Shown here: positions 1 through 46,839 of the stretch, in pieces
Numbering within the stretch: the stretch's first letter is position 1
How the letters are laid out: every line of letters starts with the position of its first letter
The notes under the pieces: model-generated
Told to the model about the DNA's origin: nothing
Database searches by the model: none
What the model saw: the letters and a program-made list of their open reading frames with translations, nothing else
Made by a program: the position numbers and the translations under genes
NCBI GenBank assembly: GCA_020833325.1
Contig: JAJHQN010000002.1
Coordinates: forward strand, 1 to 46,839
Origin: Desulfurococcaceae archaeon
GTDB lineage: Archaea; Thermoproteota; Thermoprotei_A; Sulfolobales; Acidilobaceae
Direction: 5' to 3'
DNA: 46,839 bases

Positions 1-2
1 AG

Positions 3-527
3 ATAGCGAGAAGCCTGGGAGTCGAGGTTAGGGATCCGAGGAAGGGTAAAATTCTAGAGAAGATCTTCGAGAGGCTAGTAGTACCCAGCATAGTCAACCC
101 AACGTTCGTAACACTATTCCCAAGAGACATATCACCCCTAGCTAGACCCTATAGAGGAGACCCAGACTATGCTGAAAGATTCGAGCTCTACATAGCAGGG
201 CTTGAAATAGCAAATGGGTACTCAGAGCTCAACAACCCCCTCCTCCAATACAGTCTATTCAAGGAGGAGGAGGAGCTAAGGAGGATAGCGGGGCTCGATG
301 TAGAAGCACACCCAATGGATAGAGACTACATAAGAGCCTTAGAGTACGGAATGCCCCCTACAGGCGGAGTTGGCATAGGGTTATACAGGCTTATAATGAT
401 CCTCTCAGGACTACCCTCCATAAAAGATGTAATACCCTTCACAATAACATCCCAAGAGGACATAGAACTAGTTGTGGAAAAGCACCTAGAACAGCTTGGA
501 AGAAACCCGAACTCAATCCAAGGATAG
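3..527 (+). CDS. lysS: Lysyl-tRNA synthetase, class II (C-terminal part, 5' truncated by window)
   Basis: Frame 3 is open from the window edge: ...KILEKIFERLVVPSIVNPTFVTLFPRDISPLARPYRGDPDYAERFELYIAGLEIANGYSELNNP...MPPTGGVGIGLYRLIMIL; class II LysRS motif 2/3 signatures. The ORF track begins only at an internal Met (315). Confidence 0.9.
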   Translation: MARSLGVEVRDPRKGKILEKIFERLVVPSIVNPTFVTLFPRDISPLARPYRGDPDYAERFELYIAGLEIANGYSELNNPLLQYSLFKEEEELRRIAGLDVEAHPMDRDYIRALEYGMPPTGGVGIGLYRLIMILSGLPSIKDVIPFTITSQEDIELVVEKHLEQLGRNPNSIQG

Positions 528-754
528 ATGTAATCCTTAAAACCACCACTATAACCAGGTTACCTAGAGCTCCTAGGGGGATAACTAGGTCTTAGAAGAT
601 TCTGAGAACCCGAGTTTGAATTCTCTAAGAGTTCTAAGAGCTAAGCATAGTAACCTTAGGAGATCCCATCTCTTGCTAGCCATATTCGAAGCGCAAAACC
701 CTATTTAGGCAATCCTAGCTTTAAACCCCTAGAGGTAACCTTGAGTTTTGGAGG

Positions 755-1489
755 TTGAGCATGCCTATAGGTGGGAGTAAGTCTGAGAAGCTTAAGTATA
801 GGATCTTGGTTGTTGAAGCTTTAAGGGCTGCACGTAGGCTTCTCCCCTATTCTTATAGGCAGCTTGCTAGAGAGATTGGCTTTGATGAAACTCTACTTGC
901 TCGCTACTCATCCGGCCTCTCAGTCCCTAGTTACGAGCAGGCTATTGAGCTTATGAAAGCTTTAAGGAGGGTTCTAGATCCCGCTAAGCTTACCTTGAAT
1001 CGTGCAAGCGAGTTTAAGGGTCTCCTCGACTTAACACCTATCCTATCAGACCCCTACATGTTGAAGGTCCTAGCTATAGAGTTCTACGAGAGGTTTAAGG
1101 ATAGGGAGGTTAACAAGATACTCGTCCCTGAAACCTCGGGTATAACCTTAGCTACAGCTATAGCTATAACATTTGATGCTACACTTGTTGTGGCTAGGAG
1201 GAGTAAGGATAACCCTGTTATGGAGTATATCGAGGAGCATGTCGTGGAGCCTCCTACGGTGAAGAACATATTCTACGTGCCTAAGGGGAGCTTGAGGGGT
1301 AGCGATAGGGTGCTCATAGTAGATGATATTGTTCAAACAGGATTAACTCTTACTGTTATGAAGAGGTTTATTGATAGAGCAGGGGCGAAGCTACAGGGTG
1401 TGGCTGCAATTGTAGTTATAGGTGAGGAGTGGAGGAGGAGGGTTGATATTAATAGTGTGGAGGCCATCATTAGGATATCGAAGGCCTAG
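755..1489 (+). CDS. HTH + phosphoribosyltransferase-domain transcriptional regulator (PurR/GfcR-like)
   Basis: N-terminal HTH-like segment (YRQLAREIGFDETLLARYSSGLSVPSYEQA) and PRPP-binding loop VLIVDDIVQTGLT. Likely true start ATG at 761. Confidence 0.75.
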   Translation: MSMPIGGSKSEKLKYRILVVEALRAARRLLPYSYRQLAREIGFDETLLARYSSGLSVPSYEQAIELMKALRRVLDPAKLTLNRASEFKGLLDLTPILSDPYMLKVLAIEFYERFKDREVNKILVPETSGITLATAIAITFDATLVVARRSKDNPVMEYIEEHVVEPPTVKNIFYVPKGSLRGSDRVLIVDDIVQTGLTLTVMKRFIDRAGAKLQGVAAIVVIGEEWRRRVDINSVEAIIRISKA

Positions 1490-1513
1490 TCGTTGATCTA
1501 CGCAAATCAATAA
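1490..1513. promoter_or_regulatory. Candidate operator TCGTTGATCTACGCAAATCAATAA (imperfect palindrome)
   Basis: 20/24 identical to the perfect palindrome at 18185-18208; lies between the HTH-PRTase gene and the BMP transporter operon. Confidence 0.55.
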
Positions 1514-1583
1514 CCCTATGGAAGGCTAATTACGGAATAGCATATAGGCTTGACTCTTTTGATTTAAAACTCGGTGTGTAAGG

Positions 1584-2861
1584 GTGGAGAGGAGAGAGTT
1601 TCTCAAACTAGCTGGTGTAGGCATAGCAGGGCTCCTCTTAGGCTTTGGAACAGGCTACTATACCCGAACCCCCCAGCTAGTTGAACGCGAGGTCCCTAGG
1701 AGGCTTAAAACACTCTGGATATACGTGGGCCCCATAGCTGATATAGGGTGGACTGCTGCACACCATGAGGGTAGAGGTTATGTTGAGACTAGATTCGGTG
1801 GCTTAGTTGAGACAAAGTTCATAGAGAAGGTTAGCGAGGCCGAGGCTAGGAAGGTTATTGAAAGCGAGTTAACAAGGGAGAGGTATGATGCTGTATTCGC
1901 TACAAGCTACGGGTTTAAGGATGCCGTTAAAGAGCTAGCTAGGGACTTCAAAGATGTTAAATTCTACCATTGTAGTGGCGAGTTCGAAGCGTTCCAGGAT
2001 CTACCTAATGTTACAACGTATTTTGCAGAGTTCTACCAACTATACTACCTAAACGGTGTAGCCGCGGGAGCTGTAACAGAGTCTTGTAAGGTTGGCTACG
2101 TACCAGCATTCCTAATACCTGAGGTTGTCAGGCATATAAACGCCTATGCTCTAGGGGCTGTCCACGGAGCCAAGCTCATGGGTAAGTGTGGTGATGGAGA
2201 GAGGTTGGAGATCTACTCAACCTCCCCTCTGAAAAGCTGGTTCGCCCCCGATGCTGCGGCTGCTAGTGCTAGACACCTGGTTACAAGGTATAATGTTGAT
2301 GTGATAGCTTTCACAGAGGATACAACATCCGTTCTCGATGTAGCTGAGGAATACCATACTAAGGGGGTTAAAGTCTACAGCTTCAGCCACTATAGTAACA
2401 TGTACGAGTACTACAAGAAGATAGGTAAAACACTGAAATCCCATCTTACAGGACAGGTGGCAAACTGGGGTCCTATATACGAGTACCTGCTAGCAAGGTT
2501 AATGGCAGGCGTCTTCGTTAAAGAAGACATCTGGACTAGGATAGGCGACTTCACACCCTTCAGGTGGAGGCTCCCAGTCGAAAGATCCACTGCTGGACAA
2601 AGCGAGGGCACAGTCTATCTAGCACCGTTGAACACGGAGGTCATACCAGCAAAGGCTTTGGCTGAGATTAAGAGGATTTACGAGGATATGAAGGAGATGG
2701 CGTTCGAGCCATTCACAGGCCCTATTAGAGGTTACAAGATAGACTTCGACGGTAGACCTCAGGAGGAGCCTAAGCTTAAGGTGGAACCCGGCTATAGACT
2801 TGGTAGGAGTGAGCTCTGGTACATGGATTGGTTCTACGAGAAGATAATATCGCCAGCTTAA
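1584..2861 (+). CDS. BMP-family ABC transporter substrate-binding protein (nucleoside type), Tat-like signal
   Basis: MERREFLKLAGVGIAGLLLGFG twin-arginine-like leader; BMP/PnrA-like body (WIYVGPIADIGWTAAHHEGRGYVE); followed by matching ATPase and two permeases. Confidence 0.85.
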   Translation: MERREFLKLAGVGIAGLLLGFGTGYYTRTPQLVEREVPRRLKTLWIYVGPIADIGWTAAHHEGRGYVETRFGGLVETKFIEKVSEAEARKVIESELTRERYDAVFATSYGFKDAVKELARDFKDVKFYHCSGEFEAFQDLPNVTTYFAEFYQLYYLNGVAAGAVTESCKVGYVPAFLIPEVVRHINAYALGAVHGAKLMGKCGDGERLEIYSTSPLKSWFAPDAAAASARHLVTRYNVDVIAFTEDTTSVLDVAEEYHTKGVKVYSFSHYSNMYEYYKKIGKTLKSHLTGQVANWGPIYEYLLARLMAGVFVKEDIWTRIGDFTPFRWRLPVERSTAGQSEGTVYLAPLNTEVIPAKALAEIKRIYEDMKEMAFEPFTGPIRGYKIDFDGRPQEEPKLKVEPGYRLGRSELWYMDWFYEKIISPA

Positions 2862-2895
2862 ACAAGCCTGTCAGGGAGGTAAAGGGGCCGGGTTT

Positions 2896-4407
2896 ATGAA
2901 CACATTTTTATCCATTAGGGATGTAAGGGTTGTCTACCCAGGGGGCGTCATAGCTAACGACGATGTCAGCCTTGACATCCGTAGAGGTGAGGTTTTAGCA
3001 CTCCTAGGAGAGAATGGTGCTGGTAAGACAACGTTAATCAGAGTAGTGGCGGGTCTCGTTAAGCCTGTCAAGGGGGAGCTGGTGTTAGATGGTGTGAGGT
3101 TTAAACCCTCGAGTTACAGGGATGCGTTGAGAAACGGTATATACATGGTTCCTCAGATGCCTCAGTTCTTCGACGGCCTCACAGTCCTAGAGGATATAAT
3201 GTTAACTCTAAGACTAGCAGGTAGAAGTATTAATAGGGGGAGGCTTGAGGCGAGGATAGCGGATCTAGAGGGTCTACTGGGGTTTAAGGTTAACCTGAGC
3301 TCTCACTGCTGGTCACTATCGATAGGGGAGAAGCAGAGGGTGGAGTTACTTAAAGCACTACTCTTAGACTCTAAGATGCTCATGTTAGACGAGCCTACAA
3401 CCCATATGACCCCCCATGAATTCAATTCATTTAAGGGTCTACTAAGGGGTTTAGCTGGTGAAGGTAGATCGGTTGTGTTTGTAACACATAAGGTGTACGA
3501 GGCCTTAAGTGTAGCTGATAGAGTAGCTGTTATGAGGAAAGGTAGGATTGTAGGAGTGTTCCAGGCGGGGGAGGTCTCAGAGGATATACTGGTTAAGTAC
3601 ATGTTCGGTGAGAATGGATATCATAGAGTGTTTACACCCAAAAACTACAAGGAGCCAGTCCACGTCAAGGGGGAGCCTGTACTCGAGGTCCTAGACTTGT
3701 GGGTTAAAGGGCCCTACGGTCAGATAGCAGTTAAAGGTGTAAGTATGATTGTTAGGAAGGGCGAGGTTGTAGGTGTTGCCGGTATAACGGGTAACGGTCA
3801 GAGGGAACTATTCGAGGCCATAATTGGTTTAAGGAAGCCTATTAAGGGTAGGGTAGTTCTTAACGGGGAGGATGTAACGGGGAGGGATCCAGCTTATAGG
3901 ATTAGGAAGGGAGTTGCTGTTATACCTGAGGAGAGAGTTGGTTGGGGTCTAGCCTCCGGACTCACTGTTGTTGAGAATATCGCATTCTCACTTATCCCAG
4001 TAAACTCTAGTATAGGGCGTTTCATAGTAGACTGGAGGAAGGCTAGAGAGGTGGCAGAAGAGGTTGTAGCTATGATAGATGTTAAGGTTCACGATCTCAG
4101 CGCAACTATAGACTCTCTAAGCGGTGGTAATATGCAAAGACTTATGATTGCAAGGGAGCTCTACAAAAGACCTATACTCATAGTAGCTATGAACCCTACT
4201 GGTGGCTTGGACCTCCAAACATCCAAGATTGTTAGAGGGATGGTAGTAGGTAGCTCTAAGGCTTCAGCAGTACTAGTTATTTCAGAGGATTTAGAGGAGC
4301 TCCTGGAGATCTCGGATAGGATTTACGTTATGAGCGATGGAGTGGTAAAAGGAGTTTTTGAGAAGCCCTTCAACGCGGATTACATAATTAGAGCCATGGT
4401 TGGCTAG
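2896..4407 (+). CDS. Nucleoside/sugar-type ABC transporter ATP-binding protein (two ABC domains)
   Basis: Walker A GENGAGKTT and GITGNGQRE, duplicated ABC organisation, LSGGNMQR signature in second half. Confidence 0.92.
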   Translation: MNTFLSIRDVRVVYPGGVIANDDVSLDIRRGEVLALLGENGAGKTTLIRVVAGLVKPVKGELVLDGVRFKPSSYRDALRNGIYMVPQMPQFFDGLTVLEDIMLTLRLAGRSINRGRLEARIADLEGLLGFKVNLSSHCWSLSIGEKQRVELLKALLLDSKMLMLDEPTTHMTPHEFNSFKGLLRGLAGEGRSVVFVTHKVYEALSVADRVAVMRKGRIVGVFQAGEVSEDILVKYMFGENGYHRVFTPKNYKEPVHVKGEPVLEVLDLWVKGPYGQIAVKGVSMIVRKGEVVGVAGITGNGQRELFEAIIGLRKPIKGRVVLNGEDVTGRDPAYRIRKGVAVIPEERVGWGLASGLTVVENIAFSLIPVNSSIGRFIVDWRKAREVAEEVVAMIDVKVHDLSATIDSLSGGNMQRLMIARELYKRPILIVAMNPTGGLDLQTSKIVRGMVVGSSKASAVLVISEDLEELLEISDRIYVMSDGVVKGVFEKPFNADYIIRAMVG

Positions 4408-4410
4408 CGG

Positions 4411-5412
4411 TTGAACCCCATGCTAGCATCTAGACCTAGCCTTAGACCACTAGTTGGTGTCACAATAGGACTTATAGCTGGGTTCGCCTTAGCCCTAATC
4501 TTAGGCTCGATTAGCCCAGCTGGCTTCAAAGGCATGGCCAGCTCGTTGGTATGGGTTTACACCAGCCCGGCACCACTCATCTTCACGCTAACACTATTAG
4601 GCCCTATCGCCTGTGCAGCCGTAGGCCTCACCCTAGCCTATAGGGCTAGGTTTATAACTATAGGGTCTGAGGGTCAGATACTCCTAGGTTCTATTGTAAC
4701 CCTATGGCTTATAGAGTATTCAGACTTAAACCTCCACCCCACTATAGCGATCCCCACATCCATAGTATTAGGAGGTTTCGCGGGAGCATTTCTAGGCTTC
4801 GTGGTAGGCCTCCTAAGGGTTTACGTTAATGCTAACGAGATACTTGTAAGCCTTATGTTAAACTATGTCATCCTATACATTTTAAACCACCTAGCCTCAG
4901 GGCCCTGGAGGGTTGGACCATTTGCTATAACCAGGAGTGTTGGTGAAGAGTACAGGCTCGGCCCCCTCGCAATAGTCGTTACAACTGTTTCACTAACACT
5001 ACTATGCTGGGTTCTACTTACCCGAAGCAAGTTCGGCCTCGCAATTAAAGTCTACGGGAGAGCTCCTAGGGTTGCTGAGACGTACGGTTTAAACTCGAAG
5101 ACCATAGTATTGGCGGTAGCAATGCTATCCGGGTTCACCTCAGGGGTTGGAGGAGTTCTTATGATGCTTGGTTTCCAACACAACCTATCACCCATGAGTG
5201 TTAGCCCAGGCTATGGCTACATGGGGGTTCTAGTATCGTGGCTTTCAGCTAACAACCCCCTAGTAGCACTTCTAGCATCATGGTTCTTCTCCTCAATCCT
5301 AGTCCTCGGTAGATCCCTCCAGGCTAGCGGCCTACCCATAGGCTATGTCCTAGCAATACAATCGATAATAGTCCTCTCAGTAATGATAGCTAGGAGGCTC
5401 ACGAGTAGGTGA
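4411..5412 (+). CDS. ABC transporter permease (nucleoside type)
   Basis: Multi-TM protein, TIGSEGQILLGSI motif typical of BMP-linked permeases; operonic. Confidence 0.88.
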   Translation: MNPMLASRPSLRPLVGVTIGLIAGFALALILGSISPAGFKGMASSLVWVYTSPAPLIFTLTLLGPIACAAVGLTLAYRARFITIGSEGQILLGSIVTLWLIEYSDLNLHPTIAIPTSIVLGGFAGAFLGFVVGLLRVYVNANEILVSLMLNYVILYILNHLASGPWRVGPFAITRSVGEEYRLGPLAIVVTTVSLTLLCWVLLTRSKFGLAIKVYGRAPRVAETYGLNSKTIVLAVAMLSGFTSGVGGVLMMLGFQHNLSPMSVSPGYGYMGVLVSWLSANNPLVALLASWFFSSILVLGRSLQASGLPIGYVLAIQSIIVLSVMIARRLTSR

Positions 5413-5416
5413 AGGG

Positions 5417-6271
5417 TTGTTGGTTGTAGTAGATTACATGTCTATAGCTTTTATAACGAGCATCCCAATAATACTAGCAGCCCTAGGGGAGGTGCTTGTA
5501 GAGAGAAGTGGAAGGGTTAATCTTGGAGTTGAGGGTATGATGGCTTTCTCAGCATCTATAAGTGTAGCAGTATCAACGCTAACCGGGTCACCACTCATAG
5601 GACTTATAGCGGGGGGCATGGCAGGTGTAATTCTATCAACAGTTTACACCTTAACTGTGATAGGGTTGAAGCTAGACCAGATAGTGGTGGGGCTGATAAT
5701 ATCATTAGCAGGTCTAGGCCTAGCAGATCTGATTTCAAGCGCAGGATATAGGGTGGGGTACAACATCCCCCATGGCTCAACGCTACACAACACGTTAATC
5801 GTCATAACAATAGTACTACCACCAATACTCTGGCTAATACTATACAGGACACCGCAGGGGGTGGAGTTGAGAGCCGTAGGATACGATGAGCACGTAGCAA
5901 GAGAGAGGGGGTTAAGGGTAGACCTCATAAGAGCGGTAACAGTAACCATCGGAGGGCTCACAGCAGGGATAGCGGGAGCATACATGGCATTAGTACTATA
6001 CAATGGAAGGTACTTCTCAGGAATAACAGGAGGATGGGGATGGCTAGCGATAGGATCAGTAATCCTAGGATACTGGCACCCAATAGGAGTAGCGGTAGCA
6101 GCATATACAATAGGTATACTGTTAACAACAAAACCACTACTAACATCAGAACTAGGCCTGCCACCAACCCTAGTAACAATAACACCATACATAGCGGTGA
6201 TAATAGCATTAACCCTAGTAACAATAATATCTAGGAGAAAGCCAAGCCTAATACCGCCAAAACCACTATAA
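5417..6271 (+). CDS. ABC transporter permease (nucleoside type)
   Basis: Multi-TM protein with VNLGVEGMMAFSA motif; operonic. Confidence 0.88.
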   Translation: MLVVVDYMSIAFITSIPIILAALGEVLVERSGRVNLGVEGMMAFSASISVAVSTLTGSPLIGLIAGGMAGVILSTVYTLTVIGLKLDQIVVGLIISLAGLGLADLISSAGYRVGYNIPHGSTLHNTLIVITIVLPPILWLILYRTPQGVELRAVGYDEHVARERGLRVDLIRAVTVTIGGLTAGIAGAYMALVLYNGRYFSGITGGWGWLAIGSVILGYWHPIGVAVAAYTIGILLTTKPLLTSELGLPPTLVTITPYIAVIIALTLVTIISRRKPSLIPPKPL

Positions 6272-6348
6272 AACAGATCAAATTAAAGATTTAATCTAAA
6301 CCTCAATATTAGAATTTATGCTTTTAAATAACCTTGAGATGGTAGGTT

Positions 6349-6921
6349 ATGTCCTCGATATTTAAGTTAAAAACTATTGCCTTGCTAGTGGTAGGACTTA
6401 TTATTGGTGGCATTGTAGGGTGATTCGCGGCATCATCCCTAGCACAGCCTCCAGCTGGTGCGGTAAAGACATTCTATGTTCTCGAAACCGAGTGGGCTTT
6501 CGCTCTATATGATAGTGGGTTTAAGAGGGTGGATAAGATTGAGGTTAATAGAGGTGATAGGGTTCAATTGATATTTGTACCAAAGCCGTTTATGCCTCAT
6601 GAGCTTTACGAGGAGTTGGAGCACGAGTTTATAGAGAAGGCTATCAAGGCTGGGTTACTTAAGAGTAAGGATGAGTTTGAGGAGCACGAGGAGGAGGCGG
6701 AGAAGACTCTTGCTAAGGAGGTTTATGGTGTAAAGTTTATACCTCACGGTTTAGCTATTAGAGGTTACTAGGATAGGGTTAACGTAGTCTCTGATGGGAA
6801 GCTTGTTATCGTTACATTTACAGCTGATAAGGTTGGCGAGTTTGATATCTACTGTAGCCAGTTCTGTGAATGGGGCCATGCTTTTATGAAGCTTGATAAA
6901 GCTTTTGTCGTTAAAGGGTAA
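6349..6921 (+). pseudogene. Cytochrome c oxidase subunit II-like (CuA cupredoxin) gene with two in-frame stops (TGA 6421-6423, TAG 6769-6771)
   Basis: Single continuous frame from ATG 6349 to TAA 6919-6921: TM anchor, ...KFIPHGLAIRGY*DRVNVVSDGKLVIVTFTADKVGEFDIYCSQFCEWGHAFMK; CuA pattern C-x3-C-x3-H-x2-M intact. Confidence 0.75.
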
Positions 6922-6927
6922 TAGTGC

Positions 6928-7665
6928 TTAGACTTTTAGTATATCACCTGTTTTTACATTCACTACCTTAACTATATCCCCTCTATAGGCTATCGATGCT
7001 CCTAGTTGTTTTTCAATGTGTGGGTTTAGATTTGCGTCGAGGAACCCTTCTGCTATTAGTAACCTGTAGTTTATAGTTGTTCTATCGTAGCTTGTCACTA
7101 TGGCTACATAGCTTATCCCGGCTTTCTCTAGTAGCTCTCCTCTCTCAATAGCCTTCTCTACAACCTTATCTAGATCTCTTAGGAGCTCCAGGGTTAGCCC
7201 TGTTGCTCTTACAACTACAACACCTCCACGATCACCTCTAACTAGGTATACTCTCACAAGGCCATCCTTAGGGTGTAGTGTGAGCTCGATCGTGATATCA
7301 CTATAGTTGCACCTGAACTTGCTGCAGAGGATCCTAGCTACGTCAGCTAGAAGCTCTATAAAGGCAAGGTTGTGGCCGTAGAGGTTCCAACAGTAGCCTT
7401 CAACCTCGCCTAGGGACTCCGTGTACGAGAGTTCTACAACCGGGGTCTCGTAGCAATAAGGGCACTTATCCCGAACACTGGCCTTGGAGTAAATCCTACC
7501 ACACCTAGGACACCTAACAAGGCCAGCCTCGTTAACCACACTATGGACAAGGTAACTCCTACAATTATCGAGAACACCCCTATAGTAATCCCTACTCCTA
7601 ACAACCTCGCCTACAACATCCTCAGACATCAAACCCCACCTGAGAAGCCTCCTCAACAACCACAC
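6928..7665 (-). CDS. Hypothetical protein with Zn-ribbon (CPRCGRIYSKASVRDKCPYC)
   Basis: 245-aa ORF; likely start at internal Met (MSEDVVGEVV...). Confidence 0.6.
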   Translation of the reverse strand: MWLLRRLLRWGLMSEDVVGEVVRSRDYYRGVLDNCRSYLVHSVVNEAGLVRCPRCGRIYSKASVRDKCPYCYETPVVELSYTESLGEVEGYCWNLYGHNLAFIELLADVARILCSKFRCNYSDITIELTLHPKDGLVRVYLVRGDRGGVVVVRATGLTLELLRDLDKVVEKAIERGELLEKAGISYVAIVTSYDRTTINYRLLIAEGFLDANLNPHIEKQLGASIAYRGDIVKVVNVKTGDILKV

Positions 7666-7760
7666 ACTTCAAAGCCACCGAAACACTAGAACAACAGCTA
7701 AACCCTAATAATATCATAGCTATAGCTAGGGATCCATCAGACTTAAACCTCATCTCAACC

Positions 7761-7988
7761 CTAGCACTCCCCCCTGGTACCGACTACATATATGTACTCC
7801 CCCGCCTCACACACAGCACGGGCTGCATCACCTTCACTTCGAACCTCCCAGCTAACCCCCCAGTTAACCTTCACGTTAACCTTAAAAGCCGGACTTTGAG
7901 CCTCACTAGTGAGAGTGTAGTGGGGAGGCAAGGTTAGGGCTAGGAGGAGCATCATAACTATCAGGGCAACTAGCCTGTAGCTAGACAT
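7761..7988 (-). pseudogene. Truncated secreted protein, N-terminal fragment
   Basis: Signal peptide then WGVSWEVRSEGDAARAVCEAGEYIYVVGTRGEC, which resembles the first blade of a secreted repeat/beta-propeller protein, then stop; no continuation seen downstream. Confidence 0.4.
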
Positions 7989-8410
7989 AGCCCAACCACG
8001 CTCTACTCACTCGATACTCGGGGTATATATGTGTTAGTATTGATAGCTTAGAGGATTTAAGAAGCAATAAAGATAAGCTATAAGAGCAATAGTGTTTAAT
8101 GAACCCTAGACCCCTTAAACTCGATATCCCAGGGTTTAAGATATTCAGGTGGCACGCTTTAACAACAATGGCAAGGTGTAAGGGTAGACGGTGTAGCTAT
8201 AATGATGATAAGGCCCAAGTAGCCTTCCTCTCCTCATCCTTAGAGGCTTAGCTAATTCAAAGCTCTGAGCGGCTCTAATACTCATGTTTAGGCTTTTCAA
8301 GCGGAAGTACCATAGCTGCTATGGTTTTAGAATCGCGAGGTTAGAGGAGGGTGGAATCTTGAGATCTGGGTTTGGTAAGCTTTAATAGGGTTCTCTGGTT
8401 TTATGTTTAA

Positions 8411-8465
8411 TTGGCGATGACTGACGCTCTAAGGCTGATATAATGATGTGGAACGGGTCTGAGGA
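8411..8465 (+). ncRNA. Candidate C/D box sRNA
   Basis: GCGATGA (C-like, 8414-8420), CTGA (D', 8435-8438), AATGATG/ATGATGT (C'-like, 8442-8449), CTGA (D, 8459-8462) in about 50 nt of intergenic DNA. C and C' are imperfect matches to RUGAUGA. Confidence 0.35.
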
Positions 8466-8469
8466 GCTC

Positions 8470-9477
8470 CTATCTCCGGGTTTTTAGGAGTTTGCACATG
8501 AAGAACCCCTCTGTTCCATGAATGTGAGGCCATAGTCTTACACATCTCGCTACCTCAGGGTTTAGCTTAACCCCCCTATAGTACGTTATCCCCTGTGATA
8601 GCCTAAATTCCCCATTAGGCTCTATAACGTGGATTTCACCATGTGTCTCTAATATCTTGTGTACCACATACTCCCCCTCTTCTACCGCTGTGGAGCATGC
8701 GGAGTACACTATTACCCCTCCATCAGCAACTAGTTTTACGGCCTTCTCTAGTAGACTTAGCTGGAGTTTGTGTACAGCCTTTATATCCTCTACCCTCCCC
8801 TTTCTCCTCCTCCCGGGATCCTTACGTATTATACCCTCCCCAGAGCTTGGAGCATCTAGGAGTACTCTTTCCGCTTTTATGGTTTCCGGTAGTAGCCTAG
8901 CATCCATCCTAACCGCTATGTAGTTTGTGAACCCCATCCTCTGCATGTGGGATCTAAGCGCTTTCATCCTCCTCTTCGATATATCGACTGCTACTAGCCT
9001 AGCCTTATCTCTTGTGAGTTGTAGTATCTGAGTAGCCTTTCCTCCAGGAGCTGCCGCCATATCTACTATGAGCTCCCCCGGTTTAGGATCTAATATGTAG
9101 ACTACGATCATAGAGCCTGGATCCTGTATGTAATAGTAGCCCTGTAGGTACTCATGAGTAGCCCCTACAGAGATTGGAGCTTCTAGGACTTCGAAGCCGT
9201 GGGGGGCTAGGGGTAGCTTTGCTAGCTTAAACCCTTTACCTTCAAGCCTAGACTTTAGGGTGTCGCAGTCTACTAGGTAATCGTTACACCTTATAGTCTC
9301 AGGCAACGGTCTCTCGTTAGCGTCGAGGAGCTCCGTAGCCTCCTGGTATCCTAGGGTTTCAACGTACCTATAGACTATGCTAGGCTCGTACCCGTACCTC
9401 ATAGCGAGACCTAGAATATCCTCGGTATAGGTGTAGGGGCTGAAGATTACAGAGTCTAGCTCCTTGAAACCGCTCAA
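8470..9477 (-). CDS. RNA (cytosine-C5) methyltransferase, NSUN/NOL1-NOP2-Sun family
   Basis: SAM-binding VDMAAAPGGKATQILQL, catalytic region LLDAPSSGEG and YSACS. Confidence 0.9.
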   Translation of the reverse strand: MSGFKELDSVIFSPYTYTEDILGLAMRYGYEPSIVYRYVETLGYQEATELLDANERPLPETIRCNDYLVDCDTLKSRLEGKGFKLAKLPLAPHGFEVLEAPISVGATHEYLQGYYYIQDPGSMIVVYILDPKPGELIVDMAAAPGGKATQILQLTRDKARLVAVDISKRRMKALRSHMQRMGFTNYIAVRMDARLLPETIKAERVLLDAPSSGEGIIRKDPGRRRKGRVEDIKAVHKLQLSLLEKAVKLVADGGVIVYSACSTAVEEGEYVVHKILETHGEIHVIEPNGEFRLSQGITYYRGVKLNPEVARCVRLWPHIHGTEGFFMCKLLKTRR

Positions 9478-10541
9478 CCCTCTATCACGCCAACACTTCT
9501 GGCAAGCTTGTAGGCTACATTATATTCTATCTGCTTCTCACCTAGGATCGTGTACCTCTCGGGTCTTATGGTTGGTGCTATGCTTAGAGCTCTTACAACC
9601 TCATCATCTGAGACACCGAGCTCCCTAGCTGTTACAGGGGCTCCCACGGTTTTAAGTAGCTTTCTTATCCACCTCCAGTTAAGCCTGTGGAGGCTAGCCA
9701 TTATTATCGTCCCAACCCCTACAGCCTCACCGTGTAAAGGTGGGTTTTTAGCTATCATTGTTAGAGCGTGTGCGAAGAGATGTTCCGAGCCGCTGGCAGG
9801 CCTTGTACTACCAGCAATGCACATGGAGACACCGCTGCTAACAAGTGCTTCTAGGAGGATCCTGTAGCCCTCCTCACTTCCAGCTGCTATCTCCTTATAG
9901 TATGTGCTAACATGCCTAGCGCTCATCAAAGCCAAGCTCGCAGCATACTCACCATAATACTCCCCTTTAATCATGCTAGCAAGCTTCCAGTCTCTCACAG
10001 CAGTAAACTTACCTATTAAATCCCCAAACCCAGCAACATTGTATCTACGTGGAGCCGAGGCTATGACATCAGCGTCCACAACAATAGCGTCTGGAGGCTT
10101 AGCAGGCCTTGATATAGGCTTATCGAAACCCCTAAGACTAGCGTAGGGCGACGTTATACCGTCATGGCTAGCTACTGTAGGCACGCTTACAAAGGGTTTA
10201 TCCGATACCTTAGAGGCGTATTTAGCTACATCAATAGACTTACCGCCACCCAGCCCAATTATAACATCAACCCTATCAATCTTACTCTCCTCTGCAACCT
10301 TCAAAGCTATATCGATATCAGGTTCTCTAACAACGGTAACCCACACATTAAAACCGCTCTCCTCCAAGCTATCCCTAACAATCCTATAATAGAGATTTAC
10401 AATGTTAGGCCCTGTGACAACGAGGACGCCCTTACCAATGCCATAGAGGGAGGAGAGGTGCTCACCTACACTGCTAAGAACACCCCTACCAACAACAATC
10501 CTCCTAGGTAAGTCGATTAAATGCGTAGAGCCAAACACCAT
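9474..10541 (-). CDS. egsA: sn-glycerol-1-phosphate dehydrogenase
   Basis: LPRRIVVGRGVLSSVGEHL..., IIGLGGGKSIDVAKY, SVPTVASHDGITSPYAS, HGEAVGVGTI: archaeal G1PDH signatures. Confidence 0.92.
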   Translation of the reverse strand: MVFGSTHLIDLPRRIVVGRGVLSSVGEHLSSLYGIGKGVLVVTGPNIVNLYYRIVRDSLEESGFNVWVTVVREPDIDIALKVAEESKIDRVDVIIGLGGGKSIDVAKYASKVSDKPFVSVPTVASHDGITSPYASLRGFDKPISRPAKPPDAIVVDADVIASAPRRYNVAGFGDLIGKFTAVRDWKLASMIKGEYYGEYAASLALMSARHVSTYYKEIAAGSEEGYRILLEALVSSGVSMCIAGSTRPASGSEHLFAHALTMIAKNPPLHGEAVGVGTIIMASLHRLNWRWIRKLLKTVGAPVTARELGVSDDEVVRALSIAPTIRPERYTILGEKQIEYNVAYKLARSVGVIEG

Positions 10542-10595
10542 GGTACAACCCTTTACATAATGTTAAACAATGGTATTTAAAGGTTTTAATTGATG

Positions 10596-11918
10596 TTAGA
10601 CCCCGTATATCCTAGCTATAACCTTCGAGGGCGTTTCCCAAGGGGTTACCATTATAGCGTTTACACCATGCGATCTCAGCTCTTTGATGTAGGCGTGAAC
10701 TCTCTTAACGTCACTATGCACTTTAAGCCTGTAAACAGCTCTCTCAAACGGGTTGAACCTGTGGAGTCCATAGAGTTGTGGTATTAGGATTAGGGCGTTT
10801 ATAGAGAATCCCAGGCTTCTTAGAGGTGAAAGGTTTTTAATTAAACTAGACGTAGTCTCGCTAGCAGAGGTTACGGCTATAACGTTAATCCTCTCACGCG
10901 GGCACATGGCTTTAACGTACTTAGCCATCTTCATCTTATCGCCCACTATAGCTTTAACCTCATGGCTCCCCCTTAGTATGTGATCTTCATAGTTTATGGA
11001 GGAAAGCAGTTCTATAATATTCATGTAGCCTCGCCTACCCCTCTTAAACTCTGTCCTAGCCAGTATACCCGGCCCTATTGTTAGAATTGCTGTGTAGTCA
11101 CCTCTCCTCGAAACATACTCAGCTATACTAGCTAGTATCCTGGAAGCATGCTCTAGGGGGGTTTCAAGGTATGGACCGTATAGCATTGTCTCGTCCAAGG
11201 CTAGAACGAACAACACGTAGGTTGATATCTCACTCTCAAACTCCTTTACAGCAAGCTTCCCCCTAGCTAGCGCTTTCCAGTATACCCTCCTAAGCTCGTC
11301 CTCAGGCCTATAGTCTCTAACAGAGTAGAATTCAACACCCTCACCAGGCCTCCTAGACCTCGATATACCTGATGCCCTACTAGCTTGGAGTAAGGCTCTT
11401 AGCACCCTCTCACTTGCAAAAGGCCTAATCCTAACCTCTAGCACGGGTCCTAAGCTTAGCTCAACACCCCTGTAGAGCCCGAGAGGATCTCTTAGAACAG
11501 CTCTCAAAGGCCCTATCCTGTGAAGCCCAACTCTTCCTTTAAACGACACCCTATACCCTACACACCCCCTAGGCGGGATAGCTATCAGACCCCCCCTCGA
11601 CCCCTTGGAGAGCTTCAGGTACTGTGGGTAGTTTAGAGAGAGCTCAACTACAGCTATAGGTATGATGCTATTGTTACACAGCTCGTACTCCACATCAACA
11701 TCCCCACCCTCAACACGCCCTTTATAAGAACCTCTAACACTACATGTTGCAAGAGCTCCTTGAGCTAAAGTTACATAGACTCTGGAAGCTATAGCTAGGA
11801 TTATCAGTGAAAGCCCTAGGACCCCAGTTCTAGCAGTACCCACTATATCGAAGGCTACGAAGAGCCCGCCTACGAGTATTAAAGCTAGTAGCCGCCTAGT
11901 AGCATTAACTACCTCCAC
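10596..11918 (-). CDS. DUF58 domain protein
   Basis: DPLGLYRG..., GEGVEFYSVRDYRPEDELRRVYWKALARGKLAVKEFE is the DUF58 core; next to MoxR. Confidence 0.85.
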   Translation of the reverse strand: MEVVNATRRLLALILVGGLFVAFDIVGTARTGVLGLSLIILAIASRVYVTLAQGALATCSVRGSYKGRVEGGDVDVEYELCNNSIIPIAVVELSLNYPQYLKLSKGSRGGLIAIPPRGCVGYRVSFKGRVGLHRIGPLRAVLRDPLGLYRGVELSLGPVLEVRIRPFASERVLRALLQASRASGISRSRRPGEGVEFYSVRDYRPEDELRRVYWKALARGKLAVKEFESEISTYVLFVLALDETMLYGPYLETPLEHASRILASIAEYVSRRGDYTAILTIGPGILARTEFKRGRRGYMNIIELLSSINYEDHILRGSHEVKAIVGDKMKMAKYVKAMCPRERINVIAVTSASETTSSLIKNLSPLRSLGFSINALILIPQLYGLHRFNPFERAVYRLKVHSDVKRVHAYIKELRSHGVNAIMVTPWETPSKVIARIYGV

Positions 11919-13341
11919 CTACCCTCAAACCCCTCTCTACAATCAGTTCTAGCCTAGAGGGTGTGGCTATGGAGACCCCGAGAGGCTCTAGTATCCTCTC
12001 ACTCAACAATATAGCCTTCCTGGCAACCCTACCCCAGAGCACTATTGGAGGCCATAGCGACTGCTTTGTAGCCCTCCTATAGTATTTAACCATGAAACCT
12101 CTAAATCTCTCAGCCTCCACCGCATTGATACCAAGTGTTTCTAGAACCTGAGGTAGCCTTGGATCTTCGAGAGAGGAGCCTGTAAGGGTTCTAAGTATGG
12201 AGTCAACCATATTATATAATGTTATGAAGTCCTGTTTGGTAATCTTAGCACCCTGGGATAAGAGATGCCTCCTAAACTCTCCGAAGCCGTACCAGTCTAC
12301 CTCTGTAACATCCTCAAGCATACTATCTCTAACCCTCCTCTCCCTAGCTACCATTAACGCTACTAAGATCGCTGAAACCACTACTATGAAACCTTTGAAG
12401 TAGGGGTTTAGCTCGATAAGACTTCTAATACTGTAATCGATGAGGTTGAGGAGTGGAGGTAACCACGTCGACGGATGGAGTATTTTAGCTAGAAAGGATA
12501 ACATTACATCTACAATGTTTAGTAGGCTTATAAGCCTTCTATCGTTACTCCTCAAAACCTCAACAGGATCTAAGCCCATGTATTTAGAGGCCTCCATCAA
12601 CACTATGCACTCACCAGGTACCCCGCATAGGTGTGATATAGTGGATTTCATGAAGCTAAGAGAGTACTCCCCAACACTAGACTCAAGAACCTGGTTTAAA
12701 AACAGCGATCCATCCCCTACGACAACCACCTCAACCCCTCCAATGTTCTCATAGTAAGCTATGGGAGTTCCTAGGACCTCCACAAATCCTATGGGCTCTA
12801 GGTTACTGGAGGTTTGTAGAGGATTAACGGCCGATGCCTTATCCAATAGTACCCTCCCGCTCCAGCCCCACGGCGTGCTCAGGTTGGCTATCAAGCTGTA
12901 AGGTTGTAGTATGGCTCCCGAGATCCTCAAACTAGAACCTATACCCTCTAGGACTTTATTCGATTCCACACCCTCATCTGCAACGAGTAAGCTAAACTTC
13001 TTACAGGAGCTCCTCAGATAACTTATAGACTCTAGATCTTCATTAGTGTAGGGAGTTTCAGGTGATACTATGAGGATCACCACGCTCACGTTACACGGGC
13101 TTAGGACCTGCCTTAGGTAGCCCCAGTTTGTTGCAGGGATTACAGTGTAATTCTCTCTAAGCTTCTGGTAGAGTATTGAAGTTCCGAGGGGCCCATTGTT
13201 ACCCGGGTATGCCCCTGGAGCTGTTAGAACCTGTAGAGGGCCTTTCTCTAGGAGTGCTACTAAGCCTATTATTGTTAAAGCTAGGATTAGAAGTCCTGGA
13301 ACTAGTACTTCTCTGCTCCTACTTACCCTCACTTTCAACAC
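11905..13341 (-). CDS. DUF4350-like membrane protein
   Basis: N-terminal TM, GTSILYQKLRENYTV..., second TM near residues 320-335; position between MoxR and DUF58 genes. Confidence 0.6.
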   Translation of the reverse strand: MLKVRVSRSREVLVPGLLILALTIIGLVALLEKGPLQVLTAPGAYPGNNGPLGTSILYQKLRENYTVIPATNWGYLRQVLSPCNVSVVILIVSPETPYTNEDLESISYLRSSCKKFSLLVADEGVESNKVLEGIGSSLRISGAILQPYSLIANLSTPWGWSGRVLLDKASAVNPLQTSSNLEPIGFVEVLGTPIAYYENIGGVEVVVVGDGSLFLNQVLESSVGEYSLSFMKSTISHLCGVPGECIVLMEASKYMGLDPVEVLRSNDRRLISLLNIVDVMLSFLAKILHPSTWLPPLLNLIDYSIRSLIELNPYFKGFIVVVSAILVALMVARERRVRDSMLEDVTEVDWYGFGEFRRHLLSQGAKITKQDFITLYNMVDSILRTLTGSSLEDPRLPQVLETLGINAVEAERFRGFMVKYYRRATKQSLWPPIVLWGRVARKAILLSERILEPLGVSIATPSRLELIVERGLRVGGGS

Positions 13342-13564
13342 CTTTGCTTAGACTATATACGTAGGCTGAGAGTCTAAGGGCGTAGAGTGAGCTTGAGAGG
13401 AGTGTGAACCCTATGAGGGCTGAGAGGAGCGATGTAGCTATAAACCCTCTCTCCATATAGCTAATAGACCATAGTAGGAATAGACCTGATGCTATCAGGA
13501 GTACGAGCGAGATTACTAGGTAGACAAGCCATCTAACCTCTACACTAACCCTAAACCTAGCCAT
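13319..13564 (-). CDS. Small membrane protein of MoxR/DUF58 cluster
   Basis: 81 aa, two hydrophobic stretches, translationally compact with neighbours. Confidence 0.6.
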   Translation of the reverse strand: MARFRVSVEVRWLVYLVISLVLLIASGLFLLWSISYMERGFIATSLLSALIGFTLLSSSLYALRLSAYVYSLSKGVESEGK

Positions 13565-13574
13565 AGAGGTTCAC

Positions 13575-14498
13575 CTAGGGCCTGGGAACGGGGACTTTGC
13601 CGAGAACCTCCTTGATAACAGCCTCCGGTTTCACCCCCTCAACCTCATACTCTGGGTTTAATATTATCCTATGTGCTAGAGCTGGGATAGCCACGGCTTT
13701 AACATCATCTGGTATAACATAACTCCTATTGCTTATATATGCCCATGCCTTAGCAAGCCTTACTATGGCTATCCCCGCTCTAGGGGAGCCCCCTAGTTTT
13801 ACTGAAGGATGTCTCCTAGACTCCTCAACTATCCTAGCTATATACTCGTATATGGAGTCGTCCACCCTAACACTTGAAGCCCCCCTAATAGCTTCTAAAA
13901 CATCCTCTCTGCTCATTATTGGTTTGAGGTTTAGTATAGCCTCTTCTATCTCATCAGCTCTCCTAAGAATCTCTATGAACCCTTTTGTTGATGGGTAGCC
14001 TACAGGGATCCTAGCTATGAACCTGTCCAGCTGAGCCTCAGGTAGTGGAAACACCCCCTCAAACTCTATAGGGTTCTGTGTCGCTATTACCATGAAAGGC
14101 TCCTCCAACGGCATGGTAACACCCTCCACTGTAACCTGCCTCTCCTGCATAGCCTCTAGGAGGGCTGACTGTGTTCTAGGCGAAGCTCTGTTAATCTCAT
14201 CTACGAGGAGTATGTTAGCGAATATAGGCCCTTTTCTGAGCTTAAACTCCCCAGTTTTCTGATCGAATACGAAACCCCCTGTTACATCGCTTGGTAGCAG
14301 GTCTGGTGTCATCTGGATCCTCTTAAATGTGAGGTTTAGGAGTGATGCTATTGTTTTAGCTGTATATGTCTTTGCAACACCGGGAACACCTTCTAGTAGT
14401 GCGTGGCCGCGGGCTAGGAGTGATGCTAGGATTAGTCTAACCTCGCTATCCCTTTCTACTAGAATACTACTAGCTTTCTCTACCACGACCGATATCAT
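13575..14498 (-). CDS. MoxR-family AAA+ ATPase
   Basis: LLEGVPGVAKTYTAKTIA, LLVDEINRASPRTQSALLEAMQERQVTVEG, ATQNPIEFEGVFPLPEAQLDRF. Confidence 0.95.
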   Translation of the reverse strand: MISVVVEKASSILVERDSEVRLILASLLARGHALLEGVPGVAKTYTAKTIASLLNLTFKRIQMTPDLLPSDVTGGFVFDQKTGEFKLRKGPIFANILLVDEINRASPRTQSALLEAMQERQVTVEGVTMPLEEPFMVIATQNPIEFEGVFPLPEAQLDRFIARIPVGYPSTKGFIEILRRADEIEEAILNLKPIMSREDVLEAIRGASSVRVDDSIYEYIARIVEESRRHPSVKLGGSPRAGIAIVRLAKAWAYISNRSYVIPDDVKAVAIPALAHRIILNPEYEVEGVKPEAVIKEVLGKVPVPRP

Positions 14499-15627
14499 GA
14501 ACCCTCCGACCTCTCAACTCTACCAGCTCATTGTAAAACCTAAGAGCTTGCTCTTCAACCTCCCTTCCTCTTAAACCTGCGTAGCGGTAGAGCTCATAGC
14601 TCAATGTTAGATTCTCGAAAGGCACTATAAGGTTACCTAGCCTACTCTGAACGTCAGCGAGATACTCTCTATGTGTTGTAGAAACGCCCATCACAACACC
14701 ACTTACACCTTCAACTATCTTCACGGAGCTCCAGTAAAGTCTAGGGACTAGTGGAGCGCCACCCAACCCCCCTACGCTTCCACCCTCTTTAGTAATGCTA
14801 CCCAGCATGCTACCTAGCAAGGCTCCAAGCCTTTGAGAGTTGAAGAGGATTAGGGATGCTAGGATGGCGAGTAGAAAGAGTAAAACTATATCAGAGGAGA
14901 CGCTAGGTAGCTCGAATCTAACACTAGGGCCTTTAATCTCTAAATTCCCCCTCTCGACGTTAGAGCTCAAGCTTAAAGCCTGAGACTCTCTATAGAGTGC
15001 ACTCAACCTTTCTATCAACTCGGAAAGAAGACCTCTCTTGGAAGCCTCAACTATGATATCCCTTAGAGCCTCAACCTGCTTCCTCTCAACATAAGAGCTC
15101 TCAGGACTACCAGTCCTCTCAATAATCCTCTTTAAGATCTCCAAGGCGGCCATGTAGGCTTGCGGTGAGAGAGATCCTCTCCTATACGCGTCCTCCAACG
15201 TAGCTACTAGCTTATCTACATCTGAGGGGCTAACATAACCTCCTGTTGTATTAAGAGCCTCTAGTAAACCTCTAATACTCGTATCGTTGATCAGACTAAG
15301 TAACTCTTTATTGTTCATGGTGTTTAGGCTGGACACGTTAAACCCGGTAGAGTTGTAGAGGAGGGACTGCACAATCCTAGCTGAAAGCTCGTCTTGCTCC
15401 ACGCATTCAAGGGTACCACACTCCAAGAGCCTCTCAAGAGCTCTCCTCATATCAGGCGAGGCTACTTTAAGTAAATCACTTATACTGGAAACATTGAGTA
15501 TACCGGGAAACCCTGGAGTATGCCTACTCTCTAAAACCTCTACAGAATCAGCCTGAGAGCTCTGGGAGGCTAAAGCTGATACAGGCAGTATGAAGACCAG
15601 CATGGTTAAAGCTATCAATCTTAACAT
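14470..15627 (-). CDS. DUF4129-like secreted/membrane protein
   Basis: Signal peptide, central TM, C-terminal LTLSYELYRYAGLRGREVEEQALRFYNELVELR; start of MoxR cluster. Confidence 0.6.
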   Translation of the reverse strand: MLRLIALTMLVFILPVSALASQSSQADSVEVLESRHTPGFPGILNVSSISDLLKVASPDMRRALERLLECGTLECVEQDELSARIVQSLLYNSTGFNVSSLNTMNNKELLSLINDTSIRGLLEALNTTGGYVSPSDVDKLVATLEDAYRRGSLSPQAYMAALEILKRIIERTGSPESSYVERKQVEALRDIIVEASKRGLLSELIERLSALYRESQALSLSSNVERGNLEIKGPSVRFELPSVSSDIVLLFLLAILASLILFNSQRLGALLGSMLGSITKEGGSVGGLGGAPLVPRLYWSSVKIVEGVSGVVMGVSTTHREYLADVQSRLGNLIVPFENLTLSYELYRYAGLRGREVEEQALRFYNELVELRGRRVHDIGRGRES

Positions 15628-15686
15628 CTATAAATCCAACCCCGAACACTACGGTCAGCGCGGAGGCCTAAATATTTATGACCCCT

Positions 15687-15707
15687 CCCCGCCCTTGAAG
15701 GGCGGGG
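15687..15707. repeat. Hairpin CCCCGCCC-TTGAA-GGGCGGGG
   Basis: Perfect 8-bp stem; degenerate related copies at about 15804-15827 and 15930-15951. Confidence 0.6.
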
Positions 15708-15809
15708 TTTCGAACCTCTGGGTCTAGGGTGTTACCCCTCCGGGTGGGGGTTATGGTTTCAAACATCTCATCTAGGCCCGGGGGTACTCTATGCTCTGAG
15801 TGCTTGAAG

Positions 15810-15827
15810 GCGGGGTTCAAACCCCGC
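15810..15827. repeat. Hairpin GCGGGGTT-CA-AACCCCGC, related to 15687 element
   Basis: Preceded by CTTGAAGG as in the first copy. Confidence 0.5.
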
Positions 15828-15929
15828 AACCCCCAAGCCCTCGACTCCAGCTAAACCTCATCACCACACTAGCAGTATGCTCCCGAGGGGTTTAAAAGCC
15901 TTAACGCTCTAAAGCTGTGTGTGAACTCT

Positions 15930-15951
15930 ACCCCGTCTTGAAAGGCGAGGT
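15930..15951. repeat. Degenerate copy ACCCCGTCTTGAAAGGCGAGGT
   Basis: Aligns by eye with CCCCGCCCTTGAAGGGCGGGGT. Confidence 0.45.
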
Positions 15952-16060
15952 TTGCTAAGCTTAAGTATCAGGCCCGGTTTCCCCGTCATTCCATTCTCGC
16001 GTGCTAGCCTTCTAACTCGTGGTTATTACTTGCGAGTTATGTGGATTTAAATTATCTTCC

Positions 16061-16726
16061 TTAGGGCGGTCTTATATCTTGTGCTGTTCTGAGGATCATG
16101 TTCTTAGCTAGTATATGTAGTATTAGTAGGGTGGCCACGGCTGTTAGGGATATCAGTGTTATAATGAGGGGGGTTGTTAGGCCTTGTGGGTTTTGGTTGG
16201 CGTAGATGGGTATGTATGGTAGTTGTAGGATTGAGGCTACTGCTAGCACTAAGTGTGCGCTTCTACGTAGTATAAGTAGGAGGCCTCCAATGCTTACGCC
16301 TGTTGCAAGCGTTGATATGGTTGTGGGTATTAGTAGTCCTAGTCTAAGCGCATTAACCGTTAATAGCACTCCAACACCCATCACTATAAGTGCTGTTATA
16401 AGCCTACCTAGGATTACGTTTATGTAGGCTATTGTTGCACGTGCCTCCAAGGGTTTAAGGGTTTTATCGAGCTCCAAGTAAAGATCCATTGTTGACGTTA
16501 TATCACCTTCCTCAACGCTCCTAAGCATCTTAATACCGTAACCTCTCATGTAAACCTCAAATTCTAACCCTAAGATCTCACCCTTAGCTAGAAGCCTCTC
16601 CGCCCTAGATACGAGATCGTTTAAACGGCTATGAACAATCCTCCAGCTTTCATCGACCCTAGACCTTTCATAAGCTAAGGCTAGAGCCTTATAAAGCTCA
16701 GGTAACTCGTAAACCAAACGTGACAC
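16061..16726 (-). CDS. Hypothetical membrane protein
   Basis: 221 aa, several C-terminal hydrophobic segments; tandem with cytidine deaminase gene. Confidence 0.6.
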   Translation of the reverse strand: MSRLVYELPELYKALALAYERSRVDESWRIVHSRLNDLVSRAERLLAKGEILGLEFEVYMRGYGIKMLRSVEEGDITSTMDLYLELDKTLKPLEARATIAYINVILGRLITALIVMGVGVLLTVNALRLGLLIPTTISTLATGVSIGGLLLILRRSAHLVLAVASILQLPYIPIYANQNPQGLTTPLIITLISLTAVATLLILHILAKNMILRTAQDIRPP

Positions 16727-16727
16727 C

Positions 16728-17189
16728 TCACAACCTAAAAGGCCTTGGTAGCAACTCTGCTAAGGCGAAGCTCTCGCAGAGCCCACCACCAACATGCACG
16801 TAGACTCTCAAACCACCCTCATCGAATGCTGAGAGAGCTTGAAGACAAGCACCACATGGAATAGGGGGAGGGGGCTTACTAGTATATACTAAGATCTCCT
16901 TAAACCTCCTCGCTCCCGCTGTTACGGCACTAAAAAGTGCTACCCTCTCAGCACAAACAGTTAAACCGTAAGATGGATTCTCCACGTTAACTCCTACAAA
17001 AACTCTATCATGCACGTCTCTCAAAACAGCTACAACCCTATAACCAGAGTATGGAGCGTAAGCGTTATCAACATAAGTCGTAGCAAGCGAGAGTAGATCC
17101 TCCGGGCATCCTAACACCAATACCTCCCACCACATGAGGATGGCCGAACAAAACCTAATAGCCTTTACACGGGCATCTCCTTCTCCCAT
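16728..17189 (-). CDS. cdd: Cytidine deaminase
   Basis: NAYAPYSGYRVVAVL, TVCAERVALFSAV, PPIPCGACLQALSAF. Confidence 0.92.
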   Translation of the reverse strand: MGEGDARVKAIRFCSAILMWWEVLVLGCPEDLLSLATTYVDNAYAPYSGYRVVAVLRDVHDRVFVGVNVENPSYGLTVCAERVALFSAVTAGARRFKEILVYTSKPPPPIPCGACLQALSAFDEGGLRVYVHVGGGLCESFALAELLPRPFRL

Positions 17190-17599
17190 ATGGGTTTTCC
17201 TTTTGATGTTGGTGGTGCTAGCCAGTCTATTACATCTTGTGGGTTACTATGGTGTATTGTAACTCTTATTGCTCCTAGCGGTGATTCGTGATCTCCATCG
17301 ACGAAGCTAAGTTTCCCGGCGTATGCGGCTTGCTTGTGGAGGTGGAATGTGATTGTTGTTTCTCGAACTCCTTTCTTTAATGTGCTTCTAGCTGCATCTA
17401 ATATCCTTTCAGATCTTAGTGCTCTATGTAGCTTAGCTAGGCATGCGAGGTTATTTGATGTTACTACTAGGATCCTAGTGCCTCCCATGTGAACTGTTTC
17501 TACCTTTTCAACGTCGAAGAAGTTGGTTATCGCTTTTAACACTTTATCCTCATCCTCTGTGGGTCTAACCTCGGCCTCCACTACAACCTTTGATGGCAT
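17165..17599 (-). CDS. UPF0201 (COG1325) RNA-binding-like protein
   Basis: VEVEAEVRPTEDEDKV-type start, FHLHKQAAYAGKLSFVDGDHESPLGAIRVTI, TPPTSKGKPI-type tail. Confidence 0.8.
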   Translation of the reverse strand: MPSKVVVEAEVRPTEDEDKVLKAITNFFDVEKVETVHMGGTRILVVTSNNLACLAKLHRALRSERILDAARSTLKKGVRETTITFHLHKQAAYAGKLSFVDGDHESPLGAIRVTIHHSNPQDVIDWLAPPTSKGKPIWEKEMPV

Positions 17600-18134
17600 T
17601 TCCTATCTCACCAGCCACCTTTTCAGCCTCCTCCTTCAACCTATCTAGTGTTGAGTTATTAACTATCATGTAGTCAGCTAAGGCTATCACGTTTCCGATA
17701 CCTAGTCTGAGGTTGGCTTCATCTCTTAGCCTGAACTCATCGAGCCCCCCCACATCCCCCTCCCTCCTCCTCAATATCAACCTCTGGTATCTGAGGTTTG
17801 GAGGTGAGTGTACCGCTACAATATAGACCCTCCCTAGGCTGGAGAGAACTCTAACCTCCTCCAGACTCCTAACACCATCTATGATAACGCCTTGAGAGCC
17901 GAGGCTCCTAGCTCTCTCCACCACTAGCTCTGCAACAGCACCTGGCCCGCTTAATCTCCTAAGCTCCTCGGCAACCATCTCAACGTTGTATACTGTAAGC
18001 TCTAAACCCCTCCTAACCACCTCCTCTCTAACAATATCACCCATTACTAGTAGAGGGTAGCCCAGCTTCTCGGCCAGCACCCTAGCAACAGTACTCTTAC
18101 CACTACCAGGCATCCCTGTAACAACCACCACCAT
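17565..18134 (-). CDS. UPF0200 P-loop nucleotide kinase
   Basis: MVVVVTGMPGSGKSTVARVLAEKLGYPLLVMGDIVREEV. The ORF track extends to 18230, but ATG at 18134 fits the family start. Confidence 0.8.
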   Translation of the reverse strand: MVVVVTGMPGSGKSTVARVLAEKLGYPLLVMGDIVREEVVRRGLELTVYNVEMVAEELRRLSGPGAVAELVVERARSLGSQGVIIDGVRSLEEVRVLSSLGRVYIVAVHSPPNLRYQRLILRRREGDVGGLDEFRLRDEANLRLGIGNVIALADYMIVNNSTLDRLKEEAEKVAGEIGNAIKGCSGGRG

Positions 18135-18184
18135 CAACGCTATAACCCTAGGGTGAATCAGGCCTTCTAAGCTTAAATCTCGCA

Positions 18185-18208
18185 TCGTTGATTTACGTAA
18201 ATCAACGA
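18185..18208. promoter_or_regulatory. Perfect 24-bp palindrome TCGTTGATTTACGTAAATCAACGA, candidate operator
   Basis: Self-reverse-complementary; in the divergent intergenic region between UPF0200 kinase (start 18134, -) and PRTase (start 18274, +). Confidence 0.75.
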
Positions 18209-18273
18209 ACTCTTTTGACGGCAAACACAAAAACCTTTTATATAGTCTAGAGGATAGGGTTCACGGGGGCGAG

Positions 18274-18957
18274 GTGGAAGTGGCTAAGGTTAGGGTTAAG
18301 CTTGTATCCTGGGAGGAGATAGTGGACTGGAATATGAGGCTTGCTAAGATTATAGAGGATTCAGGTTGGAAACCAGACGTCATAGTAGCTATAGCGCGCG
18401 GAGGCTATGTACCCGCTAGGCTTCTCTGCGACTTCCTAGATATAACAGATCTCATAAGCGTACAGAGCCAGCACTGGGTTGAAGCCGCTATCGTAGCTGA
18501 GAGAGCTATACTAAGGTATCCCTACAAACTCGATATGAGTGATAAGAGGGTGTTGATAGTAGATGACATAGTTGACACGGGAGAAAGCCTAATACTAGCC
18601 CGAGAGTACATACTAAGAGAATGGAGGCCGAAGGAGCTCAGGATAGCTGCAATGCAATGGATAAGCCCTGTAGCTAAGATCAAACCAGACTACTACCTAA
18701 TAGAGGTTAAAGAGTGGGTATGGTTCCAATACCCCTGGACGAGGCTAGAGGATATAAGCCAGTTCATAGCAAGAATATACAGGGAAGATGAGAGGGCGAA
18801 GGGAGCTGAGCTCTCGGAAGAAGAGCTAAAGAACCTCTTCATAGAATGGTACGGAATACACCCAGCAGAGCTAGGGGAATACTGGAGACTAGCACTAGAG
18901 AGGCTGGTTAAGAAGGGAGTCCTGAAGAAGACAGAGAAGGGATACAGGGTAGCGTGA
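18274..18957 (+). CDS. Purine-type phosphoribosyltransferase (COG2236-like) with C-terminal extension
   Basis: PDVIVAIARGGYVPARLL, RVLIVDDIVDTGESL PRPP loop. Confidence 0.85.
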   Translation: MEVAKVRVKLVSWEEIVDWNMRLAKIIEDSGWKPDVIVAIARGGYVPARLLCDFLDITDLISVQSQHWVEAAIVAERAILRYPYKLDMSDKRVLIVDDIVDTGESLILAREYILREWRPKELRIAAMQWISPVAKIKPDYYLIEVKEWVWFQYPWTRLEDISQFIARIYREDERAKGAELSEEELKNLFIEWYGIHPAELGEYWRLALERLVKKGVLKKTEKGYRVA

Positions 18958-19037
18958 ACAACCATAAGTAGGGTATCCGTATACCATATAACCACTCTTT
19001 TAAACCACCCAAAACGTACTACCAGGAGGAGCCACGT

Positions 19038-19430
19038 ATGAATGAGGTAAGTATAGATAGCATGATAGCTTTAGCAGAGGAGGTGCTGGGATATGCTGAA
19101 GAGGAGTTTAGAAGAGCCCTAGAGACTAAAGACATTCTATTGTATAGAAATGCTGCAGACAAAGCATTCCTAGCTTTAGTCATAGCTGTAAACGGGTTCA
19201 TAGTATTGAGAACTAGTACAATACCACGATCTCATATTGATAGAAGGAAATTTCTCAGAGAGCTGGGAAGAGAAGATCTAAGAGCTATCTATAGTGATCT
19301 AATGAGAACACTTCATGACGAGGCGTTCTATGAAGGAGTATATGATCCTGAAGAGGTTAAATACGCTATTAAGAGGGTTAGAGATGTAATTGAGGAGATT
19401 AAAAAAGCCATAAGCCAGAGGGCACATTAA
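19038..19430 (+). CDS. PaREP1/HEPN-like helical protein
   Basis: All-helical pattern, ALETKDILLYRNAADKAFLALVIAVNGF..., typical of PaREP1-type HEPN proteins. Confidence 0.5.
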   Translation: MNEVSIDSMIALAEEVLGYAEEEFRRALETKDILLYRNAADKAFLALVIAVNGFIVLRTSTIPRSHIDRRKFLRELGREDLRAIYSDLMRTLHDEAFYEGVYDPEEVKYAIKRVRDVIEEIKKAISQRAH

Positions 19431-19730
19431 GCTCTTAATAATTAAATGTCATTCTTTTAGGGAGGAGGAATTAATCTCCCAAAGCATTGTTAAACGTATT
19501 TGCGCTGAGCTTTTAGAGCATGAAGCATTTGGGTTTAGTCGAAGCATTAAATGGTCTTTTGATCAACCCTCATAGCTAGAAGCTTCAGCTTTACCGTACT
19601 TAGAAGGTAGGAATCCACAAGCTTTAAGGTAACAAGCGCGTGAAAGCTCCTCAAGGGCCTAGAACTCCGGCCTTTTAAACTTCCGCTATTCCGATGCAAT
19701 AGGAATCTGTGTCGGTCTAGGTGGGCTTTC

Positions 19731-20492
19731 ATGAGCGTAGGGTTGAGACCGTGCAAGGTTATAGCTATTGTTAGCGGAGGGCCTGATAGTCTCTGCTACC
19801 TTGCTAGGTGGCTCTCTAGGGGTTGTGATGCTCATGTCTTAACGTTTAACTATGGTCAGAAGGGTGTTAAGGAGATCGAGGTTGCCTTCAGGTTGGTGGG
19901 GGAGCTCGATAAGATAGCTATGGCTAAGGGTTGGGGGAGGGTTGTGGAGCATAAGCTCGTTGACGTAAGCTTCCTCAAAGAGCTATGGCGTGGTACTCAG
20001 TTGACGGATGAGAATGTTAATGTAGAGGAGGAGTATAAGCCCACAGTAGTGGTCCCCATAAGGAATGTTGTAATGCTCTCCATAGCAACTGCGTACGCCT
20101 TCACCTTAAGACAAATATCTGGAGTTAAAACCTACGTTATCTACGGAGCACACTACAATGATGTAATGCCCAGGCCTGACACATGGGAACCTCTATACCC
20201 TGACTGCTCCCCCGAGTGCATAGAGGTGCTACAGGCAGCCTTCAACATCTGCCATTTCAGGGGTGAGAGGGGAGTTGAAATATGGAGTCCGTCGAGGGAG
20301 GGTTTAAGGAAGTCAGATAACATTAGAAGATGCTATGAACTAATAGGAGATCTCATATACGAGACCTGGAGTTGCTACCTAAGCGGGGATGCACATTGCG
20401 GTAGGTGCGAAAGTTGCCTTAACAGAACTAAGGCCTTCAAGGAAGCTGGCATACCCGATAAAACGCTTTATGAAAGTAAGCCTTCCATCTAA
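19731..20492 (+). CDS. queC: 7-cyano-7-deazaguanine synthase
   Basis: [17 protein letters not shown]-loop, TFNYGQKG, Zn site [23 protein letters not shown]. Confidence 0.92.
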
Positions 20493-20683
20493 TCAACTTC
20501 ACCATTATTGTGATTGCAGCTCCCCTCGCTTACAAAAGTGTTGAGAACCCAATCATGGACAACCACTCTAGTATCACAGGAGAACCTCTCATAGCGATGT
20601 TGGCTTATAAAATCCAGGTCAAGACGTAATAAAGATAACCTTAAGGTTTGAGCTTAGAGTCTAATATGTGGGGTTGATCGTGT

Positions 20684-21634
20684 TTGAGGGTTTTGGCTGT
20701 TGATGTTGGTGCTTCGAGGCTTAGAGTTGCCTTGTTCGATAATACTGTTATGATTGGGAGGGTTGAGGTTGATACTCCTAGGGTTGGTGATAGCCTTTCA
20801 GTTGCTAGGGCTATTGCTAGTATTGCTTCCAGGTTCTCTTTCGACGTTGTCGGTGTTGCTAGTATTGGGCCTTTGGATCTTGAGAGGGGGTGGGTTGTCG
20901 GTACTCCTAATAATCCTCTTAGGAGTTTCGCTCTTAGGGATCCCCTTGTTGAACTCTTCAGGAAACCTGTTGTTGTAGCTAATGATTGTGTTGCAGCTGT
21001 TTGGGGCGAGTTTATCCTGGGTGGGGGTAGGGGGTTGAGTGAGGTTGCCTATGTTACCATCAGCACCGGTGTTGGTGTTGGTGTTGTGGTTGATGGAAGG
21101 CTTCTTGTTGGTAGGAGAGGTAACTCTCATGAGGCTGGCCATGTTGTGGTGGACTTGAATGGTAGCGTTAGGTGTGGTTGCGGTGGCCTAGGGCATTGGG
21201 AGGCTTTGGGTAGTGGTGCTAACATACCTAAGGTGGCCTATGTTAAGGCTTTAGAGTGGGGTGGTGATAGTAGGGCTTGGAGGCTTGCAAGGGATGGTAT
21301 CCTAACATCTGAAGCTCTCTACACTCTAGCAAGGGGGGGCGATGTTTTCGCATTGAAACTCGTAGACTACATTAACAGGGTTCACGCTGCGGGTTTAGCT
21401 AGCTTAGTAGCAGCATACGACCCCCAAGTCGTCTTCCTAGGTGGTAGCGTATTCCTTAAGAACAGGGATCTTATACTTGAAGGTGTTAGGAGATACATTA
21501 GAGACTACAGCCTCCTAGAACCACCGGAGCTTAGGGAGACAACGTTTGGAGAAGATACTGTACTATACGGAGCCCTAGCTATAGCACTTAAAACCCCAGC
21601 AGAGCTAGCCAGGTACGCGGGTGTACCGAGGTGA
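20684..21634 (+). CDS. ROK-family sugar kinase (glucokinase-like)
   Basis: AVDVGASRLRVALFD, VANDCVAAVWGE, HEAGHVVVDLNGSVRCGCGGLGHWEALGSG. Confidence 0.9.
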   Translation: MRVLAVDVGASRLRVALFDNTVMIGRVEVDTPRVGDSLSVARAIASIASRFSFDVVGVASIGPLDLERGWVVGTPNNPLRSFALRDPLVELFRKPVVVANDCVAAVWGEFILGGGRGLSEVAYVTISTGVGVGVVVDGRLLVGRRGNSHEAGHVVVDLNGSVRCGCGGLGHWEALGSGANIPKVAYVKALEWGGDSRAWRLARDGILTSEALYTLARGGDVFALKLVDYINRVHAAGLASLVAAYDPQVVFLGGSVFLKNRDLILEGVRRYIRDYSLLEPPELRETTFGEDTVLYGALAIALKTPAELARYAGVPR

Positions 21635-22341
21635 GGATCCTCGAGCTCCTATCAGTAAAACCATTCGCGATAATAGGCCATCGTGGAGCAGCGGGATTAG
21701 CTAGGGAGAATAGCTTGAGAGCACTAGAAGAAGCTATAAGAGCTGGAGCTGACATAGCCGAGTTCGACGTCCAGGTTACAGCAGACGAGATCCCCATAGC
21801 ATCCCACGACGAAATCATTCTATTCGATGACGGTTCTAAAGCTAGCATAAGATCTCTAAAACTAGACGATTTAAGATCTAGGAGCGTAGGAGGAGAACCC
21901 ATACCAACGGTACAGGAGTTGTTAGAGCATGCTACAGGGAGAATAGGCTTATTCCTAGAGGTAAAGAACCCTAAAGACACATTGATGCTCGTAAATACTA
22001 TTAAGAAGCTTGAAGCCCGGGAATGGATAGCAATCATAAGCTTCCACGAGGAGGCTGTAGCACAAGCTTCAAACCATGGATTTATATCAGGCCTACTATA
22101 CTTCAAACCACCAGGTAAAATAGTTGAATGCTCTAGATTAAAATGCAAAATCGTACTACCAAGGTTCAACTTAGCAACAGAGAAAGCCATAGAGTTTGCT
22201 CACAGACTAAAACTCAAGGTCGTAGCATGGACTGTAAATGATGCCACAGTGATGGAGGAGCTCGCGAGAAAAGGGGTTGACGGGATAGCAACTGACTATC
22301 CAAACATAGCAACTAGCATCAGAAATACAATGTTAGTTTAA
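21631..22341 (+). CDS. Glycerophosphodiester phosphodiesterase
   Basis: IGHRGAAGLARENSLRALEEAI, EFDVQVTADEIPIASHDE. Confidence 0.92.
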   Translation: MRILELLSVKPFAIIGHRGAAGLARENSLRALEEAIRAGADIAEFDVQVTADEIPIASHDEIILFDDGSKASIRSLKLDDLRSRSVGGEPIPTVQELLEHATGRIGLFLEVKNPKDTLMLVNTIKKLEAREWIAIISFHEEAVAQASNHGFISGLLYFKPPGKIVECSRLKCKIVLPRFNLATEKAIEFAHRLKLKVVAWTVNDATVMEELARKGVDGIATDYPNIATSIRNTMLV

Positions 22342-22377
22342 AAAGAGGAAAAGTTGGGGAGACCACGAGTGTAACGG

Positions 22378-22587
22378 TTAGAGGGCGTATAAAGTTAAAG
22401 TCTTAGTGGGAGCTCCTGCGGACAGCTGTACTACAACCTTAACCTCGGTGGCTCCCTCAACCGGGTCGAAGAAAACCCTCTTATAACCAGACTTCTTAAG
22501 CTCGTCAGCAGCCTTCCTTATTAGAGTAGTAGCTGTAGGATGCCTCCTCCTAATCTTTATAGTTACCTCTTTAGGCCTGGCAGCCAC
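22378..22587 (-). CDS. Small basic hypothetical protein
   Basis: 69 aa ORF MAARPKEVTIKIRRRHPTATTLIRKAADELKKSGYKRVFF..., ATG start, plausible composition. Confidence 0.6.
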   Translation of the reverse strand: MAARPKEVTIKIRRRHPTATTLIRKAADELKKSGYKRVFFDPVEGATEVKVVVQLSAGAPTKTLTLYAL

Positions 22588-23052
22588 CTCTAGTCACCGC
22601 ACCTGGTAGAAAAGTACACCGGCAAGCTTAATATCCTTTACGTCTGCTTATAACACCAACATGATATCACCTGATATTAAGCACGTAGTACCGTAGAATG
22701 GGGTTCGGGCTTCAAGGGGGTTTATATTGTTTGATGTGAGGCCTCCTTGATGCCCTTGGCTTCATTGGCTTCATGTGGGGCTTTTCACAGCCCCACCATG
22801 TCATTAGCCTTTGCCCGCTTTGGGTGACCTCGGCTCACAGATCCACCTTCATAGAATCCTCCAGCTCATCTCTACGGGGGAACCCCGGCATTCTGTGGCT
22901 GCTTTGATTTAATGTTTTAACCTCTCTAGCGGGGGAGGTCTCTGTATTGTGTTTTAGTTGAAGCTTACATCTCTGTATGCTAGTATAGGGTGGGGTTTGA
23001 GGTTTTCCCAACACCAACCCCTATAAGTATAAAACTTGAAACAGATTCAGAA

Positions 23053-23165
23053 TGGCGCCGGGGGCGGGATTCGAACCCGCGCGCCCTCAGAGGGGCAACG
23101 GGTCTCTCGTCTTAAACCCAGTAAGACCTCGAGCCCGCCGCCTTAGACCGCTCGGCCACCCCGGC
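23053..23165 (-). tRNA. tRNA-Ser(CGA) with a 24-nt anticodon-loop intron (about 23104-23127), CCA encoded
   Basis: Reverse complement GCCGGGGTGGCCGAGCGGTCTAAGGCGGCGGGCTCGAG[gtcttactgggtttaagacgagag]ACCCGTTGCCCCTCTGAGGGCGCGCGGGTTCGAATCCCGCCCCCGGCGCCA; acceptor, D, T and long variable arms pair; spliced anticodon loop CTCGAGA. Confidence 0.93.
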
Positions 23166-23393
23166 TCCCCAGATAATAGTTTTAGACTAGGGGTTTTAGT
23201 TTTGCTCTAGGATAAAGTGTACTTTAGGAGACCACTCCCTCTCGCGCTCTGCAAGGGTTGATGAGAGGTGGGCTCAGCATAAGCTTTAGAGCTTCCCATC
23301 TAAGATCACATCTGATGCATACACGATACTCTCCAGACTACTATCTGCGGTCTCTCACGCGGGCTTTCAGAGGTTTCTCCAGGTTGTTGATGG

Positions 23394-24725
23394 TTATGTG
23401 AAGTCTACGACTTTTATTACTTCTTTTGCTTCTAGTTTTTTAACTGTCATGTATCTGTAGGATATCTGTTTGAGGTATACGTTGTGCCCTTGGACCATTA
23501 TTGTGTGTAGTCTTGCGTTAGCCGCCTTTAAAACCTTGGATAGGAGCTCTGGTGATATCCTATCTTCTCCATCCGATATTAATATTATATCGCTTAACCT
23601 CCTACGCCCTCCTTGGATATCTTCGCATGCTGTCATTATAGCTCTTGCTATATCGGTTCCACCTCCAGCTTTCACTCTTGCTATGTATGAGAGTGCTCTT
23701 ACCGTATCGGATACCTTAGCGTTTGGCTTAACTTGAACGGGGGGGTATGCTATTGAGTCGAAGAACCTAGCGTAGAAGTCTCTGCCCTCGGATACGGCTC
23801 TTTTAAGGAGTGCTACTGCTACAGCTCTAGCCCAGTCGATCTTAGTGCCTACCATGCTACCGCTCTTATCCATGAGAACGTATATAGGCCCCTTGGATAC
23901 GGGGGTGACTTTCCTGTATAGTAGGAGTTTGGAGTCGGCCATTGAAGCTAGGAAGTAGATTAGTGGGAGTGCTAGCTGGGAGTAGTGTAGCCTCTCCAGA
24001 TCTCCCCCAATCTCTAGACCGTCCATCCACCCCCTATTAAACCTCTCATAGGTAGCTCTTACAGCTGGAAGCTTAAGCCCTTCAATCTTCTCCAAAACCT
24101 TAGTTATATCGGTCTCCCTAGCAAGCCTCAAAACCTCTTCCATAGACTCATCGAAGGCCAGAACGGAACCTTTACCGGCACCCAGCCCTGTCAGAATCCT
24201 CTTAACATCCTTAGCCACCTTAACATCCTTATCAACCTGCTCTAACGCCTTACTAACCATCTCGCTAATCCTCTTCTCATCCAGATCCTGAGCCTCACTC
24301 TGCTCCGGGCCCTTCCTACCCTCACCCTGCCCGCCACCCCTCCTCTGGAGTAGCCTAGCGAGCTTCTCTATGAACGAGGCTGAGGCAACTAAGCTTGTAA
24401 CACTATCAGCTATCGTATACGGCTTCACAGGCCATAGGTTGGGGCTTGCAAGTAGGGCTGAGATAATCTGGAGTCTAAACGATGTCTCCTCGTCAACCCC
24501 ACCTTTCTCCAAGCTCCTTACAACATCGGGTACCGGGAGTAGGAATGAGTAGAAGATATCTACAGCAAGCTCCGGGGTCATAATCTCCGGAGCGCTTTGA
24601 CCCATTATTTTAGACACTATATCTAGTATACGGGAGCCCCTGTACCTTCTAACCTCATCTATTACGCCAACACCCTCTACAACGCTTAGCTTATAATTCT
24701 GGCTCAAAACCACCACCTTAGACAT
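23394..24725 (-). CDS. VWA-domain protein (ViaA/CoxE-like)
   Basis: YVLMDKSGSMVGTKIDWARAVAVALL MIDAS, GGGTDIARAI, LISDGEDRI; paired with AAA ATPase. Confidence 0.85.
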   Translation of the reverse strand: MSKVVVLSQNYKLSVVEGVGVIDEVRRYRGSRILDIVSKIMGQSAPEIMTPELAVDIFYSFLLPVPDVVRSLEKGGVDEETSFRLQIISALLASPNLWPVKPYTIADSVTSLVASASFIEKLARLLQRRGGGQGEGRKGPEQSEAQDLDEKRISEMVSKALEQVDKDVKVAKDVKRILTGLGAGKGSVLAFDESMEEVLRLARETDITKVLEKIEGLKLPAVRATYERFNRGWMDGLEIGGDLERLHYSQLALPLIYFLASMADSKLLLYRKVTPVSKGPIYVLMDKSGSMVGTKIDWARAVAVALLKRAVSEGRDFYARFFDSIAYPPVQVKPNAKVSDTVRALSYIARVKAGGGTDIARAIMTACEDIQGGRRRLSDIILISDGEDRISPELLSKVLKAANARLHTIMVQGHNVYLKQISYRYMTVKKLEAKEVIKVVDFT

Positions 24726-25866
24726 TGAGCTTAGCTGTTATCACGTCCAGCAGGTCGTCGATCTCGCTTACAATCTCATTAGCTATCTTAACCACCTCTT
24801 CGTCATCGTCGAAGTCCTTTATTAGGCTTAAAACTTTATTCTTAGCTATCTTCAAGTTTTTATAGTAGTCTGTAAGCCTCGGGTCGAAGGGTCCTAGCTG
24901 TTTTATCTTAGCAGCAGCTGTCCTAACATTAGTTCTTATCTCGTTTAACTCCTTGAGGACGCGTTCCCTAGTTCTAAGCTCTTCTAATAGAATTACCTGT
25001 ATCCTCTCGAAGTCCTCCAAGCTCTTAGGCACAGTGTATTTAAGGACAATTAGGTCGTCTTCTGTAGCAACACTCCTACCGTTTAATAGTGCATGTGCGG
25101 CTATAACCTTTAATATCTTACCTTTCCTCCTATCAGTTACATGTAAGCCCTTCTCCTCGAGTATAAGTAGTAGTTTTAATAAACTTGACTTGACATTCTC
25201 TAGGTTCACCTTCAAAGCAAAACTATTTATAGCCACTAGATCCTCCATAGACAATACCGGTTTAACCTCGCCTAAAACCCCAGTCTCTATCCTCCAGGAT
25301 GCTTCTAGTAACTCAGCCCAGTAATCTTGGTCCAACGGTTTAACGTGAGTTCTGAGCAGAAACCTATCGTACAACGCTTCTAGTTCAGGCTCCTCAGGCA
25401 CTTTATTAGAAGCCCCGAAGAGGCTCCAAAGTTGCGTTCTAAGCTCCAGGTAGCCATCGTATATGACCCTCTCCATCATAAGGCTTAAAAGCGTGTTTAG
25501 AATAGCACTACTGGCATTAAATATCTCGTCCAAGAAAGCTATCTCAGCCTCAGGAAGCTTACCTCTCGTAACCCTAGCGTATACTCCCTTCCTCAAAGCC
25601 CTAATATCTAGGGGGCCGAAGAGCTCGCTGGGCTCCGTATACTTGGTTAGAAGATATTTAAAGAACCTAGCATTCAGTAGGTTCGCAGCCCTTCTAACCA
25701 TAGCACTTTTTGCCGTACCAGGCTCTCCTATGAGGACAGCGTGCTCACCACATATGAGCGATAAGGTTATAACCATTGACTCCTCCTGTCTTCCCACAAA
25801 AGGAGCCCCTAGCTCTCTAAAGAACGTCCTAGCTTTAGCCACCGCCTCCTCGAAGCTTAAGCTCAA
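24718..25866 (-). CDS. MoxR/RavA-like AAA+ ATPase
   Basis: VLIGEPGTAKSAMVRRAA, ARVTRGKLPEAEIAFLDEIFNASSAILNTLLSLMMER. Confidence 0.9.
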   Translation of the reverse strand: MSLSFEEAVAKARTFFRELGAPFVGRQEESMVITLSLICGEHAVLIGEPGTAKSAMVRRAANLLNARFFKYLLTKYTEPSELFGPLDIRALRKGVYARVTRGKLPEAEIAFLDEIFNASSAILNTLLSLMMERVIYDGYLELRTQLWSLFGASNKVPEEPELEALYDRFLLRTHVKPLDQDYWAELLEASWRIETGVLGEVKPVLSMEDLVAINSFALKVNLENVKSSLLKLLLILEEKGLHVTDRRKGKILKVIAAHALLNGRSVATEDDLIVLKYTVPKSLEDFERIQVILLEELRTRERVLKELNEIRTNVRTAAAKIKQLGPFDPRLTDYYKNLKIAKNKVLSLIKDFDDDEEVVKIANEIVSEIDDLLDVITAKLNV

Positions 25867-25947
25867 CTACGAACACCAGGGAAACCAGATCCTCACCTAC
25901 ATAGTACACCCGAGTTTAATAAGCTTTAATTAGAGTCGGGGGATCGA

Positions 25948-27384
25948 ATGTTAAATCAAAACCTGCATCTTAATTACCTCTCCGGTAACAGTGTTTTTCA
26001 GAGGGTATTGTGTTTGAGGAGAAACCTTGTAAAAATCATAGCTACGTTAGGCCCCTCCTCATCTAGTGGTAGTGTTATAGCTCAAATGGCTAGAGTTGGG
26101 GCTGATATTTTTAGGATTAACATGAGTCATGGTGATCAAAGATCTTGGGAGTCCATGGTTTCAGCTGTTGTGGAAGCCGAGAGCATGGTTGAACGTGACC
26201 TAGGCCTAGTAGCCGATCTAGAAGGGCCTAGGCTTAGAATTGGGGATATCGAGCCTGTTAGAGTACAGCCTGGCTCCACTATAGTGTTCTCCTACTCTGG
26301 TGGAGACGTTACTATACCGCACCGCGAGTTTTTCGAGGTTCTCGGAGAGGGGGATATAGTTCTTATAGGGGATGGGAAGGTCTCCTTAATAGTTGAGTCT
26401 GTTGAGGGTCTTACAGCGAAGTTGAAGGTGTTACAAGGCGACCTTATAGAATCTAGGAAGGGTGTTGTGGTTAGTGGAAAGGAGCCTGAGCTCCCAACCT
26501 TAACAGCTAAGGATAAGATGTGCTTGGAGTACGTTGCTAGGAGGCCTTTTAGCCACGTTATGGTTAGTTATGCTAGGAGCTCGGAGCAGATAGAGCTTGT
26601 TAGATCCATTTTAAGAGATTATGGTAGGCAGGATGTGAAGGTGCTAGCTAAGATAGAGACGCCCAGCGGGGTTAGGAGAGTTAAGGAGATAGCTCAGGTT
26701 GCAGATGGTATTGTGGTAGCTCGCGGGGATCTAGGAATGCATTATAGTCTTGAGGATATTCCCGTTATACAGAGGGATATAGTTCAGGTTGCTAGAACTC
26801 AATACAAGCCTGTGATACTAGCTACAGAGTTCCTCTCAAGTATGATCGAGAAGCCTGCGCCTAGTAGGAGTGAAGTTGTAGACATATATGAGGCTGTTAG
26901 ACTCTCTGTCGACGCACTACTATTAACTGGGGAGACGGCCATAGGTAGGTATCCTGTTAAAACAGTACAGTGGATGAGCAGAGTCATAGTTAAAGCACAA
27001 CAGGGTTTAAACGTTGATAGACCTCCAGCTGTAGCCCAGATATACAGGCTGGCTCGCGGCCTCGTAGAATTAGCAGAGAATCTTAATGCTATACTCGTCA
27101 TATACTCGAAGACGGGGAGGTTCGCTGAGAGAATAGCATCCTTTAGACCTACAAAACCCTACTACGTCGGAGTTCCAAACGAGAAGGTAGCTAGAGCTCT
27201 TCGAATACTCTGGGCTTCAGAGCCTGTAGTCGTAGGAGATACGAGTTACGAGGAGGGTCTAGTAAGGACTAGTAGGCTGCTAGAGGAGAAAGGCGTCCTA
27301 GGACCTGGTGATACAGTAGTTGAGGCTGCATGGTCTAGTGAGAAGGGGGTGTACTTGGTGAGAGTTAGAAATATGGTTGTCTAG
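25948..27384 (+). CDS. pyk: Pyruvate kinase
   Basis: KIIATLGPSSSSGSVI, FRINMSHGD, DGIVVARGDLGMHYSLEDIPVIQRDI, LTGETAIGRYPV. True start likely further in (about 26011, TTG). Confidence 0.93.
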   Translation: MLNQNLHLNYLSGNSVFQRVLCLRRNLVKIIATLGPSSSSGSVIAQMARVGADIFRINMSHGDQRSWESMVSAVVEAESMVERDLGLVADLEGPRLRIGDIEPVRVQPGSTIVFSYSGGDVTIPHREFFEVLGEGDIVLIGDGKVSLIVESVEGLTAKLKVLQGDLIESRKGVVVSGKEPELPTLTAKDKMCLEYVARRPFSHVMVSYARSSEQIELVRSILRDYGRQDVKVLAKIETPSGVRRVKEIAQVADGIVVARGDLGMHYSLEDIPVIQRDIVQVARTQYKPVILATEFLSSMIEKPAPSRSEVVDIYEAVRLSVDALLLTGETAIGRYPVKTVQWMSRVIVKAQQGLNVDRPPAVAQIYRLARGLVELAENLNAILVIYSKTGRFAERIASFRPTKPYYVGVPNEKVARALRILWASEPVVVGDTSYEEGLVRTSRLLEEKGVLGPGDTVVEAAWSSEKGVYLVRVRNMVV

Positions 27385-27662
27385 GCGGTTGACGTCTATG
27401 AGATCATCTATTTAGATAAACCTTTTAACCTGATTTCCATGAGGAGCTCTAGGGAAACCCCATATGTAAGCTCCCTCAGGCATTATAAAATCTAGGCTTG
27501 GTTTACCACTTCGATTTCGCAATAGTACCAAACCAGATTTCATCACACGCCATTAAACCCCTTCTATTACCTTCCATAACAGTTGTAACAGCATATTAGG
27601 GGTTCTCCAACATACAACTGGGCTTAACGCTTATTAAATCGTAGACATAGGTATTACCTAGC

Positions 27663-28061
27663 TTGGCTAAACTCGTTAAGCTTGAGGTGTCTTACATGGG
27701 TATAGAGGTTAACGGTGTTGGCATAATAGCTGTTATATGCCGTAGGTGTGGGTTCAAGCTATACTGGTACGCTATAGGCGATAATAGTAATAGGAGTAAG
27801 TTCAGCGGGCCCCCAACCCCCGCTAAGGCACTAAGTGGTTACGATGGGGGGCACTGCCCCCTATGTGGTGGTAAGCTTTCAAGGAAACCCACGAGACTAC
27901 TATTCATGACACAAGGGGAGTTTAACGAGAGGTATGTTATTGGAGAGTACAAGTTACTCTTGAAGAGACAACTAATAACAAGTGTAACACCTTCGACAAC
28001 AAGTATTCACAGTATGGGAGAAGAGCGGATAGAACTTCAAACCTTAGAGGTTGAAGGGTGA
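27663..28061 (+). CDS. Hypothetical Zn-ribbon protein
   Basis: CRRCGFKLYWY ... GGHCPLCGGKL. Confidence 0.6.
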   Translation: MAKLVKLEVSYMGIEVNGVGIIAVICRRCGFKLYWYAIGDNSNRSKFSGPPTPAKALSGYDGGHCPLCGGKLSRKPTRLLFMTQGEFNERYVIGEYKLLLKRQLITSVTPSTTSIHSMGEERIELQTLEVEG

Positions 28062-28238
28062 GACGAGGCCTCCTCCCTCCAAGGTTCAATAATAAAACTC
28101 TCATATCCCCAGTGTTTCTCTTTTTCCCCAAAACTCCTCCAACGGAATCTAGGATCCTCCACTCACTTAGCCCTTGAAATAGCTGTGGAAGAGAGCTATT
28201 GAGGGTAACCTTAATAATCTCTAGGGCTCACGTATTAA

Positions 28239-28655
28239 GTGGAGGTGGGTTTAATGAGCTATACGTACGCGACATTAGGTGATTTGAAGAAGGGTAGTTA
28301 CATAGTTATAGATGGAGAACCTTGTAGGATAGTTGACTACTCAACAGCAAAAACAGGTAAACATGGTAGTGCTAAGGCACACGTAGTGGCTATAGGCGTG
28401 TTCTCCGGTCAGAAGAAGACATTAGTAGCCCCCGTTGATACAAGAGTTCAAATTCCCATGATAGAGAAGAGGGTAGCCCAGGTTATAGCGGATCTAGGAG
28501 GCTCGGTCCAGCTAATGGACCTAGAGTCTTACGAGACATTTGAGGTGGAGAAGCCTGTGGACGAGCCGGAGATAGCGAATTCCCTAAAAACAGGGGTTAA
28601 CGTGGAGTACTGGCTAATAATGGGTAAGCCTAAGATCGTAAGGCTTAGAAGTTAG
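28239..28655 (+). CDS. Translation initiation factor aIF5A
   Basis: [53 protein letters not shown]; hypusination loop KTGKHGSAK. Confidence 0.96.
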
Positions 28656-28889
28656 ACCATCTAAGACTCATATAAAATTGTAAATACCTATAAGTAAGTA
28701 TGGTTCTTTTAAATACCTTCCTAGCTTGTCATACACTTTATCTATCTAACGCTCCCTCGACATACCTCAAGCTTACGGGCATAACTGTACTTATGGTGAA
28801 TTGCTTACCTCTTGTGAAACACATGTTAACATATATACAGGTATTATTTAAGTTCCCCAGCTTTAATTTATATCCTATGGCGTTAGGAT

Positions 28890-30083
28890 TTGAGGCTAGT
28901 TCTACTAGTGGGAGTTCTCATGGCGTTAGCCTTGATAGTCGTAAGCATACTCTTTATGCTCCAGAGGCAGGAGGTAGTGCAACCTACACAAAGCGTTACC
29001 ACCCCAGCTCCGGGGGTTGAGCTGGAGGCACCCTTAAAAATTCACATACACGAACTGTATAAGGAGTATAAGGGGAGCCCGGAGGCCGCTAACGAGAAGT
29101 GGAGAGGCAGGCTTATAGTCACAGTGGGGTGGGTTGGAGGGTTTACTAAGGAGGACTCCCCTATTATCAGGGCCGGAGCCCCGGTGGATGTGATTATACC
29201 CTGCCCGGTTAAGGGCTCGGAGCGGGAGATGCTGGAGAAGGGTGTGAGAGAGCTTAAACCCGTATTTGTGGCAATATCGGGGAGAATTGCCTCAATGGCG
29301 GAACGCATAGCATACGGCTTTCCTCCCCTTCCATCTGGTTATACTTACTTTGAGTTAAGCCTTCAAGACTGTAAGCTAGTCGACGTGTCGAAGGTGAGGG
29401 AGTTTGAAGCACGTTTCTTTAGGGAGAACTGGAGTGTGGTGGTGCACAACTACGCTTACAACCTGTTAGTGTGGTTCCGGAAGGCCGATGAACCCTCACC
29501 CCCTATGCTGAGCACGTACTACGTTGTCACGCTCAGCCCACTTGATAGAGAGGCTAGGGCAAGCATAGAGCCTAACATTAGGGAGGTCGCCAGAACCCCT
29601 GGAGATTATGTATTAGAGGTTGTTAATGCAGAAAGCGGAGAAGTTCTAGTAAGCTGGAGGATTAGAATCCCGGGTATTGAGGCTGTCGGAGTCGAGATAA
29701 CCTCAGCTAAAGGATACTGGGCACCCGGTAACGAGTACTGGCTGACCCAGATCCATCTGAGATTCCACAACCCCGGGCCTGACCCAGCGGTAGTATACAT
29801 ACTCAGCCCTACGGAGAACGTATTAGAGCTGGCCGTGCTCACACCAGCCGGGGAGAGGTTTAGGTGCGTGCTAGGTACACAGGATTACAGAGTCTGGGTA
29901 AACTTTGTGCTCACGCCAGGAGGTGAGAGAACACATGTAATAGAGGCGGTTCATGTATACTGCAGGGAGCCCATATCAACTAACGTGAAGGGAGAGGATA
30001 TCGAACTAGCCCTCATAATAAGAGAAGGCGGAAGAGAGCTGGTAATAGCGAGAGCAAAATATATAATACCACCTAAAGGCTAG
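28890..30083 (+). CDS. Secreted/anchored protein of unknown function, possible OB-fold N-terminal domain
   Basis: N-terminal signal anchor; HELYKEYKGSPEAANEKWRGRLIVTVGWVGGFTKEDSP resembles tRNA_anti-like secreted OB-fold domains. Confidence 0.6.
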   Translation: MRLVLLVGVLMALALIVVSILFMLQRQEVVQPTQSVTTPAPGVELEAPLKIHIHELYKEYKGSPEAANEKWRGRLIVTVGWVGGFTKEDSPIIRAGAPVDVIIPCPVKGSEREMLEKGVRELKPVFVAISGRIASMAERIAYGFPPLPSGYTYFELSLQDCKLVDVSKVREFEARFFRENWSVVVHNYAYNLLVWFRKADEPSPPMLSTYYVVTLSPLDREARASIEPNIREVARTPGDYVLEVVNAESGEVLVSWRIRIPGIEAVGVEITSAKGYWAPGNEYWLTQIHLRFHNPGPDPAVVYILSPTENVLELAVLTPAGERFRCVLGTQDYRVWVNFVLTPGGERTHVIEAVHVYCREPISTNVKGEDIELALIIREGGRELVIARAKYIIPPKG

Positions 30084-30329
30084 TCTTGCTAGAAGTCTGT
30101 GATGGAGGGGAGGAGATTTAATTCTTCAACTCTACCCAGCGTAGAAGAAAAAAGCCGTATAGGGAAGGGAGCCTTGAGGAACCAGCTAGTGTCAAGACCC
30201 TCCTGCATTTAGTGGTTATCTCCTGGGAGTGGAGTTGCTTAGGGAGTGCATGCTCTTCTGGGCTGATACTTGGCAAGCCGCTTGGGGAGGATGGCTTTAA
30301 TGCTAAGCTTCTAAGGATGTGGGGAAGGG

Positions 30330-30806
30330 CTATTCTCTGCTGTAAACCTTATATCTTGAGAGATCTCTCATGACACTCTCCATGTACTCTCTTACTTTTA
30401 CTACGAGGCGCTCGCCTCCTTTAGCCTCTATACTCCTTGTAATCTCTTCTAACACCCTCTCATAGGATTTAAGTCGTTCGTTTAAAACCCTCCATGGGAT
30501 GCCTTTTAGGGATTCCTCGACCTCTTGATTCCTGGGGATTACCCCTTTGACCATCATCACTGAGACTATCGGGTAGCCTATGTACCCTCTAAACCTGGTT
30601 CCATTATCATCAGAGCTTGCTATGAACACTTTGGGGTTAACTATCTCCAGTGTGACATTGTAACTCCTATCACCCATGCTAGACTCTACAACAGCCTTGA
30701 CCTTAGAGCCTTTGTCTTCTAAGATCTTAACCCTACCATCTGCTATGGAGCCTGCGGCCTCCAGGATTTTAATCTTAGGAGGAAGTCTTAGCAGTCTACC
30801 CTCCAC
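30330..30806 (-). CDS. Hypothetical protein
   Basis: 158-aa ORF, ATG start, plausible archaeal composition; no family recognised. Confidence 0.5.
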   Translation of the reverse strand: MEGRLLRLPPKIKILEAAGSIADGRVKILEDKGSKVKAVVESSMGDRSYNVTLEIVNPKVFIASSDDNGTRFRGYIGYPIVSVMMVKGVIPRNQEVEESLKGIPWRVLNERLKSYERVLEEITRSIEAKGGERLVVKVREYMESVMRDLSRYKVYSRE

Positions 30807-30856
30807 CTAGACCCCTTGTATATATGTTTAGCTGGAAGGCTAATAAACTATAGAGG

Positions 30857-30872
30857 CTCCTCTTCGGAGGAG
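30857..30872. terminator. Hairpin CTCCTC-TTCG-GAGGAG between two minus-strand genes
   Basis: 6-bp perfect stem with UUCG loop (+ strand), 15 bp past the stop end of the kinase-like gene; no clear U-tract, so function uncertain. Confidence 0.3.
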
Positions 30873-30886
30873 ATTCTATAACCTCT

Positions 30887-31681
30887 CTACCCTTCTCGCT
30901 TTTCCAGAGCTTCAATTACCATTCTCTCGATCTCCTCGTAGACGTTTTTCGCGCAGGTTCTCTTATAAAGCCTCTCTATAGCTCTCATCTCTTTAGAGAT
31001 AATAAGATCTCGAAGACCCGGTAGTCTAGCTAAGCCTCCGAGAACGCTTAGTACGTTACCACATCCTCTCCCGGTTGATTCAAAGTCCACTATTAAGGCT
31101 TTAGAGCCTTTACATGCTCCTGTGTACAGCAGGTTCTTCCAAGGTCTGTTTAGCTCAAGGTGTAGTATTCCTAGAGTGTCCAGAGCTCTAGCGGCCCTAA
31201 GCGCTTCTATGATAACCCACTGCTCCGCACCATGTAAGCTTACGAGATCCACTAATCTAGGCCCCATTATAGCCTCCATAACCACTATGTCATCACCGTA
31301 ATATAGAGGTTTTGGTGCCACGCCAGCTCTCGAAGCCTTTACTAAAGCTAGCCCCTCCCCTACAAGGCTCTCGCGCTTCCCATCAATCCTCCTAGCTTTA
31401 ACCGCTACAATAAAGTTACCTCTAGCAACGCCGGCTACCACGATAGATGAGTGACCCTTACCTAGCACCTTGAAGTGTAGCCCAGGTAGCCTTGTGGGCC
31501 CCACAGAGCATAGTTCAGATACACCAATACCTTCTAACAGATATATCCTTGAAGAACAACTCCTAGAAAACCTAGGATAACATAGTACTAGCTCTGCTTC
31601 AGGAGAGTATAGGCTAACGTAATCCAAGCAGGGGGGCCCCCTATGTAGCTCTCCCCCTTCAAACCTCCCATCTCCAGGCAT
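30887..31681 (-). CDS. Predicted Ser/Thr protein kinase-like protein (COG2112-like)
   Basis: Truncated kinase fold: VVAGVARGNFIVAVKARR, VVMEAIMGPRLVDL, GILHLELNRPWKNLLY catalytic-loop-like, ALIVDFESTGRG (DFE). True start probably inside the overlap with cca. Confidence 0.7.
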   Translation of the reverse strand: MPGDGRFEGGELHRGPPCLDYVSLYSPEAELVLCYPRFSRSCSSRIYLLEGIGVSELCSVGPTRLPGLHFKVLGKGHSSIVVAGVARGNFIVAVKARRIDGKRESLVGEGLALVKASRAGVAPKPLYYGDDIVVMEAIMGPRLVDLVSLHGAEQWVIIEALRAARALDTLGILHLELNRPWKNLLYTGACKGSKALIVDFESTGRGCGNVLSVLGGLARLPGLRDLIISKEMRAIERLYKRTCAKNVYEEIERMVIEALEKREG

Positions 31682-32973
31682 TTAACCCCCTCCTCGCACT
31701 CTAACACCTTACACTCCTTAGCATCCATTATCTCCTCAACCCTACTTAGAACCTCCCTTACGGCCTGGAGGGCTCTCCTATAAGGTCTACGTCTCACACC
31801 TCCTAGAACTCCCCTCTCGTCAACCCAAACAACCCCTCCTTCCCTAAGCCTTTTAAACACGAAGTTCACAGCACCATCAACATCATCCCACGGGCTTAAA
31901 CCCTCCCTGTACTCCACCTCTGGGAGCTCCAGAGATTCCAAGCCTAGCAGTACCACAGCTTTCTCAGTAAAATCACTAGCGAAAGAAGACCACGTTACCT
32001 TGAATCCTCTACCCTTTAGCCACGTAGAAAGGAGTAATGAAACCCTCCTAAGCTTACCCATAACATTCTCCTCTGGTTTTCGAGAATAGCTGTTGCGACA
32101 TATAACCATTAAAGCTGGGCCTAGGGCCTCTGGAACCCTCCTCCCCATGAAGTGGAAGTAGCCTAAATGGGGTTTTCTAAGATAGAGAGCTGAGGCTAAG
32201 ATAAATAAAGCAAGCTTCTCCCTAGTCACAGAGGCGGCCGCATTCCTCTCAGGATCGACCGGGTCAACCACTATCATTGGGGAGTCAGAGTACTTAGCTC
32301 TAAGCTTTGCCTCAACACCCACACCCTCAGGATCTATGTAGATCTGGGGCTTCCAACCTAAAGCGGCTTTCAGCGTTTCCCTAAACCCGCCATAGTGTAT
32401 TGCCAGGAGCTCCGCCAGATACCCGGAGAAACCCCCTATCCCCGTCTCAGCACCATAAACTCCTATACCCTCCATGAAAGACTTAAGTAACCTTATGTCA
32501 TCCTCAAGACATGGTTCTTCATCAAGCTTCATCCTAACATACCTTGTATGAAATGGTGTTCTTTCAACTCCGAGCCCTCCACTTCCGGGTTTTTCAACCT
32601 TAACAGCTGGTATGAGTTCAACCTTCATCCCCATAAGGTTTACTGTAAGGTAAGGGTGTTCAGCGTATTTAACAATGTACGGTAGTGGTTTAATACACTC
32701 CTCTAATATAGGTAGGCTTCTGCTTTTAATCCATTCGCCTGTGACTCCATTGAATAAAATGAATACATCGACTTCCCACTTATCGGAAAGTAGTGTTCTC
32801 TTAGCGTAACTCCCTTCAGCTTCGATCTCCACTTTGAAGCTCTTCTCCGCTAAGCACCTATACAGCTTTCCCTCTAGGAGTTCGTAGAGTCTACTGAGTA
32901 TCCCTAGCTGAACACTACTAGGTTTTAGTTTCTCCAAAGCCTCTAGCTCTACGCTTGTTCTCTCACATCTCAT
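31588..32973 (-). CDS. cca: CCA-adding enzyme (archaeal class I tRNA nucleotidyltransferase)
   Basis: EAEGSYAKRTLLSDKWEVDVFILFN nucleotidyltransferase motif, archaeal CCA architecture. Confidence 0.9.
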   Translation of the reverse strand: MRCERTSVELEALEKLKPSSVQLGILSRLYELLEGKLYRCLAEKSFKVEIEAEGSYAKRTLLSDKWEVDVFILFNGVTGEWIKSRSLPILEECIKPLPYIVKYAEHPYLTVNLMGMKVELIPAVKVEKPGSGGLGVERTPFHTRYVRMKLDEEPCLEDDIRLLKSFMEGIGVYGAETGIGGFSGYLAELLAIHYGGFRETLKAALGWKPQIYIDPEGVGVEAKLRAKYSDSPMIVVDPVDPERNAAASVTREKLALFILASALYLRKPHLGYFHFMGRRVPEALGPALMVICRNSYSRKPEENVMGKLRRVSLLLSTWLKGRGFKVTWSSFASDFTEKAVVLLGLESLELPEVEYREGLSPWDDVDGAVNFVFKRLREGGVVWVDERGVLGGVRRRPYRRALQAVREVLSRVEEIMDAKECKVLECEEGVKCLEMGGLKGESYIGGPPAWITLAYTLLKQS

Positions 32974-33535
32974 GAAGCTTTAACCTCGACGAGAGTCTCG
33001 TAAACAGGGCCCTGCTTTGTTAAGGTGCTCTTCTTAAGTCTAATCCTATCGACAACCATGCTGCCGAACTCGTAATCCTTCATATCATTTAGTATCCTAA
33101 CAAGAGATGCTATATTCCTAGTACCTTTAACCCTTGCTAGTGTAAGGTGAGGGGTGAACTCCTCCCTTTCAGCTGGGATCCCGGCCCGCCTTACTATCCT
33201 CTCAACCTCCACTCTTAAGCTGGATAGCTCCTTGTAGCCCTCGCTCACCCCTATCCATACAACTCGCGGGTTTAAGGTGTTAGGGAAAGCGCCTAAGCCT
33301 TTTAGAGTCATATTGAAGGCCTTAAACTTAACCTCTTTTAGAGCTCTAGCAATCTCCTCGACAACGCCTCTTCTAACCTCCCCTATGAACCTTAATGTTA
33401 TGTGGAGGTTGTAGGGCTCAACGATCTTTAATGGAACCCCTATGCCGGCTAGGGTATCAGCGACTCTAGCAACCCGCGATACTAGAAGGTGATCCTCTAC
33501 ATCGACGGCCACGAAAACCCTTAGTATCTCGCTCA
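32970..33535 (-). CDS. thpR: RNA 2',3'-cyclic phosphodiesterase
   Basis: MSEILRVFVAVDVEDHLL..., two HxT/S motifs NLHITLRFIGEV and FTPHLTLARVK. The ORF track extends to 33728 but that would overlap the divergent gene. Confidence 0.88.
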
Positions 33536-33603
33536 TAGCCCTACCATCACCCTCCCTCCTTAAGAGTTCTGCTCTATGCTTTATAAGATTGAGGTAGAGC
33601 TCC

Positions 33604-34161
33604 ATGGTGTCTAGGCGTGCCTTCGCTGAGACGTTGAGGATACTGCTCGATAGAGGTTTTAGGTTCACAGTTATAGGGGGGAGTGTAATAGAGTACACTA
33701 TAGGGTCTAAAGATTTAGGGGATGACATAGATTTATTCGTCGAATCACCCAGTGCAGTATTCGAGGAGAGCTACTATAGAATTGTGGCGGAGGAGAACGG
33801 CTGGGCCCTAGGCTACACATGGCTGGGAACTCCAAGGATAATAGCTAGGATAGGGGATGAGGAGGTCCCAGTGGAGTTCTACGAGAACATACACGATTTC
33901 TACATACCCCCTACATTCATAGAGAGAAGCGTCAGGGTAGACGTTGAAGGCATTAGAGTTAGAATGATACAGCTGGAAGACCACATAGCCTTGAAGGCTA
34001 GTTCAGGTAGAGGTATCGATATGGAGAGATTGAAAGAGATAGGTAGGCTTATAAAGAGAGGAAAACTCGTAGTAAACAGGGAGAAGCTACTGGAAGCTGT
34101 GTCAGAGTTTGAGGATAGAGAAGTTATTATAAGAAGGCTTAAGGAAACATCTATAATATGA
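33604..34161 (+). CDS. Nucleotidyltransferase-fold protein
   Basis: GGSVIEYTIGSKDLGDDIDLFVE resembles the GGS...DxD active-site pattern; LEDHIALKASSGRGIDMERLKEIGRL. Confidence 0.75.
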   Translation: MVSRRAFAETLRILLDRGFRFTVIGGSVIEYTIGSKDLGDDIDLFVESPSAVFEESYYRIVAEENGWALGYTWLGTPRIIARIGDEEVPVEFYENIHDFYIPPTFIERSVRVDVEGIRVRMIQLEDHIALKASSGRGIDMERLKEIGRLIKRGKLVVNREKLLEAVSEFEDREVIIRRLKETSII

Positions 34162-34248
34162 GAGCGAGGATCCTCAACCCTCACTCGATGGTAGAGAGTT
34201 TGGTGAGAGCGGAGAACTGCCATCTGCTGAGAGGCGGTTTCCCGGCTT

Positions 34249-34731
34249 TCAGCTAATGTTATTGAGGGCTAGCGAGACGGCTACTGGGAGTATTCTAATC
34301 TTACCACCAGGTCTCCACTCTAGTTGTTTGGGGTAATATGATACACCTTTTATCCTGCTCAACCCCTCCTCTTCTCTGCCCTGATATATTAGCGCCCAAG
34401 CTTCTAGTATCCTTCTATCATTTACTTTTGATGGGGCACCTCCTCTTCCTACAATCTCTATGCCAATCGTTACATGAGCTCTAGATATGGGGATTACCGG
34501 ATCGCATGTATATGAGAGAATCAACCCCCCATAGGCTATGGTGTACACTAGTATCTTATCCTCCAAGCTCAGCTCCTCTAAAACTCTCGAATCTCCGTAG
34601 GTGTAGAGGTTTAGAACAGCCTTCTCCACCTCACCGGGAACCTCTAACTCCTCATACTCTATGGCAGCCGATACAGCTAGGCATTCGCCCACCGCTAGCA
34701 CCAATGCCGGTCTTATCCTAGCATAGCCCAA
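34249..34731 (-). CDS. Hypothetical protein
   Basis: 160-aa ORF immediately downstream of the 34735-35253 ORF. Confidence 0.55.
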   Translation of the reverse strand: MGYARIRPALVLAVGECLAVSAAIEYEELEVPGEVEKAVLNLYTYGDSRVLEELSLEDKILVYTIAYGGLILSYTCDPVIPISRAHVTIGIEIVGRGGAPSKVNDRRILEAWALIYQGREEEGLSRIKGVSYYPKQLEWRPGGKIRILPVAVSLALNNIS

Positions 34732-34734
34732 AAC

Positions 34735-35253
34735 CTACATCACCATACCTTCAGAGGGCCTTCTATAAAGGCCTTTCGAGGCTAAAGCCGAGTTTATATC
34801 AGTTACTATTAGAGTGAATATATTGGCCATTAATCTTAACATGCTCATCAAACCCTCCTTGGTTAAAGAGCTAGTGTAAGCTAGCTTCGAGACGTTAATG
34901 AACTGAGGATCCTCCAGGCTAGGCTGTATAGCTATAGCACAATCACTACAAACCATTATCAAATCCCTCATCACATCCGAGGCCAAGACAATCCTATCCT
35001 CCCTACTAAGCTTTAACATGGAATCCCTGTGCTCCGGGCCGACCATAACACCTAGTGAGACAACAATCACATCAACCCTACCCTTAGGTTGTTGAATAGC
35101 AACATTAACCCTAACAACACCAGGAATCTGAACGAGAACAACCCACTCCACAGGAACGCCAGGAGGCACCTGCTCAACCTTAACCTCTAAACCCTCCTCA
35201 GCAAGCCACAAAAGTATCCTATCCCTACTAGGCTCCAAACCAAAACCCCACAA
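34735..35253 (-). CDS. DUF2299-like hypothetical protein
   Basis: RILLWLAEEGLEVKVEQVPPGVPVEWVVLVQIPG... resembles DUF2299 proteins. Confidence 0.55.
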   Translation of the reverse strand: MWGFGLEPSRDRILLWLAEEGLEVKVEQVPPGVPVEWVVLVQIPGVVRVNVAIQQPKGRVDVIVVSLGVMVGPEHRDSMLKLSREDRIVLASDVMRDLIMVCSDCAIAIQPSLEDPQFINVSKLAYTSSLTKEGLMSMLRLMANIFTLIVTDINSALASKGLYRRPSEGMVM

Positions 35254-35454
35254 CCTCTAACAAAACGCAGAAAACATATATAAACTCATAGAATACAACA
35301 CTTAAACCACCGGGGGAACCCGCAGGTAAAGTGTAATAAGATCCTCGATTTAAACCTCAGAGAAGACACCCTAGTAGATGGCCGATTATAGCCTCTAACG
35401 TTTAATCCAACGAGATTACCTAAAACCTTTTTATGGAACCCCCATGAGGGTTTT

Positions 35455-35697
35455 ATGAGGGGGGCTAATGGTAGATTCGGGGTTGTAAAGGTTGTGTTAA
35501 GAGTTGCGTATGTTGATGGTAGGGTTGTTGAGAGGGATGTTGTTGGAGCTATAAATATCGGTCTTAAATACCTCTCCTCAGATGGGAGCCCGGTGGCGTT
35601 GGGCTCGACTGGGGCCCATGAGGTGTGGGTGAAGCTAATGATCCCACAGCAAGACCCAACCCCGCTAACGGAGATACCGTTAGCGGGGAAACGCTAG
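35455..35697 (+). pseudogene. TnpB/IS605 OrfB C-terminal remnant
   Basis: VVLRVAYVDGRVVERDVVGAINIGLKYLSSDGSPVALGSTGAHEVWVKLMIPQQDPTPLTE is the C-terminal RDxxGAxNI segment of crenarchaeal TnpB; the rest of the gene is absent upstream. Confidence 0.75.
35660..35688 (+). repeat. Hairpin CCCCGCTAACGG-AGATA-CCGTTAGCGGGG (12-bp perfect stem), putative right-end/omega-RNA hairpin
   Basis: Perfect inverted repeat overlapping the last codons of the TnpB remnant. Confidence 0.7.
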
Positions 35698-35905
35698 AGA
35701 GCCGTTATGGTAAGAGAGTTCTACGTTATATCGTTGGGAGATAAATGATTGGCCATAAAATATAGTGGTCGGCAGTTTGCTGGGAAACGATAATCTTAAG
35801 CTTAGTAAGGGCTAAGATTATAGAATATATCCACGTTAGGGGTTATACTAAGATTGTATATTAGCGGGGGAGTAGCTTTTCTATTGTCACCTATAAGGTG
35901 AATGC

Positions 35906-36670
35906 TTAGGTTAGTCTTTTCATGTAGGCTTTCTCGAAAGTCCATATCATTGTATATGATGTTATTCCTAGGGTTGCTAGTGTTATGACATACGCGTATA
36001 CCGCGGGGTAGTTGAGCCTATGCCAGCTATCCTCTATTAATGCTCCAAGCCCTCCCGTTAGTACGAAGCTTTCAGCTATGAATACTACTGCGTAAGCGGT
36101 ACTCACAGCTATCCTGAGTCCTGTTAATAGACCTGGTATGATGTATGGTATTACAACGTAGATTATTAAGTGTAACTTCGATCCACCCATGCTCTTGACT
36201 AGGTCCTCGTATTCTCTTGGCGTTCTTGTAGCCCACTCCATAGTTGATATCGCTATAGGGTAGTAGGTTATGATTGATATAACGGCAATCTTACTCCACT
36301 CAACTCCTAGGATCCAGATTAGTATGGGTATTAGGGTCACATGAGGTATGGGGTATGTAGCTAGTATGAGGGGTCTTAAGACTCTACTACCAATAATAGT
36401 TCTTGAGGCTAGAAGACCTGAGAGGAGCCCTAGTGTGAGAGCCAGCAGTAGTGCTGTAACCACTCTTCTTAAGGTTATTAACGTGTTCTCCACTAAAACT
36501 CCGCTTATAAAACTCTTGTGGAGCTCCGCCACCACCTGTGCTGGTGTTGGTAGATATGGTTTCTCGAACGTAGTGGCAGCCACGTGCCATAGGGCGAATA
36601 GTAGTATTAAGGTGGCAGTTACTACTAGGAGATCTTGTAGTATCCCATAACCCTCCTTAACCTGCTCCAA
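35906..36670 (-). CDS. ABC transporter permease (NitT/TauT/ThiX-like)
   Basis: Multi-TM, EYEDLVKSMGGSKLHLIIYVVIPYIIPGLLTGLRIAV (EAA loop). Confidence 0.9.
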   Translation of the reverse strand: MEQVKEGYGILQDLLVVTATLILLFALWHVAATTFEKPYLPTPAQVVAELHKSFISGVLVENTLITLRRVVTALLLALTLGLLSGLLASRTIIGSRVLRPLILATYPIPHVTLIPILIWILGVEWSKIAVISIITYYPIAISTMEWATRTPREYEDLVKSMGGSKLHLIIYVVIPYIIPGLLTGLRIAVSTAYAVVFIAESFVLTGGLGALIEDSWHRLNYPAVYAYVITLATLGITSYTMIWTFEKAYMKRLT

Positions 36671-37329
36671 GCCTCCTCGCCACCCTCGAAGACCTCGACT
36701 ACCCTAGCAGGTCTTCCAGTTAGAATGTGGATTAAACCACCTTCGAGGAGAGCTTCACCAACGTTATGTGTAACAACTAGGATGAGTCTACTCCTAGCTA
36801 GACTCTTAAGGTAACTCCATAGGAGCTCCCTGCTCCCAGGATCTAAGTTAGCTGTTGGCTCGTCGAGGAGCACTATTTTAGAGTTTGAGGCTAGAGCTCT
36901 AGCCAGAGCAACCCTCTTCCTCTCACCACCTGACAAGTGCTTAGGATACCTATTAGCGTAGCCTAGAACCTCCATAGACTTCAAAGCCTCTAAAACCCTA
37001 AGCCTCCTTTCATTCCCATTAACCCCAGCTATCCTAAGTGGGAGCTCTACGTTAGCATAGACTGAAAGCCATGGGAGGAGCTCGTTATCCTGTGGTACGT
37101 AGCTAACATCACCTCTACCCAGCAACCCACCCTCTAAGGATATAGAGCCTCTTAGAGGATTTAGAACACCAGCTACGAGCTTTAGGAGTGTTGTCTTACC
37201 AACCCCGTTCGGCCCTAGGATTATATGTAACCAGGGGCCCTCGAAGACGTGGTTAAAGGAATCAAATATGTAGGTATCATCCCATCTATATTTGAACGTG
37301 AGATCCTCAATGTAGAGCTTCAACCCCAC
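36625..37329 (-). CDS. ABC transporter ATP-binding protein
   Basis: GPNGVGKTTLL, LSGGERKRVALARALA, VLLDEPTANLD. Confidence 0.93.
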   Translation of the reverse strand: MGLKLYIEDLTFKYRWDDTYIFDSFNHVFEGPWLHIILGPNGVGKTTLLKLVAGVLNPLRGSISLEGGLLGRGDVSYVPQDNELLPWLSVYANVELPLRIAGVNGNERRLRVLEALKSMEVLGYANRYPKHLSGGERKRVALARALASNSKIVLLDEPTANLDPGSRELLWSYLKSLARSRLILVVTHNVGEALLEGGLIHILTGRPARVVEVFEGGEEAWSRLRRVMGYYKIS

Positions 37330-38306
37330 TGCACCACTAAAGCATTGTAATCCGGCTTACCGGCTATAAGCCCTCTCAGGAGAAGCCATGAGCTTACAAG
37401 CTCGAAGTTACCCTTAGGGTAAACAGATATCCTACCCCTCCACTCCGGTAACCACTTGCCTCTAAGCTCCTCTGGCACGAATACCCTTTCCTCTATGACA
37501 CCCCTGTACTTCTCAGGGTTGGCTTTATAAAGCTCTAGAGCTTCATTAAGCATGGAGACTAGCCTTAGAACTACTTCTCTATCCCCAGCTGTACTAGATC
37601 TAGCTATGATCACCGACATAGTTATAGGCTCCTCAGACATGTCGTCTCTAGCGAGTAGTCTAGCGCCTTTAGCTAGTGCAAGGCTACCCCAGGGGTCTGG
37701 GAGTACTGCAGCCTCCACCCTACCCTCCATGAGCATCTGGAATCTAAGAGGGATACTTGGGATATCAATTAACTCAACCCCCCTAGGATCTATTCCAAGA
37801 CGTTCTAGCATAATCCATGTGGCGAACTCTATGATCGTATTCTTTGAGACAGCTATCTGCTTCAAACTCCTCACATCCACCTCGCTACCAGGTGGTGCAA
37901 GCAGGTAGAAGAGGCCATCACTAGGGTGCTCGCCTAAAAGGAGAGACACTATCTTGATATCTACACCTCTATCAGCTAACATTAGGGATGTAATGGGGTC
38001 GTTTACAGCCACGTCTATTAGCTCAGATGTTAAGGCTGCATCTCTATCCCTAGCTGAACCAAAGAACCTTAGGGTAGCGTTAAAGCCGTATTTCGAGTAT
38101 AGACCCTCAACATCGGCAACTATAAATGGAATAGAGTCTACTATAGGTAGCAATCCAATCCTCAATACAATAGGTTGGGGTACGCTGGGAGCGCCTTCTT
38201 CAACCAGCGGACCTTCAGACCGTATAAGCACATAAGCTACCGAGGTTAGGATTAGCAACGAGATCAAACCTATAACGATTAATGTGATAGACCTCAAACC
38301 AAACAC
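37320..38306 (-). CDS. ABC transporter substrate-binding protein (NMT1/THI5-like)
   Basis: LPIVDSIPFIVADVEGLYSKYGFNATLRFFGSARDRDAALTSELIDVAVNDP, N-terminal TM anchor. Confidence 0.88.
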   Translation of the reverse strand: MFGLRSITLIVIGLISLLILTSVAYVLIRSEGPLVEEGAPSVPQPIVLRIGLLPIVDSIPFIVADVEGLYSKYGFNATLRFFGSARDRDAALTSELIDVAVNDPITSLMLADRGVDIKIVSLLLGEHPSDGLFYLLAPPGSEVDVRSLKQIAVSKNTIIEFATWIMLERLGIDPRGVELIDIPSIPLRFQMLMEGRVEAAVLPDPWGSLALAKGARLLARDDMSEEPITMSVIIARSSTAGDREVVLRLVSMLNEALELYKANPEKYRGVIEERVFVPEELRGKWLPEWRGRISVYPKGNFELVSSWLLLRGLIAGKPDYNALVVQWG

Positions 38307-38422
38307 CCTGATAGTATAAATCCCATACTCTTATAAGCTTTTCTACAGTTTAATAAACTAGTTTACATGTATATATAAGGTGAATATAAGGTTTTAAGAT
38401 TTAACTCTGAGGTGGTGTCTTC

Positions 38423-39871
38423 GTGGCGCTCAAGGATTTAAGGGATGCTATTATAGCCTTAGAGAAATGGGGGTTACTTAGGAGGGTTAAGGTTGAGGTA
38501 AACCCATTGCTAGAGGTTGCTGAGATAGCTAGAAGGACTATGTACAGGAGGGGTCCTACTCTGCTATTTGAGAACATTAAAGGCTATCCAGGCTGGAGGA
38601 TGGCTACGAACCTTTTCAGAGACATTGATACTATAAAACGACTTTTAGGTGTCGAAAGACTGGAAGATGTGGGGGAGAGGCTTGTCAAACCTCTTACGAG
38701 CCCTCCTCCTATAGGTTTAACTGATAAGCTATCGACACTCTTTGATGTTCTAAAGCTTGGTATGTACACTCCTAGGAAGGTTTCCAGGGGGTTATTCGAA
38801 GATAACGTTATAGAGTCTATGGGTTTTGATAGAACACCTATACCCAAAACTTGGCCTGGTGATGCTGGTAGGTACATAACCTATGGTCTCGTCCTCTCAA
38901 GGGATCCTGAGAGTGGTGTGAGTAACATGGGTGTGTATAGGGTTCAGATATTGGATGGTAGTAGAGCTGTTATGCATTGGCAGGTTCACAAGAGAGGGGC
39001 TTTAGCCTGGCAGAAGGTTAGAGAGCGTGGTGTTAAGAGGCTTAAGGTGGCTATAGCGGTGGGATCTGATCCGGGGACCATGCTGACTGGAGCCCTCCCA
39101 GTCCCTTACCCTATAGATAAGCTTCTCTTCGCCTCAGTGGTTAGGGGTTCAGCTTTAGAAGTTGTAGACCTAGATGGGGTTCTCGTCCCCGCTAACGCTG
39201 AGGTCGTCTATGTCGGTGAAGTTGATACTGGGATCTTGATCGATGAGGGGCCCTTCGGAGATCACAGGGGTTACTACACACCACCAGCAAAATACCCTCT
39301 CTTCAGGCTGGAGAGAGTGTATCATAGAGATAACCCGATATACTATTTCACAGTTGTCGGTAAACCTGTTCTAGAAGATGCATGGATTGGCAAGGCAGCT
39401 GAGAGGATATTCCTACCATTTATGAGAATGCTGTTGCCGGAGATTGTCGATGTAAACCTGCCACCTGAGGGGCTTTTCACGGGGGGTGTAGCTATAGTGT
39501 CGATAAAGAAGAGGTATCCTGGTCATGCTAAGAAGGTTATGCTAGGCTTGTGGGGGCTTGGGTTGTTCAGCCTGGTTAAGGTTATAATAGTTGTTGACAG
39601 CGATGTTAACGTCCACGATCTAGGTCAAGTTCTATATGCTATAAGCACATGTATGGACCCCCAGAGGGATGTTGTTGTAATACCCTATGCTGTGACAGAT
39701 GAACTAGATCACACAGCCATGGAGGGAGGCTACGGGTCTAAGCTAGGCATAGACGCTACTAGGAAGTTTAAGGTGGAGAACTACGGTAGAGAATGGCCTG
39801 AAGAGGTTAGCCCCGATCCTGAGACGGTGAGACTTGTTGACTCTAGGTGGAAAGACTACGGAATCGACTAA
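38423..39871 (+). CDS. UbiD-family decarboxylase
   Basis: DLRDAIIALEKWGLLRRV..., PKTWPGDAGRYITYGLVLSRDP, EGPFGDHRGYYTPP, EVDTGILIDE. Confidence 0.92.
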   Translation: MALKDLRDAIIALEKWGLLRRVKVEVNPLLEVAEIARRTMYRRGPTLLFENIKGYPGWRMATNLFRDIDTIKRLLGVERLEDVGERLVKPLTSPPPIGLTDKLSTLFDVLKLGMYTPRKVSRGLFEDNVIESMGFDRTPIPKTWPGDAGRYITYGLVLSRDPESGVSNMGVYRVQILDGSRAVMHWQVHKRGALAWQKVRERGVKRLKVAIAVGSDPGTMLTGALPVPYPIDKLLFASVVRGSALEVVDLDGVLVPANAEVVYVGEVDTGILIDEGPFGDHRGYYTPPAKYPLFRLERVYHRDNPIYYFTVVGKPVLEDAWIGKAAERIFLPFMRMLLPEIVDVNLPPEGLFTGGVAIVSIKKRYPGHAKKVMLGLWGLGLFSLVKVIIVVDSDVNVHDLGQVLYAISTCMDPQRDVVVIPYAVTDELDHTAMEGGYGSKLGIDATRKFKVENYGREWPEEVSPDPETVRLVDSRWKDYGID

Positions 39872-40757
39872 GAGGTTAGAGGCATACACGAGGATCATTA
39901 GGCCTGTTACAGCCTTCTCAACAGTGCTCGCAGCTATAGGAGGCTTGTTCTACGCAGGTAACCCCTTGGAGTACTCTGGAATCCACATACCACTACTCGT
40001 TGTTATAGGCGTCGCGCTAGCGCATTTTAGCGTTAATGCTTTAAACGACTACCTAGACTATAAGAGCGGCTTAGACCTTCTAACCCCGAGAACGCCCTTC
40101 AGCGGTGGATCTAAGGTTCTCATAGACGGTATCCTATCACCTATTGAAGCTCTAGGGGTTGCAATAGCCCTTCTACTCCTAGCCTTAGCTATAGGGTTGT
40201 ATCTAACACTGTACAGAGGGCTCCTGGTACTAGTATTAGCTGTTACAGGAGCTCTGATAATAGCTACGTATAACAAGTTCCTTGTTAAAATAGGTTTAGG
40301 GGAGATAGCGGTATGGGCTAAGGGTGTCCTAGTCTTCGTGGGAGCCCACTACACGGTAGCGGGGTTTATGACGTTAGAGGCTATAGCAGTAGGCATGGTT
40401 TATGGCGGGGTTTCAGCACTCATATTATATGCTAACTTCATCCCAGATGTGGAAGCGGATAGAGTGGTGGGGAGGAAGACCTTACCAGTACTCCTAGGGG
40501 GCAGAGCCTGGCTAGGGTATCTCATGATATCACTAACGGTAACCCTAATACTCATACTGCTAGTAACCTTAAAACTCCTAAACCCTCTAGCTTTCCTAGC
40601 GGTGATACCGTTAGCTTTAACATACAAAGTTGCTCTTAAGCTGAAAACCAGCAAGGATCTTAAGGATGTAGTTGAAGCTCTAGCGCTTAACGCTAGAATA
40701 TGTAGAGGTGTTGACGTAATAGTAACCGTTGCTATCGTAGTTGGAGCTCTCCTCTAA
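39834..40757 (+). CDS. UbiA-family prenyltransferase (MenA-like)
   Basis: SVNALNDYLDYKSGLDLLTPRTPFSGGSKVL, NFIPDVEADRVVGRKTLPVLLG; multi-TM. True start probably downstream of 39834. Confidence 0.85.
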   Translation: MLTLGGKTTESTKRLEAYTRIIRPVTAFSTVLAAIGGLFYAGNPLEYSGIHIPLLVVIGVALAHFSVNALNDYLDYKSGLDLLTPRTPFSGGSKVLIDGILSPIEALGVAIALLLLALAIGLYLTLYRGLLVLVLAVTGALIIATYNKFLVKIGLGEIAVWAKGVLVFVGAHYTVAGFMTLEAIAVGMVYGGVSALILYANFIPDVEADRVVGRKTLPVLLGGRAWLGYLMISLTVTLILILLVTLKLLNPLAFLAVIPLALTYKVALKLKTSKDLKDVVEALALNARICRGVDVIVTVAIVVGALL

Positions 40758-40834
40758 GCCCCTCCGGCTCCTATGCTGGAGGTAAGCTAATCTTTTTAAG
40801 CTAACTGTTTTTAGGTTGTAAAGCGTTTTTTTGC

Positions 40835-41302
40835 TTGGTGGTGGGCTTGCCTGGAAGGAGGGTTGCTGTCGGCTCCGACGACTTATACCCTGCGGCTAGA
40901 TCTGCTGTTGAGTACTTGAAGAGGAAGGGTTTTGAGGTTGTAACAGTTGGCTCTGTTAAATCTGGTAAGCCCGAGCCGTGGCCTAGTGTTGCGATCGAGG
41001 TTGCAGAGATGGTTGCCAGGGGTGAGGTTGACTGGGGCGTGCTCGTATGCTATACGGGGACTGGGGTTTCAATAGCTGCCAATAAGGTTAGAGGGGTTAG
41101 AGCAGCTCTATGCAATGATGCTGAGACAGCTAGAGGCGCTAGGTTGTGGAATGATGCTAATGTTCTGGCTATGAGTGGTCGTCTCGTAACAGAGGTTTTG
41201 GCTAGGGAGATTATAGATGCTTGGCTCTCCGTTGAAAATATTGATGAGAGTGAGAGGGGTAACATTGAGTTCCTGAAGCGATATGATGAGGGTAGAAGGT
41301 AG
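40835..41302 (+). CDS. rpiB: Ribose-5-phosphate isomerase B / LacAB family
   Basis: RRVAVGSDDLYPAARSAVEYLKRKGFEVVTVG, GVLVCYTGTGVSIAANKVRGVRAALCNDAETARGARLWNDANVLAMSGR. Confidence 0.88.
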   Translation: MVVGLPGRRVAVGSDDLYPAARSAVEYLKRKGFEVVTVGSVKSGKPEPWPSVAIEVAEMVARGEVDWGVLVCYTGTGVSIAANKVRGVRAALCNDAETARGARLWNDANVLAMSGRLVTEVLAREIIDAWLSVENIDESERGNIEFLKRYDEGRR

Positions 41303-41316
41303 GGGAGGATAGGAGT

Positions 41317-42843
41317 TTGAGTATATGGGATAGGGTGGCTCGTGGTAGTATAGCGCTCTCCATAGGATCCATAGTCTCGCTAGTGATAGCATCTATAGGT
41401 AGTATCATTATAGCCAGGACGTTAGGCCCTGAGAACTATGGTTTAATACCAGTGATAATGATAGCACCAAACATGCTCATGGCGCTAAGCGATCTAGGCA
41501 TATCAACTGCTATTACAAGATACGCTCCCATGAGAGGCTATGGTAACCCCTACATAGTGACAGGTGTTGCCATCAAGGCTGCCACGGGGCTTCTAGCCTC
41601 TCTAGCCTTAGCTCTAACAGCGGGCTACGTAGCTGAGGCCCTTGGAAGGCCCTACGTTGAGCCATATATTAGGCTTGTAGCAGTACTTGTAGTGGCAAAC
41701 TCTATAGTATCAGCTGTGACATCAGCCCTCATAGGCTTAGGGAGTTACTTTACCAGCGCTGTTATACAGGCTTCACTAACAACCTTAAGGGTTATAGTTG
41801 GAGCAGGTCTTGTTGTAGCTGGTCTCAGCGTCCTAGGAGCGGTTCTAGGCCATGTTATAGCTTGGAGTGCCCTAGCACTTGTATCTCTAGCGTTACTCTT
41901 ATACCATGTGGGTCTTAGTGGTAGACCATCACTTAGGATTGCGAGGGAGATGCTAGCTTACTCCACACCCCTCTACCTCCCAGGCCTCCTAGGCATACCT
42001 CTGGGGCAGCTCTACTACTCGATCCTAGCTAGGGTGGCGTCAAACTGGGATTTAGGGAACCTAGGTGTAGCAGGTAACCTTATGACCGTTATTGGTAGTG
42101 TTGGAGGAGCTATATCAACGAGCCTGCTATCAAGCTTCCCACTACTACTAGGTGATAGGGATGGCCTATCTAAGGCTGTTGAGAAATCTATAGTGTACAC
42201 AGCTCTCATAATGCCGGCCATGGCTGGAGGTGTTATAGTGTTAGCTGAACCACTCCTACTAACCCTCTACGGCCACTCCTACAGCATGTCACCTTTATAC
42301 GCATCGCTAACAGCTCTAGGCGTAATGCTAGCACCCCTAGGCTCCTACGTGTGGGGTGCATACATGGCTAGCATTGGTAGAACAGATGTGCTCCTCAAAG
42401 CCGGCATTCTAGGAGCTCTCACAGGAATCCCAATATACATCACCCTAACACTAACAACGGGGGTCATAGGGTACATAATAGCAGGTATCATAGACTCGCT
42501 CATCGTAACAACATATCTACTCACGGTAGCCTCAAACAACGGTGTCCACGTAGACCTAAGAACAACCTTTAAAATGATAACACCAACAATAATAGCTTTA
42601 ACAACAGCAACACCAGCACTACTAATACCAGAGGACCCGCTAGTCAGATGGATACTAGCACCCCTAACCTACATATTAACACTAGCAATAGTAACCCCTG
42701 TGATAGCCGGATCAGAGGTGTTATCAGAGATAGCCATGGCACTAGGGAGAGCGGGCTTCATAGGGTCACTCATAGCACTAGCAATAAACATAGATGTTAG
42801 GGTAGCAGAAAAAATATGGGGGTCTGAAGGTAAACGTAGCTAG
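41317..42843 (+). CDS. Oligosaccharide flippase (Wzx/MATE-like)
   Basis: About 12-14 TM protein, IARTLGPENYGLIPVIMIAPNMLMALSDLGISTAITRY. Confidence 0.85.
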   Translation: MSIWDRVARGSIALSIGSIVSLVIASIGSIIIARTLGPENYGLIPVIMIAPNMLMALSDLGISTAITRYAPMRGYGNPYIVTGVAIKAATGLLASLALALTAGYVAEALGRPYVEPYIRLVAVLVVANSIVSAVTSALIGLGSYFTSAVIQASLTTLRVIVGAGLVVAGLSVLGAVLGHVIAWSALALVSLALLLYHVGLSGRPSLRIAREMLAYSTPLYLPGLLGIPLGQLYYSILARVASNWDLGNLGVAGNLMTVIGSVGGAISTSLLSSFPLLLGDRDGLSKAVEKSIVYTALIMPAMAGGVIVLAEPLLLTLYGHSYSMSPLYASLTALGVMLAPLGSYVWGAYMASIGRTDVLLKAGILGALTGIPIYITLTLTTGVIGYIIAGIIDSLIVTTYLLTVASNNGVHVDLRTTFKMITPTIIALTTATPALLIPEDPLVRWILAPLTYILTLAIVTPVIAGSEVLSEIAMALGRAGFIGSLIALAINIDVRVAEKIWGSEGKRS

Positions 42844-42848
42844 CTCCA

Positions 42849-45035
42849 TCAACCTCTAAAGGCTTTTGGTAGCTTAATCCAGAGTAATGCTAGAAACACA
42901 GCTATAGCCGCCCCAGCTACAATATCGCCGGGAAGCCTTAACCATACCAACCTCTCAACATCGGGAAGAGACCATATAGCAGGACCTCCCCACGGAGTTT
43001 CAAGGCCCTTCAAAGCCCAATAACCGGAGGTGGTAACGAGATCAAACTGCTTAAGCATTAGAGGTCCTAGGGATAGGAGGACCTGGAGGTAGAAGCCTAG
43101 AGCGTATACCACAATAGCGTACCTAAGCCTCCTAAGCCAGCTATCGTCAAGAGCTCCAGCTAGGTAGAACGCTACAACCCACATGAGGATGGTTGGCGTC
43201 CCATAAGCCATGGGCATTGATAGGTGAGCGTGAACCATCGTACCCTGGCTTCCGTGGAGGTAGTAGTTTATAACAGGCATGTTGATCATACCAGCTCCAA
43301 AAGCTATAACACCCATAGCGCCTCCTAGTGCAGCTACGAGTATGAACGTCACTATGGTTTTCTGAAGCTCATTAACAAGCCTCCCTCTAAGCCATAATAG
43401 GATAGAATAGGCTATAACAAACCCTAGTGGGATGGCCTCAAGGGTGCTGAATACAGCGCCTACGTAAAGCCAGAATGTTGGTTGTCCACCCCAGTAGTAG
43501 TGGTGTGCTGTCCCGATCATACCCGTGGCTATCTCTAAGACAGCATCCACACCTGCTACCGTTAGACCTAAAACTGGTGGTATTACACCTGTTATTACGA
43601 GCAGTAGGATTAAGATGGTTATTACAATTGGAGGCCAGAATCCCTCCACAAAAGCGTGTATCGTAATCCACCTGAAGTACTCGTCAACAACAAAGTGATC
43701 CCAAGGCCTAACTATGGGTAGAGCTCCGATGAAAGCACCAACTCCTGTGCCCGCAAGTGCTATGGATAGTATTCTTGAGAAAGGTCTAGTCAGCTCAGGT
43801 CCTACCCTAGATGCTTTGTAGAAGAGGTACGCTAGATACCATGCAACAACAGCTATTAGGACCAGGTATAGTGTCCCCTGGCTGATAACAGGTCTACCTT
43901 GCGAGCCCACTATGAACCATAAGGGGTCCGGTATTAGGCCTAGATAGCTAGCCCATATGCCTAGCAGCGTTAGAATAGCTACGAGAGCCCCAGCTCCCAG
44001 GATTAAGATTACCCTTGAAGGGCTTAGGCTCACGCCAAGGTATGGGAGTGCGAAGAGCGAGAAGCTAACCCAGGTGACTACTATCCAGAGTATTGCTAGG
44101 TTGTAGTGTAGAGCTCTTGCAACGTTGAATGGTAGTATGCTGTTTATACCGTGTATGCCGTAGAGTGTTGTCTGCTCTGCGTACTTGTGCATTATGTAAC
44201 CTCCAAGTAGGCCTTGAACTGAGAGTCCTAGAACAGCTAAGGCCATACCAATCAAAGCTATCCTCTGAGCCTTCGTTGGTGGCGGTAGGGTTACTGTAAC
44301 CCTCTCGGCATGCCATTGCTCGACGAGCTTAGCTATTATAAGCCCTGCGATGACCATAGTGGAAGCTAGTAGTATGAAGAAGGTAATCCATGTAGCTTTA
44401 GTCACATCCAACTTGGGCTCAACGATACCAGGCATGTAGGGGAACCCGTTGGTATATCCCGCTAGGGCTGTCATAGCACCCCAGGTGAAGAATGCAACTA
44501 TCTTCCTAACCTCCTCTCTATTAGTGATCAGGTTGGGTCTTAACCCGAGCTCCTCAGATCTAGGTCCTAGAAGCTCGGCGAAGTATTCTACTGCAACATC
44601 AAACCCTCTACCAAAGGCCTCGCTAACAACCACAACACCTCTACTACCATCTAGAACAGTAGAGTACCTTGGGTTAAACTCAACTTTAAGAGCTTCCCTA
44701 ACATCCTTGAGAACCTCTGGGTTACCTAGACTAACAGGCTCCCTAAGCCCAGCCTCCCTAGCTAGGATAGCTAACGTGTAGGCTGTATAATCGATACCGA
44801 AATAGCCACCAAACCCCAGGAAGCTCCCATAGTCAAGGATACCATATCTCTGAGCAAGAACCTTACCCTCCTTAACATCATCCCCTGTAAAGAGAATCCT
44901 ACCATCCCTTGTAACAACCTTCTCGGGAATAGGCGGCATATGAGTGAATGTATAGTAGGCCATAGCGAAATACACTAGGTACACTAGGATAGCAGCTATT
45001 AAAACCAGCGTACCCCAATCCCTCCAGTTGACCAT
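42849..45035 (-). CDS. norZ: Quinol-type nitric oxide reductase (NorB/NorZ family heme-copper oxidase)
   Basis: GFGGYFGIDYTAYTL fused N-terminal domain; HCO core FWPPIVITIL, GTAHHYYWGGQPTFWLYVGAVFSTLEAIP, VHAHLSMPMAYGTP. Confidence 0.9.
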   Translation of the reverse strand: MVNWRDWGTLVLIAAILVYLVYFAMAYYTFTHMPPIPEKVVTRDGRILFTGDDVKEGKVLAQRYGILDYGSFLGFGGYFGIDYTAYTLAILAREAGLREPVSLGNPEVLKDVREALKVEFNPRYSTVLDGSRGVVVVSEAFGRGFDVAVEYFAELLGPRSEELGLRPNLITNREEVRKIVAFFTWGAMTALAGYTNGFPYMPGIVEPKLDVTKATWITFFILLASTMVIAGLIIAKLVEQWHAERVTVTLPPPTKAQRIALIGMALAVLGLSVQGLLGGYIMHKYAEQTTLYGIHGINSILPFNVARALHYNLAILWIVVTWVSFSLFALPYLGVSLSPSRVILILGAGALVAILTLLGIWASYLGLIPDPLWFIVGSQGRPVISQGTLYLVLIAVVAWYLAYLFYKASRVGPELTRPFSRILSIALAGTGVGAFIGALPIVRPWDHFVVDEYFRWITIHAFVEGFWPPIVITILILLLVITGVIPPVLGLTVAGVDAVLEIATGMIGTAHHYYWGGQPTFWLYVGAVFSTLEAIPLGFVIAYSILLWLRGRLVNELQKTIVTFILVAALGGAMGVIAFGAGMINMPVINYYLHGSQGTMVHAHLSMPMAYGTPTILMWVVAFYLAGALDDSWLRRLRYAIVVYALGFYLQVLLSLGPLMLKQFDLVTTSGYWALKGLETPWGGPAIWSLPDVERLVWLRLPGDIVAGAAIAVFLALLWIKLPKAFRG

Positions 45036-45092
45036 ACGTATTCCACCTTATCCAAGTATGTCTAATATGTAAAACAAAGTAGTATATGTTAG

Positions 45093-45108
45093 CCCTAAAA
45101 TTTTAGGG
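45093..45108. promoter_or_regulatory. Palindrome CCCTAAAATTTTAGGG, candidate operator upstream of norZ
   Basis: Perfect 16-bp palindrome 58 bp upstream of norZ start; same half-site as 45825-45840. Confidence 0.65.
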
Positions 45109-45222
45109 GAAGCGTACTTATGTAGGAGAGTGCACTATGCGATCCACGACTCTCTCTAATCTTCGATTGTTGAAGGGGAAAACTATGAAACTTGAATTCA
45201 CTCCTACATTTAGAGAAACATG

Positions 45223-45783
45223 TTATCTTCTAAGAATACCTTCAACTTCATTGAGGAGTTTAATTAGCTGTTCGTGGACCCCCGATCCTATAGTGTTGAT
45301 CTCTATCTTCTCAAACTCCTCCACTAACCTTTCATCTTCATTCACACTCATCAGCTCATCGGCTATCTTGAATAGTACGTTATCCTCCTTGAATATATGC
45401 TCTCTGATTAACCCAACATAGCTTAAAGCACTATCCACAGCATCTCTCCTCGCTTCAGGATCTCTCTCGATGTTCTCTAGATCCTCTTCTAAGGCTTTAA
45501 TAAGCCTTCTGCCGATATCGTGTTCCACAAGCATTACCCCTATAGGCCCTCCTTCTCTTGGAATACCCTTAGATTCTAAGAATGGGAAGAGAGCTCTCTC
45601 CTCTTTCCCGTGATGGCATTTATCTGTGAATTCCTTAAAGAACCTTAATAGTAGTGCGAAAACCTCCATGTTTACAGTTTCCCCTCTATATAGTTTTAAT
45701 GCTGCATCCTCTAGTAAGCTTGCTGCCCTCTCTATCACTCTATGCTCCTCCATTAACGATTCCAGTGCTTTCATAGGCTTCAA
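45223..45783 (-). CDS. Hemerythrin (HHE) domain protein
   Basis: LMEEHRVIERAASLLEDA, TDKCHHGKEERALFPFLE, LVEHDIGRRLI, YVGLIREHIFKEDNVLFKIAD. Confidence 0.92.
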   Translation of the reverse strand: MKPMKALESLMEEHRVIERAASLLEDAALKLYRGETVNMEVFALLLRFFKEFTDKCHHGKEERALFPFLESKGIPREGGPIGVMLVEHDIGRRLIKALEEDLENIERDPEARRDAVDSALSYVGLIREHIFKEDNVLFKIADELMSVNEDERLVEEFEKIEINTIGSGVHEQLIKLLNEVEGILRR

Positions 45784-45824
45784 CCGGTGATATGAAAAGA
45801 GTTACTAGAGGTTAACACTAGTAC

Positions 45825-45840
45825 CCCTAATATATTAGGG
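45825..45840. promoter_or_regulatory. Palindrome CCCTAATATATTAGGG, candidate operator upstream of hemerythrin
   Basis: Perfect 16-bp palindrome 42-51 bp upstream of hemerythrin start, 75-84 bp upstream of the divergent HTH gene. Confidence 0.65.
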
Positions 45841-45914
45841 TTGTTCATGTCACGTTTAAGCTTCTACTTTTAGGTTTTCCCTACTCTATTATACAATTGA
45901 GTATGCTTGATTAG

Positions 45915-46562
45915 GTGTATTTCATGGCTAGGAAGGTTGTCGACGCATTAATAGCTATTAATAAGTTCGATTGCCCCCTCATGATAGCTTTAACTAGCAT
46001 AGACTTGAACCCTAGATTTTACAACATTAACGTCTCTGAGTCTAAGGTAACACATATACTAGCTATAGAGGGGGGCGATGTTAAACGCCTTACAAGGATA
46101 GCGGGGAGACTGGGTTTAAAGGTTAGGTATATTGATACACGAGGAGGTATAATATGGATTGAAAACTATGCACCGTGTAGCTTTTGTAGAATACTCTTCA
46201 GCCTGGGTGGGGTACCTCTAAGCCTGGATCTTAACGATAAAAAAGTACCACTCTACAGGATATTACTTCCCAGTAGGAGATCGTTTCTAGCTATGAGGGA
46301 GAAACTTGAGGCCTCAGGTTTAGAACCTCAACTACTACGTGCCGGTTACAGGTTAAGGGTGGCTAGGCTAACACCTATGCAGATGAGAGCCCTCGTCATA
46401 GCCTATGAGAATGGATTCTTTGACTTCCCTAAGAGAGTGAATCTTGAGGCTCTATCTAAAATGCTGGGTGTGAAGCCGTCAACGTTAGATGAGATTCTCA
46501 GGAGGGGGTTGAGGAAGCTGGTTGAAGAGTATATCGCTAGAGAGGAGCCCATAAGACTTTGA
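45915..46562 (+). CDS. HTH_10 (bacterio-opsin activator-type) DNA-binding protein
   Basis: C-terminal LTPMQMRALVIAYENGFFDFPKRVNLEALSKMLGVKPSTLDEILRRGLRKLVEEYI; N-terminal part with Cys (FDCPLM, APCSFC). Likely start ATG 45924. Confidence 0.85.
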   Translation: MYFMARKVVDALIAINKFDCPLMIALTSIDLNPRFYNINVSESKVTHILAIEGGDVKRLTRIAGRLGLKVRYIDTRGGIIWIENYAPCSFCRILFSLGGVPLSLDLNDKKVPLYRILLPSRRSFLAMREKLEASGLEPQLLRAGYRLRVARLTPMQMRALVIAYENGFFDFPKRVNLEALSKMLGVKPSTLDEILRRGLRKLVEEYIAREEPIRL

Positions 46563-46664
46563 ATACCCTCTAGCAGCTCCCATCAGCTAGCATGGCCCGT
46601 CTTGGTTTGAATGTATTAACGCTTAATAACCTTAAGTTTTAAAAGTCCTCTTGGTGGGAAGAGC

Positions 46665-46839
46665 TTGGATGCTGAGAGGCTGGCTTACACTCTAAGCTAT
46701 GCTAGTGAACTTTTCAAGGTGCTCTCCGATCCTACCAGGCTACTCATATTCATGTATTTAGCTAAAAGGGGTGAGGCTTCTGTTAAAGAAATTGCCGAGG
46801 CTCTCGGGAGACCTGAGAATCTCGTATCATATCATATAA
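46665..46839 (+). CDS. ArsR-family HTH regulator (3' truncated by window)
   Basis: TTG start at 46665; LDAERLAYTLSYASELFKVLSDPTRLLIFMYLAKRGEASVKEIAEALGRPENLVSYHI. Confidence 0.85.
   Translation, partial: MDAERLAYTLSYASELFKVLSDPTRLLIFMYLAKRGEASVKEIAEALGRPENLVSYHI

Follow-up and report, generated by a model that had tools for sequence, protein, structure and literature searches.

Paired palindromes at a nitric oxide reductase and hemerythrin locus of a Desulfurococcaceae archaeon are candidate operators of an adjacent HTH_10 regulator

Two palindromes in a 46,839-nucleotide stretch of a Desulfurococcaceae archaeon genome (hereafter the window) quite probably serve as operators for an HTH_10 protein whose gene lies next to them (45915-46562). 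Judged from sequence comparisons, the regulator and its sites would form a small, autoregulated regulon for nitric oxide (NO) or other nitrogen oxides.

Results

Two palindromes at the promoters of NO reductase and hemerythrin genes

The first candidate operator, CCCTAAAATTTTAGGG (45093..45108, unstranded), is a perfect 16-bp palindrome in the promoter of a norZ-like, quinol-type NO reductase (qNOR) gene. A gap of 57 bp separates it from the ATG of this gene (first base 45035 on the complement). The second, CCCTAATATATTAGGG (45825..45840, also unstranded), lies in the divergent promoter of a hemerythrin gene and the HTH_10 gene. Its distance to the hemerythrin gene is 41 bp if that gene starts at the TTG (45783) and 50 bp if it starts at the in-frame ATG (45774); the HTH_10 GTG or ATG follows 74 or 83 bp downstream. 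A re-check of the letters reproduced the palindrome positions of the original prediction exactly and its site-to-start distances to within 1 bp (57 bp; 41/50 bp). That prediction had also placed the sites upstream of NO reductase and hemerythrin genes, and the second one in the divergent promoter of an HTH_10 regulator, both of which are borne out by Pfam (PF22085/PF00115, PF01814 and PF04967).

The qNOR gene (42849..45035, minus strand) encodes 728 amino acids with a NorB_cytochrome_c-like domain (PF22085) and a COX1 domain (PF00115). It matches the Geobacillus qNOR structure (PDB 3ayf) with an E-value of 1.9e-53, and the metal-ligand His residues and the Glu of HxxVEG are conserved. The protein thus has the features of a quinol-dependent NO reductase, namely the NorB cytochrome-c-like domain, the haem-copper core and the NO reductase-type His ligands and Glu. 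The hemerythrin (HHE) gene (45223..45783, minus strand, 186 aa) matches PF01814 with an E-value of 4e-20 and 73 bits against a cut-off of 25.3. Its product shows weak similarity to the YtfE/RIC/DnrN di-iron proteins of Fe-S repair, and it scored 30.7 bits against an NCBIfam equivalog cut-off of 254, and lower for the other models, which by this cut-off places it outside that group. On contig 24 of the same genome, G000, a further hemerythrin gene (bases 3-110; L207; 61% identity to the window copy) is represented by its beginning only, the rest being cut off by the contig edge.

A TATA-like, AT-rich element usually lies a few bases past the operator end, as seen at the qNOR and hemerythrin promoters and at the narG and membrane-protein promoters described below; the TATA elements are weak beside several sites. 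Sites so placed could serve activation from directly upstream, or equally repression in which the bound protein interferes with BRE/TATA binding.

The exact palindrome is rare and confined to the NO cluster

CCCTAA-N4-TTAGGG occurs exactly in two places in the whole 1,451,078-base assembly, both in the NO cluster, while a reversed control pattern has no match there. The motif is therefore not scattered over the genome. In 97 relatives it occurs exactly 15 times, or ~0.10 per Mb, and at that rate the probability of two sites in 46.8 kb is about 1e-5. This agrees with the original view that two palindromes with identical half-sites are hard to dismiss as chance. With two mismatches allowed, six places in the window match, which is no excess over chance, and significance is thus limited to the two exact sites. 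A motif widened to one or two mismatches was rejected, since it gave control-level counts with matches mostly within ORFs.

Half-sites are conserved beside the HTH_10 regulator

Five further genomes in the sample of relatives have an HTH_10 orthologue adjoining qNOR. By the kinship labels of the genome set, which define genus and family placement here, G005 belongs to the genus of the window, G009, G021 and G029 to another and G024 to a third. A CCTAA-N4-TTAGG palindrome is present in the qNOR promoter of all six Acidilobaceae-like genomes with HTH_10 beside qNOR, the G005 site being imperfect. Read in the qNOR direction, the sites of the relatives are GACTAAAATTTTAGGA (G005, one half-site with a mismatch), TCCTAAAAGATTAGGA (G009), TCCTAAAAGGTTAGGA (G021), CCCTAAAATTTTAGGT (G024) and TCCTAATATATTAGGT (G029). 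G005 has the full arrangement of the window, with TCCTAACATTTTAGGA as the second site in the region that separates the hemerythrin gene from HTH_10, and in the other four genomes the palindrome lies between qNOR and the adjoining HTH_10 gene. The motif is thus conserved in orthologous promoters, at both qNOR and hemerythrin/HTH_10 in G005 and at qNOR in G009, G021, G024 and G029. Because these five relatives keep the palindrome where the regulator adjoins qNOR, the palindromes are very probable landing sites of that regulator. The regulator gene of G024 looks broken, split by a tandem duplication of ~50 bp (L107:4850-4960), and the operator is intact.

In anchored pairwise comparison without shifting, half-site identity was 0.9-1.0, whereas the 40-bp flanks were at chance level (0.15-0.47). 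This indicates that the half-sites are a selected sequence and more than DNA that has yet to diverge. AT-rich palindromes are common, and the near-control counts at one or two mismatches would fit a chance origin. Nevertheless, the window alone gives a probability of about 1e-5, the half-sites are kept between flanks at background identity, and the same site recurs across three genera and across two deep clades of qNOR. We therefore reject chance, or passive retention of promoter DNA by common descent, as an extremely improbable explanation.

The central 4-bp spacer varies freely among the relatives, and just the two 5-bp half-sites are kept. A perfect palindrome could also form a hairpin and so act as an RNA structure, either a terminator or an element of the 5' UTR, rather than as a DNA operator. 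With a freely varying spacer this is very improbable, all the more as the palindromes lie upstream of the TATA-like sequence in most promoters and are therefore probably outside the transcript.

Regulators of this type also occur away from qNOR. G004 has an orthologous regulator without qNOR, and there was no site at the regulator promoter. G080 is likewise without qNOR and without a site at the promoter of its regulator, which is the closest one (52% identity); the single exact CCTAA site of that genome falls within an ORF. Sulfolobaceae homologues share no common upstream palindrome and no CCTAA-type motif. In view of these three cases, the operator is established for qNOR-linked orthologues only. 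The G080 regulator (L121:5781-7751) comes from another family and is nearer to that of the window than a same-genus copy is (52% against 43%), which suggests transfer between lineages; a shortened hemerythrin gene adjoins it. In Sulfolobaceae (L216-L237), the HTH_10 homologue is conserved, shares the Cys/His set of the window protein and adjoins DUF488; close by are hemerythrin-like genes in several of the loci, or a conserved multi-pass membrane protein in other loci.

Operator type follows regulator type

In 12 other relatives, a shorter (~160 aa) regulator, here type B, is divergent to qNOR and has a C-x2-C followed by a related HTH. Type-B regulators are homologous to those of the window type (type A), with an hhalign E-value of 6.5e-7 in profile comparison. 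None of the 12 qNOR promoters beside a type-B regulator contains CCTAA-N4-TTAGG. Instead, eight of them carry GTTAACC-N-GGTTAAC, exactly or with one mismatch (G011, G018, G022, G030, G035, G038, G042 and G046; L111-L119, L081), and in seven of these eight genomes it is the sole match genome-wide with up to one mismatch. The type-B loci thus resemble the window in their divergent placement, in the C-x2-C and related HTH, and in having a genomically single palindrome in the shared promoter. They differ in the operator sequence, the shorter protein, an invariant E35-H36 and another Cys arrangement.

In the qNOR tree, which is unrooted and in which G024 forms a long branch, the G000 and G005 enzymes group with the type-B qNORs (100/100), apart from those of G009, G021, G024 and G029. 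Although they fall in the type-B clade, the G000 and G005 qNORs are accompanied by a type-A regulator and operator. Across the promoters compared, operator type is seen to track the regulator and not the qNOR tree. No other evidence argues as strongly that the palindrome is read by the adjacent regulator as this joint change of operator and regulator type.

The start of an ArsR-like regulator gene (46665-46839) lies just downstream of the HTH_10 gene and runs past the window end. Since ArsR-family regulators use AT-rich palindromes, the sites might serve this protein, which begins at ~46665, or else a global redox regulator. We consider either improbable. In the related loci, the gene that constantly accompanies qNOR together with the motif is HTH_10; a different HTH_10-type regulator next to qNOR goes with a different operator type; and a global regulator would be expected to have sites in more than two places genome-wide.

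The regulator carries a candidate sensor site

The HTH_10 gene (45915..46562, plus strand), encoding the putative binder of both operators, is predicted to start at the ATG at 45924 and to yield a protein of 212-215 aa. It matches PF04967 with an E-value of 4e-18 (65.3 bits against a curated cut-off of 23.1) and is the only HTH_10 gene above threshold in the genome. As the only HTH_10 and a constant neighbour, it is the prime candidate binder. The protein has no match to the BAT domain (PF15915) and does not group with Bat regulators by that measure. In a comparison of 28 regulators, Sulfolobaceae homologues included, the only invariant Cys and His residues were C17, H44, C85 and C88 in the N-terminal half. 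In an AlphaFold2 model (mean pLDDT 88.7), the structural elements of the N-terminal part are ordered as two beta-alpha-beta-beta-alpha-beta units in tandem, and an HTH forms the C-terminal part. C17 lies at a beta-alpha junction of unit one and C85/C88 at the equivalent junction of unit two. Searches for PDB relatives of the N-terminal domain gave nothing by sequence and nothing convincing by fold. The C17/H44/C85/C88 set is a candidate metal or Fe-S sensor.

The regulon looks very small

The 14-mer CCTAA-N4-TTAGG occurs zero to five times per genome, and the remaining exact or one-mismatch sites are mostly within ORFs. With so few non-ORF sites per genome, the regulon looks very small, at least as far as motif counts reveal it. 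One further site, TCCTAAAATCTTAGGA, lies 58 bp before narG (TIGR01580, 1583 bits) in G043, of the genus of G009. A membrane-protein gene convergent to the regulator is preceded by an additional site in G009 and by an imperfect one in G021; this multi-pass protein of unknown family has a CCTAA-N4-TTAGG-type promoter site (L104:3628-4368, L105:4094-4852).

G013 was set aside, as its three exact CCCTAA-N4-TTAGGG sites are not near NO genes and it has no close HTH_10 orthologue. It does have a distant HTH_10 gene divergent to narG (L198:6635-6760), a NarO-like layout, and no CCTAA motif was found in that intergenic region.

That the signal to which the regulator would respond is NO is inferred from the target genes. 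The alternative that the regulator is real and senses O2, nitrite/nitrate or general redox stress is less likely, while still deserving consideration. Hemerythrins also bind O2, and the narG of G043 is preceded by a site. NarO has also been described as an oxygen sensor in haloarchaea (PMC11218638). However, the constant targets are qNOR and hemerythrin, and none of the six qNOR genomes (G000, G005, G009, G021, G024, G029) has a strong narG match, which points to NO detoxification and not to full denitrification.

Discussion

The original proposal of an operator shared by a local regulator gains support from the presence of two sites genome-wide, the palindrome in six of six genomes with HTH_10 beside qNOR, and the different palindrome in most qNOR promoters beside type-B regulators. 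We propose that an HTH_10 dimer would bind CCTAA-N4-TTAGG just upstream of the qNOR TATA region and also at the shared hemerythrin/HTH_10 promoter, so that the regulator would control itself too. NO, or a reactive nitrogen or redox signal, may be sensed through a metal or Fe-S site at C17/H44/C85/C88. The signal would then switch qNOR, which reduces NO, and hemerythrin, which may bind NO/O2 or protect Fe-S/di-iron centres. The sign could be activation, as for NarO, or repression until NO damages the sensor, as for NsrR. More tentatively, the HTH_10 protein could be an undescribed type of archaeal nitrosative-stress sensor, in which tandem units and a C17/H44/C85/C88 site reacting with NO switch a minimal regulon; held with the same reserve, and jointly with this NO-sensor reading, is that operator and regulator changed together in evolution, as the type-B regulators indicate.

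Bacterial NsrR, NorR and DNR/NNR are dedicated regulators with palindromic operators before NO reductase and hemerythrin/RIC-type genes, and NsrR represses until NO damages its sensor. The window system would work in the same way, with a dedicated regulator and a palindromic operator. There is no homology, however, as these bacterial proteins belong to the Rrf2, sigma-54-dependent and Crp/Fnr families and the window protein to HTH_10.

The closest parallel is found in haloarchaea. In Haloferax mediterranei, a CGAA-N4-TTCG motif, CGAAYATDKTYG, lies 66-79 bp before the start codons of nirK, nor and nosZ; it is reported at 83 promoters and backed at nor and nosZ by mutational evidence, with no binder identified (PMC10062603). 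NarO is the only regulator described for haloarchaeal denitrification (PMC11218638). It is named as an HTH_10 regulator in H. volcanii (Hattori et al. 2016, as cited in PMC10062603) and reported as an activator. As in the window, the haloarchaeal system has a proposed HTH_10 regulator, a palindrome with an AA-N4-TT core and a 4-bp spacer, a similar site placement (66-79 bp before the start codon versus 57 bp in the window) and a qNOR gene among its targets. HTH_10 genes also lie beside denitrification genes in our set, next to qNOR in six genomes and, as the distant copy, by narG in G013. The two systems differ in half-site (CGAA versus CCTAA), regulon size (83 promoters versus a very small regulon) and phylum. 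The window operator is CCTAA-N4-TTAGG and not CGAA-N4-TTCG, and only the AA-N4-TT core is common to both.

Searching a plasmid collection from the window qNOR revealed a Haloferax larsenii locus where the gene for an HTH_10/BAT protein is divergent to qNOR; CGAACATGTTCG and CGAACATATTCG lie in the intervening region. This protein has the BAT domain PF15915 and, unlike the window regulator, is without the Cys/His set; the outer half-site bases differ too. On the plasmid, pHl5678-2 (L289:6469-12833), CGAA-N4-TTCG sites lie before a multicopper oxidase gene, twice between HTH_10 and qNOR, before a halocyanin gene and between the genes for a radical SAM protein and a DUF2249 protein. NarO was not reached through the plasmid NarG or with the window regulator as query, and it is compared here by description. 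The same layout and AA-N4-TT core argue for a mode of action in the window system similar to that of its haloarchaeal counterpart, with a regulator from the same DNA-binding family. Conversely, the Haloferax larsenii locus suggests that the HTH_10 protein beside qNOR is a candidate binder of the haloarchaeal CGAA-N4-TTCG motif (PMC10062603, PMC11218638).

In the literature searched, which misses most subscription journals, we found no paper naming an NO reductase regulator in Crenarchaeota. The window locus is a small complete unit of one regulator, two candidate operators, two effectors and a candidate sensor site, and qNOR-adjacent members of the HTH_10 family are found in two archaeal phyla. 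The locus thus offers a concrete candidate switch for NO defence in heat-loving archaea.
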